Below are positions 1 through 39,997 of a DNA stretch of 39,997 bases, piece after piece. The stretch spans positions 1-39,997 of the IMG/VR virus record IMGVR_UViG_3300020371_000023. One strand, 5' to 3'. Source of the stretch: a virus. The notes below the pieces were generated by a model, which made no database searches, was not told where the DNA came from, and was given only the letters and a program-made list of their open reading frames with translations. The position numbers were made by a program, and so were the translations under genes. Each line of letters opens with the position of its first letter. Position 1 is the stretch's first letter.

Positions 1-1114
1 ATTAGATGAAACATACGATGAAAACGTACATACTGATTTTAAAAGAAATATATTAAATCAATTTAGTCCTGAAGAAAATAAAATATTAAATGCGTTTAAT
101 AATCATCCAGTAGTAAAAGAAGCAAATTTAAATGGTGAGAGTGTTTTATTAGGTTTATATAAACATTTTGGTCCTAAGTTTGTAGAAAAATATAACAATA
201 TAAAAGATATGAATATAGGTACAAAAGCTGTACTTGGTACTGCAGGATTAGCTGTTAAAGGTCAAATAAAATTTGCAGGTCTTTTAATTAAAATGCTAAG
301 AGTTTTAGACCCTGTTGGTGAAGGTATTGAGTTAGCTAGTAAAATTGCTACTAAAAAAGGTGTAGTAAAAGCAGGTAGTTTTATAGCAAAAAAAGGTACA
401 AAAGCTGGTAGTAATATAAGATACGAACTTATAAATCAAGCAATATGGCAATCATCTGCAGCTATAGTAGCTGGTGTAGAAAACGGTGCTATGGCATTAA
501 ACAGTGTGTTAGATAAGTATGGATTGTTTCCACAAGCATTAAAAGATGCTGGTGTAGAAATAGTACCTTATCAAGATGTAATGAAAACAGCTGCTGATAA
601 CTACAGATACTGGCAAAGTGGAGCTTGGCAAGCATCTAAAACTACATCATTGTGGTATTTATTTGATACTGCTATACCTTCTATAGTTTCAGGTTCTTCT
701 ATTCCAAATAAAGCACAATGGTATATACAAGGTCAATTAGTTCCACCTTTGTTTAATGAAAAAGAAGGTATATTAAATAAACTTTCAGAAGAAGATAAAG
801 ATTTTTATGACATAGTTATGGGTATAGATACAGCTAAAACAAGAGCTGATAAAGATAAATGGTATCATGTATTACCTGGATTTAGTTTAAGTTCAGGGTG
901 GTTACAAAATGAAATGGAACAAACTGGAACAATGCATAGAACTTCTACTTATTCACAAAGAAATAATCCAGAATTAAATGAATTTCAAACAGATAGTCAT
1001 GTTAGTGTGTACAATAGAATGGAAAAATTACAAAACAGATTTGGTAGTGATATAATACCATATGCTAAAGAAGCAATACAATATTGGGATAATACAATAA
1101 ATGAGTCAAAATAA
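1..1114 (+). CDS. Giant virion protein, C-terminal part (continuation from 39997)
   Basis: The frame is open from base 2 with no start codon until ATG 209. The upstream codons (2-208) encode sensible protein, so 209 is an internal Met and not the true start. This is the 3' end of the gene starting at 34557. The segment has an Ala/Gly/Lys-rich part (about codons 70-140 of this piece) that could be membrane-interacting, followed by a polar tail rich in Tyr, Asn and Gln. It ends at TAA 1112-1114 and overlaps the next gene by 14 nt, so translation is probably coupled. No family recognised. Confidence 0.85.
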   Translation, partial: LDETYDENVHTDFKRNILNQFSPEENKILNAFNNHPVVKEANLNGESVLLGLYKHFGPKFVEKYNNIKDMNIGTKAVLGTAGLAVKGQIKFAGLLIKMLRVLDPVGEGIELASKIATKKGVVKAGSFIAKKGTKAGSNIRYELINQAIWQSSAAIVAGVENGAMALNSVLDKYGLFPQALKDAGVEIVPYQDVMKTAADNYRYWQSGAWQASKTTSLWYLFDTAIPSIVSGSSIPNKAQWYIQGQLVPPLFNEKEGILNKLSEEDKDFYDIVMGIDTAKTRADKDKWYHVLPGFSLSSGWLQNEMEQTGTMHRTSTYSQRNNPELNEFQTDSHVSVYNRMEKLQNRFGSDIIPYAKEAIQYWDNTINESK

Positions 1115-2453
1115 CGACATAGTAACATTAATACCTGGAGCAATATTAGTTATTACAACTGATTTGCCTTTAGAAGGAGAAATTATTGATGTACCTGATA
1201 AACAAATTTTAAATAGTCTTAGTTATTCTGTTTTAGTTGATGATGGTTATGGTGGGTTTATGAGTTTTAAATTAAATGAAAAATATGACTTAACTACATT
1301 AACAACCTATGAAGAAGGTCAAGATGTTATGACATTTTTACGTCAATTAGAAGCAGACAAATATGGAAAAGTTATGACACAAGATACATATGATGATATA
1401 TATGCATCGTCACCTAACTTTTTAGAAATACCTGCTAATTTTCATAGTTATGAAATAGGTGTAGAAGATGCAGCTGAAAAAGAAATGTTTGACAGGGACC
1501 CTACACTTACTATTACTGACCAAATAAAAACATTTAGAGATACTTATGAAGAAATATTAAAAGGTAATACTGAGTGGGGTAGTTCTACTTATAGAGAAGC
1601 TTGGTTAAAAAACTGGATGAAATACCAAGATTATGATTTAGCAAAACTTGCAACTGAAGGTGACATTACAACAATGAACCAAGTATATAAAGATATAGGT
1701 ATGACTGCTGAAATGGTGCAAGCTTCTAATTATTACAAGATGAATGAAGGTGCATATAAAAGAGATATAGGACAAAACTTAGCATTTATAAATGATATTG
1801 AAACAGAGTTTACTGGTGAATTAGATACTGCATCTAAAGAGTGGGTAGCTAATAAAATAACTATGGGTGAATGGTCTAAAGAATTTGCAAGAAGTCAAAT
1901 ATATAAAGCACTTGATAGTTATAGAGAAGGTGAGTTACATCCTGATTTTAAAAAAATATTAGAAGGTAAAGATATATCTGAAACAACTAGGGGTCAATCA
2001 GAAATAAGAGCTTTAATAGATAAATGGATACCAGAAAATTATAAATCTACTTATTTAGAAAAAATAAATGAATACGCTGGTAAATATAGAGCTGACCCTA
2101 GATATTTAGATGAGTTACAAGAAGAACTTAAAACATTTAAAGCAACGTTATTACCTCAATATGACAAAGATACTGATATGACTGTTATAGATGCATTAAC
2201 TAAACAAACAATATTTAACAAATGGCAGATGCAAGTTAATCCTGATGGTGAATATGGTTATATTTATGACAAAGTTCAAAGTTTAAATGATGTAAATGAA
2301 GCAAATAAATTCTTAATACAAGAAGGAATGAATAATAATATACAAGGAGTTATGGTTCCTTTTGCTGAAGATTTATTAAAATCTTTTGGTGGTAACATTG
2401 TTAAAACCCAAGACTTTATAGAACCTACAACTAGAAGGAGGGGCATTGCCTAA
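1101..2453 (+). CDS. Probable virion protein, unknown (450 aa)
   Basis: The start ATG 1101 lies inside the end of the giant gene (14-nt overlap). The protein is 450 residues, acidic and rich in Glu, Asp, Tyr and Lys, with long predicted helices from about residue 130 on and no signal peptide or membrane segment. It sits in the head block between the giant internal protein and the scaffold/capsid genes, so a minor head or internal virion protein is likely. I recognise no domain. It overlaps the next gene by 8 nt, consistent with one operon of coupled genes. Confidence 0.75.
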   Translation: MSQNNDIVTLIPGAILVITTDLPLEGEIIDVPDKQILNSLSYSVLVDDGYGGFMSFKLNEKYDLTTLTTYEEGQDVMTFLRQLEADKYGKVMTQDTYDDIYASSPNFLEIPANFHSYEIGVEDAAEKEMFDRDPTLTITDQIKTFRDTYEEILKGNTEWGSSTYREAWLKNWMKYQDYDLAKLATEGDITTMNQVYKDIGMTAEMVQASNYYKMNEGAYKRDIGQNLAFINDIETEFTGELDTASKEWVANKITMGEWSKEFARSQIYKALDSYREGELHPDFKKILEGKDISETTRGQSEIRALIDKWIPENYKSTYLEKINEYAGKYRADPRYLDELQEELKTFKATLLPQYDKDTDMTVIDALTKQTIFNKWQMQVNPDGEYGYIYDKVQSLNDVNEANKFLIQEGMNNNIQGVMVPFAEDLLKSFGGNIVKTQDFIEPTTRRRGIA

Positions 2454-3471
2454 AGTATATCGTTCTGATTTAAATAGTGTTTATGATGTAACACAAGAAG
2501 AATTTGATACCTTGTTTACTTATACAGATGAACAAGGTAATCTTGTAGAAATTCAAGGTGGTTTGTCAGCAGTAGGATACACAACAGATTATAAATCACT
2601 TGGTAAAAACGAAGATGGTACTGCTGATACAAGCTCTGGTAGTGGTAGTAGTGGCGGTACTGATGATACTATTGATTATAGTTATGCATTATCTGTAGCT
2701 AATACATTATATGGTTTTTTACCAGAATCTATAGTTAAAAAATTTGCTGAAGGTTACGCAGAATATGGGGGAGATGACACACTTGCATTAGCTTACACAA
2801 GAAAAAGTGCAGAATACAAAGCTGAGTTCGGCTGGTTGTTTAATGATGATGGTATAACACTTAAGATGTCAGAAATAGAAGCTGTAGGTGTTATGGAATC
2901 TTATAAGAATACTTTAAAAGAATTAGGTATACAAGATTTTGAAGACTTTGATGAAGATTTTAAAGGTATGGTTGGTAATGTTGCACCTATAGAGTTTCAA
3001 CAAAGAATAGACGCTGTATATGATGCTATTAATAATCGTATACCAGAAGTAAGAACTTTATTAGCTGATTATTTAGGCACTGAATTAGATGATGCTACTA
3101 TTTTTGCATCATTAATTAATCCAAAAATAGAAGATAAAGTATTACTTGGGGCTATAGATACAGTTACTATTGGTGCAGAAGCTGCAAGTAGAGGATACAC
3201 TTATTCATTTGCAAAATTTAATAGATTAAAACAACAAGGTATGGATTTAAAAACAGCAAGACAATTGTATGAAAATGCTGGTTCTTTTATAAGTAGTGCT
3301 ACTGCAATAGGTAGAGATTTAAATATAAGTACACTAGAACAAGCTGCATTAGGAGATTCTGCAGCTGTTAAGACTGTATCTAGAATAAATGCAGAAATGG
3401 CATCAGCACAAGGTAGGTCACTAGGAGCTGCAAAAGAAGGTGACGAATTAGTTGGACTTATTGAAGATTAG
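2446..3471 (+). CDS. Probable virion protein, unknown (341 aa), TTG start
   Basis: Start is TTG 2446, chosen because a strong Shine-Dalgarno (AAGGAGGGG, about 2435-2443) sits at the right distance and overlaps the end of the upstream gene. Residues 1-60 look like a small beta domain. A Ser/Gly linker follows (about 62-72), then a helical Ala-rich region to the C-terminus with repeated short helices (about 240-340). No known family. It is the last gene before the structured leader and capsid genes, so it is probably a minor virion protein. Confidence 0.75.
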   Translation: MPKVYRSDLNSVYDVTQEEFDTLFTYTDEQGNLVEIQGGLSAVGYTTDYKSLGKNEDGTADTSSGSGSSGGTDDTIDYSYALSVANTLYGFLPESIVKKFAEGYAEYGGDDTLALAYTRKSAEYKAEFGWLFNDDGITLKMSEIEAVGVMESYKNTLKELGIQDFEDFDEDFKGMVGNVAPIEFQQRIDAVYDAINNRIPEVRTLLADYLGTELDDATIFASLINPKIEDKVLLGAIDTVTIGAEAASRGYTYSFAKFNRLKQQGMDLKTARQLYENAGSFISSATAIGRDLNISTLEQAALGDSAAVKTVSRINAEMASAQGRSLGAAKEGDELVGLIED

Positions 3472-3479
3472 TGTATAAT
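3452..3479 (+). promoter_or_regulatory. Candidate promoter before scaffold/capsid leader
   Basis: A perfect TATAAT (3474-3479) lies just after the stop at 3471, with a poor -35-like TTGGAC (3452-3457) 16 nt upstream. Transcription would start near 3486, at the beginning of the structured leader. An extra promoter before scaffold and capsid would suit their need for high expression. The -35 match is weak, so this stays a candidate. Confidence 0.45.
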
Positions 3480-3485
3480 AAAGTT

Positions 3486-3655
3486 TAAGCGTTGCGTGGT
3501 CCGCTAATAGACCTGCACTCAGCTTTCACAGCCTACGTAGAAAGCTCGTATTAAAACCGTAGAGTAATGGACTTATAGCTTATAGCTACCAGAGCGTAAG
3601 TCAAGTGTTGAGGTAGCACCACGGCAAGATGCCTATGGTCTTGTCTGATAGGTTA
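3486..3655 (+). ncRNA. Structured leader RNA upstream of scaffold and capsid (candidate)
   Basis: This gap of about 200 nt is visibly richer in G and C than its surroundings. A long-range helix CGTGGT (3495-3500) with ACCACG (3618-3623) closes a domain. Inside it, hairpin AGCTTTC (3521-3527)/GAAAGCT (3540-3546) has loop bases CTACG (3533-3537) complementary to CGTAG (3558-3562), an H-type pseudoknot. GACTTA (3570-3575) pairs with TAAGTC (3597-3602). After the closing helix, CAAGAT (3625-3630)/GTCTTG (3638-3643) has loop CCTAT (3632-3636) complementary to ATAGG (3648-3652), a second H-type pseudoknot just before the ribosome site GGAGG (3665-3669). A translation-control or packaging-linked leader is possible. 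I cannot assign an RNA class. Confidence 0.55.
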
Positions 3656-3675
3656 ACACATAGTGGAGGTACAAA

Positions 3676-4143
3676 ATGGATGAATTTGATGCACCTAATG
3701 AACATGGTGTAAAACAAATGAGAGAAACAATTGATAGAAAAGATGATACTATCAAGAAACTTGAGGCAGAACTAGCTTCTTATAAAGATAAGGAAATAGA
3801 TAATGTCTTTGGTAAGTTAGGATTATCTACTGACAAAGGTTTCGGCAAAGCGTTAAAACAAGTGTATGATGGACCGATTGATACAGAGTCTATCGCACAG
3901 TTTGCTAAGGATGAGTATGGTTACGAATCTACTGGGCAAGTACAGGAAGTAACACAACCTGTAGTTGAACCAATAGTTCAAGATGATGCACGTTCTAGAG
4001 TAGCTGCACTTGATGCAAATTCTAGTTCAGATGTGCCTTTAGACGTCAACGAACAACTAGCACAAGTTCTAAAAGGAGCTTCAGTAAAAGATTCTCTTAG
4101 AGCAAAGCTAAACATTATGGATGACGTTAAAAACAATAAGTAA
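3676..4143 (+). CDS. Probable capsid scaffold protein
   Basis: 155 residues, acidic and helical: a coiled-coil-like N-terminal half (about residues 10-45, alternating Lys/Glu/Leu), a flexible Gln/Pro/Val-rich middle (about 90-110) and a basic helical C-terminus (about 125-155). This is the usual build of phage scaffolds, whose C-terminal helix binds the capsid shell. It lies 34 nt upstream of the major capsid gene, the classic position. GGAGG at 3665-3669 precedes ATG 3676. The function is inferred from composition and position, since scaffold sequences are poorly conserved. Confidence 0.75.
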   Translation: MDEFDAPNEHGVKQMRETIDRKDDTIKKLEAELASYKDKEIDNVFGKLGLSTDKGFGKALKQVYDGPIDTESIAQFAKDEYGYESTGQVQEVTQPVVEPIVQDDARSRVAALDANSSSDVPLDVNEQLAQVLKGASVKDSLRAKLNIMDDVKNNK

Positions 4144-4177
4144 ACGAATTTAATACGACACATACGGAGGTGTAATT

Positions 4178-5302
4178 ATGGCAGTAATTAGCGGTTTAGA
4201 CGCAACTACTCCAATTTATTCCCAGCAAATTAATAACTTTACTGGGGAACTTTTTCGTGTGGGTGGTCAAAGAACTCCTTTCTTATCTGCAACAGGTGGA
4301 TTAAACGGAGGTAAGGTTTTACAATCTACCTTCTGGCAAATCCAAGCTGCTGATTCACATACAGTATCTTCTGAACCTACTAAAGGTCAAGAAGGTTCTA
4401 CTCCTACTGAATATCTTGGTAGGGATAGAGTTGCATATACTAATGTGACACAGATATTCCACAAAGGTGTAAAGATGACCTACACAGCTATGGCAACATT
4501 CCAACATCAAAATACATTTACATTAGGAGCAGACGCTTATGCTGGTTCTGATGGAGATGGTACTAACACAGCAGGAGCTGAACTCAGCTTAGCTGGTGGT
4601 AATCCAATTGTTGATGAATTTGCAGAGCAAATGTCTTTGGCACTTGAAAAAGTAGCTAGAGAAGTAGAATGGTTCGCATTCAACGGTACTTTTGCAGATG
4701 GAGCGCATGCTACACCTGGTTCAGGTACTAGAGAAATGCGTGGTCTTTCAGAATACTGTGCATTAAATGCTAACGCAGATAATGACACAGCTCCAACATT
4801 TGTTGGTGGTAACGTATACTACAACGATACAGCTGGAGATGGTTCTGGAACAGACCAAGTTCTTTCCTGGGATGCTATTGCAAACTCTCTTAAGAGATTG
4901 TATGATGCACACGCACCAATGGTACAGCCAGTACTTTGCTTAAGTCCAAAACAATTATTGGACCTTAACAAAGAATTACTAGCAGGTACTGTTGGTATTA
5001 CAGGTGCTATCCTTCCTAGAGATAGAAACCTTGCTGGTATTGATATTGACGTAATTGTCACACCATTTGGACAAATTGGTATGATGGTTATTGACCCTAA
5101 TATCATTCCTGCAAATACTGCATTTATTATAGACTTTGCTTTCATACAGCCAGTCTTCACAAATATCCCTGGATACGGAACAGTATTCGTAAGAGATATT
5201 GACCAAGATGCAAATGCTCAAGTTGCTAAAGGTATCTACATGGAGATGGGATACGACTTCGGTCCTCCTTCCTATCACCTTAAGATTACAGACGTAGCTT
5301 AA
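4178..5302 (+). CDS. Major capsid protein
   Basis: 374 residues. The N-terminal pattern, with a short arm, TPF near residue 35 and a conserved stretch around residues 85-105 (NVTQIF then KMTYTAM), resembles the DUF5309-type HK97-fold capsid proteins of phages. Gly-rich loops around 115-190 and a beta-rich C-terminal part with two aromatic-Pro motifs fit a shell protein. It follows the scaffold gene with a strong ribosome site (GGAGG about 4165) and is followed by a terminator-like hairpin, consistent with high expression. Codon use here has more C/G in third positions than in neighbouring genes, as is common for a highly expressed gene. The family is assigned from memory of the pattern. Confidence 0.8.
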   Translation: MAVISGLDATTPIYSQQINNFTGELFRVGGQRTPFLSATGGLNGGKVLQSTFWQIQAADSHTVSSEPTKGQEGSTPTEYLGRDRVAYTNVTQIFHKGVKMTYTAMATFQHQNTFTLGADAYAGSDGDGTNTAGAELSLAGGNPIVDEFAEQMSLALEKVAREVEWFAFNGTFADGAHATPGSGTREMRGLSEYCALNANADNDTAPTFVGGNVYYNDTAGDGSGTDQVLSWDAIANSLKRLYDAHAPMVQPVLCLSPKQLLDLNKELLAGTVGITGAILPRDRNLAGIDIDVIVTPFGQIGMMVIDPNIIPANTAFIIDFAFIQPVFTNIPGYGTVFVRDIDQDANAQVAKGIYMEMGYDFGPPSYHLKITDVA

Positions 5303-5318
5303 ATAAATTTGAAGATTT

Positions 5319-5350
5319 GGGGGGAATCCACCTTCCTCCCATTTCTTCTG
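5319..5350 (+). terminator. Rho-independent-like terminator after capsid gene
   Basis: GGGGGGAA (5319-5326) pairs with TTCCTCCC (5333-5340), eight pairs with one G-U and a six-base loop, followed by the T-rich stretch ATTTCTTCT. A leaky terminator after the capsid gene would set the ratio of capsid to tail mRNA. Confidence 0.6.
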
Positions 5351-5366
5351 CTATAGTTAGGACAAC

Positions 5367-5699
5367 ATGCAATTATCAAAACAAGTTTTAATAGACGTTT
5401 CAGAAGACGCAAGTAATTCTACAGGAGTACAATGTGATGGTTTATTACTATCAGGTATTGTATTTCCTGCAGCTATGACAGGTACAACAGTATCATTTGA
5501 TTTCTCATTTGATGGAAGTACTTGGGTAGATGTAGTAGAAACTGATGGTACTGCTGTATCATATACAGTTACTGCTGGTGATGTAGTAAGAGTTGACCCT
5601 AGTGGTTGGGCTTTTGCTACTGCTGGTTCTTTAAGAGTTACATCTGATGCAACTGAAGCAGCTGATAGAAAAATACAACTTATATTTAAACAAAGTTAG
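5367..5699 (+). CDS. Small beta-rich virion protein (head decoration or tail), unknown
   Basis: 110 residues, rich in Val, Thr, Ser and Gly with alternating beta-like strands. A motif FDFSFDGSTWVDV occurs around residues 45-57, typical of small jelly-roll or Ig-like phage surface proteins. It lies directly after the capsid gene and terminator. No good ribosome site is visible (AGGAC is 6 nt upstream of ATG 5367). A capsid decoration or minor tail role is inferred from position. Note that 9929-10258 encodes a similar-sized beta protein with the same flavour. Confidence 0.65.
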   Translation: MQLSKQVLIDVSEDASNSTGVQCDGLLLSGIVFPAAMTGTTVSFDFSFDGSTWVDVVETDGTAVSYTVTAGDVVRVDPSGWAFATAGSLRVTSDATEAADRKIQLIFKQS

Positions 5700-5707
5700 G
5701 AGGCCTT

Positions 5708-6715
5708 GTGAGTAGCACAATAGGCGACCTAGTAGATAGGGTATATAGAGAATACCTAGAACCAGTAGATAAAGTAGAATCATATTCTTATTTAACTGGT
5801 GGTATATCTGATTCAGATACCACAATAGCTTATGATGATAATTTATTTTCTGTTGAAGAAGAAGATGCTTTAGAAGCTGGTGCTATTGTAGAAGTCGGAC
5901 AAGAATTAATGTATACAACTGCTGTTAATACAGTAGAAAACAGTATTACAGTTAAAAGAGGACAACGCGGTACTTCTGCTGCTGCACATAGTGCTGGAGA
6001 TATGATTAAAATAGCACCTGCATTTCCTCGTAAAAATGTATATGAAGCTGTATGTGACCAAGTCAAAAATTTATATCCTACATTATTTGCTGTAGAAACT
6101 ATAGAACTTACTGCTAGTACTGGTTATAAATTATTAGGTACACACGGTACTGATGGAGATAGTTATAACTATTTAGTAGCACCATTAAAAGCTATATCAC
6201 AATATACAGATTGGCAATCAGGTTCAGACCAAACAGGACTTAAATATAATGGTGTAGCTATAGAAATGATTGACCTTCCTAATCCTTTTACATATACAGA
6301 CGATACATCAACAGAAAGAACTAAAACATATACAACAGGACCTGATGTTGTACACGCAGTACAATTTGTAGGTATATCAGCAGGTCATACTGTATTTGTA
6401 ACATTTAAAAAGAAATTTATAGCTCCTACTGCAGAAACAGATACTTTAGCTACAGTAGGATTAGAAGAAGAATATGAACCAATTGTTATGACAGGTGTAG
6501 CTGCGCAATTAGTTGCAGGTAAAGATATATCTAAACTTAATACTTCATACATAACAGAACAATTAGAAGCATCAACAAGTCCTATAGGTAGTTCAAATAG
6601 TATTGGACAAAGTTTATTAAGATATCAACAATTATTAATACAACAAGCTAGAAGTAATTTAAGGTCTAAATATCCAGAACCAGTACAACTTAATAGCATA
6701 CTTTACCCAACATAA
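5708..6715 (+). CDS. Head-tail adaptor / tail tubular-like protein, GTG start
   Basis: 335 residues. Start GTG 5708 is chosen for the strong AGGAGG (5699-5704) before it. The N-terminus is helical (residues 1-20). A beta-rich insertion follows (about 25-95) ending in a KRGQRGT motif seen in phage adaptor-like proteins that carry a small beta domain. Helices then mark the adaptor core (about 105-135), and a long helical C-terminus rich in Gln and Leu closes the protein. Position between capsid and the beta-propeller-like tail protein suggests the connector between portal and tail nozzle, as tail tubular protein A does in podoviruses. The stop and the next start overlap as TAATG. Confidence 0.6.
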   Translation: MSSTIGDLVDRVYREYLEPVDKVESYSYLTGGISDSDTTIAYDDNLFSVEEEDALEAGAIVEVGQELMYTTAVNTVENSITVKRGQRGTSAAAHSAGDMIKIAPAFPRKNVYEAVCDQVKNLYPTLFAVETIELTASTGYKLLGTHGTDGDSYNYLVAPLKAISQYTDWQSGSDQTGLKYNGVAIEMIDLPNPFTYTDDTSTERTKTYTTGPDVVHAVQFVGISAGHTVFVTFKKKFIAPTAETDTLATVGLEEEYEPIVMTGVAAQLVAGKDISKLNTSYITEQLEASTSPIGSSNSIGQSLLRYQQLLIQQARSNLRSKYPEPVQLNSILYPT

Positions 6716-8679
6716 TGCCAAGAGTTGCAGACACTACAACAATATCTAATCCTAGAAGATATGGATATGATTTAAAAATAGACAGCTTATTATTACGTAC
6801 AGCTATATCACCTGAACGACAAATGACTATACAATCCTCTGATGTACAATCGGGACAAAATGTAAATGTTAAACAAAATCCTGAAGACTTTACATCTAAT
6901 TTAGGACGTATATATTCAAGAAATAATTTTAGTGCAGGACAAGGATTAGATACAGCACATAGAGCTGATGGTCAACCTGATGATGTAAATAGATTTTGGG
7001 ATAGTAAAGGTGTAGATGTATTTCATGGTGATGATGAAACTTCTTATAATTTACATTTACTTTATACAACTGCTGCACAGAGTTTATCTTTTGCTGCAAC
7101 AAATAATTACGTTACACAAACTACAAATGGTGATGTATATATAACAGATGGTACAACTATACACAAATATGATGGTACAAGTTGGTCTTCTATATCTGAT
7201 TCAACATCAGGTGCAACACATAACTTTACAGGTATAGCTGCATTTGGTAATGGATTTTATGCTACTACTGCAAATGGTACATCTGGTTCACAATTAATTA
7301 AATATGATGGTAGTACATATACAGTATTAACTACTGCACAATCTAGTTCTGGTGGTTTAACAGGCGTATGGTATGTAAAGAATAGGTTATGGATATCTGG
7401 TAATGATGGAACAGCAGAGTATTTGTGGGAAAGAAGTCCATTTGATGCGTGGGATGCAACTTGGTTAGCTGATGGAGATAGCATAGTTGAAATAGAACCT
7501 ACACATAGTATTACAGGTGTTGTTGATGGTGGTGCTGCAGTATTAGCTGCAAGCACAGATGGTACTGTATATTCATTTAAATTATCTAGTACTGTTTTTG
7601 TTAATCAAGGTCAAACAAAAATACCTTATGAAGAAGTACACTCTATAGCTGCAGCAGAAGGAATAATATTTATAGGTACTAAAGAAGTATCTAGAAATGT
7701 AGGACGTTTGTATAAATTAGAGTTAGTTGCTGCAGATAATTTATATGTATTAGCTAATAGACAATTAGTAAAAGAATGGATAACAGATGTAGATACTACA
7801 CCTAAATCAATGTTTGTATCAAGAGATAGTGTATACGTAGGTGTAAAAGAAGATGATAATAAAGTAAATTTGTGGCGATACTATTTACCAACAGGTGGTA
7901 TAGCTAGAGATTTACAAACTTCTGGTAACGGTTTTGTACAAGGAATAGTACAAAGAGATGGTAAGTTTATAATATCTGTTACAGGTAGTGACGCATATAA
8001 AGAAACATCTACATATGAATCAGAAGGTTATTTAGTATTATCTGCTGCAGATTTTTTTACAGCTGAATCTAAACAGTTTGTTGGTGCAGAAATATCTACA
8101 ATTGCTCTAGATTCTAATACTTCTGTAGATTTAAAATATACAACAAAATTTGAAGATTTAGATAATCCTGAAACAGCTACATATACTAATGCCCTTACAC
8201 AAGTATCTGGTACTGGTGATGAAGAAAAACAAATAGCAGAAGTAGCTAGATATATAATTGGTAAAGTTGTTTTAAAATCAAGTGACGGTGTTAACACACC
8301 TAAAGTAAAATCTGTTCAGTTTCGTGCATTAGCTAGACCAGAACTTGTAGTTGCACAAATACCTATCAATATAAGTGATAGAGTAGAAAGACCTGGTAGA
8401 ACTCCTATAACAGTTAAAGGTTTAGGTGACAAATTATATTCAGCATTACGTGATAAAGAAGGTGATTCTATTACATTAGAATTATTTCAACCTAAAGAAA
8501 TTATACGTGGTGTTATTGAACAGATAACTTATCCAGTTATTTCTAATAATAATGTAGGAAGCGATACAACTTTTGCTATAATAACTGTGCGTGGTACTAG
8601 ACAGACTACACTTACTGATGTAACGTCTATACATGTACCAGGTATTGCAGCATTTGGTATAATGAGATACGGAGCATAA
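6715..8679 (+). CDS. Tail nozzle / tubular protein, beta-propeller-like
   Basis: 654 residues. From about residue 110 to 400 short repeated units recur, with Gly-Asn-Gly, Tyr-Asp-Gly and Trp-x-Ser patterns and strand-turn-strand spacing like a beta-propeller. The N-terminal 100 residues and the beta-rich C-terminal 200 could form the ring-binding domains. This is the expected build of a podovirus tail nozzle (tubular protein B-like) that follows the adaptor. It would form the channel through which DNA leaves. The gene starts on the TAATG of the previous gene and ends with TAATG into the next. Function from layout and composition. Confidence 0.6.
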   Translation: MPRVADTTTISNPRRYGYDLKIDSLLLRTAISPERQMTIQSSDVQSGQNVNVKQNPEDFTSNLGRIYSRNNFSAGQGLDTAHRADGQPDDVNRFWDSKGVDVFHGDDETSYNLHLLYTTAAQSLSFAATNNYVTQTTNGDVYITDGTTIHKYDGTSWSSISDSTSGATHNFTGIAAFGNGFYATTANGTSGSQLIKYDGSTYTVLTTAQSSSGGLTGVWYVKNRLWISGNDGTAEYLWERSPFDAWDATWLADGDSIVEIEPTHSITGVVDGGAAVLAASTDGTVYSFKLSSTVFVNQGQTKIPYEEVHSIAAAEGIIFIGTKEVSRNVGRLYKLELVAADNLYVLANRQLVKEWITDVDTTPKSMFVSRDSVYVGVKEDDNKVNLWRYYLPTGGIARDLQTSGNGFVQGIVQRDGKFIISVTGSDAYKETSTYESEGYLVLSAADFFTAESKQFVGAEISTIALDSNTSVDLKYTTKFEDLDNPETATYTNALTQVSGTGDEEKQIAEVARYIIGKVVLKSSDGVNTPKVKSVQFRALARPELVVAQIPINISDRVERPGRTPITVKGLGDKLYSALRDKEGDSITLELFQPKEIIRGVIEQITYPVISNNNVGSDTTFAIITVRGTRQTTLTDVTSIHVPGIAAFGIMRYGA

Positions 8680-9470
8680 TGGCAATAAGACAAACAAAAA
8701 TAGTCAACTTTTATGAAAGCACACTTGCAGGACTTTTAGCTAGTGGTAGTTCTAATACAACATTAACAGCTGCACCTACAACAGATGGTTCAACTGCTAT
8801 ATCAGCTAGTCCAGGTGATAGTAGTACACATTATTTTTTAGTAATTGACCCAGATAATGCATCTAATCGTGAAGTTGTTTTAGTTGATAACTCAAGTGGA
8901 ACAACTATTACTAATTTAGAAAGAGATAGAGAAGGTAGATATAGTGCAACTTCTCCACCTGACCATCAAATTGGAACAACTGTTCGAATGGCTGTATTGG
9001 CAGAACATTTTGTAGATGCTAATGATACAGCTGCTAATGCTAAAACTGTAGCTGATGCAGCATTACCTAAAGCAGGTGGAACTATGACAGGCACTGTAGA
9101 TTTTGATGGACAAGAAGTAACACAGCCTAAACTTGCTGGATATGAAGAAAAAGTATCAGACCTTGGTGCATTAACATCTGGTACTACAGATTGTGATTTA
9201 GAAGCTCATAATGTATTTGAAGCTGATATACAAGGAACTGTAACATTAAACTTGACAAATGTAGATAGTGCATTACTTGAAAGTGCAACATTTATTTTAA
9301 AAAATACAACAGGTACTGCTGCAGTATCTTGGCAAATAAATGGCGGAGCTAAAACACCTTTAACTCCTGGTGCTGCAGGTTATACTCAAACTGCATCTGG
9401 AACAGATATTGTAGGTGTTCTATGTTATGAAGGTAATTTGTATTTAAATTCATTAGTAGGATTTGCATAA
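8679..9470 (+). CDS. Tail fibre / collar protein
   Basis: 263 residues. The N-terminus (about 1-110) resembles tail-attachment domains. A motif around residues 128-140 (ALPKAGGTMTGTVDFDG) is the phage fibre repeat seen in many tail fibres just before the trimeric shaft. The C-terminal 100 residues are beta-rich and end with a hydrophobic strand, like the small C-terminal domains found after this motif in marine phage fibres. It probably forms a trimeric fibre at the tail tip for host binding. Coupled by TAATG to both neighbours. Confidence 0.7.
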   Translation: MAIRQTKIVNFYESTLAGLLASGSSNTTLTAAPTTDGSTAISASPGDSSTHYFLVIDPDNASNREVVLVDNSSGTTITNLERDREGRYSATSPPDHQIGTTVRMAVLAEHFVDANDTAANAKTVADAALPKAGGTMTGTVDFDGQEVTQPKLAGYEEKVSDLGALTSGTTDCDLEAHNVFEADIQGTVTLNLTNVDSALLESATFILKNTTGTAAVSWQINGGAKTPLTPGAAGYTQTASGTDIVGVLCYEGNLYLNSLVGFA

Positions 9471-9733
9471 TGAGTATGTTGTTATTACTTAAAGAAGGTG
9501 GAAGTCTTGGTATAGATACTATTGGTAACTTACCTATAGATGAAGATATAGATTTATTACCTGATACTGGTGGTGCTTCAGAACCAGGTGTTTCATTATT
9601 GTTATTAACGAAACATTTAGGAACTCAAGCATCACAACAAGAAGTAAACAATACTAATAATTGGATACATGCTATTACATTTGCAGATTCTACTTCTGAA
9701 CAAGAGTATGGATTTTTGTATAAAGGTTTATAA
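9470..9733 (+). CDS. Small tail-region protein, unknown (87 aa)
   Basis: 87 residues, starting with a Leu-rich stretch (SMLLLLKEGGSLG), then an acidic linker and a second Leu-rich stretch (about 45-55). No family recognised. Starts and stops overlap its neighbours as TAATG, so it belongs to the fibre operon. The next gene looks like a partner of similar size. A minor tail or fibre-linked component is possible. Confidence 0.55.
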   Translation: MSMLLLLKEGGSLGIDTIGNLPIDEDIDLLPDTGGASEPGVSLLLLTKHLGTQASQQEVNNTNNWIHAITFADSTSEQEYGFLYKGL

Positions 9734-9921
9734 TGCCTTTAGGTGCATCAAGATTTGCTTTTAGTGGCGGTGTTGAATCATATGACCCTAATCTTGCATT
9801 TCTTGTCACAAGATTTTTTGGTGCTAACATAGGTATAGTAGAAGATGACCCAGGAAACAAAGCATCATGGGTTATTGCTTTAGCTTTTGAGCAAGAAGCA
9901 CTTTTACTAACGGATATATAG
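9733..9921 (+). CDS. Small tail-region protein, unknown (62 aa)
   Basis: 62 residues, beginning MPLGASRFAFSGG and ending in a hydrophobic acidic tail. It starts on the TAATG of the previous gene and is followed by a good ribosome site (AGGAGA, about 9920) for the next. The family is not recognised. The conserved packing of the operon supports a real gene. Confidence 0.5.
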   Translation: MPLGASRFAFSGGVESYDPNLAFLVTRFFGANIGIVEDDPGNKASWVIALAFEQEALLLTDI

Positions 9922-9928
9922 GAGATAT

Positions 9929-10258
9929 ATGGCTAATACATATAAGATACTAGGACAAAGCAATCCTGCGGCTACTACTGATACAGCTGTCTATACAGTT
10001 GGTTCAGGAAAACAAGCTATTGTGTCATCTATTACTTTAGCTAATCTATCAGGCTCAGCTATTACTTATAGAGTAAGAGTTGCAGAAGATGGTGCAGCAG
10101 TAGATGATTCACAATACCTTGCAAAAGACAGCTCGCTTCCAGCTAATGACTCAGTTATTTTAACTGTTGGAGTTACATTGGATGCAGATGATGTTATTGC
10201 AGTTTATGCTTCAGATACAAATCTTGCTTGTTCAGTATTCGGTGTTGAAATAGAATAG
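9929..10258 (+). CDS. Small beta-sandwich virion protein, unknown (109 aa)
   Basis: 109 residues, almost all predicted beta strands, with a middle segment SITLANLSGSAITYRVRV (about residues 30-47) and a C-terminus DVIAVYASDTNLACSVFGVE. This pattern is common in small phage tail or decoration proteins of aquatic phages. A good ribosome site (GGAGA) lies 4-5 nt upstream of ATG 9929. It sits between fibre genes and the glycine-rich adhesin, so a fibre-linked or receptor-binding role is likely but unproven. Confidence 0.6.
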   Translation: MANTYKILGQSNPAATTDTAVYTVGSGKQAIVSSITLANLSGSAITYRVRVAEDGAAVDDSQYLAKDSSLPANDSVILTVGVTLDADDVIAVYASDTNLACSVFGVEIE

Positions 10259-10265
10259 AGTAACT

Positions 10266-11018
10266 ATGGGAGTATATAGAGTATCTTCTCAGTTGAACTC
10301 TGGGCGTAAAGCTAAACGTTCTATTGGGTTTAAAGATATAGTTACAGAATTTAATAGTAGTGGTACTTATAATGGAGCTTTAGGCATCCAAGAACACACT
10401 GTGCTTGTCGTAGGTGGAGGCGGCTCAGGTGGTAAATGGGGTGGCGGAGGCGGAGGCGGTGGAGGCCGCGTATTTGGTTCTTTTAAAATGACTAGAAATG
10501 AAAGCCATAATGTCAATATAGGTAATGGTGCTAACAACAATTCATCAGGTGCTGACCCTGTAGGAGGTAGAGGTGGTACTTCTGCTTTTGGTAACTCTAA
10601 CGCAGGTGGAGGCGGTGGTGGTGGAGGCTGCTGCGGTTGGGGTGGAGAAAGTGGTGGTGGTTCATCTACTGGTTTAGTTACAACTACAACAGAAAATACT
10701 TACAGTGGTCGTAGTGGTGGTAATCAAATAAACTACGATAGAAGTAACTCTGGAGGTAGTGTTAGCCCTAATGAAACTAATGCTTTTGGTTCTACATATG
10801 GTTATGGTAGAGGCGGAGGTGGAGGTGCTTACAATAACTATCCTGGTGTAAACGCATCAGGTGGTGCTAATGCAGGTAACGGTAGCCAAAATGGTAATGG
10901 TAACTCTGCTACAGATGGTAATGGTTCTGGCGGTGGTGGTTCTGCTAGACATCAAAGCTCACCAGGTTCAGGCGGCAATGGTCGTGTATATGTTAAATAT
11001 CTTGGAGATAGTTTGTAA
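10266..11018 (+). CDS. Glycine-rich adhesin / receptor-binding protein
   Basis: 250 residues with many glycine tracts: a run of nine Gly near residue 60, others around 115-120, 180 and 220, separated by Asn/Ser/Thr loops. The C-terminus is a short conserved strand (GGNGRVYVKYLG). Glycine-rich sandwiches of this kind form the polyglycine-helix tips of phage adhesins such as T-even gp38 and variable fibre tips of cyanophages. This gene has many GGT/GGC/GGA codons and higher GC than its neighbours, typical of fast-diversifying tips. It is followed by a small gene that may be a fibre-tip partner. Confidence 0.65.
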   Translation: MGVYRVSSQLNSGRKAKRSIGFKDIVTEFNSSGTYNGALGIQEHTVLVVGGGGSGGKWGGGGGGGGGRVFGSFKMTRNESHNVNIGNGANNNSSGADPVGGRGGTSAFGNSNAGGGGGGGGCCGWGGESGGGSSTGLVTTTTENTYSGRSGGNQINYDRSNSGGSVSPNETNAFGSTYGYGRGGGGGAYNNYPGVNASGGANAGNGSQNGNGNSATDGNGSGGGGSARHQSSPGSGGNGRVYVKYLGDSL

Positions 11019-11389
11019 TGAAAATAGCTATCGTAGGTTCAGATAATATCGTAGATAATATTTTAGTATTTGATAGTGTAGAAGCAGCAGAAGCTGCATT
11101 TCCTGATATGACTTGTATTCAAGAAACAGAATCTACTAATGCTGTTAACCCAGGATATACTTGGCATCCTGATGTACAAAAATTTTCATCTGTTAAACCA
11201 TTTGCTAGTTGGACATTATCTGATGATTACATTACATGGAATGCACCACAAGACCATCCTTTAGGTTCAATAGAAGAAGCTGAAGAAAATGGTGATATAT
11301 ATTATTGGGACGAAGCTGCATATAATGGTGGTGGACAAGGTTGGACTAGAGCAGGAGAAGGCGTAGAAATACCTCAACCTGATAGGTAG
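11018..11389 (+). CDS. Small tail-fibre-linked protein (123 aa)
   Basis: 123 residues. The C-terminal half carries the pattern KPFASWTLSDDYITWNAP (about residues 66-83), which recurs in small proteins next to fibre genes in marine phages. The N-terminus (MKIAIVGSDNIVDNILVF) is a short beta unit found in the same proteins. It lies directly after the glycine-rich adhesin (TAATG overlap). It is probably a tip protein or fibre chaperone. The family is recognised only by pattern memory. Confidence 0.6.
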   Translation: MKIAIVGSDNIVDNILVFDSVEAAEAAFPDMTCIQETESTNAVNPGYTWHPDVQKFSSVKPFASWTLSDDYITWNAPQDHPLGSIEEAEENGDIYYWDEAAYNGGGQGWTRAGEGVEIPQPDR

Positions 11390-11399
11390 GAGCAACTAG

Positions 11400-11981
11400 G
11401 TGGAAACAATTTATTGGTTTGTCTTAAATGCTAATGACTTACCTCCTTCAGAAACATATTTACCTGTACAAAGATACAATGAAGATACATTTGGTTGTCC
11501 TCAAATGGTTAAATATAATCAACATAGAGCATATATAGAAAGTCCTGTATCATTTGAGCTACGTAATAATGAACTATATGTAGAAAAAGAAATGCCTCGT
11601 ATGTTTGACATAATGCACACGGGACATAAAGTAATGCAGATGCCTTATTGTTTTCTTACAAAAAATAAAAACATTAAATTATTTTTACAAAATATATCTA
11701 CATTAGAAATGACAGAAGGCATTATACCTATAGGTAAATATCCTAGAATTATAAATTATACATTTAAAGGTAGCGGAAAAATTAATCAAGGTGACCCAAT
11801 TATACAAGTGTTGTTTAACGAACCTGTAAAATTAGTACATATAGTACCTAATGAAAGTATTTTAAATTTTGTACAATCAACATATCAAATATCTCATTAC
11901 AAAAATAATATAACTAAAATATTTAATAGAACTTCTATTGCTTACCCAAGAAAAGAGTTAGATAAATGTCAAAGAAGATAA
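11400..11981 (+). CDS. Unknown protein related to the 13119-13835 product, GTG start
   Basis: 193 residues. GTG 11400 is chosen because AGGAG lies seven bases upstream. Features are a CP dipeptide (residues 33-34), a Pro-containing beta region and a C-terminal section with GDPIIQVLFNEPVKLVHI (about 136-153). The product of 13119-13835 shows the same order: CP, then a strand region, then GTPLITLLPV...KVKL. The two therefore look like distant paralogues flanking the halogenase gene. Such small beta proteins occur beside oxygenases and halogenases in marine phages. Function unknown. It overlaps the halogenase start by 16 nt. Confidence 0.55.
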   Translation: METIYWFVLNANDLPPSETYLPVQRYNEDTFGCPQMVKYNQHRAYIESPVSFELRNNELYVEKEMPRMFDIMHTGHKVMQMPYCFLTKNKNIKLFLQNISTLEMTEGIIPIGKYPRIINYTFKGSGKINQGDPIIQVLFNEPVKLVHIVPNESILNFVQSTYQISHYKNNITKIFNRTSIAYPRKELDKCQRR

Positions 11982-13129
11982 CAATATTAGGTAAAGGAAC
12001 TGCAGGTAGTATTGCTGCTGCACACTTTTCACACTATACAGAAGATGAAATAGAAGTTATATACGATAGCAATATACCTGAGGCTGCAGTAGGAGAAGGT
12101 TCTCAATTATCTTTGCCTAAATTACTGACAAACATATTTAATTTATCTTGGCTTGAGTTATCTAAAATAAATTACAATGCTAAACAAGGTATTATGTATC
12201 AAAACTGGGGTGCAAATAATTACTTTCACAATTTTCCTATACCTGAAAGTGCTTGGCATTTTAATGCATTAGGTCTACAAAATTTTATAAAAGAAAAAAT
12301 TGAACATAAAGTTAATTATATAGATAAACATATAAAAAATGTAAATGAATTAGATACTGATTATGTAATTGATTGTAGAGGTAAACCTACTATGGATGAT
12401 AGGTTTGCAATACAACATGATATGGTTATTAACTCAGCTTATGTAGTTCAATGTCCATGGGATTATCCTAAAATACAATATACATTAGCTATAGCTAGAC
12501 CATATGGTTGGGTATTTGGTGTTCCATTATCTAATAGATTGTCATTAGGTTATATGTATAATGATAAATTTAATACAGTTGATGAAGTTAAAAAAGATAT
12601 AGAAGAAGTTCTAAACCTATTAGAAGAAGAAGCAGACGGTAAAATAAATAATCTTTCATTTAATAATTATAAATTAAAACAAAACTATAGTGAGTATCAA
12701 TCACATAATGGTAACGCATCATTCTTTTTAGAACCATTAGAAGCTACCTCTATTGAAACTATTGACTTTATTAATAGACAAACATATGACCTTATATACA
12801 ATTCACATACTATTGATTTTGCACAACAAAAATTAGACATGTGGTTTGATGAAACTAATGTAATAATTATGATGCATTATGCAGCAGGTAGTAAATTTGA
12901 TACACCATTTTGGAAACATGCTGTAGAAAAAGGTTGGAATTGTTTAGACAATGCACCTATTACTTTTACAGAACAAGTACAAAATATACAAAGATATCTT
13001 GATAAACAAATACATAGTAATGAATTAGGTATATTTGGTGCAGGTTGGAATTTAAGAAGTCAAGCAGAAAATCTTATAGGATTAGGTATATACGATAAAC
13101 TTATAGAAAGGATTAAAGTTGCAAATTAG
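11966..13129 (+). CDS. FAD-dependent halogenase-like protein (tryptophan halogenase family)
   Basis: 387 residues. The N-terminus has the FAD Rossmann motif GKGTAGS (9-15) followed by VGEGS (42-46). The catalytic Lys of the family is present in NAKQGIMYQNW (Lys73), and the conserved Glu lies in FLEPLEATS (254-262; Glu259). The family signature WxWxIP appears as GWVFGVP (181-187), with the second Trp replaced by Phe. The protein is about 130-150 residues shorter than bacterial tryptophan halogenases. It would use reduced FAD, O2 and halide to make HOCl or HOBr, but the substrate is unknown. It sits in the tail-fibre region, as the halogenase-like genes of cyanophages do, with related genes on both sides. 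It may modify the fibre or a host surface molecule (inference). Confidence 0.75.
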   Translation: MSKKITILGKGTAGSIAAAHFSHYTEDEIEVIYDSNIPEAAVGEGSQLSLPKLLTNIFNLSWLELSKINYNAKQGIMYQNWGANNYFHNFPIPESAWHFNALGLQNFIKEKIEHKVNYIDKHIKNVNELDTDYVIDCRGKPTMDDRFAIQHDMVINSAYVVQCPWDYPKIQYTLAIARPYGWVFGVPLSNRLSLGYMYNDKFNTVDEVKKDIEEVLNLLEEEADGKINNLSFNNYKLKQNYSEYQSHNGNASFFLEPLEATSIETIDFINRQTYDLIYNSHTIDFAQQKLDMWFDETNVIIMMHYAAGSKFDTPFWKHAVEKGWNCLDNAPITFTEQVQNIQRYLDKQIHSNELGIFGAGWNLRSQAENLIGLGIYDKLIERIKVAN

Positions 13130-13835
13130 TTTAAAGCCATTAACACCAGAGTTTAATTATTTATTAGACACACATACACCAGTCAATGCAAATAGAATGT
13201 TACCTGATTGGTGGAAAAAAATGAAAAGATTTCATGACCCTATGATGCCTGAAGAAGCAGGTAATATAAAGAATTGTCCTGCTGTTAGAGATATATTAAC
13301 GCAAGGTATTGTAGTTCCTGCATGGACATGGATTAAATTTAATCAAACTAAAAATGGTTTAGTTGTAACAAGTGGACATGATGGTCAGATAGAAGGTTGG
13401 GAAGTTACAGGACATCATACACAAAATCAAATAGAAAACACAAGTGTAACTGAATTATTAATAGGAGGTGCAATTAAACTTAATTGTCCTTGGTTAATTA
13501 AAACTGAAGAAAATATACAAACAATGTTCTTCGACCCTTTCTACAACGAAAAAGATAGGCCTTTTAGATTATTACCTGGTGTTGTTAGAACAGATGTTTA
13601 TCATAATATAAATTTTCCTATGGAAATATATCCAAGATTAGACATAGGAGATATATTAATTATAGAAGAAGGAACTCCATTAATAACTTTGCTACCTGTA
13701 GCTGTAGATAAAGTTAAATTAGATTTAGAAAAACAAACAAGTAGAGATGATTGGCATACAGAAGGTAATAGATTATTAAGTTATAGGTCAGAAAGATATG
13801 ACCAAGTAGTGAAAAATCATGATGATATGTTATAA
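13119..13835 (+). CDS. Unknown protein beside halogenase (238 aa), TTG start
   Basis: 238 residues. TTG 13119 is chosen because AAAGGA lies six bases upstream and the frame overlaps the halogenase end by 11 nt. The N-terminus has aromatic residues (LPDWWKKMKRF, about 28-38). A CPAVRD motif (about 53-58), a beta-sheet core and an IEEGTPLITLLPV strand (about 186-198) follow. The product resembles small cupin-like or DUF6065-like phage proteins, though I cannot confirm this. Weak similarity to the product of 11400-11981 suggests duplication. No catalytic residues can be named. Confidence 0.6.
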   Translation: MQISLKPLTPEFNYLLDTHTPVNANRMLPDWWKKMKRFHDPMMPEEAGNIKNCPAVRDILTQGIVVPAWTWIKFNQTKNGLVVTSGHDGQIEGWEVTGHHTQNQIENTSVTELLIGGAIKLNCPWLIKTEENIQTMFFDPFYNEKDRPFRLLPGVVRTDVYHNINFPMEIYPRLDIGDILIIEEGTPLITLLPVAVDKVKLDLEKQTSRDDWHTEGNRLLSYRSERYDQVVKNHDDML

Positions 13836-13842
13836 TCCGAAA

Positions 13843-13956
13843 ATGGATTACATTATTGGATTTTTAATAGGATATTTTGTTAAAGAACTAGTTGTAATTC
13901 TTAAACAATTAAGTAATAATAATCATTCAAACACTGAATGGGAATGGGATAAATGA
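13843..13956 (+). CDS. Small membrane peptide (37 aa)
   Basis: ATG 13843 to TGA 13954-13956 encodes 37 residues: one membrane segment from residue 2 to about 22 (DYIIGFLIGYFVKELVVIL), then a polar tail with NTEWEWDK. It overlaps the next gene by 4 nt (ATGA), which supports it. Two membrane peptides in a row suggest lysis accessory proteins, for example a holin-like or antiholin pair. No strong ribosome site is seen. Confidence 0.5.
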   Translation: MDYIIGFLIGYFVKELVVILKQLSNNNHSNTEWEWDK

Positions 13957-14165
13957 AAGCACAAGTTAATCTTAATCAAGTACTGCAAGGTGGATTAGCT
14001 GCATTGGTGGGTTGGTTATTTAAAACAGTAAATGATTTACAACAAACAGTCGCCGTATATATGGTGCAAATACAAAAATTAGAACAAAGCCTTGTAGACT
14101 TAGCCTTAAGGGAAAAAGAATTAAACTCTACACTAACTGAAGTACTTATTAAACTAGGTGGATAA
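13953..14165 (+). CDS. Small membrane protein with coiled coil (70 aa)
   Basis: 70 residues. A hydrophobic segment (about 9-24, VLQGGLAALVGWLFKT) is followed by a coiled-coil-like heptad region (about 27-62: Leu, Val, Ile at regular spacing with Gln/Glu). This build occurs in phage spanin-like or hemolysin XhlA-like lysis proteins with one membrane anchor. It overlaps its upstream neighbour by ATGA and its downstream neighbour by TAATG. A lysis accessory role is inferred. Confidence 0.6.
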   Translation: MKAQVNLNQVLQGGLAALVGWLFKTVNDLQQTVAVYMVQIQKLEQSLVDLALREKELNSTLTEVLIKLGG

Positions 14166-14251
14166 TGTGTACAGTTGAAGTAAAAAAAGATGGTTCGTTT
14201 ATACAGATTTGTAATTGTAAGTATGGTAGTGATAATTGCAATAATAAATAG
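14165..14251 (+). CDS. Cys-containing micropeptide (28 aa)
   Basis: ATG 14165 (TAATG with the gene before) to TAG 14251 gives 28 residues: Cys at 2, then CNC at 16-18 and Cys at 25. The translational coupling and the Cys spacing, like that of other small phage peptides, suggest a real product. No function can be named. Confidence 0.4.
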   Translation: MCTVEVKKDGSFIQICNCKYGSDNCNNK

Positions 14252-14304
14252 CTTAATTAATCCATTATCATTATACTTAGTACGTAAAGAAAATAGGAGA
14301 TATA

Positions 14305-14598
14305 ATGGCAGTGCCAGAGCGTGTTAAAAATACAATGAAAAAACATGGGTTAAAAGGTGTAAATAAACCTAAACGTACACCTAGTCATAAAACAAAATCA
14401 CATGTTGTTATGGCTAAAGAAGGTGACACATATAAATTAATTAGATTTGGTCAACAAGGTGTTAAAGGTGCAGGTAAAAATCCTAAATCTAAAAAAGATA
14501 AGGCACGTAAAAAATCCTATTATGCTAGACATAATGCACAAGGTAAACCAACAAGTAAGTTATCAGCTAAATATTGGTCACATAAGGTTAAGTGGTAA
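14305..14598 (+). CDS. Basic phage protein of a DUF6321-like family (97 aa)
   Basis: 97 residues, very basic. The segment GDTYKLIRFGQQGVKGAG (about residues 40-57), followed by a Lys-rich linker and a C-terminal AKYWSHKVKW, is a pattern seen in many marine phage genomes, tentatively the DUF6321-like group. Role unknown. The charge suggests nucleic-acid or capsid-interior binding. AGGAGA (14295-14300) gives a good ribosome site for ATG 14305. Confidence 0.65.
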   Translation: MAVPERVKNTMKKHGLKGVNKPKRTPSHKTKSHVVMAKEGDTYKLIRFGQQGVKGAGKNPKSKKDKARKKSYYARHNAQGKPTSKLSAKYWSHKVKW

Positions 14599-14600
14599 AT

Positions 14601-14729
14601 ATGGCAAGAACAGTTTCGTGGCAATGGGGTGGTAAAACATATAAAGGTACCGTAGAACGTACTACTAAAACTCACATCTATGCTAGAACACATAATGGTA
14701 AAATTAAAAAAATTAAAAAGAAAAAATAA
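14601..14729 (+). CDS. Basic small protein (42 aa)
   Basis: ATG 14601 to TAA 14729: 42 residues starting MARTVSWQWGGKTYKG and ending in an almost pure Lys/Ile tail. It follows the basic 97-residue protein by two bases and shares TAATG with the next gene. High charge suggests nucleic-acid binding. No family recognised. Confidence 0.5.
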   Translation: MARTVSWQWGGKTYKGTVERTTKTHIYARTHNGKIKKIKKKK

Positions 14730-14881
14730 TGGCGTTACCTGGAGCATACGTTGTCAATAGCCCTGAGCCTGGAAAGTACTGCAATAATTGTGTGCATTAC
14801 AGTAATAATAATTGTATTAAGTTTAATAAAGAAGTAGCACCGTATGGTTGGTGTGCTGTATGGCAAGGCTATGAAGTTTGA
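14729..14881 (+). CDS. Four-Cys mini-protein, HiPIP-like pattern (50 aa)
   Basis: ATG 14729 to TGA 14881: 50 residues. Cys occurs as CNNC (17-20), then C at 28 and C at 40 in YGWC, followed by an aromatic end. The spacing CxxC-x7-C-x11-C resembles the small high-potential iron-sulphur-like proteins carried by marine phages, though binding of a cluster or of zinc cannot be told apart here. It overlaps the next gene by 11 nt and is joined to the previous one by TAATG. Confidence 0.55.
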   Translation: MALPGAYVVNSPEPGKYCNNCVHYSNNNCIKFNKEVAPYGWCAVWQGYEV

Positions 14882-15467
14882 AGTATTAAGAATTAGTAGT
14901 CAAAAAGACTCGACATCTGGATTGTTATTTGATGTTAGCAATAATAAACGTACATTTATGTGCTACACATTAGAAGATGAACAACGTGATGTTAAAATCT
15001 GGGGTGAAACACGTATACCACCAGGTACTTATAAGCTTGGTTTACGTACAGAAGGTGGATTTCATAACAGATATAAGTCAAGATACAGCTTTCATAAAGG
15101 AATGATACACGTATTAGATGTACCAGGATTTGAATATATACTATGGCATAGTGGTAATACTGATGAAAATACTGCTGGTTGTTTGTTATTGGGTAATTCA
15201 CAAACTAGTAACATTGTGAAAAAAGATGGCTTTATAGGTAGTAGTAGAGATGCATATGAACTTGTATACCCACGTGTAGCCGAAGCTATACTATCTGGAC
15301 AAGATGTATCAGTAGAGTATATAGATTATGATGGTGATTTAAAAAGTATATCTAATAAGTCAAGTGATGATGTAGTACTTACAAGTACAGTTATGGATAA
15401 ATTAAAAGAGATAAGTGGTGAAGTTCAAACTTTGTCTGCTAAACTAGACGGCAGGAGAATGCTATGA
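14871..15467 (+). CDS. DUF5675-type protein, possible cell-wall enzyme
   Basis: 198 residues from ATG 14871. This start is preferred over ATG 14844 because the family begins with a MKFEVLRI-like strand. The core shows TLED (33-36), IPPGTYKL (47-54), LWHSGN (87-92) and a GCLLLG motif (about 100-105). The order IP-x-GTY, H-x-GN, GC resembles DUF5675 proteins and, at a distance, LD-transpeptidase or YkuD-like folds in which His and Cys act together. It lies near membrane genes and the holin, so a role in cell-wall processing or as a virion lysin is possible. The C-terminal 50 residues look like a coiled extension. The activity is unproven. Confidence 0.6.
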   Translation: MKFEVLRISSQKDSTSGLLFDVSNNKRTFMCYTLEDEQRDVKIWGETRIPPGTYKLGLRTEGGFHNRYKSRYSFHKGMIHVLDVPGFEYILWHSGNTDENTAGCLLLGNSQTSNIVKKDGFIGSSRDAYELVYPRVAEAILSGQDVSVEYIDYDGDLKSISNKSSDDVVLTSTVMDKLKEISGEVQTLSAKLDGRRML

Positions 15468-17875
15468 GAGAACTAATGCCTTTTGTCAAAGGCAAAAAAC
15501 TTTATGAAGAAACAGGTAGTGACCTTACACCTAAACCAGGAATAAAAGGTACACAAGTAACTGGTAGTTTAGCTGATTCAATGTTCGACCAATCAGCTGG
15601 AAGTAAACCAGAAGATAAAATTAAACGTATATTAGATGAAGTTACCGAGTATACACCTCAACAATTCCTTAAAAAATATAGCCAACAAGATTATAATTTA
15701 ATGACAGGTATGCTAGAAGATGCAGGGTATGGTACAGCTACTAAAAATAAAGCAGGAAATGTTACGAATTTTACATTAAAATCTGAATTTAAAGGTCAAG
15801 GCATTGGTGGTTCAAGATTAAAAACATTTGATAAATTTGATTTACCACCTGAGTTACAAGGTATAGGTGGTATGAGCTTTGGTGAAAAACTATCAGAACC
15901 TACAGAAAAATATATAGCTGGTGTAACAGATAGAACAACAGTAATTCAACCTGGTGGATATGATGAAATAGTACGTGCAGACACTGGTGTTTTTGATGAA
16001 GGTGGTCAATCTCGTGCAACTGCAGCAATTAGAGATGATATAAAAGTATTAGAAGATGTTATTGAAGGTATGTCTGATGAAGATTTTGATAGACCAATTA
16101 CTAATAAAGATATGCGTGTAGAAGAATCACGTAGATTAGCAAGACAAAATAAAGCTAGATTGCGTGCTGGTTTAGAACCAAAGCTACCTACTACTAAATT
16201 AGTTAGTCCTGGTATGGATGAGTTTGCTGGTATGTCAGTTGGTGAATATTATACAAATCAATTAGCTGCTAAACGTGCTTCATTAGATGAACTTAAAAAA
16301 GATTTAGGTGTAGGAAGCGAACAAGTAGACCTTATGAATCGTATGGATACAGCTTCACCATCTATGAGTGTAAGTGATTTAGAAGCAACAACATCACGTG
16401 TAGAAACTCCTCCAGTTACAGAAGGAAATCCAATGACTGGTGTCAAAGAGGCACAAAATATTAATGTAAATAAAATTGTAGGTAATACATCAGGAGCAGC
16501 TGGTGCTACAGCAAAGTCAGCAGGCAAAAATGTATTTGCTATTAGTGGAAAAATGAAAGATTTTAAAACTTTAATTAATAAACCTAACGTAACATTAAAA
16601 GAATTAGATGCATTTTTTGAAAAACGTTTAGCTAAAGGTTTAGCAGAAAATGAAAAAGACCCTACTAAAGGTTTAAAAACTATAGAAGAATATAAAAATT
16701 ATTCTAGTATGAAAACTAATTTACAGAACATAAGTAATAGAACTAAAGGTGGTATTAATGTTGCAGGTAAATTAGTTGAAGATATAAGAGCTAATTTAGA
16801 AAAAGCAGACATGATGGGTACTGGTTTACAACCACGTGGTACAACTGCATCACCAGATATAAATAGATTAGTTGAAGAATTAGAATCACCAGGAAGTTAT
16901 AAATCAATTAACACTCATATGGTAGGTGGCAGTGTACGTCCTGAGATACAAGGTGCGCGTGAAATAACAACACAAATAGAAAAAAATACTGCAGCTTTAT
17001 TAGGTAAAGATTATCACGGCAAAGAAATAGCTGGTATAGATAAATCTGGTAATGCTTTTACACATCAATCAAAACCTCCTTTTAATCCATTTCCAGGACC
17101 ATATGACTCTACTAGAAAACCAAGAGAATTTGATTACGATACAGAAGATGGTGATTTTAGTTCAAGTAGAACTGCAGAATTAGATACTACTGGTATAGAA
17201 CCAGAAGGTTATTCTAAAATGAATCGAACAATAACATTACCTGGAGAAAATGCAAAACAAGCAGCTAGAAGAAATGCAGTACTTGCTAAAATATCTGGTT
17301 GGGATTTTGAATCAGGAGCTTGGAAAGCTAATAGTGACATTAATGCATACGCAGGAAGACAACGTACATTAAGAACATTAGTTGACCAAGGTGCAATTAA
17401 TCCTAACGATATAGCTTGGAATGCCATTAATGCTGATATAGATGCAGGAACATTTGATAGTAGTAATATTAAAAAATATCTTAAACTTAGTGGTGCAACT
17501 GATACAGCTGCATCTGCGTTGAAGACATCTGTTAATATTAAAACAAGTGGTAGAGTTAAATCACCTGTAACAATAGGTTCTAGTAAAGTACCAGCAGTTA
17601 AACCTGCAACAGAAGTAGCACCAACTAAACCTGACACAAGTAGAAAAATAGATGTAAAATCTATAACTGATGCTGAAATAAAAACATTACCTATATATAA
17701 AATGATGCGTGATGAATTTAGTAATACTGAAAGTTTGAAAGCATTATCATCAGATGCATTAGATAGTTACACTGTTAAACAAGCACGTAATCAGTTAAAT
17801 ATTCTATCTAAACAAGAAGGTGCAGCAGGTAAAGGTTTTGCAAAAATGATAGAAACAATTATTAAGTCAAGATAA
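15464..17875 (+). CDS. Large unknown protein, probably virion-associated (803 aa)
   Basis: 803 residues, polar and low in complexity, with many Thr, Lys, Gly and Asp, and helical stretches around 190-300, 370-450 and 600-700. No membrane span, signal or known motif is visible. It overlaps the previous gene by 4 nt (ATGA). Its size, late-arm position and Ala/Ser-rich linkers suggest an injected or structural protein carried in the virion. This is an inference from composition only. The C-terminal 60 residues form a compact helical unit. Confidence 0.55.
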   Translation: MRELMPFVKGKKLYEETGSDLTPKPGIKGTQVTGSLADSMFDQSAGSKPEDKIKRILDEVTEYTPQQFLKKYSQQDYNLMTGMLEDAGYGTATKNKAGNVTNFTLKSEFKGQGIGGSRLKTFDKFDLPPELQGIGGMSFGEKLSEPTEKYIAGVTDRTTVIQPGGYDEIVRADTGVFDEGGQSRATAAIRDDIKVLEDVIEGMSDEDFDRPITNKDMRVEESRRLARQNKARLRAGLEPKLPTTKLVSPGMDEFAGMSVGEYYTNQLAAKRASLDELKKDLGVGSEQVDLMNRMDTASPSMSVSDLEATTSRVETPPVTEGNPMTGVKEAQNINVNKIVGNTSGAAGATAKSAGKNVFAISGKMKDFKTLINKPNVTLKELDAFFEKRLAKGLAENEKDPTKGLKTIEEYKNYSSMKTNLQNISNRTKGGINVAGKLVEDIRANLEKADMMGTGLQPRGTTASPDINRLVEELESPGSYKSINTHMVGGSVRPEIQGAREITTQIEKNTAALLGKDYHGKEIAGIDKSGNAFTHQSKPPFNPFPGPYDSTRKPREFDYDTEDGDFSSSRTAELDTTGIEPEGYSKMNRTITLPGENAKQAARRNAVLAKISGWDFESGAWKANSDINAYAGRQRTLRTLVDQGAINPNDIAWNAINADIDAGTFDSSNIKKYLKLSGATDTAASALKTSVNIKTSGRVKSPVTIGSSKVPAVKPATEVAPTKPDTSRKIDVKSITDAEIKTLPIYKMMRDEFSNTESLKALSSDALDSYTVKQARNQLNILSKQEGAAGKGFAKMIETIIKSR

Positions 17876-17897
17876 TTGTGTTATAGTAGGAGTAATT

Positions 17898-18107
17898 ATG
17901 AAACAAGAATACAAAGATATATTAGAAAAAACAGTTTGGACATTTGTCGAAGCTTTTATAGGTGCGTTAACAGTAGCACCTTTAGTAGGTATAGATGCTG
18001 ATGCATTACAACTTGCTGCTTTGTCAGGTGCAGGAGCTGCGTTAGTAGTAGTAAAAGAGTTTGCTAAAAAACAATTAGTTAAACCACCAGTTAAGGTTAG
18101 TAAATAA
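17898..18107 (+). CDS. Holin, r1t-like
   Basis: 69 residues with two membrane segments (about 12-31 and 37-55), the first containing TVWTFVEAFIGALTV, the second rich in Ala/Gly, then a short basic tail (KEFAKKQLVKPP). Size and pattern match the r1t-type holins common in phages of Gram-positive bacteria and actinobacteria. Holins open the inner membrane at the end of infection. AGGAGT lies 7 nt upstream of ATG 17898. It is followed at once by two small basic proteins. Confidence 0.75.
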   Translation: MKQEYKDILEKTVWTFVEAFIGALTVAPLVGIDADALQLAALSGAGAALVVVKEFAKKQLVKPPVKVSK

Positions 18108-18352
18108 TGCCTAACGTTAAACGTATTGAAGGCGGTGGTAAAGGTGGTATGGAACCTAAAGAAGTTTATGAAAAAACTTTAGGTTTTATAACAAATAATA
18201 CCGTAACAAGATTAGGCGGACCTATGAGTTGGAAAGGAATGCAAGAAGATTTTGTATTTACAGCACCTATAATGGCAGCTCATGAAAGTCCTTACATAAA
18301 AACTTGGGAAGATAGAAATACTAATAATAATGGAACTAAATTAAATCCCTAA
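18107..18352 (+). CDS. Small unknown protein (81 aa)
   Basis: 81 residues, starting MPNVKRIEGGGKGGMEP, with a central helical part and a polar Asn-rich tail. It shares TAATG with both neighbours, so it belongs to the same operon as the holin and the next basic protein. The family is not recognised. Confidence 0.55.
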   Translation: MPNVKRIEGGGKGGMEPKEVYEKTLGFITNNTVTRLGGPMSWKGMQEDFVFTAPIMAAHESPYIKTWEDRNTNNNGTKLNP

Positions 18353-18759
18353 TGGCTAAGTCAACTAAACATATTGTAGGTGCTGGTAAAGGTAGAACAA
18401 AAAAACGTAAACTATCTAAAGGCGGTAACTATATTAGACCAGATAAACCTGGGAAACCTATGCCTAAACCTGGAACTAAAAGTGCAAAAAAGCCATATCA
18501 AAAAGCAGATGATAATGGATTTATAGGTGCAGGATTAACTGGATTAGGTCAACAAGAATTACAAAAACGTATTAAACAACATAATGCATTAGCACAAAAA
18601 GCATTTCAAGCAGCAGGTGGTGGTAAAAAAGAAAGCTTAACTGCAGCTGATGTAGCTAATGTATACCGTGGTTTAAACTTTCAGAATCGTGCAAAGGTTA
18701 TGAAAACTATGGCTGATTATGAAAAGATTGGTAAAAAGTATTATAAAAAAGGAAAATAA
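18352..18759 (+). CDS. Basic unknown protein (135 aa)
   Basis: 135 residues. The N-terminal half is Lys/Gly/Pro-rich and likely disordered (residues 1-55). The C-terminal half is helical, with repeated Gln, Ala and Lys (about 65-130). The next gene lies on the other strand, so this is the last gene of the late arm. A DNA- or virion-linked basic protein is plausible. No family recognised. Confidence 0.55.
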   Translation: MAKSTKHIVGAGKGRTKKRKLSKGGNYIRPDKPGKPMPKPGTKSAKKPYQKADDNGFIGAGLTGLGQQELQKRIKQHNALAQKAFQAAGGGKKESLTAADVANVYRGLNFQNRAKVMKTMADYEKIGKKYYKKGK

Positions 18760-18774
18760 AATTAGCGTCAGCTG

Positions 18775-19050
18775 TTAGAAGCGTGTGCTTTCTCTTTTTA
18801 AAAAACCCTTTAATAAGTCCCTATAAGCCACTGAGGTTCCTACTCTCTGTCTACCATCATATATATCGTGGTGATGTTTACATAGTATAGCTACATTGTT
18901 AATGTCGAACTTTCTTTTCTTATTACCACCCATACCTATACCTTGTATGTGTGCTAACTCCAGCCATTTGTTGTCATTACAATAAGCCCATTCGCAGCGT
19001 CCCCCTGCGCGCTGCATAGCTTCTTCACGTAGTTCTGATAAACTATCCAT
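18775..19050 (-). CDS. HNH endonuclease
   Basis: 91 residues from ATG 19050. The longer frame reaching 19191 is less likely because it overlaps the upstream gene heavily and has no domain there. The motif order is CEWAYC (19-24), LAHIQG with His34, an N-rich turn (51-52) and CKHHHD (57-62), the standard HNH zinc-binding and metal-binding core. HNH nucleases in this size range often support packaging or act in recombination. In many phages they sit beside terminase, but here it is the last gene of the leftward arm. It overlaps the gene before by 8 nt. Confidence 0.8.
   Translation of the reverse strand: MDSLSELREEAMQRAGGRCEWAYCNDNKWLELAHIQGIGMGGNKKRKFDINNVAILCKHHHDIYDGRQRVGTSVAYRDLLKGFLKRESTRF
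18777..18799 (+). terminator. Weak terminator at the convergent junction
   Basis: AGAAGC (18777-18782), loop GTGT, then GCTTTCT (18787-18793) with one bulged T, followed by C and TTTTT (18795-18799). This could stop rightward transcripts where the two arms meet. It lies inside the 3' end of the leftward HNH gene. Confidence 0.35.
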
Positions 19051-19609
19051 CAACTGTAAAGTACTCACCTGGTGGTAAGTTCCACCCCTTTGATATGTCC
19101 ATCCAGCGTACTTTGCCTGGCTCGTGTGAACCACCGTATATACAGTTAGATATGTACATAAATAATAATGATGAACATTTACCATTGACACGGTAATAAT
19201 CTGTTTCAGATTTATCTATTAATTTTTCTATATAATCTAATGTACGTTGTGTTACTTCACCGTGGTCAGTCTTACCTTTAGGACGCATAGCATGTTGTAT
19301 GTTTATAGATTCGTTTTCAGAACCAACAACTCTACGCGGACATAATTTAGATTTACGTATAGTATCCATAGAATGTGAAAGACTAATCTTAATATCTAAT
19401 GTATCTTTATCTATACTGTATCTAACGTATATAGGTTGGTCTTTGTCAGTAACACCTAGTAATCTTTTACCACCAAATTTAGTTAATGTTTCTGCTAACT
19501 CTACTTTTTCTTCAACCCATTGACGATGTTGTAATTTACTACTAATGTCAGTTGTATATTCTCTTTGTTGTTTAGTTGCAAATTTTGTATAATTAGAATT
19601 GTATACCAT
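19043..19609 (-). CDS. Unknown early protein (188 aa)
   Basis: 188 residues with an N-terminal helical part (about 10-45), a beta-rich centre and a C-terminal motif with VNGKCSSLLFMYISNCIYGG (about 143-162) that looks structural. No known domain recognised. Start ATG 19609 overlaps the stop of the gene upstream by one base. It lies between the HNH nuclease and small Cys-rich genes, so a nucleic-acid role is possible. Confidence 0.55.
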   Translation of the reverse strand: MVYNSNYTKFATKQQREYTTDISSKLQHRQWVEEKVELAETLTKFGGKRLLGVTDKDQPIYVRYSIDKDTLDIKISLSHSMDTIRKSKLCPRRVVGSENESINIQHAMRPKGKTDHGEVTQRTLDYIEKLIDKSETDYYRVNGKCSSLLFMYISNCIYGGSHEPGKVRWMDISKGWNLPPGEYFTVDG

Positions 19610-19806
19610 TATTCTTCCTCTCCTAACTGTTCTAAATGCCAGTTATAATCCATTACAAATTTATCCATAAGAAATCTTAACTTCTTAGTATCAGGTGGAA
19701 CATTAAATGTATCACTACCACATGCTTTACTAAACTGTGTGGCCCATACTTTAAGATAGTTATGATGTGTAAATATATTTATTTTGTTTATATCTATTTT
19801 AGCCAT
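19609..19806 (-). CDS. Unknown small protein (65 aa)
   Basis: 65 residues, N-terminal MAKIDINKINIFTHHN then a helical C-terminus ending QLGEEE. It overlaps the end of the Cys-rich 52-residue gene by 8 nt and the start of the next gene by one base. No family recognised. Confidence 0.5.
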   Translation of the reverse strand: MAKIDINKINIFTHHNYLKVWATQFSKACGSDTFNVPPDTKKLRFLMDKFVMDYNWHLEQLGEEE

Positions 19807-19957
19807 ATGTTTCGTCTCCTAACCTTTGTATACAATCACCACACCAATCTGTAACAATTTCATCTGTAAAAAAATTTTCTTTACATACCATACAGATTAA
19901 ATTTTTCGTGTGATGTATTTGTCGTCTAAAGTTTTTATATACATTAGATAAACTCAT
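19799..19957 (-). CDS. Zinc-ribbon mini-protein (52 aa)
   Basis: ATG 19957 to TAA 19799, 52 residues. Two Cys pairs, CMVC and CGDC, about 17 residues apart, form a zinc-ribbon-like pattern after a basic N-terminus (KNFRRQIHHTKN). It overlaps the next gene by 8 nt. It may be a small DNA- or RNA-binding or regulatory protein. Confidence 0.5.
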   Translation of the reverse strand: MSLSNVYKNFRRQIHHTKNLICMVCKENFFTDEIVTDWCGDCIQRLGDETYG

Positions 19958-20048
19958 CTACATGTCCCCATACTTTTTCGCAATAGTCACAATAAACTTG
20001 GTCAGTTACTGGACATACTACTGATAATTTTATACCACAACATTTCAT
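19944..20048 (-). CDS. Cys-rich micropeptide (34 aa)
   Basis: ATG 20048 to TAA 19944, 34 residues: CC at 3-4, C at 12, then CDYC (20-23) and an acidic end. It overlaps the end of the lysozyme-like gene by 47 nt and the next gene by 14 nt, so it is less certain than its neighbours. The CxxC spacing supports a metal-binding peptide. Confidence 0.4.
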   Translation of the reverse strand: MKCCGIKLSVVCPVTDQVYCDYCEKVWGHVDEFI

Positions 20049-20454
20049 TGTTATACCCTTTCCAACAGTGTTTACTACTATTCCAATGATGCCAACCGTC
20101 ATTGTATACTAACCAAGAAGCCACTGCTGTAGATACTTCTGGATTAGTTCTATCACTTATTATACCAAGCTTAGGAGTTAACCAAGCCCAAGTGTCATCA
20201 TTAAATTGCCAGAGTCCAACATCTTGCGTACCATCTTTGTTATTACCTACGGCATTTGTTCGGCCACTGCTTTCGCAATAGATAATGTTAAGTGATTGCA
20301 AGATGTCGTCCTCCTTAAAATACCTGGATATCATGTCTGTGTAACTATCAACGAGAAAAATATTTTCTTGTACTTGTAGACATTCTTGATACTCAGGTAA
20401 GTTATCGGTTGTAAGCAACAAAGGAAACATACAACCGATTACTAGTTCTATCAT
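20002..20454 (-). CDS. Lysozyme-like / transglycosylase-like endolysin
   Basis: 150 residues. The hydrophobic N-terminus (residues 3-14) may be a signal or signal-anchor. The core begins IIYCESSGR (58-65), with Glu61 as the likely acid of soluble transglycosylases and Rpf-like lysozymes. It then has GLWQF (80-84), the NPEVSTAVASWLVYNDG block (104-120) and WHHWNSSKHCW (121-131), a signature of such enzymes in phages of Gram-positive bacteria and actinobacteria. It would cleave peptidoglycan. It lies in the leftward arm, apart from the r1t-like holin, so timing may differ from a classic lysis cassette. The domain call is strong, the exact bond cut is unknown. Confidence 0.75.
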   Translation of the reverse strand: MIELVIGCMFPLLLTTDNLPEYQECLQVQENIFLVDSYTDMISRYFKEDDILQSLNIIYCESSGRTNAVGNNKDGTQDVGLWQFNDDTWAWLTPKLGIISDRTNPEVSTAVASWLVYNDGWHHWNSSKHCWKGYNNEMLWYKIISSMSSN

Positions 20455-20720
20455 TAGCTAATGGTAGCAGTAGAAGGTAGCTTGGTACAATAGTAATGTA
20501 CTAAACCTTTCTTCTTGCTAGGTAGTGTTACTATATCATATCCTTCTTGTCTAAGGTTATGTATAATTCCACCAAACCTATGACAATATAGTTCTGCTAC
20601 AAATTCCCAATTAGATATTGGTTCATCATCCATGTATTTAGTTAATACATATTCAACTAATTGTCTTTTAGTGCGGATGAAACTCGGTATAGCTTCACCT
20701 CTGAAGTATTCTGGTATCAT
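20454..20720 (-). CDS. Winged-helix DNA-binding protein (88 aa)
   Basis: 88 residues from ATG 20720, chosen because GAGGAG lies eight bases upstream; GTG 20729 is too close to it. The centre, ISNWEFVAELYCHRFGGIIH (about 35-54), followed by LRQEGYDIVTLPSKKKGLVHYY, matches the phage winged-helix pattern in which a helix-turn-helix is followed by a strand-turn-strand wing. It is likely a DNA-binding regulator. Its gene overlaps the lysozyme-like gene by one base. Confidence 0.65.
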   Translation of the reverse strand: MIPEYFRGEAIPSFIRTKRQLVEYVLTKYMDDEPISNWEFVAELYCHRFGGIIHNLRQEGYDIVTLPSKKKGLVHYYCTKLPSTATIS

Positions 20721-21256
20721 ATTCCCCACTCCTCTGGTATATCACTGTTGTCTAACCACCAAGACTTACGCCACTTACCTGTATGTCCACCACATGTAAC
20801 AGGGTCGTTAGTACTACAAGTAAAGTCTGGACTTTTGTCTGACCTCTTACTGTTACGATTGTCGTATACCATTTGTTTACAATAAGGACACTTTAAATCT
20901 GTCCTATATTTTGCTTGTTCTGCCATATTGTTTATGACCTCTCCGACAATACCACTTGAATCTTGTAGACCAGGTGTTATGTCTGTTGCTTCTATACCTG
21001 CAGCTTCTAATCTTTCTTCTAATGTTAGTTCATCAAAGTCTGATTGAGAATACTGTACAGGTAATTCTACTAATCGTTCTATCATATCAAAGTATTTAGT
21101 CAATTGTTCGTCTGACCAATCTGTTTTAGATTTAGGATACTTCATAGTCTTAGCGTACTCATTAGCTGTACCTATAATCTTATGTAATGTCTCTTTATTT
21201 TGTACATTACTTGTCATACTATGTATAGTGTTAGCAATAAATTCTAAGTCTTGCAT
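20717..21256 (-). CDS. Zinc-ribbon protein, unknown (179 aa)
   Basis: 179 residues. The helical N-terminal half includes a segment rich in Tyr, Lys and Glu. The C-terminal third has CPYC (about 123-126) and two further Cys (about 146 and 154) before a Trp-rich end. It follows the Rad52-like protein directly with a one-base overlap. Phage recombination operons often contain such a small zinc protein next to the annealase, so a recombination partner role is plausible. No family recognised. Confidence 0.55.
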   Translation of the reverse strand: MQDLEFIANTIHSMTSNVQNKETLHKIIGTANEYAKTMKYPKSKTDWSDEQLTKYFDMIERLVELPVQYSQSDFDELTLEERLEAAGIEATDITPGLQDSSGIVGEVINNMAEQAKYRTDLKCPYCKQMVYDNRNSKRSDKSPDFTCSTNDPVTCGGHTGKWRKSWWLDNSDIPEEWGI

Positions 21257-21828
21257 TAGAACGGTGCTTCGTCTTTAGGATATGGTTTAACTTCTGTATC
21301 TACTTCTGTACCTTCTGCTACGATACTATCCATAATGTCATTCATACGTTTAATATCTTCAGCAGTAGGTTTGTGTTCTTTCTTACGCATATCTACTTTG
21401 GTTACTTCTACCCTATCTTCTGGTTCCGTAGCTGCAGTAGCTTCTTCTTCTGACTGTTTGCTGCCAGACCATAGCTCTACGCCAAGGCCGAACCTCATAC
21501 ATGCACGTTTGAATGCGTCAGACTCTGCGTCTTTTAGATTAGTGCCATCGTTAAACTTATCGTTGTTTAACTTGAATGTATCTATGTCACCGAAGCCATC
21601 ATAACTTCCCATACCTTCGATTGTTATAGTACCTTTGGCACCTACTATTCTGTTCTCACCATTGTGTGTACCATAGATAGGTTCACATTGCCAGGTGTAT
21701 TGTACTCCACTGTCCCGTAAACGCTCTACGTAGTGTGCGTGTGGAACATAATCACCGAACTTACCAGCTGGTGCTTTTCTTACTAACTCCTGTGGAAATG
21801 GGGATAGCAAGTTTTTGTTATTAGCCAT
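21256..21828 (-). CDS. Rad52-like single-strand annealing protein
   Basis: 190 residues. The N-terminal 20 residues (PFPQELVRKAP) and a DYVPHAHYVERL stretch (26-37) resemble phage Rad52/Sak-type annealases. The motif LKDAESDAFKRACMRFGLG (98-116) is the family signature. The C-terminal 60 residues are acidic and variable. Such proteins anneal complementary single strands during recombination-dependent replication. With no DNA polymerase in this genome, annealing and host replication are likely to work together. The hairpin at 21842-21886 sits just upstream, 13 bases before the start codon. Confidence 0.75.
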   Translation of the reverse strand: MANNKNLLSPFPQELVRKAPAGKFGDYVPHAHYVERLRDSGVQYTWQCEPIYGTHNGENRIVGAKGTITIEGMGSYDGFGDIDTFKLNNDKFNDGTNLKDAESDAFKRACMRFGLGVELWSGSKQSEEEATAATEPEDRVEVTKVDMRKKEHKPTAEDIKRMNDIMDSIVAEGTEVDTEVKPYPKDEAPF

Positions 21829-21841
21829 AACATACCTTTCT

Positions 21842-21886
21842 GTATTTTTCTGTACGATTACAAAAGTAAAGAGTGCAGAAAAATAC
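21842..21886 (-). promoter_or_regulatory. 17-base-loop hairpin, copy A
   Basis: Arms GTATTTTTCTGTAC (21842-21855) and GTGCAGAAAAATAC (21873-21886), 14 pairs with one G-U on the upper strand, enclose GATTACAAAAGTAAAGA (17 bases, 21856-21872). On the gene strand the hairpin ends 13 bases before the start codon of the Rad52-like gene, with AAAGG between. It fits the loop consensus shared by the six copies. Confidence 0.75.
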
Positions 21887-21888
21887 TT

Positions 21889-22059
21889 CTATTCATTTTC
21901 TAAGTCTAATAAGTTTCGTAAATTATGTATACCTTTTTCCAAAGGTACTATCTTTACTTCACCTTCGTCATTTGTCAAGATAAAGTGTGGTCTATCACCT
22001 AGTCCACTGTACTCTATGCTTGTCAATTTCCATTTAGACTTGACAATTAAGTTCGTCAT
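21889..22059 (-). CDS. Unknown small protein (56 aa)
   Basis: 56 residues from ATG 22059; the frame continues upstream to a TTG at 22095, inside the end of the metallophosphoesterase gene. The protein is mixed beta and helical, starting MTNLIVKSKWKL. No family recognised. It lies upstream of the hairpin at 21842-21886 and the Rad52-like gene. Confidence 0.45.
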   Translation of the reverse strand: MTNLIVKSKWKLTSIEYSGLGDRPHFILTNDEGEVKIVPLEKGIHNLRNLLDLENE

Positions 22060-22078
22060 ATTTACAGTATATCTACTT

Positions 22079-23143
22079 TCATACATTCTTGCCAAGTTTT
22101 ACCAAGTATTCTGCTGTAACACCAGAGCCTGGCTTAGCAAATAATAACCATTGACACGGTCTACCCATTGAAGCAAGCTGTTCTAATGCATATGTGTTGT
22201 AGCTTTCAGTACTACCATTAACCCATAAACGTATGTCATTTACGTACATAGTGGTAGGTGTATGCCAATGTCCTGCAATAGCATAGTCAAAGTCTGGCAT
22301 AAGTCCTCTACTAGCTAATGCTTTCCAACCTAATAGCTTTTTACCAAAGCCATACCAGGGGAAACCTGAGTGTCCTCGTATGTTATCACCGTGCCATACG
22401 AAGAACTTGCATCCTTTACCAAGGTTAGCAATATCAAACCAATGATTGTCACCCTCAGAATCAGGAATAATAAATTGTATTCTGTTATCTTTTTCATATG
22501 TCATATCCATTATCTTTCCAAGCATTCTATCTGCATTAGAATCTGGATGGTAGTCTTTTCTTGCACGTCCACCTAGTGAACCGTGGTTACCTATTACCCA
22601 ATGTACTTCTACTTCGTTAAAGTTTGCTAGTAATATGTCAAAGAATTGTGTCAATATTCTAGGACCGTCAATAGTTACTTGGTTATATAGACTAGCGTCA
22701 ATAAGATGTGTTTGACCTGGGAATATAAGTTCACCTTCTACTATGTCACCAGCTGCTAACACAACACATTTGTTAACCGGGTGTGCAGAACGCTGTACGT
22801 TAGTAAGTTCTACAATCTTATTAGCATATTGAACTACTCGTTCTTCTGCTACTTTAGTATTGTAGTCAGGTGTAACCTTAGCTAGTTGTACATCAGATAA
22901 CACGGCAACTGCTACCTCAGCGTCCTTTGTTTTCTTATGTAGTTTAGGCTTAGGTATCTTAGGTTTGTTCCACGTCCTTAGGTTTGTAGATACTGCGTCA
23001 TACACAGCGTCAACCATATCAGCTTTTTTGTTTTTAGCTTTTTCTAATTGTCGTAAGAGTTTGACATTATCAGCTTTTAACTCAGCTATCTTAGATGACT
23101 CTGCTTCTGCTAACAGTTTTTCTATATTAATTTTCTTGGACAT
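22079..23143 (-). CDS. Metallophosphoesterase (calcineurin-like)
   Basis: 354 residues from ATG 23143 (a TTG start at 23152 is also possible). An N-terminal coiled coil spans about residues 5-45. The phosphoesterase core shows DVQ (84-86, in place of the usual DxH), AAGDIVEG (130-137), GNHG (185-188), HGD (251-253) and GHWH (291-294). These are the metal ligands of the calcineurin superfamily, to which SbcD/Mre11 nucleases belong. The DxQ variant recurs in phage members. It may act on DNA ends with the Rad52-like protein, or on nucleotides; the sequence does not decide. Confidence 0.75.
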   Translation of the reverse strand: MSKKINIEKLLAEAESSKIAELKADNVKLLRQLEKAKNKKADMVDAVYDAVSTNLRTWNKPKIPKPKLHKKTKDAEVAVAVLSDVQLAKVTPDYNTKVAEERVVQYANKIVELTNVQRSAHPVNKCVVLAAGDIVEGELIFPGQTHLIDASLYNQVTIDGPRILTQFFDILLANFNEVEVHWVIGNHGSLGGRARKDYHPDSNADRMLGKIMDMTYEKDNRIQFIIPDSEGDNHWFDIANLGKGCKFFVWHGDNIRGHSGFPWYGFGKKLLGWKALASRGLMPDFDYAIAGHWHTPTTMYVNDIRLWVNGSTESYNTYALEQLASMGRPCQWLLFAKPGSGVTAEYLVKLGKNV

Positions 23144-23369
23144 TAGCGTCAACTATATTCTGAAAGTGATGTCTAACTGCAGTCTCACTTATCTTTATGT
23201 TGTAATGTTCTTTTAGTAGTCTTGATACAACGAAGGGTTTGACTGGTCGTCCAGCTTTTACTCGGTCTTCTAGGCCTTCCCAAAAAGGTTTTGCCTCGTC
23301 AGTTATTCGACTAAGTATAGCAGTTCTCTTACCATTCTCTGCTTCGTCAAGCATTTCATTTATATCCAT
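23127..23369 (-). CDS. Small helical DNA-binding-like protein (80 aa)
   Basis: 80 residues. An N-terminal helix is followed by a basic stretch (DRVKAGRPVKPFVVSRLLKEHY, written here in part as RVKAGRP) and a C-terminal block KISETAVRHHF (about 58-68), which looks like the recognition helix of a helix-turn-helix. It may be a regulator. The start ATG 23369 has no clear ribosome site; a TATAAT lies only six bases upstream, so a leaderless mRNA is possible. Confidence 0.55.
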   Translation of the reverse strand: MDINEMLDEAENGKRTAILSRITDEAKPFWEGLEDRVKAGRPVKPFVVSRLLKEHYNIKISETAVRHHFQNIVDANVQEN

Positions 23370-23375
23370 GTGTTC

Positions 23376-23403
23376 ATTATAACCTTTCTTATTTAGTATG
23401 CAA
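23376..23403 (-). promoter_or_regulatory. Candidate leaderless promoter
   Basis: On the minus strand TTGCAT (23403-23398) and TATAAT (23381-23376) are spaced 16 bases. The start codon of the small HTH gene at 23369 begins six bases after the -10 box, where a transcript would start. An inverted repeat TTATTTAGT (23389-23397)/ACTAAATAA (23426-23434) overlaps the -35 region and could be an operator. Confidence 0.45.
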
Positions 23404-23439
23404 TTAACTAAGTAATTAATTCCAAACTAAATAACATCT

Positions 23440-23901
23440 ACTATGAAGGTATGTATTTAGCACCTACATACTGGCTCAATCCCATCCTTTATCTATACAT
23501 ATGGATGATGCATAGCCTTGGTTTCTAGTATTGGATAAGTGGATATAATTGTCCATTGGTTATCCGCAATCTATGGGACGCAATCCTCATGCGACATAGC
23601 AGTAGCTATATAGTTTTATTTATTATGGCATATTATCCTTTGTATTTCCTCATTGGTATCATTGGCATCCGTCTCCGTTCAGTCGTCTCACTCGTGGTAG
23701 AGTTCCACTCATTCGCCTCCCTCACTTCGCTTCATGCCAATGAACTTGGTATGCAGCAGTGTTCACTAAAGGTTGATTGTTGACTTAGAAGTTATCACCC
23801 GTTGCAGGTTCTCCCTGCACTCTATTCTGCTACTAACATAGCTTTGATAAGCGGAAAGGAACACCTACTCCCTTGCGGGATTACTATGTCTACCGCCTAT
23901 C
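23440..23901 (-). ncRNA. Large structured RNA candidate in a 535-base gap
   Basis: The gap 23370-23904 has no credible gene. On the minus strand it folds into many helices. The 5' domain is closed by GATAGGCGG (23901-23893) with CCGCTTATC (23854-23846), nine pairs with one G-U. Inside is TCCC-GCAA-GGGA (23880-23869), a GNRA tetraloop hairpin. ACATAG (23889-23884) pairs with CTATGT (23841-23836) across it, a pseudoknot. TGCAGG/CCTGCA (23819-23803) is a hairpin. TCATTGGCAT/ATGCCAATGA (23743-23659) is a ten-pair long-range helix. CTATG/CATAG with inner CGCA/TGCG (23599-23571), GGATAA/TTATCC (23565-23533) and GTATGT/ACATAC (23471-23449) follow. The G-U pairs and the GNRA loop favour the minus strand. 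Class unknown; the size is like phage ornate RNAs such as ROOL or GOLLD. Confidence 0.7.
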
Positions 23902-23904
23902 TTA

Positions 23905-25329
23905 CTATTGATTTAGTTTTAATGCATATTCTTTTACTTCATCTATATCTTTTAGATTAATAATCTTATGCTTGGTACATATATCGTAACATTCTTTAAG
24001 CAAGTTAAAGCCTGATGTATCACCTGTCGCACCGAATACATACATATCGGACACCCAGATTCTTCTAGCTGGCATAGTAGCTAACCATTCTAAAGCTGGG
24101 CCGTCAACAACATTACCACCACCTGAGTGATTGTATAGATATGTATCTGTAACACGCTTACCATTCTGTGCAATGATATGCAAGTCACCTGTAATATGTG
24201 AACCGTTGTACATTGCAATGTTAACAGCAGGTAATAACTTCATAATTTCTAGTATGTCATCACTGTTAAAGTTCATAGAACCTGATGCGTCTATCAATAT
24301 AGTACCGCCTTTAACATTAAGTTTTTGTTTGAATATCTTTTTGTCAATACAAAATCTGTTAATGTATTTAGGATTGTAACCGTAATCCATAGGTCTATAT
24401 TGCCTAGAACCTTTTAGTTTAGATTGCAAGTTAACTGTTAATGGTGGTGTATGTATATTCATTTTCCCCCAATAACCTATACCACTGCCTGAATGATAAT
24501 TCATCTTGTTAAGTAATTCATTACGCATTCTATCTTCTAATGATTTAACAGTACCATCTATTTCACCGTCATCACTTTCTTCGCTTTCTTCACCTTCTGC
24601 TGATGATGGCTGTGGTACTGGTGGTGTGTATGGTTCTGGTGGGTCCATAAACATATCCAAATATTTACTTAATACTGCTGCTTGCTTTTGAACTTTCCTA
24701 TAACTAGGTGTTTGTCCTGCACGGTTATTCATAATTGCCCTAGCAAATTGTTGTATTAAAGATGTTGCTACATTAAGTTCTGCTTTACGCATAGGTGATA
24801 ATGTTATATCATCTTGTGCTTGTTCTAACAATGCAAATAATTGTTTGACTTGGTCTGTACCTTCTGAAAAGTTGTACAAACTTTGTCCTCTTTGCATTGT
24901 AAAATTATCTATACCATACAATAACAAGTTAGCAATAGGCATATTCTTAATCATATTTGCTATATAACCTCTATGAATATCCATACACATAGTAGGTTCG
25001 TTAATAGGTTTGTCGGCTCGTGATAATAAATAATTAACACGGACACTTTCTAATACATCTACTGCTTCTTTGCGTGTACCTGGTTTTAGTTTACCGCGTG
25101 TAGCTGGTGACCATTTAGCATAACCTAACTGCTTGCGTCTAATCATACGACTATGATTAACACCACATAATGCACAATGTCTATCCAAAGGTACATACAT
25201 TTTCTTATTTAGATTATCTGTATCTGGTTCTGGATTTATATCGGTTGTTTCATATACATCCCAACTATCCCCAGTTACAATTTGGGGATAGGGATATGCT
25301 TTGTCGTTACTATACACGGGATATGTCAA
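23905..25329 (-). CDS. Von Willebrand A-domain protein (CobT-like)
   Basis: 474 residues from TTG 25329 (a GTG at 25317 is an alternative). CALC with a nearby His (52-59) near the N-terminus may bind zinc. A helical region (about 85-225) is followed by a Pro/acidic linker (230-258). The C-terminal domain has DASGSM (347-352), the MIDAS metal site, and WVSD (425-428). It overlaps the AAA+ gene by 20 nt, and such pairs (MoxR with VWA) act together as in CobS/CobT cobaltochelatase, Mg-chelatase and protein-remodelling systems. In phages they are often labelled CobST, but the substrate here is unknown. Confidence 0.75.
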   Translation of the reverse strand: MTYPVYSNDKAYPYPQIVTGDSWDVYETTDINPEPDTDNLNKKMYVPLDRHCALCGVNHSRMIRRKQLGYAKWSPATRGKLKPGTRKEAVDVLESVRVNYLLSRADKPINEPTMCMDIHRGYIANMIKNMPIANLLLYGIDNFTMQRGQSLYNFSEGTDQVKQLFALLEQAQDDITLSPMRKAELNVATSLIQQFARAIMNNRAGQTPSYRKVQKQAAVLSKYLDMFMDPPEPYTPPVPQPSSAEGEESEESDDGEIDGTVKSLEDRMRNELLNKMNYHSGSGIGYWGKMNIHTPPLTVNLQSKLKGSRQYRPMDYGYNPKYINRFCIDKKIFKQKLNVKGGTILIDASGSMNFNSDDILEIMKLLPAVNIAMYNGSHITGDLHIIAQNGKRVTDTYLYNHSGGGNVVDGPALEWLATMPARRIWVSDMYVFGATGDTSGFNLLKECYDICTKHKIINLKDIDEVKEYALKLNQ

Positions 25330-26029
25330 TCGCGTCTACTAATTCTTCGGCATTATCACCGAAGACTAGCTTACCTGCAGTTTCTGGTGTGAAACCTTTA
25401 GCTTGTAAGTCAAAGAATTCTTTCCAAGCACGAACAGATATGCGTTCTTCTGGGTCATCAACAAGCGTAGTGTCATTGATAACATCGTGCCATTCCTTAG
25501 GGAATTGTGCTAATGCACTTGGATGTATAGTATTTACGTGAATTTTGACTGGAAACCTATCTTTCAATGCAAGTGGTAGACTTTCTGGTGGGCTGTTAGT
25601 TGTAGCAACAACTTGAAAACCTTCCGCTGGTCTAACTGTTTCCTTTGTATCATTGTTAAGTGTTAACATAGCAATGTCTTGGTCATCTAGTATAGCGTGC
25701 AAGAATGTCATAGCGTCTGGTGATGCGTGGTCAATCTCATTGATAACCAATCTACCGCCATTACGCCAGGCTTGTATTGCAATACCATCGTGCCATTCAA
25801 ATGTACCTGTGCTAGATGGTTTGTAAAAACCTTCTAAGTTTGCAGAAGCTGTGTCTTCTGTCATAGTAATTTGAAATACATTAGCAAGTCCATCCATAGT
25901 CAATGGTGTACCTTGCTTAACTGCACTGTATGTTTTACCTGTACCTGGTGGCCCGTATAATAATACACGCCTGGATTTACCTAGTACTTGTTGTATTAAT
26001 TTCCAACAATCGTTGTTAGTATTTGTCAT
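25310..26029 (-). CDS. MoxR-type AAA+ ATPase (CobS-like)
   Basis: 239 residues. Walker A GPPGTGKT (26-33), Walker B LVINEID (94-100), sensor-1-like ATTN (142-145) and an arginine-finger segment LKDRF (155-159) fit the MoxR/CobS AAA+ family. The protein is a bare ATPase core, shorter than bacterial MoxR proteins. AAGGAAGGAAC gives a strong ribosome site for ATG 26029. The gene overlaps the VWA gene, so the two products probably form a hexamer-plus-adaptor complex that remodels or inserts metal into a target. Confidence 0.8.
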   Translation of the reverse strand: MTNTNNDCWKLIQQVLGKSRRVLLYGPPGTGKTYSAVKQGTPLTMDGLANVFQITMTEDTASANLEGFYKPSSTGTFEWHDGIAIQAWRNGGRLVINEIDHASPDAMTFLHAILDDQDIAMLTLNNDTKETVRPAEGFQVVATTNSPPESLPLALKDRFPVKIHVNTIHPSALAQFPKEWHDVINDTTLVDDPEERISVRAWKEFFDLQAKGFTPETAGKLVFGDNAEELVDAIDISRV

Positions 26030-26040
26030 AAGTTCCTTCC

Positions 26041-26349
26041 TTATTCTTCTTCTTGATAACCATTAGGTATCCATTTACAATAGATATCTATTTGATTATT
26101 ATTTTTTCTTTGACACACAATAAATTTACCTAAATCTTTTAGGTGTTCTATATTCTTTTGTGTGAATTGCATTATATTTCTAGCTGTACCTGATATCCAT
26201 CTTGGTGATGTGCCAATCACAAACCAAGTATCTGGTGTAGCTAGTAATACTTTAACTTTCTCATCACTGAGAAGTTTAGCTTTGTTACCTCTGCCTGCAG
26301 TCTCCGGTTTGCCCGGTGTAGCTGCATACATACCTGTTGGTAGTGTCAT
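26041..26349 (-). CDS. Unknown early protein (102 aa)
   Basis: 102 residues, beta-rich centre with TWFVIGTSPRW (about 40-50) and a Lys/Asn-rich helical second half ending NGYQEEE. No family recognised. It overlaps the gene before by 4 nt and lies just upstream of the AAA+ gene, so it may take part in the same complex. Confidence 0.55.
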   Translation of the reverse strand: MTLPTGMYAATPGKPETAGRGNKAKLLSDEKVKVLLATPDTWFVIGTSPRWISGTARNIMQFTQKNIEHLKDLGKFIVCQRKNNNQIDIYCKWIPNGYQEEE

Positions 26350-26813
26350 TCGTCTTGTCCTTTCAAGTATTCTTCAACATCGTTAGCTATATTGTCGCCT
26401 GATGTTATTGTATCTAGATTATTAATAGTCATATCCATTAACTTATGTGTATCTTTTGTCAAGTGACATTGTATAGATGTTGGTTCTATTGATAACCAAC
26501 TTCTAAATACACCACGCTTTTCACTATCTTGTCTAATCTGTTCTATCTCTGGTATAGTAAATGTTTCTCTACCTTCTGTTAGTGGATGCTCGGTCATAAA
26601 GTCTGTCATAACTTCTGCTCTAGCTTGTGTAACTATAGACATAGCTTGAACTATTGCTTGTAGATTAGTTACTGCGTCTACTTCTACTTGATATACCTCT
26701 GGGTCATCAAATGCATCTTGTTTATCACCGTGACTATCAAAACCTGCAAATGCTATAGACACTGTATAATTTTTTACATTACCTTGTGGATTTGCACGGA
26801 TATGTCCTCCCAT
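26346..26813 (-). CDS. Unknown early protein (155 aa)
   Basis: 155 residues, N-terminal MGGHIRANPQG then a beta-rich acidic middle and a helical C-terminus (about 110-150). It overlaps its neighbours by a few bases on both sides. No family recognised. It is part of the block with the AAA+/VWA pair. Confidence 0.55.
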   Translation of the reverse strand: MGGHIRANPQGNVKNYTVSIAFAGFDSHGDKQDAFDDPEVYQVEVDAVTNLQAIVQAMSIVTQARAEVMTDFMTEHPLTEGRETFTIPEIEQIRQDSEKRGVFRSWLSIEPTSIQCHLTKDTHKLMDMTINNLDTITSGDNIANDVEEYLKGQDE

Positions 26814-27040
26814 TATTCCTCACTTTCATACCAACTATCGTTGGCTTTGTATGCTTTTTGTATTTGGTATATCACTGCTTCGTGTAGCATTGAACACCAG
26901 CCTTTTACTTTGTCGTCAAGTTTTTGATAGTCACTAGATTTAGCTGCGTTATCTAAATCATTGAGTGTCCATACAATAACTTGTTTAAGTTGGTCATTGC
27001 TTAAGTCGTTAAGCATTTCGTCAACATCTGGTATAGCCAT
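26813..27040 (-). CDS. Unknown early protein (75 aa)
   Basis: 75 residues. ATG 27040 is chosen over the longer frame at 27088 because AGGAG lies about five bases upstream and the longer frame would run through the conserved hairpin at 27050-27092. The protein is acidic and helical (MAIPDVDEMLNDLSN). No family recognised. It is preceded by a 17-base-loop hairpin and a structured leader, so it may be regulated at the RNA level. Confidence 0.55.
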   Translation of the reverse strand: MAIPDVDEMLNDLSNDQLKQVIVWTLNDLDNAAKSSDYQKLDDKVKGWCSMLHEAVIYQIQKAYKANDSWYESEE

Positions 27041-27049
27041 ATACACTCC

Positions 27050-27092
27050 TCTCTTGTCGGCTGATTGCAAAAATGCTGAAGCCGACAAGAGA
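27050..27092 (-). promoter_or_regulatory. 17-base-loop hairpin, copy B
   Basis: TCTCTTGTCGGCT (27050-27062) and AGCCGACAAGAGA (27080-27092) form 13 perfect pairs around GATTGCAAAAATGCTGA (27063-27079, 17 bases). On the gene strand the stem ends directly on the ribosome site AGGAG (27050-27046). One more G-U and a G-C pair at the base (27049/27093, 27048/27094) would tie up part of that site. Confidence 0.8.
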
Positions 27093-27132
27093 AGGGCATT
27101 TCTTATGTCGGCAACAACATTTATTTATGGAT

Positions 27133-27290
27133 GTTACTCGGTATGAATAACTTGTAATCTACTTCCACCTATCTGCAGCACGCTACAGCTTACAGTTCTT
27201 AATAGATTACAAGTTACTCACACTATGGACATCACTTGCGTGACGGCTAGTAAGGGGCCTAGCAGCGTGAGTAACCTTGCATTTCAAGTG
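27133..27290 (-). ncRNA. Structured leader with mutually exclusive pairings (candidate riboswitch or attenuator)
   Basis: On the minus strand GTTACTCAC (27275-27267) can pair with GTGAGTAAC (27221-27213). The same 27223-27203 strand can instead form a 21-pair hairpin, with two G-U pairs, with 27161-27141, so the two folds exclude each other. GAGTAAC (27139-27133) is a third possible partner. TCAC-GCAA-GTGA (27243-27232) is a GNRA tetraloop hairpin. CAAGTG (27285-27290) pairs with CACTTG (27233-27238) as another alternative. It lies between the gene ending at 27284 and the 75-residue gene. The two G-U pairs that become A-C on the plus strand favour the minus strand. Confidence 0.6.
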
Positions 27291-27457
27291 AGTGTTTCCG
27301 TACTTGAACTGTCTTGTGCAATCGATAGTTTTTCTACCATAAATCTTTTTTCTATTACATCATCTAGTTTACATTCCTCACATTGTTTGTAAGGATTTTT
27401 AGTACAAGATAAATATGGACACGATAAATCTATATTGCTATAGTGTTTAGTGGTCAC
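27284..27457 (-). CDS. Cys-rich small protein (57 aa), GTG start
   Basis: 57 residues from GTG 27457, chosen because GGAGG lies five bases upstream; an earlier TTG at 27481 lacks such a site. Four Cys occur as C-x4-C and C-x2-C (about residues 13, 18, 26, 29), a zinc-finger-like spacing, followed by a helix and a Ser/Thr tail. It overlaps the upstream gene by 11 nt. The family is not recognised; a small nucleic-acid-binding protein is plausible. Confidence 0.5.
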   Translation of the reverse strand: MTTKHYSNIDLSCPYLSCTKNPYKQCEECKLDDVIEKRFMVEKLSIAQDSSSTETLT

Positions 27458-27683
27458 AATTACCTCCGCAAGTTGCGTCAAATTCCTCAGCTAAATGAAA
27501 TACTTTTACATTCATATCGTGTCGTTTACACCATACTTGTAAATGTTCTTTGTCACTAGTTAAACCTACTTCTAACATTAACCAATCACTTGGTGATACA
27601 TTAGTTGGTCTTTCTAATTCACAATTTGTACAGTGTGCATACAATACTATGTCGTTAGGTGTAGTGTCGAATTTAATTGACAT
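27447..27683 (-). CDS. Unknown Cys-containing protein (78 aa)
   Basis: 78 residues from ATG 27683. CTNC (about 17-20), later C (about 51) and a C-terminal CGGNC suggest metal binding. No family recognised. It overlaps the Api92-like gene upstream by 11 nt and the next gene by 11 nt. Confidence 0.5.
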   Translation of the reverse strand: MSIKFDTTPNDIVLYAHCTNCELERPTNVSPSDWLMLEVGLTSDKEHLQVWCKRHDMNVKVFHLAEEFDATCGGNCDH

Positions 27684-28314
27684 CAAAATCTATACCTTCC
27701 ATTGCTTCTTTAGCTACTGGCATATCTGCAATAACACCTTTAAGTTGGTCGTGCATTTCTGATGTTTTATCAATTGCTTCTTGTGTTTCCTTATCGTCCC
27801 AAGGATACTCGGTTGTACCATTGCCATTACCTAGTTCTATGTCCCATACATTTGTCATTGTTAAGTCATACTTTCTAGCTATATGATTGAGTAATAAGAA
27901 TGGTTCTCCCCAAGCAGAATCAAATGATAATATAACTTTACCTCGGTCATTGTCATAGGTTTCATCTATAATTCTAGTATCACAATCTCCCCATTTAGTT
28001 CCCCAGTTACGATACTGCCAATCAATTGGTTCATAAGTACCGTGTTTATCTGTGAGTTCTTGCTTAGTTATATCTAACATAGGTCTAGCACCTTCGTCAT
28101 CCTCAAACCAGGCGTCAACTCGAACATCATCAAATGTTCTAGCACCTTGTCGTATTGATTCGAATATCTTAGGCATAGGAAAACACTCGGTTAATTCATA
28201 TACTGTTACTTCGTCTTCGTCCATAGTAATGTCGTTAGTAATAGTTTTCATAAAAGCTTTTACATCTACTTCATTACCTGATAATGTCACTGTGTTTTGT
28301 GTCCAGTTAGGCAT
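27673..28314 (-). CDS. Api92-like protein (DUF1281 group)
   Basis: 213 residues. The start MPNWTQNTVTLSG and the motif WQYRNWGTKWGDCD (about 98-111), followed by FDSAWGEPFL (about 130-139), match the Api92-like / DUF1281 proteins found on phages and plasmids, which have a ferredoxin-like domain. Their role is unknown; some sit in anti-restriction-rich early regions. GAGGAGG gives a strong ribosome site before ATG 28314. Confidence 0.7.
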   Translation of the reverse strand: MPNWTQNTVTLSGNEVDVKAFMKTITNDITMDEDEVTVYELTECFPMPKIFESIRQGARTFDDVRVDAWFEDDEGARPMLDITKQELTDKHGTYEPIDWQYRNWGTKWGDCDTRIIDETYDNDRGKVILSFDSAWGEPFLLLNHIARKYDLTMTNVWDIELGNGNGTTEYPWDDKETQEAIDKTSEMHDQLKGVIADMPVAKEAMEGIDFDVN

Positions 28315-28595
28315 TATTCCTCCTCTTTCATAATGTCATTTACTACTTCGTTCATTTCCATAACAAATGTTTTGACTTCGTCTGGTGCATTGTTGAATGC
28401 AAACTCGGTAAAATCTGTGCGTAACTTAGCATTAGCCATAGTTCCTGCAAGTAAACCACGCAATAATTCTGGTGGGTTATTACCTTTTAATCTGTCCTCG
28501 TCCATAAGATAGTCAAGTATGGTCATTTGTATCATAGCTAAAAGTTCTATCTTATCTTCTACGCTACCTTCTTGATACATACCTTTTATACTCAT
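28314..28595 (-). CDS. Unknown early protein (93 aa)
   Basis: 93 residues, acidic and helical throughout, with MIQMTILDYLMDEDRLKG (about 21-38). The ribosome site GAGGAGG is strong. It shares a base with the next gene and is separated from the one before by one base. No family recognised. Confidence 0.55.
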   Translation of the reverse strand: MSIKGMYQEGSVEDKIELLAMIQMTILDYLMDEDRLKGNNPPELLRGLLAGTMANAKLRTDFTEFAFNNAPDEVKTFVMEMNEVVNDIMKEEE

Positions 28596-28832
28596 TTATT
28601 CCTCCTCTATATTTAATGTATCGAAACACTCATCGTGTGTCCCTGTTATTAATAGTTCTCTATCACCAATGCTTAGTTCTGGAAAACATTCTTGAATTAA
28701 CTTACCTTGGTTGTACCAAAACATACCTTGTGTTGGTATATCTAGGTGACTTACCTTGTTACATACAATACAAGGTTGTGTTTCAACTTCGTAAGTATCT
28801 GCTTGTATATCTTTACCTATTACTGTAAACAT
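28596..28832 (-). CDS. Small phage protein with CxxC and RELLITG motif (78 aa)
   Basis: 78 residues. CIVC (21-24), then a YNQGKLIQECFPELS stretch and DRELLITGTHDECFD (about 57-71), are hallmarks of a small zinc-binding family widespread in phages of marine bacteria and actinobacteria. Function unknown. GGGAG lies upstream of ATG 28832, and a 17-base-loop hairpin sits at 28851-28897 between this gene and the previous one. Confidence 0.65.
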   Translation of the reverse strand: MFTVIGKDIQADTYEVETQPCIVCNKVSHLDIPTQGMFWYNQGKLIQECFPELSIGDRELLITGTHDECFDTLNIEEE

Positions 28833-28850
28833 AACTCCCTTTCTTTTATA

Positions 28851-28897
28851 TATATTCTGTCTGTCGATTGCGTAAGTGCAGAGACAGACAGAATATA
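28851..28897 (-). promoter_or_regulatory. 17-base-loop hairpin, copy C
   Basis: TATATTCTGTCTGTC (28851-28865) and GACAGACAGAATATA (28883-28897) are 15 perfect pairs around GATTGCGTAAGTGCAGA (28866-28882, 17 bases). It fills the gap between the stop at 28905 and the start at 28832. The loop shares GATTGC and TGC-x-GA with copy B while the arms are unrelated. Confidence 0.8.
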
Positions 28898-28904
28898 ATA
28901 GTCA

Positions 28905-29156
28905 TTAGAATGGTATAGTATCATCCTCATAATCACTACGGTCTGGTTCAACCTCGATGAATATCTCATCTTTAATACCAAGATAATCTAAGTCACTCTT
29001 GATTCGTGACTTCATTTGTTTATCTTGTTGGTTGTTGATAGCATACGCTACCATATTTTCTAGTGTAGTTATTTGACTCTCATCAAATATACTATCTAGT
29101 GTTTCCATAGCTTTATGTATAGCTACTATGTCATATTTCTGTGGCGTGTCTGCCAT
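28905..29156 (-). CDS. Unknown early protein (83 aa)
   Basis: 83 residues from ATG 29156, chosen because AAAGGAT lies just upstream; the frame opens further back to 29309 but that part has low quality and covers the UUCG hairpin. Acidic, with helical N-terminal two thirds. An Asp-rich C-terminus ends DYEDDTIPF, a common end of single-strand DNA-binding proteins, but the rest is not a clear OB fold, so this stays unknown. Confidence 0.55.
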   Translation of the reverse strand: MADTPQKYDIVAIHKAMETLDSIFDESQITTLENMVAYAINNQQDKQMKSRIKSDLDYLGIKDEIFIEVEPDRSDYEDDTIPF

Positions 29157-29196
29157 AGTTATATCCTTTCTATTGTCGTTAATCGTATAGTTGTAA

Positions 29197-29270
29197 CCAG
29201 GTAAAAACCTGGAAAAAAAATAAAATTTTTTATACCTAGTGTATACAAGGTGCCGAAGCACCTTGCATAC
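29197..29270 (-). promoter_or_regulatory. UUCG-capped hairpin plus second hairpin in gap
   Basis: On the minus strand GTATGCAAGGTGC (29270-29258), loop TTCG (29257-29254) and GCACCTTGTATAC (29253-29241) form 13 pairs with one G-U, closed by the very stable C(UUCG)G tetraloop. A smaller hairpin CCAGGT-TTTT-ACCTGG (29212-29197) follows after a T/A-rich run (29213-29240). It could be a terminator with a delayed T tract, or an mRNA-stabilising element between the genes at 29284 and 29156. Confidence 0.5.
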
Positions 29271-29283
29271 ATAAGTATTGGGA

Positions 29284-29616
29284 TTACTCTTGGGGAAGAA
29301 TTCCCTCAAGAGTATCTATCTCAACACCTTGTTGAGATATTGCAGTTTTCACTGCATTGCTAATTGTGAGAGTTTCACTCTCATTATTAGCTTTATTATT
29401 AGGATGTGTTGGTGATTGTTTAGACAATTGCCAAGCACCTTCCTTGGATAGGTGCGTAGGTGCATCTCTCCAAGTTTTTGACTGTTTGTCAAAGACTGGT
29501 AGCCATACCATATCGGAATACTTGGTGTATTCCTTGCCTGTTACTACGCAAACGCGTGGTGCAGGCATTATGTTTTTATTAGTTTTAGGTTCTACAACCT
29601 TTTCTTCACTCATCAT
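29284..29616 (-). CDS. Unknown early protein (110 aa) whose mRNA is a chain of hairpins
   Basis: 110 residues from ATG 29616 (or 29613), with AAAGGA upstream. The protein is polar; the centre has VTGKEYTKYSDMVWLPVFD (about 25-43) and the C-terminal half is rich in Asn, Ser and Thr. No family recognised. The coding sequence is unusual because almost all of it lies in consecutive local hairpins. A protein product is likely, but RNA structure clearly constrains the sequence. Confidence 0.55.
   Translation of the reverse strand: MMSEEKVVEPKTNKNIMPAPRVCVVTGKEYTKYSDMVWLPVFDKQSKTWRDAPTHLSKEGAWQLSKQSPTHPNNKANNESETLTISNAVKTAISQQGVEIDTLEGILPQE
29285..29600 (-). other. Array of eleven consecutive local hairpins inside a gene
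   Basis: Stems on the upper strand, in order: TACTCTTG/CAAGAGTA (29285-29314); ATCTCAAC/GTTGAGAT (29318-29338); TGCAGT/ACTGCA (29341-29356); GCTAAT/ATTAGC enclosing TGAGAGT/ACTCTCA (29359-29391); TTGG/CCAA enclosing ATTGT/ACAAT (29409-29434); GCACCT/AGGTGC (29435-29455); TTTGAC/GTCAAA (29477-29493); TGGTA/TACCA (29497-29510); GGAATAC/GTATTCC (29515-29533); GCCTG/CAGGC enclosing ACGC/GCGT (29536-29566); AGGTT/AACCT (29587-29600). None overlap. Seven or more have at least six perfect pairs, far above chance for about 330 bases. Confidence 0.7.
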
Positions 29617-29657
29617 TTTCCTTTCATAATTGAGTTACTGCTATGATATATATTTAT

Positions 29658-29710
29658 ATATCTGTCTGTTCTCTCGAACTCATAAAATGAGAGAGAGAAC
29701 AGAAAGATAT
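29658..29710 (-). promoter_or_regulatory. 17-base-loop hairpin, copy D
   Basis: TCTGTTCTCTC (29665-29675) pairs with GAGAGAACAGA (29693-29703) around GAACTCATAAAATGAGA (29676-29692, 17 bases). ATATCT/AGATAT (29658-29663, 29705-29710) lengthens the stem past one mismatch. It lies in the gap between the gene ending at 29711 and the start at 29616. Confidence 0.75.
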
Positions 29711-29902
29711 TTAATTATTGCAGAAGTTACAAGCGCATAACCAAACAAGATTATCATCTTGTTTAACTAATACATAACTGCTTTCGCACATATTGTAATC
29801 CTTTCCGATTTCATAAATCGGAAGGAAAGGATTACATTTGTGTAAAGCATTATGATATTGTCTACGCATAATGGAACTTAAAACAACTACATAGTCTTTC
29901 AT
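29711..29902 (-). CDS. Small early protein (63 aa), or a 26-residue protein from 29791
   Basis: The frame from ATG 29902 gives 63 residues, but its middle runs through the hairpin at 29794-29836. An alternative start ATG 29791 has AAAGGA eight bases before it, inside the hairpin stem, and gives 26 residues ending CACNFCNN. Both end at 29711. Cys at the end (CACNFC) suggests metal binding. Which start is used is unclear; the hairpin copy E favours the shorter gene. Confidence 0.4.
   Translation of the reverse strand: MKDYVVVLSSIMRRQYHNALHKCNPFLPIYEIGKDYNMCESSYVLVKQDDNLVWLCACNFCNN
29794..29836 (-). promoter_or_regulatory. 17-base-loop hairpin, copy E
   Basis: TGTAATCCTTTCC (29794-29806) and GGAAAGGATTACA (29824-29836), 13 perfect pairs, enclose GATTTCATAAATCGGAA (29807-29823, 17 bases). 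The loop itself can extend pairing (GATTT/AAATC). On the gene strand the Shine-Dalgarno AAAGGA for ATG 29791 lies within the stem, so folding would hide it. Confidence 0.8.
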
Positions 29903-29905
29903 TTT

Positions 29906-29963
29906 AATATAATATCCTTCTATCCGACTTCATAAGTCGGAAGGATAGAAGGAATATTATATT
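29906..29963 (-). promoter_or_regulatory. 17-base-loop hairpin, copy F
   Basis: TCCTTCTATCC (29915-29925) and GGATAGAAGGA (29943-29953) enclose GACTTCATAAGTCGGAA (29926-29942, 17 bases). Nine more pairs (29906-29914 with 29955-29963) follow after one bulged A. It is the first element of the leftward arm and contains AGAAGGA, the likely ribosome site for ATG 29902. Confidence 0.8.
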
Positions 29964-29998
29964 TAAAGACTATGTGTAGTTTAAGTTACAATATATGC

Positions 29999-30030
29999 TT
30001 GACATATATGGTATGACTACCATATGTCAA
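29999..30030. promoter_or_regulatory. Palindromic operator with overlapping divergent TTGACA boxes
   Basis: TTGACATATATGGTA (29999-30013), four-base centre TGAC, then TACCATATGTCAA (30018-30030): an inverted repeat with a two-base bulge. TTGACA, the ideal -35 box, occurs at both ends in opposite directions. Leftward, TATATG sits 16 bases from the -35; rightward only CATATG is in place, so the leftward promoter is better. A dimeric regulator could bind here and control the early arm. Confidence 0.55.
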
Positions 30031-30347
30031 TCAAGGTCTTTACTTTATAGTACGTAAGGTCTAAAAAATATGTTGGTAATCTTTACAGTATGTATAGAAG
30101 AAACCCTGTCAGTAGTTGCCTTTTTGAGCATGAGCGGGCATAGACAGAAGTGAAGCTGATTAAACCTTTTCTAGTGTCCTTGAGTACTGCCTTTGTCTTT
30201 CTAGTTTACACTCTCACGTGTCAGCAGCTTTCGATGTCCCGGTCACCACTTTACTTGTAACAAAATACTACAGTTTAATGTTTGTAATAAATGGAACTAT
30301 AGCATATAATTCTCACTATACAAACATCTACAGAAAGTTAGTTAAAA
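30031..30347 (+). other. Non-coding control region before terminase
   Basis: These 317 bases have no credible gene; a 61-codon frame at 30218-30403 is a shadow of the terminase. I see partial helices on the upper strand: CTGTC/GACAG (30106-30110, 30143-30147) enclosing TGCC/GGCA (30117-30120, 30137-30140), AAGCTG/CAGCTT (30153-30158, 30225-30230) and AGTGT/ACACT. GC is higher between 30100 and 30245 than in the flanks. This may be a leader RNA or packaging (pac) site near the terminase gene, but the evidence is modest. Confidence 0.4.
30282..30310 (+). promoter_or_regulatory. Candidate late promoter for the terminase operon
   Basis: TTGTAA (30282-30287) and TATAAT (30305-30310) are spaced 17 bases, close to a housekeeping promoter. 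Transcription would start near 30317, giving a leader of about 30 bases for ATG 30348. Confidence 0.55.
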
Positions 30348-32261
30348 ATGTCGACAAACCTCATATGCATAGCCGAAGGTTGCAGGAAAAAATTACGAGG
30401 TAGACAACGCAAATTTTGCTCAGGGACGTGCCAGAAGCGTCAATTTGCCCGTGACAAGCGACATAATGACAAAGTGGACTCCAAGCCCATAAATAAAGAG
30501 TACAATAGTGATACAGGGGACTACGCATCAGTGCGTAGAGGACAGTACTACCGAGCTTTCGTAAGCGAAGGTATAGCTGAAACAGTTGCAACTGGTGGGA
30601 TAACGGTAGCTGACGCAGCTTCCCTCCTTGGTTGCACTTCAGCTACTGTGTCCCGCATGCTTGCTGCCTACAAAATAGATAGTAGAAACGAAGTAGCTGC
30701 AGAGGATTGGGAGCTATCCGAAGACGCAAAGTCCGCATTAGAAAATTTTTCCGACTTCCGACACAAATACTTTAGAACAGAACTAGGAAAACATTATGAC
30801 ACCGCAGATTTTCATAAGAATTGGATTAATAATATTATAGATAGTATAGAAAACGGTAAAGAATTACTGATACTGTCACCCCCCAGACATGGAAAGACTG
30901 AATTATTAATACACTTTGCAGTATATCAAATATGTAAAAACCCTAACACACGTATTATGTGGGTAGGTGGTAACGAAGATATTGCAAAGAACGCATTATC
31001 TGCTGTCTTGGACGTATTAGATACTAATGAAGAATTACAACAAGACTTTTGTCCACCTGGTACAAACTTTAAACCTGATAACAGGTCAGGTAAAAACTGG
31101 TCACAAAATCAATTTACTGTAGGTACTAGAACTGTTGCAGGTATTAAGTCACCTACTATGGTTGCTGTAGGTAAGGGTGGAAAGATTCTATCTCGTGACT
31201 GCGATATTATTATTGCTGACGACATTGAAGACCATCAAACTACTATGCAACCTGGTGCAAGAGAATCTACAAGACAATGGTGGACTACAACATTATCAAG
31301 TCGTAAAGAGGAACATACTGCTGTAGTAGTAATTGGGTCAAGACAGCACCCTGATGATTTATATAACCACTTACTTGAATCAGATAACTTTACAAGCATA
31401 GTAGAAACTGCACACTCATTAGATTGTCAATTACCAGAACATTTAGAAGAAGAACACATTGACTGTATGTTATGGGCTAAGAAACGTAGTTACAAATGGT
31501 TAATGTCTAGGTTGCACTCTGCTGAATCTACAGGTGGTAGACAAACATTCGAAATGGTTTATTACAATCAAGCATATGTAGAAGGTACGCAAATATTTAC
31601 TATGAACATAATTGACCAATGTATGCGACCTGATTTAGTACTAGGACAAGTATATAAAAATTTATATTTAGTTGCTGGACTAGACCCTGCATCAAGTGGC
31701 TACCAAGCAAGTGTATTGTGGGGTATAGACCAGTACAGAGGTGAACTTTATCTAGTTGACCTAGAAAACAAACGTGGTGGTGGTATTAGAGCTGCACTAG
31801 ACCAAATGGCTGTATGGTTACATGATTATGATTGTAGACATTGGATAGTAGAAGAAAACGGATTTCAATCTGCTATACGACAAGATGCAGCTATAAAAGA
31901 ATTTACTTTACGTACAGGTATAACAGTACAAGGACACATGACAGGTAAAAACAAACATGACCCATTGTATGGTGTTGGAGCTATGGCTGATTTGTTTGAA
32001 GATAGAAGAATACACTTACCTACTGGTGATGGAGAATCTAACGCTAAAGTACAGAAATATAGGCAACAACTGTTATACTTTGATGGAAAACCTGTTTCTA
32101 AAAGAAACAAAGAGAAGACTGACATAGTTATGGCTAGTTGGTTTCCTATGAAAGTTTTTAGGCGTATGCAAAAAGAGCATGCTGCCGATTTAGGATTAGA
32201 CTACAATCCTAGTTATGGAGATTATAAGATTACAAAAATGAATGAGGCACCTTGGGGATAG
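30348..32261 (+). CDS. terL: Terminase large subunit with zinc-finger and HTH N-terminus
   Basis: 637 residues. A C4 zinc-finger pattern at the start (Cys7, Cys12, Cys24, Cys28) is followed by a basic stretch and a helix-turn-helix (about 83-110, ITVADAASLLGCTSATVSRM). The ATPase has Walker A SPPRHGKT (177-184), Walker B DIIIADDIED (286-295) and a coupling motif near VIGSRQHPDD (329-338). The nuclease starts at GLDPASSG (444-451; Asp446). Terminase packages DNA into the head through the portal. The extra N-terminus looks like a small-terminase-type DNA-binding domain fused on, and no separate small terminase gene is seen. Confidence 0.9.
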   Translation: MSTNLICIAEGCRKKLRGRQRKFCSGTCQKRQFARDKRHNDKVDSKPINKEYNSDTGDYASVRRGQYYRAFVSEGIAETVATGGITVADAASLLGCTSATVSRMLAAYKIDSRNEVAAEDWELSEDAKSALENFSDFRHKYFRTELGKHYDTADFHKNWINNIIDSIENGKELLILSPPRHGKTELLIHFAVYQICKNPNTRIMWVGGNEDIAKNALSAVLDVLDTNEELQQDFCPPGTNFKPDNRSGKNWSQNQFTVGTRTVAGIKSPTMVAVGKGGKILSRDCDIIIADDIEDHQTTMQPGARESTRQWWTTTLSSRKEEHTAVVVIGSRQHPDDLYNHLLESDNFTSIVETAHSLDCQLPEHLEEEHIDCMLWAKKRSYKWLMSRLHSAESTGGRQTFEMVYYNQAYVEGTQIFTMNIIDQCMRPDLVLGQVYKNLYLVAGLDPASSGYQASVLWGIDQYRGELYLVDLENKRGGGIRAALDQMAVWLHDYDCRHWIVEENGFQSAIRQDAAIKEFTLRTGITVQGHMTGKNKHDPLYGVGAMADLFEDRRIHLPTGDGESNAKVQKYRQQLLYFDGKPVSKRNKEKTDIVMASWFPMKVFRRMQKEHAADLGLDYNPSYGDYKITKMNEAPWG

Positions 32262-34024
32262 AAAATTTAGATATAAAAAACTATCAAGAAATAGTTAAGA
32301 ATGCAGCTGAACTTACATCAGGTAAGTTGACGCAAGAACGACAAGTACAGAAAGCTAGAATAAAAGCAATTCTTAATGGTGGTGCTGATGGTATTAAAGC
32401 TTTACTAGGTAACACAATGGAAACTAGTGATGCTGATTTATTACCAGCTCCTAACATGTTGCAGTCTGGTATTGACCGACTTGCACAAAAAGTATCTGGT
32501 ATACCACAAGTTAGAGTAGATGTACCTAACGATAGAGATTCATCTAGAGCTAAGATGCGTGCAGAAAAATTAGAACGTATTGTTACTAACTATGATGAAA
32601 AACAAGGATTATTGGAGCAACTACAACAAGCTGCTAGATGGCTACCTGGTTATGGTTATTGTGCTTGGGTTATTACAACTAAAGTAGATACTAATGGATT
32701 TATATATCCTAGTGCTGAACTAAGAGACCCTTATGATACATTTCCAGGAAACTTTGGTCCTGACCAACAACCAAGAGAAATGGCAGTACTAAGACGAGTA
32801 CCTAGATATAAACTTGCACAGATTTATCCTGAGTTTGCAAATGAAATATTAAAAAAAGATGAGGATGCTGAAGAAGCACAACCTGATACTGCTACACCAT
32901 TTTTATCATATGAAAACAACAGAGAACAAGGTTGGGAAGATAATACATACTCTGGTGTAAGAATTATTGAATATTATGACCAAGGAGGAACTTATGTAGT
33001 ATTTCCTGAACGTAATATGATACTTGACTTTATACCTAACGTATTGTCTACACCACCATTTGTATTTATGAAAAGAGTTTCTTTTGACCAACTAAAAGGT
33101 CAATACGACCACGTCATAGGACTAATGGCTATGATGGCAAAGATTAACATAATGTCTGCAATTGCAATGGAAGATTCTGTGTTTACAGAAACTAACATAT
33201 CAGGAGAGATAGAATCCGGACAATACAGAAAAGGCAGATTTGCGGTTAATTATCTAGCTCCTGGTACACAAGTTTCTAAACCAATGAATAACATACCATA
33301 TCAATTGTTCCAACAAATAGATAGATTGGAAAGACAATTACGTATGGTAGGTGGTTATCCTGTTACTGACGATAGTCAGTCACCTAACTCTTTTGTTACT
33401 GGTGCAGGATTATCAGAACTAAACAGTACTATGTCATTAATGATATCTGAGTATAGAGATATTATTAAAGGTGCATTAGTACGTATGGACCAAAAAAGAT
33501 TAGAACTAGATGTAGTTTTATCTTACTCACAAGGTATAAATAAAAAACCTATGGCTGGTTATCTTAATGGTTCAGCATTTTCTGAAAACTACTTTCCACT
33601 TGCTGATATTGGTGGAGACTTTAAAACTAGACGTATCTATGGTGTTATGGCTGGTTTTGATGAACCACAAAAAATTGTAACTGGTTTGCAATTGTTACAA
33701 GCAGGTGTTATAGACGTAGAAACGTTACAAGATAATATTGATGGTTTAGAAAATATTGCTAAAGTGCAAGAACGTATACGTAAAAACAAAGCAGAACAAG
33801 TACTATTTGATAGTATTTTAGCTAGGTCTGCACAAGGTGACCCTGCAGCTACAATGGCTGCTATAGCTATTTATGAGTATCCAAACGCTATAACTGATAT
33901 AATGAAACAGTTTTATACTCCACAAGAGCCACAAATGTCACCTGAAGAACAAGCTATGATACAACAACAGATGATGATGGGTGGTGGCGGTGTACCAGGA
34001 ATGGCACAAGCATTTGGAGTATAG
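32252..34024 (+). CDS. Portal protein, TTG start
   Basis: 590 residues, starting at TTG 32252 with TGAGG just upstream, overlapping the terminase end by 10 nt. An N-terminal helical region precedes the portal core with a conserved segment RDPYDTFPGNFG (about 155-166), the wing and the crown-like region with LYGVMAGFD-type helices, and a Gln/Met-rich C-terminal tail (about 560-590, QQQMMMGGGG). Portals form the dodecameric ring at one capsid vertex through which DNA passes. The position directly after terminase supports this. Confidence 0.8.
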   Translation: MGIENLDIKNYQEIVKNAAELTSGKLTQERQVQKARIKAILNGGADGIKALLGNTMETSDADLLPAPNMLQSGIDRLAQKVSGIPQVRVDVPNDRDSSRAKMRAEKLERIVTNYDEKQGLLEQLQQAARWLPGYGYCAWVITTKVDTNGFIYPSAELRDPYDTFPGNFGPDQQPREMAVLRRVPRYKLAQIYPEFANEILKKDEDAEEAQPDTATPFLSYENNREQGWEDNTYSGVRIIEYYDQGGTYVVFPERNMILDFIPNVLSTPPFVFMKRVSFDQLKGQYDHVIGLMAMMAKINIMSAIAMEDSVFTETNISGEIESGQYRKGRFAVNYLAPGTQVSKPMNNIPYQLFQQIDRLERQLRMVGGYPVTDDSQSPNSFVTGAGLSELNSTMSLMISEYRDIIKGALVRMDQKRLELDVVLSYSQGINKKPMAGYLNGSAFSENYFPLADIGGDFKTRRIYGVMAGFDEPQKIVTGLQLLQAGVIDVETLQDNIDGLENIAKVQERIRKNKAEQVLFDSILARSAQGDPAATMAAIAIYEYPNAITDIMKQFYTPQEPQMSPEEQAMIQQQMMMGGGGVPGMAQAFGV

Positions 34025-34028
34025 TAAA

Positions 34029-34193
34029 ATGCAACATTATTTTGACAGAGAGTTTTGGGATTTAGTATATCAAGAGTATGGTGTTACTGATGAGCTGGAT
34101 ATTTTAAGTGAAAACGTATTAGAAATACTTACTCCTATGCCTGGAATAATTGTATTAATAACAAAGGATTTTCATAATGGCGAAGAAGCGTAG
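34029..34193 (+). CDS. Small protein after portal (54 aa)
   Basis: 54 residues from ATG 34029, chosen because GGAGT lies eight bases upstream (34016-34020); the frame also opens earlier at 33981 inside the portal gene. The protein is acidic, with a helical N-terminal half and a hydrophobic C-terminal strand (PGIIVLITKDF). It overlaps the next gene by 17 nt. No family recognised; a small virion or head-assembly protein is possible. Confidence 0.5.
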   Translation: MQHYFDREFWDLVYQEYGVTDELDILSENVLEILTPMPGIIVLITKDFHNGEEA

Positions 34194-34557
34194 AGGCGGA
34201 TATAGACAACCAAATAATCCTGCACCTGTAGCTACACCACAAGGTGGACAAAGAACAGATGGTGGACCTGGTAGCAGTAAACAACCATTAAGAAGATTAC
34301 CTGATGCTGATTATGGACAAAACAAAGCATTTGTAGAACAACAACAAGCAGCACCATTACCAAAACAAGAAAGACTTAACCCTAACATATTTGCACCTAC
34401 TGAATATCCTGGTGAACCTGCAACAGAAGGGTTGCCTATAGGACCTGGTAGTGGACCTACTGTTATGCCTGATAATATAGATACTATATTGCAAGCAATG
34501 CATAAGTTAAACCCATCTCCTTTAGTTGCAGATATGATTAACAACAGGGTTGATTAA
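34177..34557 (+). CDS. Small Pro/Gln-rich protein before giant gene (126 aa)
   Basis: 126 residues, starting MAKKRRGGYRQPNNPAP: a basic, Pro/Gln/Gly-rich, likely disordered N-terminal 85 residues, then a short helical C-terminal segment (ILQAMHKLNPSPLVADMINNRVD, about 103-126, partly given). It ends in TAATG that starts the giant gene, so the two are made together. It may be a virion-associated or assembly factor. The family is known from phages only by pattern. Confidence 0.55.
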   Translation: MAKKRRGGYRQPNNPAPVATPQGGQRTDGGPGSSKQPLRRLPDADYGQNKAFVEQQQAAPLPKQERLNPNIFAPTEYPGEPATEGLPIGPGSGPTVMPDNIDTILQAMHKLNPSPLVADMINNRVD

Positions 34558-37500
34558 TGGGATTTTATTTACACGATAGAAACGCATACGAAGATTTAAT
34601 TAAAGCTAATGCTAGACAAGAACTAAAAGTAGCACAGTATGAAGATATATTACAAAAATCTGACCCTTTACAGATTTTAGAAAATTATAGCAAGTATCAA
34701 CAAGAGATGCCTGAAATAGGCTCACCTGATGCTATGTCATTATCACAACTTAATGTTCCTACAAACTACGATACTGCAAGAACTATTGCACAAGCATCAG
34801 CTAATAAAAGAATATTTGACGAAGCTAGATTATGGAATGAATTACAACAAGAGTTTGGTGATGATAGTGTAGCTGACAATATGAAAATGACTGCTGCTGA
34901 TGTATGGACATTAGGATTAGCACCAGGTGGAGCTAAACCATTTCAAACACAAGCAGGTGTATGGGCATTTGCTGCATTAGATTGGTTGTTTCAAACTATA
35001 GGACCAGGTGGTTCTGGTAAGTGGTCTATAGGTTCACAAGCTATAAATGCATTATTACCTGGACAACCTATGGCTGTAGGACGTTCTGTAGCATATTTAA
35101 GAGATTTAAGAGAATACGATAAATTATTAAAGAATGGATATTCGAAAGTTCAAGCACAAAATAAACTGTCAATTGATTTAAGTGGTACAAGAGTACAAGG
35201 ATTAGGTGAAAACTTAGGTCCTGTAGGAGAAATTAAACAACAAATCGATATGATAGCTGAAGCACATAAGATGGGTGGTGAACCTGTTATAACTGCTATG
35301 TATAGAGCTGTGCTAGAAGGTAAACCTATTAACTTTGATAGAAGTAGATGGTTTATAACAGAAAGTGTTAAAGCAGAAAAAACACCTCATTACATTAAAC
35401 TTACACAAGATTATGGTATGTCACCTGATGAAGCTAGAGATTTTATATATAAAAACATTGGTAATCCATTAAGAGGTAGCTATGACCCTAAGACTGGTGA
35501 AACTAATTATGCTTTTGATGGTGAGGGTGGTAATTTATACTACACATCATATGATAATCCAAACAAAATTAACTTTTATGCAGGTCGACATAGACAAAAG
35601 TATTTCTTTGCAGGCATAGATAGACAAGATTACTTTAGACCTGAGTGGGCTGACAGAGATATTTTAATGGAGTACTCACCAGGTAAAGTACAATCATCTG
35701 AATTCTTTGAACCAGGTACTACTGCATTTAGAAATATGTCAGGTTTAATTGATGCAGCACATCAAATTGTGCCAGAAATATTTCTAGGTAAAGGCATTAA
35801 AGGTGTTAGAAATGTTTCTAAAGGTTTAAGAGGTGTTAATGGTGCATATGAAATGGTTAACCAAGGTAAACTTGTTAAACGAGGACTTGTTAAAAACTAT
35901 ATAGTTACACCTAGAAAATTAGCTGACAATGTATTAGAAGAAGTAGGACCAAGGATTGATGGTGCTACTGGTAATGGTAAAATTGATGATTTAGTAGATA
36001 GCGGATATCAATTACTTACTAATAAAAATATTACACCTGATACTGCTAACCAGAGAAAATGGCTTAAAAAGATGAGAAAAGAACAAACATTGTTTGGTTA
36101 TGTGCCAAGGTTCTTTCAATTAACACAAGATGAAATATTAAATCAACCAATTAACATAAGATTCTTTAAAGCTGTAGCTGAAGAAGATAACTTAATGATT
36201 ATGGGTAGTAATAACATAATTAAAGATATGCCTGCACAAGTACAAAAAGCTTTAGTAGAAGCAGATGATTGGAAAGATGTACAAAATATATTTGGTCAAA
36301 TGATTGATACTGGATATAAAATACAAAACAAGTATGGAGAAATGGTTCCTTATACTTTACCAGGCAAAGTATTACCTAAGACTGGTTCAATGATACTTAA
36401 TAGATTTTTACAAAAAGCAGGAATAGATAAATCATACAGAACATTTGGTAGTTTTGCTGGTGAAAATATACGTAAAGTAAAAGATACTGTTATGCCTTAT
36501 ATGCCTTTTAGACGTAATCCAAGTAAGTTAACTAGAGTAGAAAACACAGATGCTGTAGTAATTGACCAAGCAGCAGATGTTGCTAATAAAATATCTGAAT
36601 TAGCTAAAACAGAAAACGCTCCTATGGTTTATAAGTTTCAAGAAATGAGACAACGTAAACTACCTGAGTTTGAAAAGTATCTTGGATTTTCATCTAATTA
36701 CAATTCAACATACAATCCTTATTACAGAAAGTTATTGAGTGTTGTACCTGAAATGGGTATACCATTGAATAACTTAGATTCAGGATACAGACAGCTAATA
36801 GGTCATTTGCAAGTTAATCAATATGATGATATTGAAGCTAATAAAATATTAAAAGAGTTTTTAGATATAGACCCTAATAAAAAATCTCTATACAGAGACT
36901 TTGCACAACAACAAGCATTAAGAGATGTCAAGATGATTAAAGCAAGAGGTGGTAACTGGGAATATGTAGCACAAGTTGCTGATGAAATGTTTGAAGGTTT
37001 ACAAAAATCTAAAATATATGCTACTGATAAAAATGGTCAAATGCTACCAAGCATTGGTACAAGATATAAAGGACAAGATATAAATCATGTTGGTAATGCT
37101 GTAGATGAATTTGGTAACGTAACAACTTCTGTATCAGGTTCTATGTTGTCAGAAATGCAAGATAATATAGCACCTTTATTAGATTATAGATTAATTGAAC
37201 GTTCATTAGGTCCTTTGTTTAAAGCATATCCAGATGGTAAGTATGTTCCTACATCATTTTTAGGTGATATGAAAGCATATGCTAAATATAAAGGACAAAA
37301 CAAATGGTGGGGTAAACCTGGAGAAGATTTACCTAATCCATTTGATGATGGTATTATTAATGTTAAAAGATTAGAAGATAATTTTTTAAGCAACACGCTA
37401 CAGTTTTATACACGAAATATATTTAAACCTCTTGTACTTATGAGATTTGCTTTCTTTACACGTGTATTTATGGAAGAACAAGCACGTATGGCAATGAAAG

Positions 37501-39997
37501 GTATATCTAATATTTATAGTAAACCTTGGGAATATCTTACTTGGTTAGCTGCACATAATCCTAATTCTAAAGTAGGTTCAATATTAGAAAATCTACCATT
37601 TACAAGAGGATATCAAAAAGCTAAATACAGTGATGATGCTGTTGATTTCTTAATGGAAGAAGAAATTATGGAAGCTATGCAAAAAAGTATGCGATATGAA
37701 GATATTACAGGAACAAGTCTTAAAGCAAGAAATAGACATACTGAATATGTAGCTAAACGTACTGAAGAATTAAACCAAGATGAAATTAATTTAGCTGTTT
37801 ATCACGAACTTAGATTATTAAAAGGAGACCCAATAAACCAGGCTGTTGCTAAATATGGATATGGTAGTAATGAATTAGCTGAATGGTTAATATCAGATGC
37901 TGGTAAAAAAGCAAGATTAGAATTAGTAAGGTACGGTGGTAGAGGACATGCTGATTTTATAGAAGAATCATCTAAAGCTTTAGACCAACATTTACAAATG
38001 GTTGAATCAAGAATACGTAAAATAGCTGGTGGAGAATTAGATTTAGCAAAAGATGCTATTAAAAATAAAGATGGTACTTACACATACGCAATTAGGTCTG
38101 ATGTTAATGTTGGAGATGCAGCTATACGTAATTTAATTGCTGAAGGTAAATTACTTAAAAAAGGTAAAACAGGTACAAAAAGTTCTGATTATGTAGATTT
38201 TATGTCTAACGAAAAGTTTTTCAAAAAATATGACAAAAACAAAATGATGAAAGAACTTGGTTATTGGTACAACAAAGAAGATGGAATTAATCCAGGTGTA
38301 TTAAATCAAGTAAGAGATGTTGTTCCTACTGAAGGTGTTAATAACTATTTAGGAACAGTAGAAGAAATGATGGACCATTTCTTTGACACAGTGTTTACTA
38401 GATTAATGACTAAACCAATTGGTGTACTTAATCGTTCTACTACATTTAAACAATTTAGATGGATGTATATTGCTGAACGATTTAAAGATATGGATAAAAG
38501 CGTAAGAGCTAAATTTATAAAAGAAGGTATAGAAGCAGGTATACCTAAAAATGTAATTAAAGAACTTAGAGGTCAAGATAGTTTATATAAATCAGGACCT
38601 ATTAAAGATTTTCAAGTTATGGACACAGAATCTAAAGCTTATGGTCTTGCTGGTGTAAAAGAATTATTATACGATACAAGAAAAAGACATACACTATCTG
38701 ACAAGCTTGTAAATGTATTTCCATTTATTGAAGTATGGTTTGAAGTATTCCAAACTTGGGGACAATTACTTGCAGAAAAACCATATGCATTAAGACAAGC
38801 ACAAGTAGCTACAAGAGGACTTGGTGCTGCAAATACATTAGGTGAAAGTAGTGATGATGGATTTATATCACCAGACCCTATGAATCCTGATAAAGATGTA
38901 TTTGTTTATCCATTTGGTGGATTTATGTCAAATATATTATTTGATGATGAAATGTTTAGTGACAGTGATAGAAAAGTACAAATGTCACCTAAAGCATCAT
39001 TGCAAGGTGTTAACTTATTAGCACAAGGTTTTGTACCAGGACCTAACTCTATGGTATCTTTTGCACTTAGTAAAGTAATACCTAAAGCAGAATCAGCTAC
39101 AACTGCTGTTGGTATTAAAAGTGGTTGGGGTAATGAGTTAGAAACATTTATATTTGGTGAGTTTCCACCACCAGAAAAACTAAGAGATGTATTTAGAGAA
39201 TCACCTGTTTATAGGAAACTAGGTGCTGCAATGTTAGATGAAGATGAGTTTGAAAGAATAACTGATGGTTCTAGTCAAATTGCAAGAATGCGTGCTAAAA
39301 GTACTATTGAGTTATTTAGATGGGGTGTAGCTTCTGGTGAATCACAAAGGTTATATAAAGCTGGTAAGTTAGATAAATACATACCAAAGTTGTATCCAGA
39401 GTTTGATAAAAACGAATTAAATAAAGGTCAAATAGATAATCTTTATTTAGAGTATGCCAAAGAAAAATCAGGTACATTATTTGCATTTCAATTTATGTAT
39501 CAGTTTTTTGGTCCTGCTGGATTTAAACCAGAGTTTTTTATTGAAGATGACCAAGGACAAATGTGGGGACAAGCTGTACTTTATGAAGAATATGTTCGTA
39601 TTAGAGAAGAACAAGGTGGTAATGACTTAAGAACATACACTGCTTTTTTAGAGGAATTTGGAGTAGAACATCCATATCTATTAAGTCCTAGAACACAAGC
39701 AGAAGGTGGCAAACAAAATTACAGTGTTAGAGTACAAAATTTTCAAAAAGATAATCCTGAAATGTTTGCTAACTTAGAAGTAAGTGGTTATTACTTAAAC
39801 ATTGATAATCCTTATGAAGAAAAAAATTATAGAGATATTTTAGATTATAAAAATGAACTAAGTCCTGACCAATATCGTAGAGCTATAAATGATACTATAG
39901 GTTTCTTTAGATATAAAAGGTATTCACAAAAGATTGACAATTATGAATACATGGATAGTACAAGAAAAACTATTCTTAAAAGACATTTTAGAAATGA
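34557..39997 (+). CDS. Giant virion protein, N-terminal 1,813 codons (continues at base 1)
   Basis: The frame starts at ATG 34557, which shares its A with the stop of the upstream gene (TAATG), and stays open to the last base. The final two bases (GA) plus base 1 (A) make a Glu codon, after which the frame at base 2 continues in phase to 1114, giving about 2,184 residues. I recognise no catalytic motif. The protein is mostly hydrophilic with helical stretches and Gly/Ala-rich segments near residues 120-180. Lying between portal and scaffold/capsid, it is probably an internal virion or ejection protein, like the very large internal proteins of podoviruses. That role is inferred from position and size, not homology. 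It would be packaged with the portal and delivered into the cell or periplasm at infection. Confidence 0.85.
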   Translation, partial: MGFYLHDRNAYEDLIKANARQELKVAQYEDILQKSDPLQILENYSKYQQEMPEIGSPDAMSLSQLNVPTNYDTARTIAQASANKRIFDEARLWNELQQEFGDDSVADNMKMTAADVWTLGLAPGGAKPFQTQAGVWAFAALDWLFQTIGPGGSGKWSIGSQAINALLPGQPMAVGRSVAYLRDLREYDKLLKNGYSKVQAQNKLSIDLSGTRVQGLGENLGPVGEIKQQIDMIAEAHKMGGEPVITAMYRAVLEGKPINFDRSRWFITESVKAEKTPHYIKLTQDYGMSPDEARDFIYKNIGNPLRGSYDPKTGETNYAFDGEGGNLYYTSYDNPNKINFYAGRHRQKYFFAGIDRQDYFRPEWADRDILMEYSPGKVQSSEFFEPGTTAFRNMSGLIDAAHQIVPEIFLGKGIKGVRNVSKGLRGVNGAYEMVNQGKLVKRGLVKNYIVTPRKLADNVLEEVGPRIDGATGNGKIDDLVDSGYQLLTNKNITPDTANQRKWLKKMRKEQTLFGYVPRFFQLTQDEILNQPINIRFFKAVAEEDNLMIMGSNNIIKDMPAQVQKALVEADDWKDVQNIFGQMIDTGYKIQNKYGEMVPYTLPGKVLPKTGSMILNRFLQKAGIDKSYRTFGSFAGENIRKVKDTVMPYMPFRRNPSKLTRVENTDAVVIDQAADVANKISELAKTENAPMVYKFQEMRQRKLPEFEKYLGFSSNYNSTYNPYYRKLLSVVPEMGIPLNNLDSGYRQLIGHLQVNQYDDIEANKILKEFLDIDPNKKSLYRDFAQQQALRDVKMIKARGGNWEYVAQVADEMFEGLQKSKIYATDKNGQMLPSIGTRYKGQDINHVGNAVDEFGNVTTSVSGSMLSEMQDNIAPLLDYRLIERSLGPLFKAYPDGKYVPTSFLGDMKAYAKYKGQNKWWGKPGEDLPNPFDDGIINVKRLEDNFLSNTLQFYTRNIFKPLVLMRFAFFTRVFMEEQARMAMKGISNIYSKPWEYLTWLAAHNPNSKVGSILENLPFTRGYQKAKYSDDAVDFLMEEEIMEAMQKSMRYEDITGTSLKARNRHTEYVAKRTEELNQDEINLAVYHELRLLKGDPINQAVAKYGYGSNELAEWLISDAGKKARLELVRYGGRGHADFIEESSKALDQHLQMVESRIRKIAGGELDLAKDAIKNKDGTYTYAIRSDVNVGDAAIRNLIAEGKLLKKGKTGTKSSDYVDFMSNEKFFKKYDKNKMMKELGYWYNKEDGINPGVLNQVRDVVPTEGVNNYLGTVEEMMDHFFDTVFTRLMTKPIGVLNRSTTFKQFRWMYIAERFKDMDKSVRAKFIKEGIEAGIPKNVIKELRGQDSLYKSGPIKDFQVMDTESKAYGLAGVKELLYDTRKRHTLSDKLVNVFPFIEVWFEVFQTWGQLLAEKPYALRQAQVATRGLGAANTLGESSDDGFISPDPMNPDKDVFVYPFGGFMSNILFDDEMFSDSDRKVQMSPKASLQGVNLLAQGFVPGPNSMVSFALSKVIPKAESATTAVGIKSGWGNELETFIFGEFPPPEKLRDVFRESPVYRKLGAAMLDEDEFERITDGSSQIARMRAKSTIELFRWGVASGESQRLYKAGKLDKYIPKLYPEFDKNELNKGQIDNLYLEYAKEKSGTLFAFQFMYQFFGPAGFKPEFFIEDDQGQMWGQAVLYEEYVRIREEQGGNDLRTYTAFLEEFGVEHPYLLSPRTQAEGGKQNYSVRVQNFQKDNPEMFANLEVSGYYLNIDNPYEEKNYRDILDYKNELSPDQYRRAINDTIGFFRYKRYSQKIDNYEYMDSTRKTILKRHFRN

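Follow-up and report, generated by a model that had tools for sequence, protein, structure and literature searches.

A conserved structured RNA of phages with an anti-Shine–Dalgarno-like loop and, in its long forms, a candidate start–stop element

Introduction

To our knowledge, only a small number of large structured RNAs have been described from phages, and two of them, ROOL and GOLLD, are without an established function. Here we ask whether a gap in an otherwise tightly packed viral genome arm encodes an RNA of this kind, and what such an RNA might do. The sequence, a virus record from IMG/VR, is 39,997 bases long and was analysed over its whole length (the window). On its minus strand, a gap separates the stop codon of a VWA-protein gene from a small gene for an 80-amino-acid protein (23127–23369). 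A preliminary description, made from the letters alone, had counted 535 bases in this gap and placed in it a large, ornately folded minus-strand RNA starting directly after the VWA stop codon; the length is correct (23370–23904), and the RNA does directly follow the VWA-protein gene. No minus-strand open reading frame of at least 50 amino acids lies inside the gap. Folding the region gave energy z scores of −2.97 (minus strand) and −2.17 (plus strand), a moderately unusual result that by itself is suggestive, a hint but no proof. We accept the RNA as real because of comparison among its relatives, that is, covariation, and not because of folding alone.

Results

Covariation in a syntenic gap supports a structured RNA

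The VWA protein has 132 relatives in IMG/VR, 80 of whose loci we fetched. In about 74 of these 80, a gap before the same small gene was preserved, ranging in length from 118 to 795 nt. Alignment of the syntenic gaps showed that the 5′ part of about 150 nt (domains A and B) is conserved and that the 3′ part is variable; some 70 natural variants of the RNA are known, the shortest below 200 nt and the longest about 800 nt. Insertions in the gap have lengths that are not multiples of three, beginning with the comparison of the window and its relative L003, and therefore weigh, for both strands, against a conserved protein frame. The features of the locus are collected in Table 1.

Table 1. Features of the RNA locus and its neighbours in the window
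Feature	Coordinates	Strand	Remarks
AAA ATPase gene	25310–26029	−	AAA_5, E 2e-20; adjoins VWA gene
VWA protein, 474 aa, C-terminal VWA domain	23905–25329	−	Upstream neighbour
−10-like TAAGAT	23899–23904	−	Overlaps or abuts VWA stop codon; mostly TATAGT or TACAGT in relatives
Structured RNA	23438–23892	−	About 455 nt, approximate mature extent; alignment of about 74 syntenic gaps and covariation
Domain A, three-way junction	23836–23889	−	Covarying; R2 score for the window, 72.7 bits
PA1 helix of domain A	23889–23884 with 23841–23836	−	
PA2 GCAA hairpin of domain A	23880–23869	−	
PA3 hairpin of domain A	23868–23847	−	
PA3 loop UUCCUUUC	23854–23861	−	Likeness to anti-Shine–Dalgarno end of 16S rRNA
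Domain B, three-way junction	23751–23834	−	Covarying; R1 match
P1 of domain B, 7 pairs	23833–23827 with 23759–23753	−	
P2 hairpin of domain B	23820–23801	−	GAGAA loop in the window
P3 of domain B	23800–23797 with 23773–23770	−	
Strand UUAGUGAACA of domain B	23769–23760	−	
Variable purine-rich hairpin (rod)	23662–23740	−	Stacked G/A mismatches; sequence reading, alignment, minimum-energy fold
Minimal frame: Shine–Dalgarno AAAGGA, AUG (23631–23629), CCA, UAA	23623–23641	−	
Domain C	23438–23602	−	Closed by PC1; RNAalifold and strand-shuffle control
PC1, CUGCUAUG with CAUAGUAG	23602–23595 with 23445–23438	−	The window's eight pairs read by hand
Hairpin inside domain C	23471–23449	−	
Promoter-like TTGCAT-16-TATAAT	23376–23403	−	3′ of the RNA, pointing into the next gene

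Domains A and B are both three-way junctions. In domain A, counted on a plain MAFFT alignment of 39 distinct sequences, 80.3% of cells were paired and 16 of the 17 pairs changed on both sides, with a covariation score of 0.540 versus 0.198 ± 0.016 in shuffled alignments and at most 0.168 with slid partners. Domain B reached 92.7% of cells paired, two-sided changes at 14 of 18 pairs (51 distinct sequences) and a score of 0.629 (shuffled, 0.207 ± 0.012; slid partners, at most 0.118), counts that are somewhat inflated by an alignment fitted to a model with the same structure; its helices were also visible in a plain MAFFT alignment and were recovered by RNAalifold. Domain B runs through P1, the strand AAUAGAGU, P2, whose loop is GAGAR, then P3 and finally the strand AUAGUGAACA, its junction strands UAGAGU and UAGUGAACAC being invariant. 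P1 itself varies widely (GUAGCAG/CUGCUAC, GUAGAGG/CCUCUAC and GAAGUGG/CCACUUC, among others).

Long forms of the RNA, the window among them, also possess a domain C. RNAalifold applied to 14 long forms recovered its long closing helix, PC1, with 89% of cells paired versus 71% when whole strands were shuffled (0 of 2,000 shuffles), on an alignment in which some registers are imperfect for the window. The PC1 strands differ by clade, for example UGCAACGUA/UACGUUGCA in L009 and UACAGUCUG/UAGACUGUA in L030. Between domains B and C lies the rod, whose sequence and length differ among relatives (the window, L003, L004 and others) and which is paired in the minimum-energy fold. CGAAG/CGAGG-like purine-rich motifs recur in the rods of other loci, and the 3′ variable part of L032 has a direct repeat, GGACGAAGCGAGGAAC, flanking a hairpin.

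Comparison thus found covariation in domains A and B and in PC1 and no conserved protein frame across the gap, and the large minus-strand RNA of the preliminary description stands. So do two of its elements, a GNRA-capped hairpin, which is PA2, and a long-range helix. Its nine-pair closing helix (23901–23893 with 23854–23846) is not conserved: the window has it, L003 nearly so, and other clades do not keep its 5′ strand. It also conflicts with the covarying PA3. The minus-strand orientation, first argued from G–U versus A–C mismatches, holds modestly, with 83 G–U versus 48 A–C in the pairs of domains A and B. These counts bear on whether the hairpins might matter as DNA, as in a single-stranded origin or a recombination site. 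Recombination and nuclease genes do lie nearby; the excess of minus-strand G–U over A–C, together with anti-Shine–Dalgarno and start–stop features that have meaning only in RNA, makes a DNA element very improbable. As judged from sequence comparison, a conserved, phage-borne structured RNA family is almost certainly real.

The RNA is phage-borne, and domain B occurs in three phage types

A wider search, which used a pattern made from the junction strands and then the covariance model R1, picked up the same RNA in further loci. It also found domain B without the rest of the RNA in two other phage types, at 51–60 bits, beside a terminase gene in one (L087, L202) and near a DnaB-type helicase gene in the other (L109, L203–L207), these genes being named by reading their protein sequences. 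Among the loci searched, the domain A model R2 matched in the VWA lineage only. In four loci of the helicase type (L109, L203, L205 and L207), a terminator-like U run lies 3′ of the helix that closes domain B, before the next gene.

The carriers are viruses of bacteria, uncultured and for the most part marine. In each of the 14 phage records that we examined (the window and 13 others) the RNA occurs once, and R1 finds one copy of domain B in the window (E 2.3e-18). Neither the RNA, searched as DNA, nor the VWA protein had a match in cultured-phage records. A genome collection yielded a single match, in a gammaproteobacterial metagenome-assembled genome (MAG), where it lies on a phage-like contig. 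Among 369 genomes of the gammaproteobacterial class, only the phage-like contig of a MAG matched well; a second match among the 369 was rejected as chance, as it is antisense to a coding frame. Domain B is nearly absent from cellular genomes.

Domain B relatives in the other phage types are without the anti-Shine–Dalgarno loop described below, so that domain B must have a different role. It might be a compact catalytic or ligand-binding RNA, such as a self-cleaving ribozyme or a riboswitch, to which domains A and C were added later. Its size (a three-way junction of about 80–95 nt), its long invariant strands and its portability among three phage types would suit such an RNA; against this, no Rfam ribozyme or riboswitch matches and the downstream genes have no pathway in common, and we consider this origin quite improbable.

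A loop of domain A resembles the anti-Shine–Dalgarno end of 16S rRNA

The loop of PA3 contains CCUUUC, a motif complementary to Shine–Dalgarno sequences that is thus exposed in the loop of a covarying structure. CCUUUC was present in 62 of 62 distinct loci, a count that covers loci picked by CCTTTC, with variants sitting just 5′ of it. In an unselected alignment of the syntenic gaps of the VWA lineage, the CCTTTC of the loop was never lost. In several clades the loop is CCUCCUUUC, which equals the common 3′ end of 16S rRNA; overall, the loop matches this anti-Shine–Dalgarno end exactly or almost exactly. The divergent L077/L080 clade is predicted to form a similar three-way junction with a CCUCCUUUC loop and without domains B and C. 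R2 fails to detect the L077 clade, and the putative homology of L077/L080 with domain A is drawn from the predicted fold and the loop. AACAAGGU and the P2 hairpin also resemble the 16S 3′ region, a likeness that we dismissed as coincidence because P2 varies freely.

In most long forms the PA3 loop could pair with GAAAGGA of domain C. Covariation is silent on this pairing because the loop and the Shine–Dalgarno sequence are almost invariant. It may be the crossing helix of six pairs in the preliminary description, UCCUUU with AAAGGA, which is possible and whose sides hardly vary.

Long forms contain a candidate start–stop element

Representatives of nine of the ten long-form clades have a Shine–Dalgarno sequence and, a few bases on, a start codon, no or one further codon and a stop codon, whereas dinucleotide shuffles gave a mean of 1.45 and a maximum of 5. 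Close relatives swap stop codons (TAA/TGA in L016 and L009, TAA/TAG in L020 and L010), and the start codon swaps between ATG and TTG, the latter in L040/L045. Such swaps are what a translated start–stop unit would show; they are mostly transitions, which structure could tolerate too. The element is absent from L005–L008 and from short forms. By sequence, it has the layout of a conserved minigene with at most one codon between start and stop.

The RNA is probably a discrete unit

About 58 of 62 loci have a −10-like hexamer in the same place, the VWA stop codon, with a T and frequently TG before it, the pattern of extended −10 promoters. Equally good hexamers were common by chance in AT-rich control windows, so constant position is the sole evidence for this element, which we regard as suggestive only. 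Just before the −10-like element, the end of the VWA gene in L012 (5465–5486) has an inverted repeat, GCACTT...AAGTGC, of which other relatives have shorter versions; it is a possible operator.

A second promoter-like element follows the RNA and would belong to the downstream gene. A strict TTGNNT-(14–17)-TATAAT was found in 30 of 68 loci, directly after P1 in the shortest forms, and TATAATGA aligned in 45 loci, partly owing to the choice of anchor. In many relatives TATAATGA is closely followed by ATG (23369–23403 on the minus strand in the window). This arrangement suggests that the leader of the downstream mRNA is very short or absent. A consensus scanner listed neither the −10-like element nor the downstream promoter-like element, and we found no general terminator. 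The downstream gene's own promoter-like element, right behind the RNA in the shortest forms, speaks for a discrete RNA, and we think it probable that the RNA is a discrete unit. Its likely source is the −10 element at the stop codon of the VWA gene, the VWA operon transcript after processing, or both.

The main rival is a cis-acting leader, an operon untranslated region that would control transcription, processing or translation downstream and in which the start–stop element would be a leader mini-ORF. The RNA is always flanked by the VWA gene on one side and the same small gene on the other, domain B elsewhere also precedes a gene start (a few tens of nucleotides before the terminase start in L202, and adjoining the downstream gene in L109), and a U run follows P1 in some forms (L235, L109). 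However, transcripts from the separate promoter-like element would omit the RNA, no general terminator was found, and the downstream genes, which in the VWA lineage encode the 80-amino-acid protein, an SbcD-like nuclease and a Rad52-like annealing protein, are unrelated across the three phage types. A leader is possible, if on the whole somewhat unlikely.

The neighbouring VWA protein resembles part of a MoxR/CobS–VWA pair

The AlphaFold model of the VWA protein has a mean pLDDT of 81, and its structural matches, with Z up to 7.6, cover about residues 337–474, the VWA domain. With the adjoining AAA_5 ATPase, it looks like a MoxR/CobS–VWA pair. The family consensus has an N-terminal RRHELGHAKW (HExxH, zinc-peptidase-like), degenerate in the window as RRKQLGYAKW. 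Elsewhere on the plus strand of the window, an open frame of at least 1,813 amino acids (34557–39995) runs off the end of the record, and a 387-amino-acid protein (11966–13129) matches PHROG 2928 (tryptophan halogenase, E 2e-59), which is unusual in a phage.

Discussion

We tentatively favour the reading that this is a discrete phage RNA engaging translation initiation, because it combines an anti-Shine–Dalgarno-like loop with a start–stop element in nine of ten long-form clades; the short forms, which are without that element, count against it. The UUCCUUUC loop of PA3 would imitate the anti-Shine–Dalgarno tail of 16S rRNA and pair with the Shine–Dalgarno sequences of messages; in long forms its partner may lie in cis, in the GAAAGGA before the start and stop codons. 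A ribosome recruited there would initiate, terminate at once and so remain parked at that site. Domains A and B could serve as a scaffold that stabilizes the RNA and presents the loop and the start–stop codons, and the outcome would be a shift of translation from host to phage. Rather more doubtful is the specific proposal that a mimic of the 16S 3′ end and, in long forms, a start–stop trap form a device for seizing host initiation, with the portable domain B shared among unrelated phages. The loop and the start–stop codons make for a mechanism that can be checked with a few mutants; the roughly 70 variants tell essential parts from dispensable ones, and one module moves between phage types.

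The family is absent from catalogues, and its newness lies in its sequence and fold; the mechanism is one that we infer. Rfam 15 gave no family match at gathering thresholds over the whole window, and only chance matches at E ≤ 10 over 23300–24000 on both strands. There was no credible homology to known small RNA families in Rfam, and we found no paper describing the RNA.

The preliminary description had likened the RNA to ROOL and GOLLD. Like them, it is a large phage RNA of several domains, with pseudoknot potential and without an established function. It differs in that neither covariance model matches at 23300–24000, at the gathering threshold or at E ≤ 10, and in that some forms are shorter than 200 nt. 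ROOL and GOLLD often, though not obligatorily, lie near tRNA islands, and they assemble into RNA-only multimeric cages; ARAGORN found no tRNA genes in the 39,997 bases. GOLLD was reported to be bound by ribosomes in pull-downs and has a conserved part beside one of low conservation (PMC12286853), but the new RNA has its conserved part at the 5′ side and its variable part at the 3′ side, the reverse of GOLLD. These comparisons also bear on the idea that the fold is itself the product, an oligomer, cage or protein scaffold with no role in translation. Size, phage habitat, several junction domains and the pairing of a conserved with a poorly conserved part fit such a scaffold, whereas the missing Rfam sequence or structure match, the missing tRNA island and shortest forms that are small for a cage make it unlikely. 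What survives of the likeness to ROOL and GOLLD is size and phage habitat only, and membership of the RNA in ROOL, GOLLD or Y RNA is not demonstrated.

A VWA-protein gene beside a structured RNA also recalls the Ro60–Y RNA pair (Rsr–YrlA), which we considered on account of this neighbour and of the CGAAG motifs. The Ro60 partner protein of Y RNA consists of a TROVE ring and a VWA domain. The phage VWA protein has no TROVE match in Pfam even at E ≤ 10 and no match in a PDB sequence search, its structural matches are to VWA domains only (in a comparison that covered mainly the VWA domain), its pairing with the ATPase resembles the MoxR/CobS type, and no Y RNA covariance model matched the RNA at E ≤ 10. 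We dropped this comparison, and a Ro60–Y RNA pair is not supported.

Two other systems share features with the RNA: anti-Shine–Dalgarno small RNAs, which base-pair with mRNAs and repress them, and two-codon minigenes. The alphaproteobacterial anti-Shine–Dalgarno small RNAs alphaR8 and SisA–D expose a C/U-rich motif, UUUCCUCCCU (PMC12559287), as the phage RNA exposes UUCCUUUC or CCUCCUUUC; however, those are host small RNAs with a single-stranded motif, whereas the phage motif is the loop of a junction hairpin and is accompanied by domains B and C. Very short open reading frames hold ribosomes and protect their RNA (PMC8708949). The phage element resembles two-codon minigenes in having a Shine–Dalgarno sequence, a start codon, at most one further codon and a stop codon (PMC8708949), and differs from them in lying inside a structured RNA and in being mostly a start followed by a stop with no sense codon between.

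Follow-up and report, generated by a model that had tools for sequence, protein, structure and literature searches.

On the minus strand of an uncultured virus contig, a gap of ~240 nt separates a 56-aa ORF from a 75-aa gene. According to the original prediction, the transcript of this gap has two folds that exclude each other and looks like a riboswitch or protein-controlled attenuator for the 75-residue gene. The locus raises two questions, namely whether both folds are real and, if they are, what they control.

The whole stretch of DNA analysed, hereafter the window, is a 40-kb contig (39,997 nt) with a G+C content of 29-39% over 2-kb stretches. Its small early genes form a leftward operon on the minus strand from ~30.3 kb, and the packaging and structural genes lie on the opposite strand. 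The 75-aa gene has no confident Pfam or PHROG family, and a family search with the 56-aa ORF gave no match. The bistable element described below lies within the gap (Table 1).

Table 1. Features of the bistable element and its surroundings in the window (all on the minus strand)
Feature	Position	Strand	Sequence and observations
56-aa ORF, upstream of the element	27284..27454	-	motif CPY..C....CEEC; frame open in relatives
P0 hairpin	27283..27308	-	TTCAAGT/ACTTGAA; overlaps the last codons and the stop (27286-27284) of the 56-aa ORF
Strand A, 5' side of P1	27264..27275	-	GTTACTCACGCT; 12-bp pairing with X in 13 of 13 elements
P2 hairpin of the three-way junction	27246..27263	-	GCTAG/CTAGC; 65/65 cells paired, 2 double-change pairs
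P3 hairpin	27230..27245	-	GCAA tetraloop; 39/39 cells paired, both bases changed in all 3 pairs tested
Strand X (switching strand); forms either P1 (as its 3' side) or the long hairpin (as its 5' side)	27203..27224	-	pairing and covariation
Hairpin tip, type alpha	27162..27202	-	41 nt; exchangeable between phages, from tip comparisons
Strand B, 3' side of the long hairpin	27141..27161	-	247/247 cells paired with X
Strand C	27133..27139	-	GAGTAAC; partner of A (7 of 7 pairs), alternatively of B
Linker	27093..27132	-	weak local alternatives AACAT/ATGTT and GCCGACA/TGTCGGC; weak evidence
Hairpin B	27050..27092	-	13-bp stem, 17-nt loop; directly 5' of the Shine-Dalgarno sequence AGGAG (27050-27046)
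Leader hairpins (six in the window)	21842-21886, 27050-27092, 28851-28897, 29665-29703, 29794-29836, 29915-29953	-	
75-aa gene	26813..27040	-	relatives in 21 viral loci

Two exclusive pairings in the leader

The segment 27223-27203 had been predicted to pair with either of two partners. Its nine-pair helix with 27275-27267 was confirmed with nine of nine Watson-Crick pairs and is in fact longer: GUUACUCACGCU (27275-27264) pairs with AGUGUGAGUAAC (27224-27213) over 12 bp, and this A-X helix closes a three-way junction. The 21-pair hairpin with 27161-27141 was also found, with all 21 pairs formed (19 Watson-Crick and two G-U), and the minimum-energy fold extends it to 23 pairs. The GNRA hairpin expected between them is GUCAC-GCAA-GUGAU at 27244-27231. 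The proposed third partner, 27139-27133, does pair with strand A, but this partner is confined to the window clade. Since strand C can also form 7 bp with strand B (GUUAUUC/GAGUAAC), the switch in the window clade would be a four-strand exchange, in which A-X and B-C are replaced by A-C and X-B or the reverse.

The fold z-scores were -4.9 for the 201-nt leader, -4.9 for the three-way junction alone and -6.9 for the X-B hairpin. The window contains the A/X/B triple once, on its minus strand, and not on its plus strand; 25 random sequences with matching dinucleotide composition contained none. The linker alternatives survive one double and several one-sided changes among five sequences.

For the window, the A-X state was computed to be 3.7 kcal/mol less stable than the minimum-energy state. 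When growing transcripts were folded, as equilibrium folds of prefixes and not as kinetics, the two pairings arose in order: the A-X probability was 0.9-1.0 until the 3' end came near 27150, and X-B and then A-C appeared. In the predicted course of folding, the RNA transcribed from A to X would form the three-way junction closed by the 12-bp A-X helix. When B emerges, X could leave A and form the long X-B hairpin.

Pairing and covariation among relatives

Five IMG/VR contigs of near relatives carry the element before the 75-aa gene, with all helices intact in all five. One of them (L001/L004) shares its leader sequence with the window. P0 is 97-100% identical in nucleotides in the remaining four, the rest of the 56-aa ORF being 64-78% identical (L006-L008). 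The P0 stem is invariant in the window clade, and most of the distant relatives have a hairpin of other sequence at its place; P3 is swapped for a different hairpin in L036 and L057. At 27312-27284 on the minus strand, the final nine codons of the 56-aa ORF are near-invariant in nucleotides (one silent change), and the rest of the ORF has diverged.

Distant relatives, in which the 75-aa protein is 65-80% similar, had seemed to lack the element because blastn and exact DNA patterns miss it. This view was wrong. A covariance model built from P0 and the junction found the element in them at another gene position, downstream of the 75-aa gene (29-60 bits, E 1e-12 to 6e-5), and the long hairpins come after the junction there too. 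In every case the early operon carries the element in sense orientation. The model gave no match in L061, a locus of a marine Actinomycetota genome bin, or in the more distant viral loci L042-L044; weak matches in L047 and the Actinomycetota bin were judged not to be the element. None of 42 genomes from the order of this bin contained it, a weak negative since that search had no positive control. The DNA pattern of the element had no match in genome contigs, and a scan with the P0-loop pattern returned the known contigs and five unrelated chance matches.

Thirteen elements, all from one related group of phages, were aligned by structure. L035 ends at its contig edge just past B, and its final bases were taken from the near-identical neighbour L036. 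All 13 elements keep both pairings; relatives with only one of them, which the original prediction had named as grounds for refutation, were thus not seen. For A-X, 156 of 156 cells are paired and 4 of 12 pairs are doubly compensated; for X-B, the values are 247 of 247 cells and 10 of 19 pairs. Several rows of this table share the same X or B sequence. When only distinct sequences were counted in the tool alignment, the ten junctions had 170/170 cells paired with six double-change pairs, and the nine X-B rows had 171/171 cells paired with nine double-change pairs. None of 500 shuffles equalled the observed pairing or covariation score for either helix, a count that overstates independence because all of the phages come from one related group. 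In slid controls, 18-54% of the cells pair.

At bases 6, 7 and 11 of X (numbered 5' to 3' along the 12-nt strand of P1), X has changed and both A and B have been re-matched, as in GUUAC/GUAAC/GUUAU to GCUAC/GUAGC/GCUAU. L007 is an intermediate at the re-matched positions, with U-G on the A side. As judged from the aligned sequences and modelled pairing, the A-X and X-B helices are both shown to be under selection, which is the covariation in relatives that the original prediction had proposed as a check. A case for conserved alternative folds is usually made from the covariation of one fold. Since both exclusive helices covary here, and a strand and its two rival partners have changed together at three positions, the bistability itself becomes testable. 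We consider it very likely that the structure of the element and its bistability are real.

The alternation of A, X, B and C could also be explained by a DNA element, in which inverted copies of a protein site (a replication origin, or a target of recombination or transposition) mimic RNA structure; tandem units and tips that swap independently of their flanks, described below, would fit such a site. The non-Watson-Crick cells in the distinct-sequence tables, however, are 45 G-U and no A-C when read on the gene-sense strand, and this identifies the folded molecule as the RNA of that strand. A and B differ mostly by C against U. As G-U pairing tolerates these differences, both fit X, and the two are not equal copies of one site. 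P2 and P3 also covary, and the element is present at one locus per genome, with no further copies in the genomes searched. We therefore regard a DNA element as very improbable.

The exclusivity of the two pairings is accompanied by closeness in energy in most members: the states are 0-4.4 kcal/mol apart in nine of the 12 members folded. The gap is 3.6-4.4 kcal/mol in the window clade except L007, and farther from that clade it is 0.0 (L040), 2.3, 3.0, 3.4, 3.8, 5.5, 6.1 and 7.4 kcal/mol. The last value belongs to L031, in which X-B is the more stable. L007, which has two hairpins, has a gap of 10.8 kcal/mol for its first X and 6.8 kcal/mol for its second. Because X-B is clearly more stable in some members (L031 and L007), A-X could be a mere folding intermediate there.

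Exchangeable hairpin tips and the neighbouring genes

Two long X-B hairpins stand in tandem in L007, L037, L038 and L060, and the other members have one. Their tips fall into recurrent types. Alpha (41 nt), the commonest, occurs in the window clade and the L035-L041 clade, and beta (45-49 nt) occurs in L057, L060 and L031. A beta-like sequence joins the two hairpins in L037 and L038, and several further tips are unique. In L007, 2723-2815 is an additional, divergent tandem hairpin module whose basal stem is kept by a compensating A-U to G-C change.

Alpha tips are identical at 40-41 of 41 positions between phages whose junctions are only 64-91% identical. The window and L005 match at 62/63 positions of the junction and at 92/92 of the linker and hairpin B, yet their tips match at 32/41. 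In L006 and L008 the whole 88-nt hairpin is identical, with flanks matching at 151/178 positions (Fisher 1.5e-5). The hairpin cassette is therefore swapped between phages irrespective of its flanks. Within the alpha type, covariation of the stem bases persists. On comparison of sequences and their predicted folds, the X-B hairpin was shown to have an exchangeable tip and to be duplicable in tandem. That phages exchange tips points to modular evolution of the RNA, with some selective pressure behind it. We propose, only tentatively, an undescribed modular class of marine-phage RNA in which one strand is contested by the three-way junction and by hairpin cassettes that can be exchanged and repeated in tandem. 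If so, tip swaps between phages would change what the RNA senses or binds, with the switch retained.

The gene downstream of the element is the 75-aa, 157-aa or 201-aa gene depending on the clade. In the window clade, the order is the CxxC gene, the 56-aa ORF, the element, the 75-aa gene and a 155-aa gene. G004-type phages have the 75-aa gene, 84-aa and 209-aa genes, the CxxC gene, the element and a 157-aa gene, which by eye resembles the 155-aa gene of the window clade. The L040-type order is the 75-aa gene, a 48-aa ORF, the element, the 201-aa gene and a gene that is ParB-like by eye. No constant association of the element with one gene or pathway was found among these contexts. In each of them the element starts ~8-33 nt from the upstream stop codon, so that a terminating ribosome would cover P0 or A.

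No U-tract follows X-B or hairpin B, no terminator-like site was found on the minus strand in this region, and no conserved coupling of either fold to the Shine-Dalgarno sequence or ribosome site was recognised among the members. A platform sequestering the Shine-Dalgarno sequence through GCCGACA/TGTCGGC was considered and rejected as not general; five sequences keep that pairing by G-U changes only. As the downstream genes differ and there is no terminator U-tract, the element is no attenuator dedicated to the 75-aa gene. The role first proposed for it agrees with the window clade, where this gene directly follows the element and part of its Shine-Dalgarno sequence is paired within hairpin B. 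In G004/G005-type phages and the L035-L041 clade, however, the 75-aa gene lies upstream of the element. A riboswitch or attenuator specific for that gene is largely refuted by this gene order and is scarcely tenable.

The element does resemble riboswitch and attenuator leaders in having a junction closed by P1, the 3' strand of which is re-used in a downstream hairpin, and in conserving both pairings with energies that are close in most members. It differs from them in that no terminator, conserved ribosome-site output, constant regulated gene or Rfam match was found, and in its tandem hairpins with swapped tips. With Rfam 15, no family reached its gathering threshold in the window, and among the matches listed for the elements of the window, L057, L038 and L060, none came near a gathering score. 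Weak matches of the microRNA type were set aside; they lie far under the gathering scores and are a usual outcome for a long hairpin. The element is probably an undescribed RNA switch. Our best reading is a new bistable RNA family, new to Rfam, in phages of probable marine actinobacteria.

The function that we favour, with about even confidence, is a cis-acting two-state RNA of the early operon that is not specific to the 75-residue gene. The timing of transcription might set the choice between the states, as might the ribosome that completes the upstream ORF, or binding of the junction or tip by a protein or ligand. The chosen state would then act in cis on expression of the downstream operon.

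Close behind this cis-acting switch we place a phage non-coding RNA that is released from the operon transcript by cleavage and acts on its own, with the junction as scaffold and with interchangeable tips that would bind or titrate some factor of the host or the phage. This alternative is a serious one, though we hold it to be less probable. It would account for hairpins that are single or tandem, for downstream genes that differ, and for alpha and beta tips that keep their sequence and turn up on different stems, with alpha swapped independently of the junction. A promoter or terminator of its own was not recognised, in a promoter scan covering sigma-70-type sequences only. In such an RNA, A-X would be a conserved folding intermediate, but a mere intermediate need not keep 12 unbroken covarying pairs.

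Another cis-acting possibility is that the RNA modifies the transcribing polymerase. The HK022 put and Bacillus EAR processive antitermination RNAs are structured, lie within operons and act on downstream transcription whatever the gene. The element is likewise a structured RNA inside an operon, in sense orientation within a long early one, with no tie to one downstream gene. It differs in that no similarity to them was found with Rfam. It lies ~3 kb into the operon, not near the start, and for antitermination two states are unnecessary. We regard this reading as improbable. The two-state switch remains our favoured function. The set of elements gives a concrete starting point for studying how genes are controlled in phages of marine hosts that are uncultured and probably actinobacterial.

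Leader hairpins and neighbouring observations

The hairpin predicted downstream of the element (hairpin B), with a ribosome site, is present before the Shine-Dalgarno sequence, but it is one of a genome-wide set of hairpins that is distinct from the bistable element. The six minus-strand hairpins of this set in the window have stems of 11-15 bp and loops of 17 nt, and mostly stand just before a gene. The loop pattern TYNNNAYTTWYGNARTC occurs in five of the six against 0.08 expected, a value that is only a guide because the pattern was drawn from these same loops. A pattern-free count, the fairer test, gave 4-6 such hairpins per genome against 0.15-0.35 in random sequence. In relatives, such hairpins precede orthologous genes, among them the 75-aa gene and a Rad52-like annealing gene (Pfam match just below cut-off), with different stems. 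In G004/G005-type phages and the L035-L041 clade, only its own hairpin precedes the 75-aa gene. The Shine-Dalgarno sequence, partly covered in the window clade, lies outside the stem in other members of the set.

Hairpins of the same kind were also seen in a second clade (L037 211-1030, L038 33-1010, L040 87-990), with 5' UCC or UCA followed by an inner stem of the GACCTC..GAGGTC type, which itself varies compensatorily. The leader-hairpin set is a candidate regulon of an RNA-binding protein, or a candidate group of mRNA-stabilising sites.

Among published elements, those that we found to resemble hairpin B most closely are the extended start-associated sequences (ESAS) of cluster K mycobacteriophages, inverted repeats that stand immediately before the translation starts of some early genes (PMC3203893). 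These are conserved by gene, with conserved 17-bp arms, a variable 4-13 bp spacer and an adjacent 13-bp SAS (PMC3203893). Hairpin B is alike in being an inverted repeat before an early-gene start that is conserved by gene; its set is unlike ESAS in that the stems vary, a 13-17-nt loop is conserved and there is no SAS. The 13-bp SAS, GGGATAGGAGCCC, had no match at two or fewer mismatches.

Most of the terminase and capsid matches are to phages of actinobacteria, and an Actinomycetota metagenome bin is the single cellular record in which the 75-aa gene family was found. These matches are no more than suggestive of marine actinobacteria as the hosts. Two further gene observations were made in the window. 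A gene resembling tryptophan halogenase (Pfam PF04820, E 1.6e-35) lies amid the structural genes at 11966-13129 on the plus strand. In the early operon, at 23905-26029 on the minus strand, a MoxR-like AAA ATPase forms a pair with the next protein, of 474 aa, in which a VWA-like DASGSM motif was recognised by eye.
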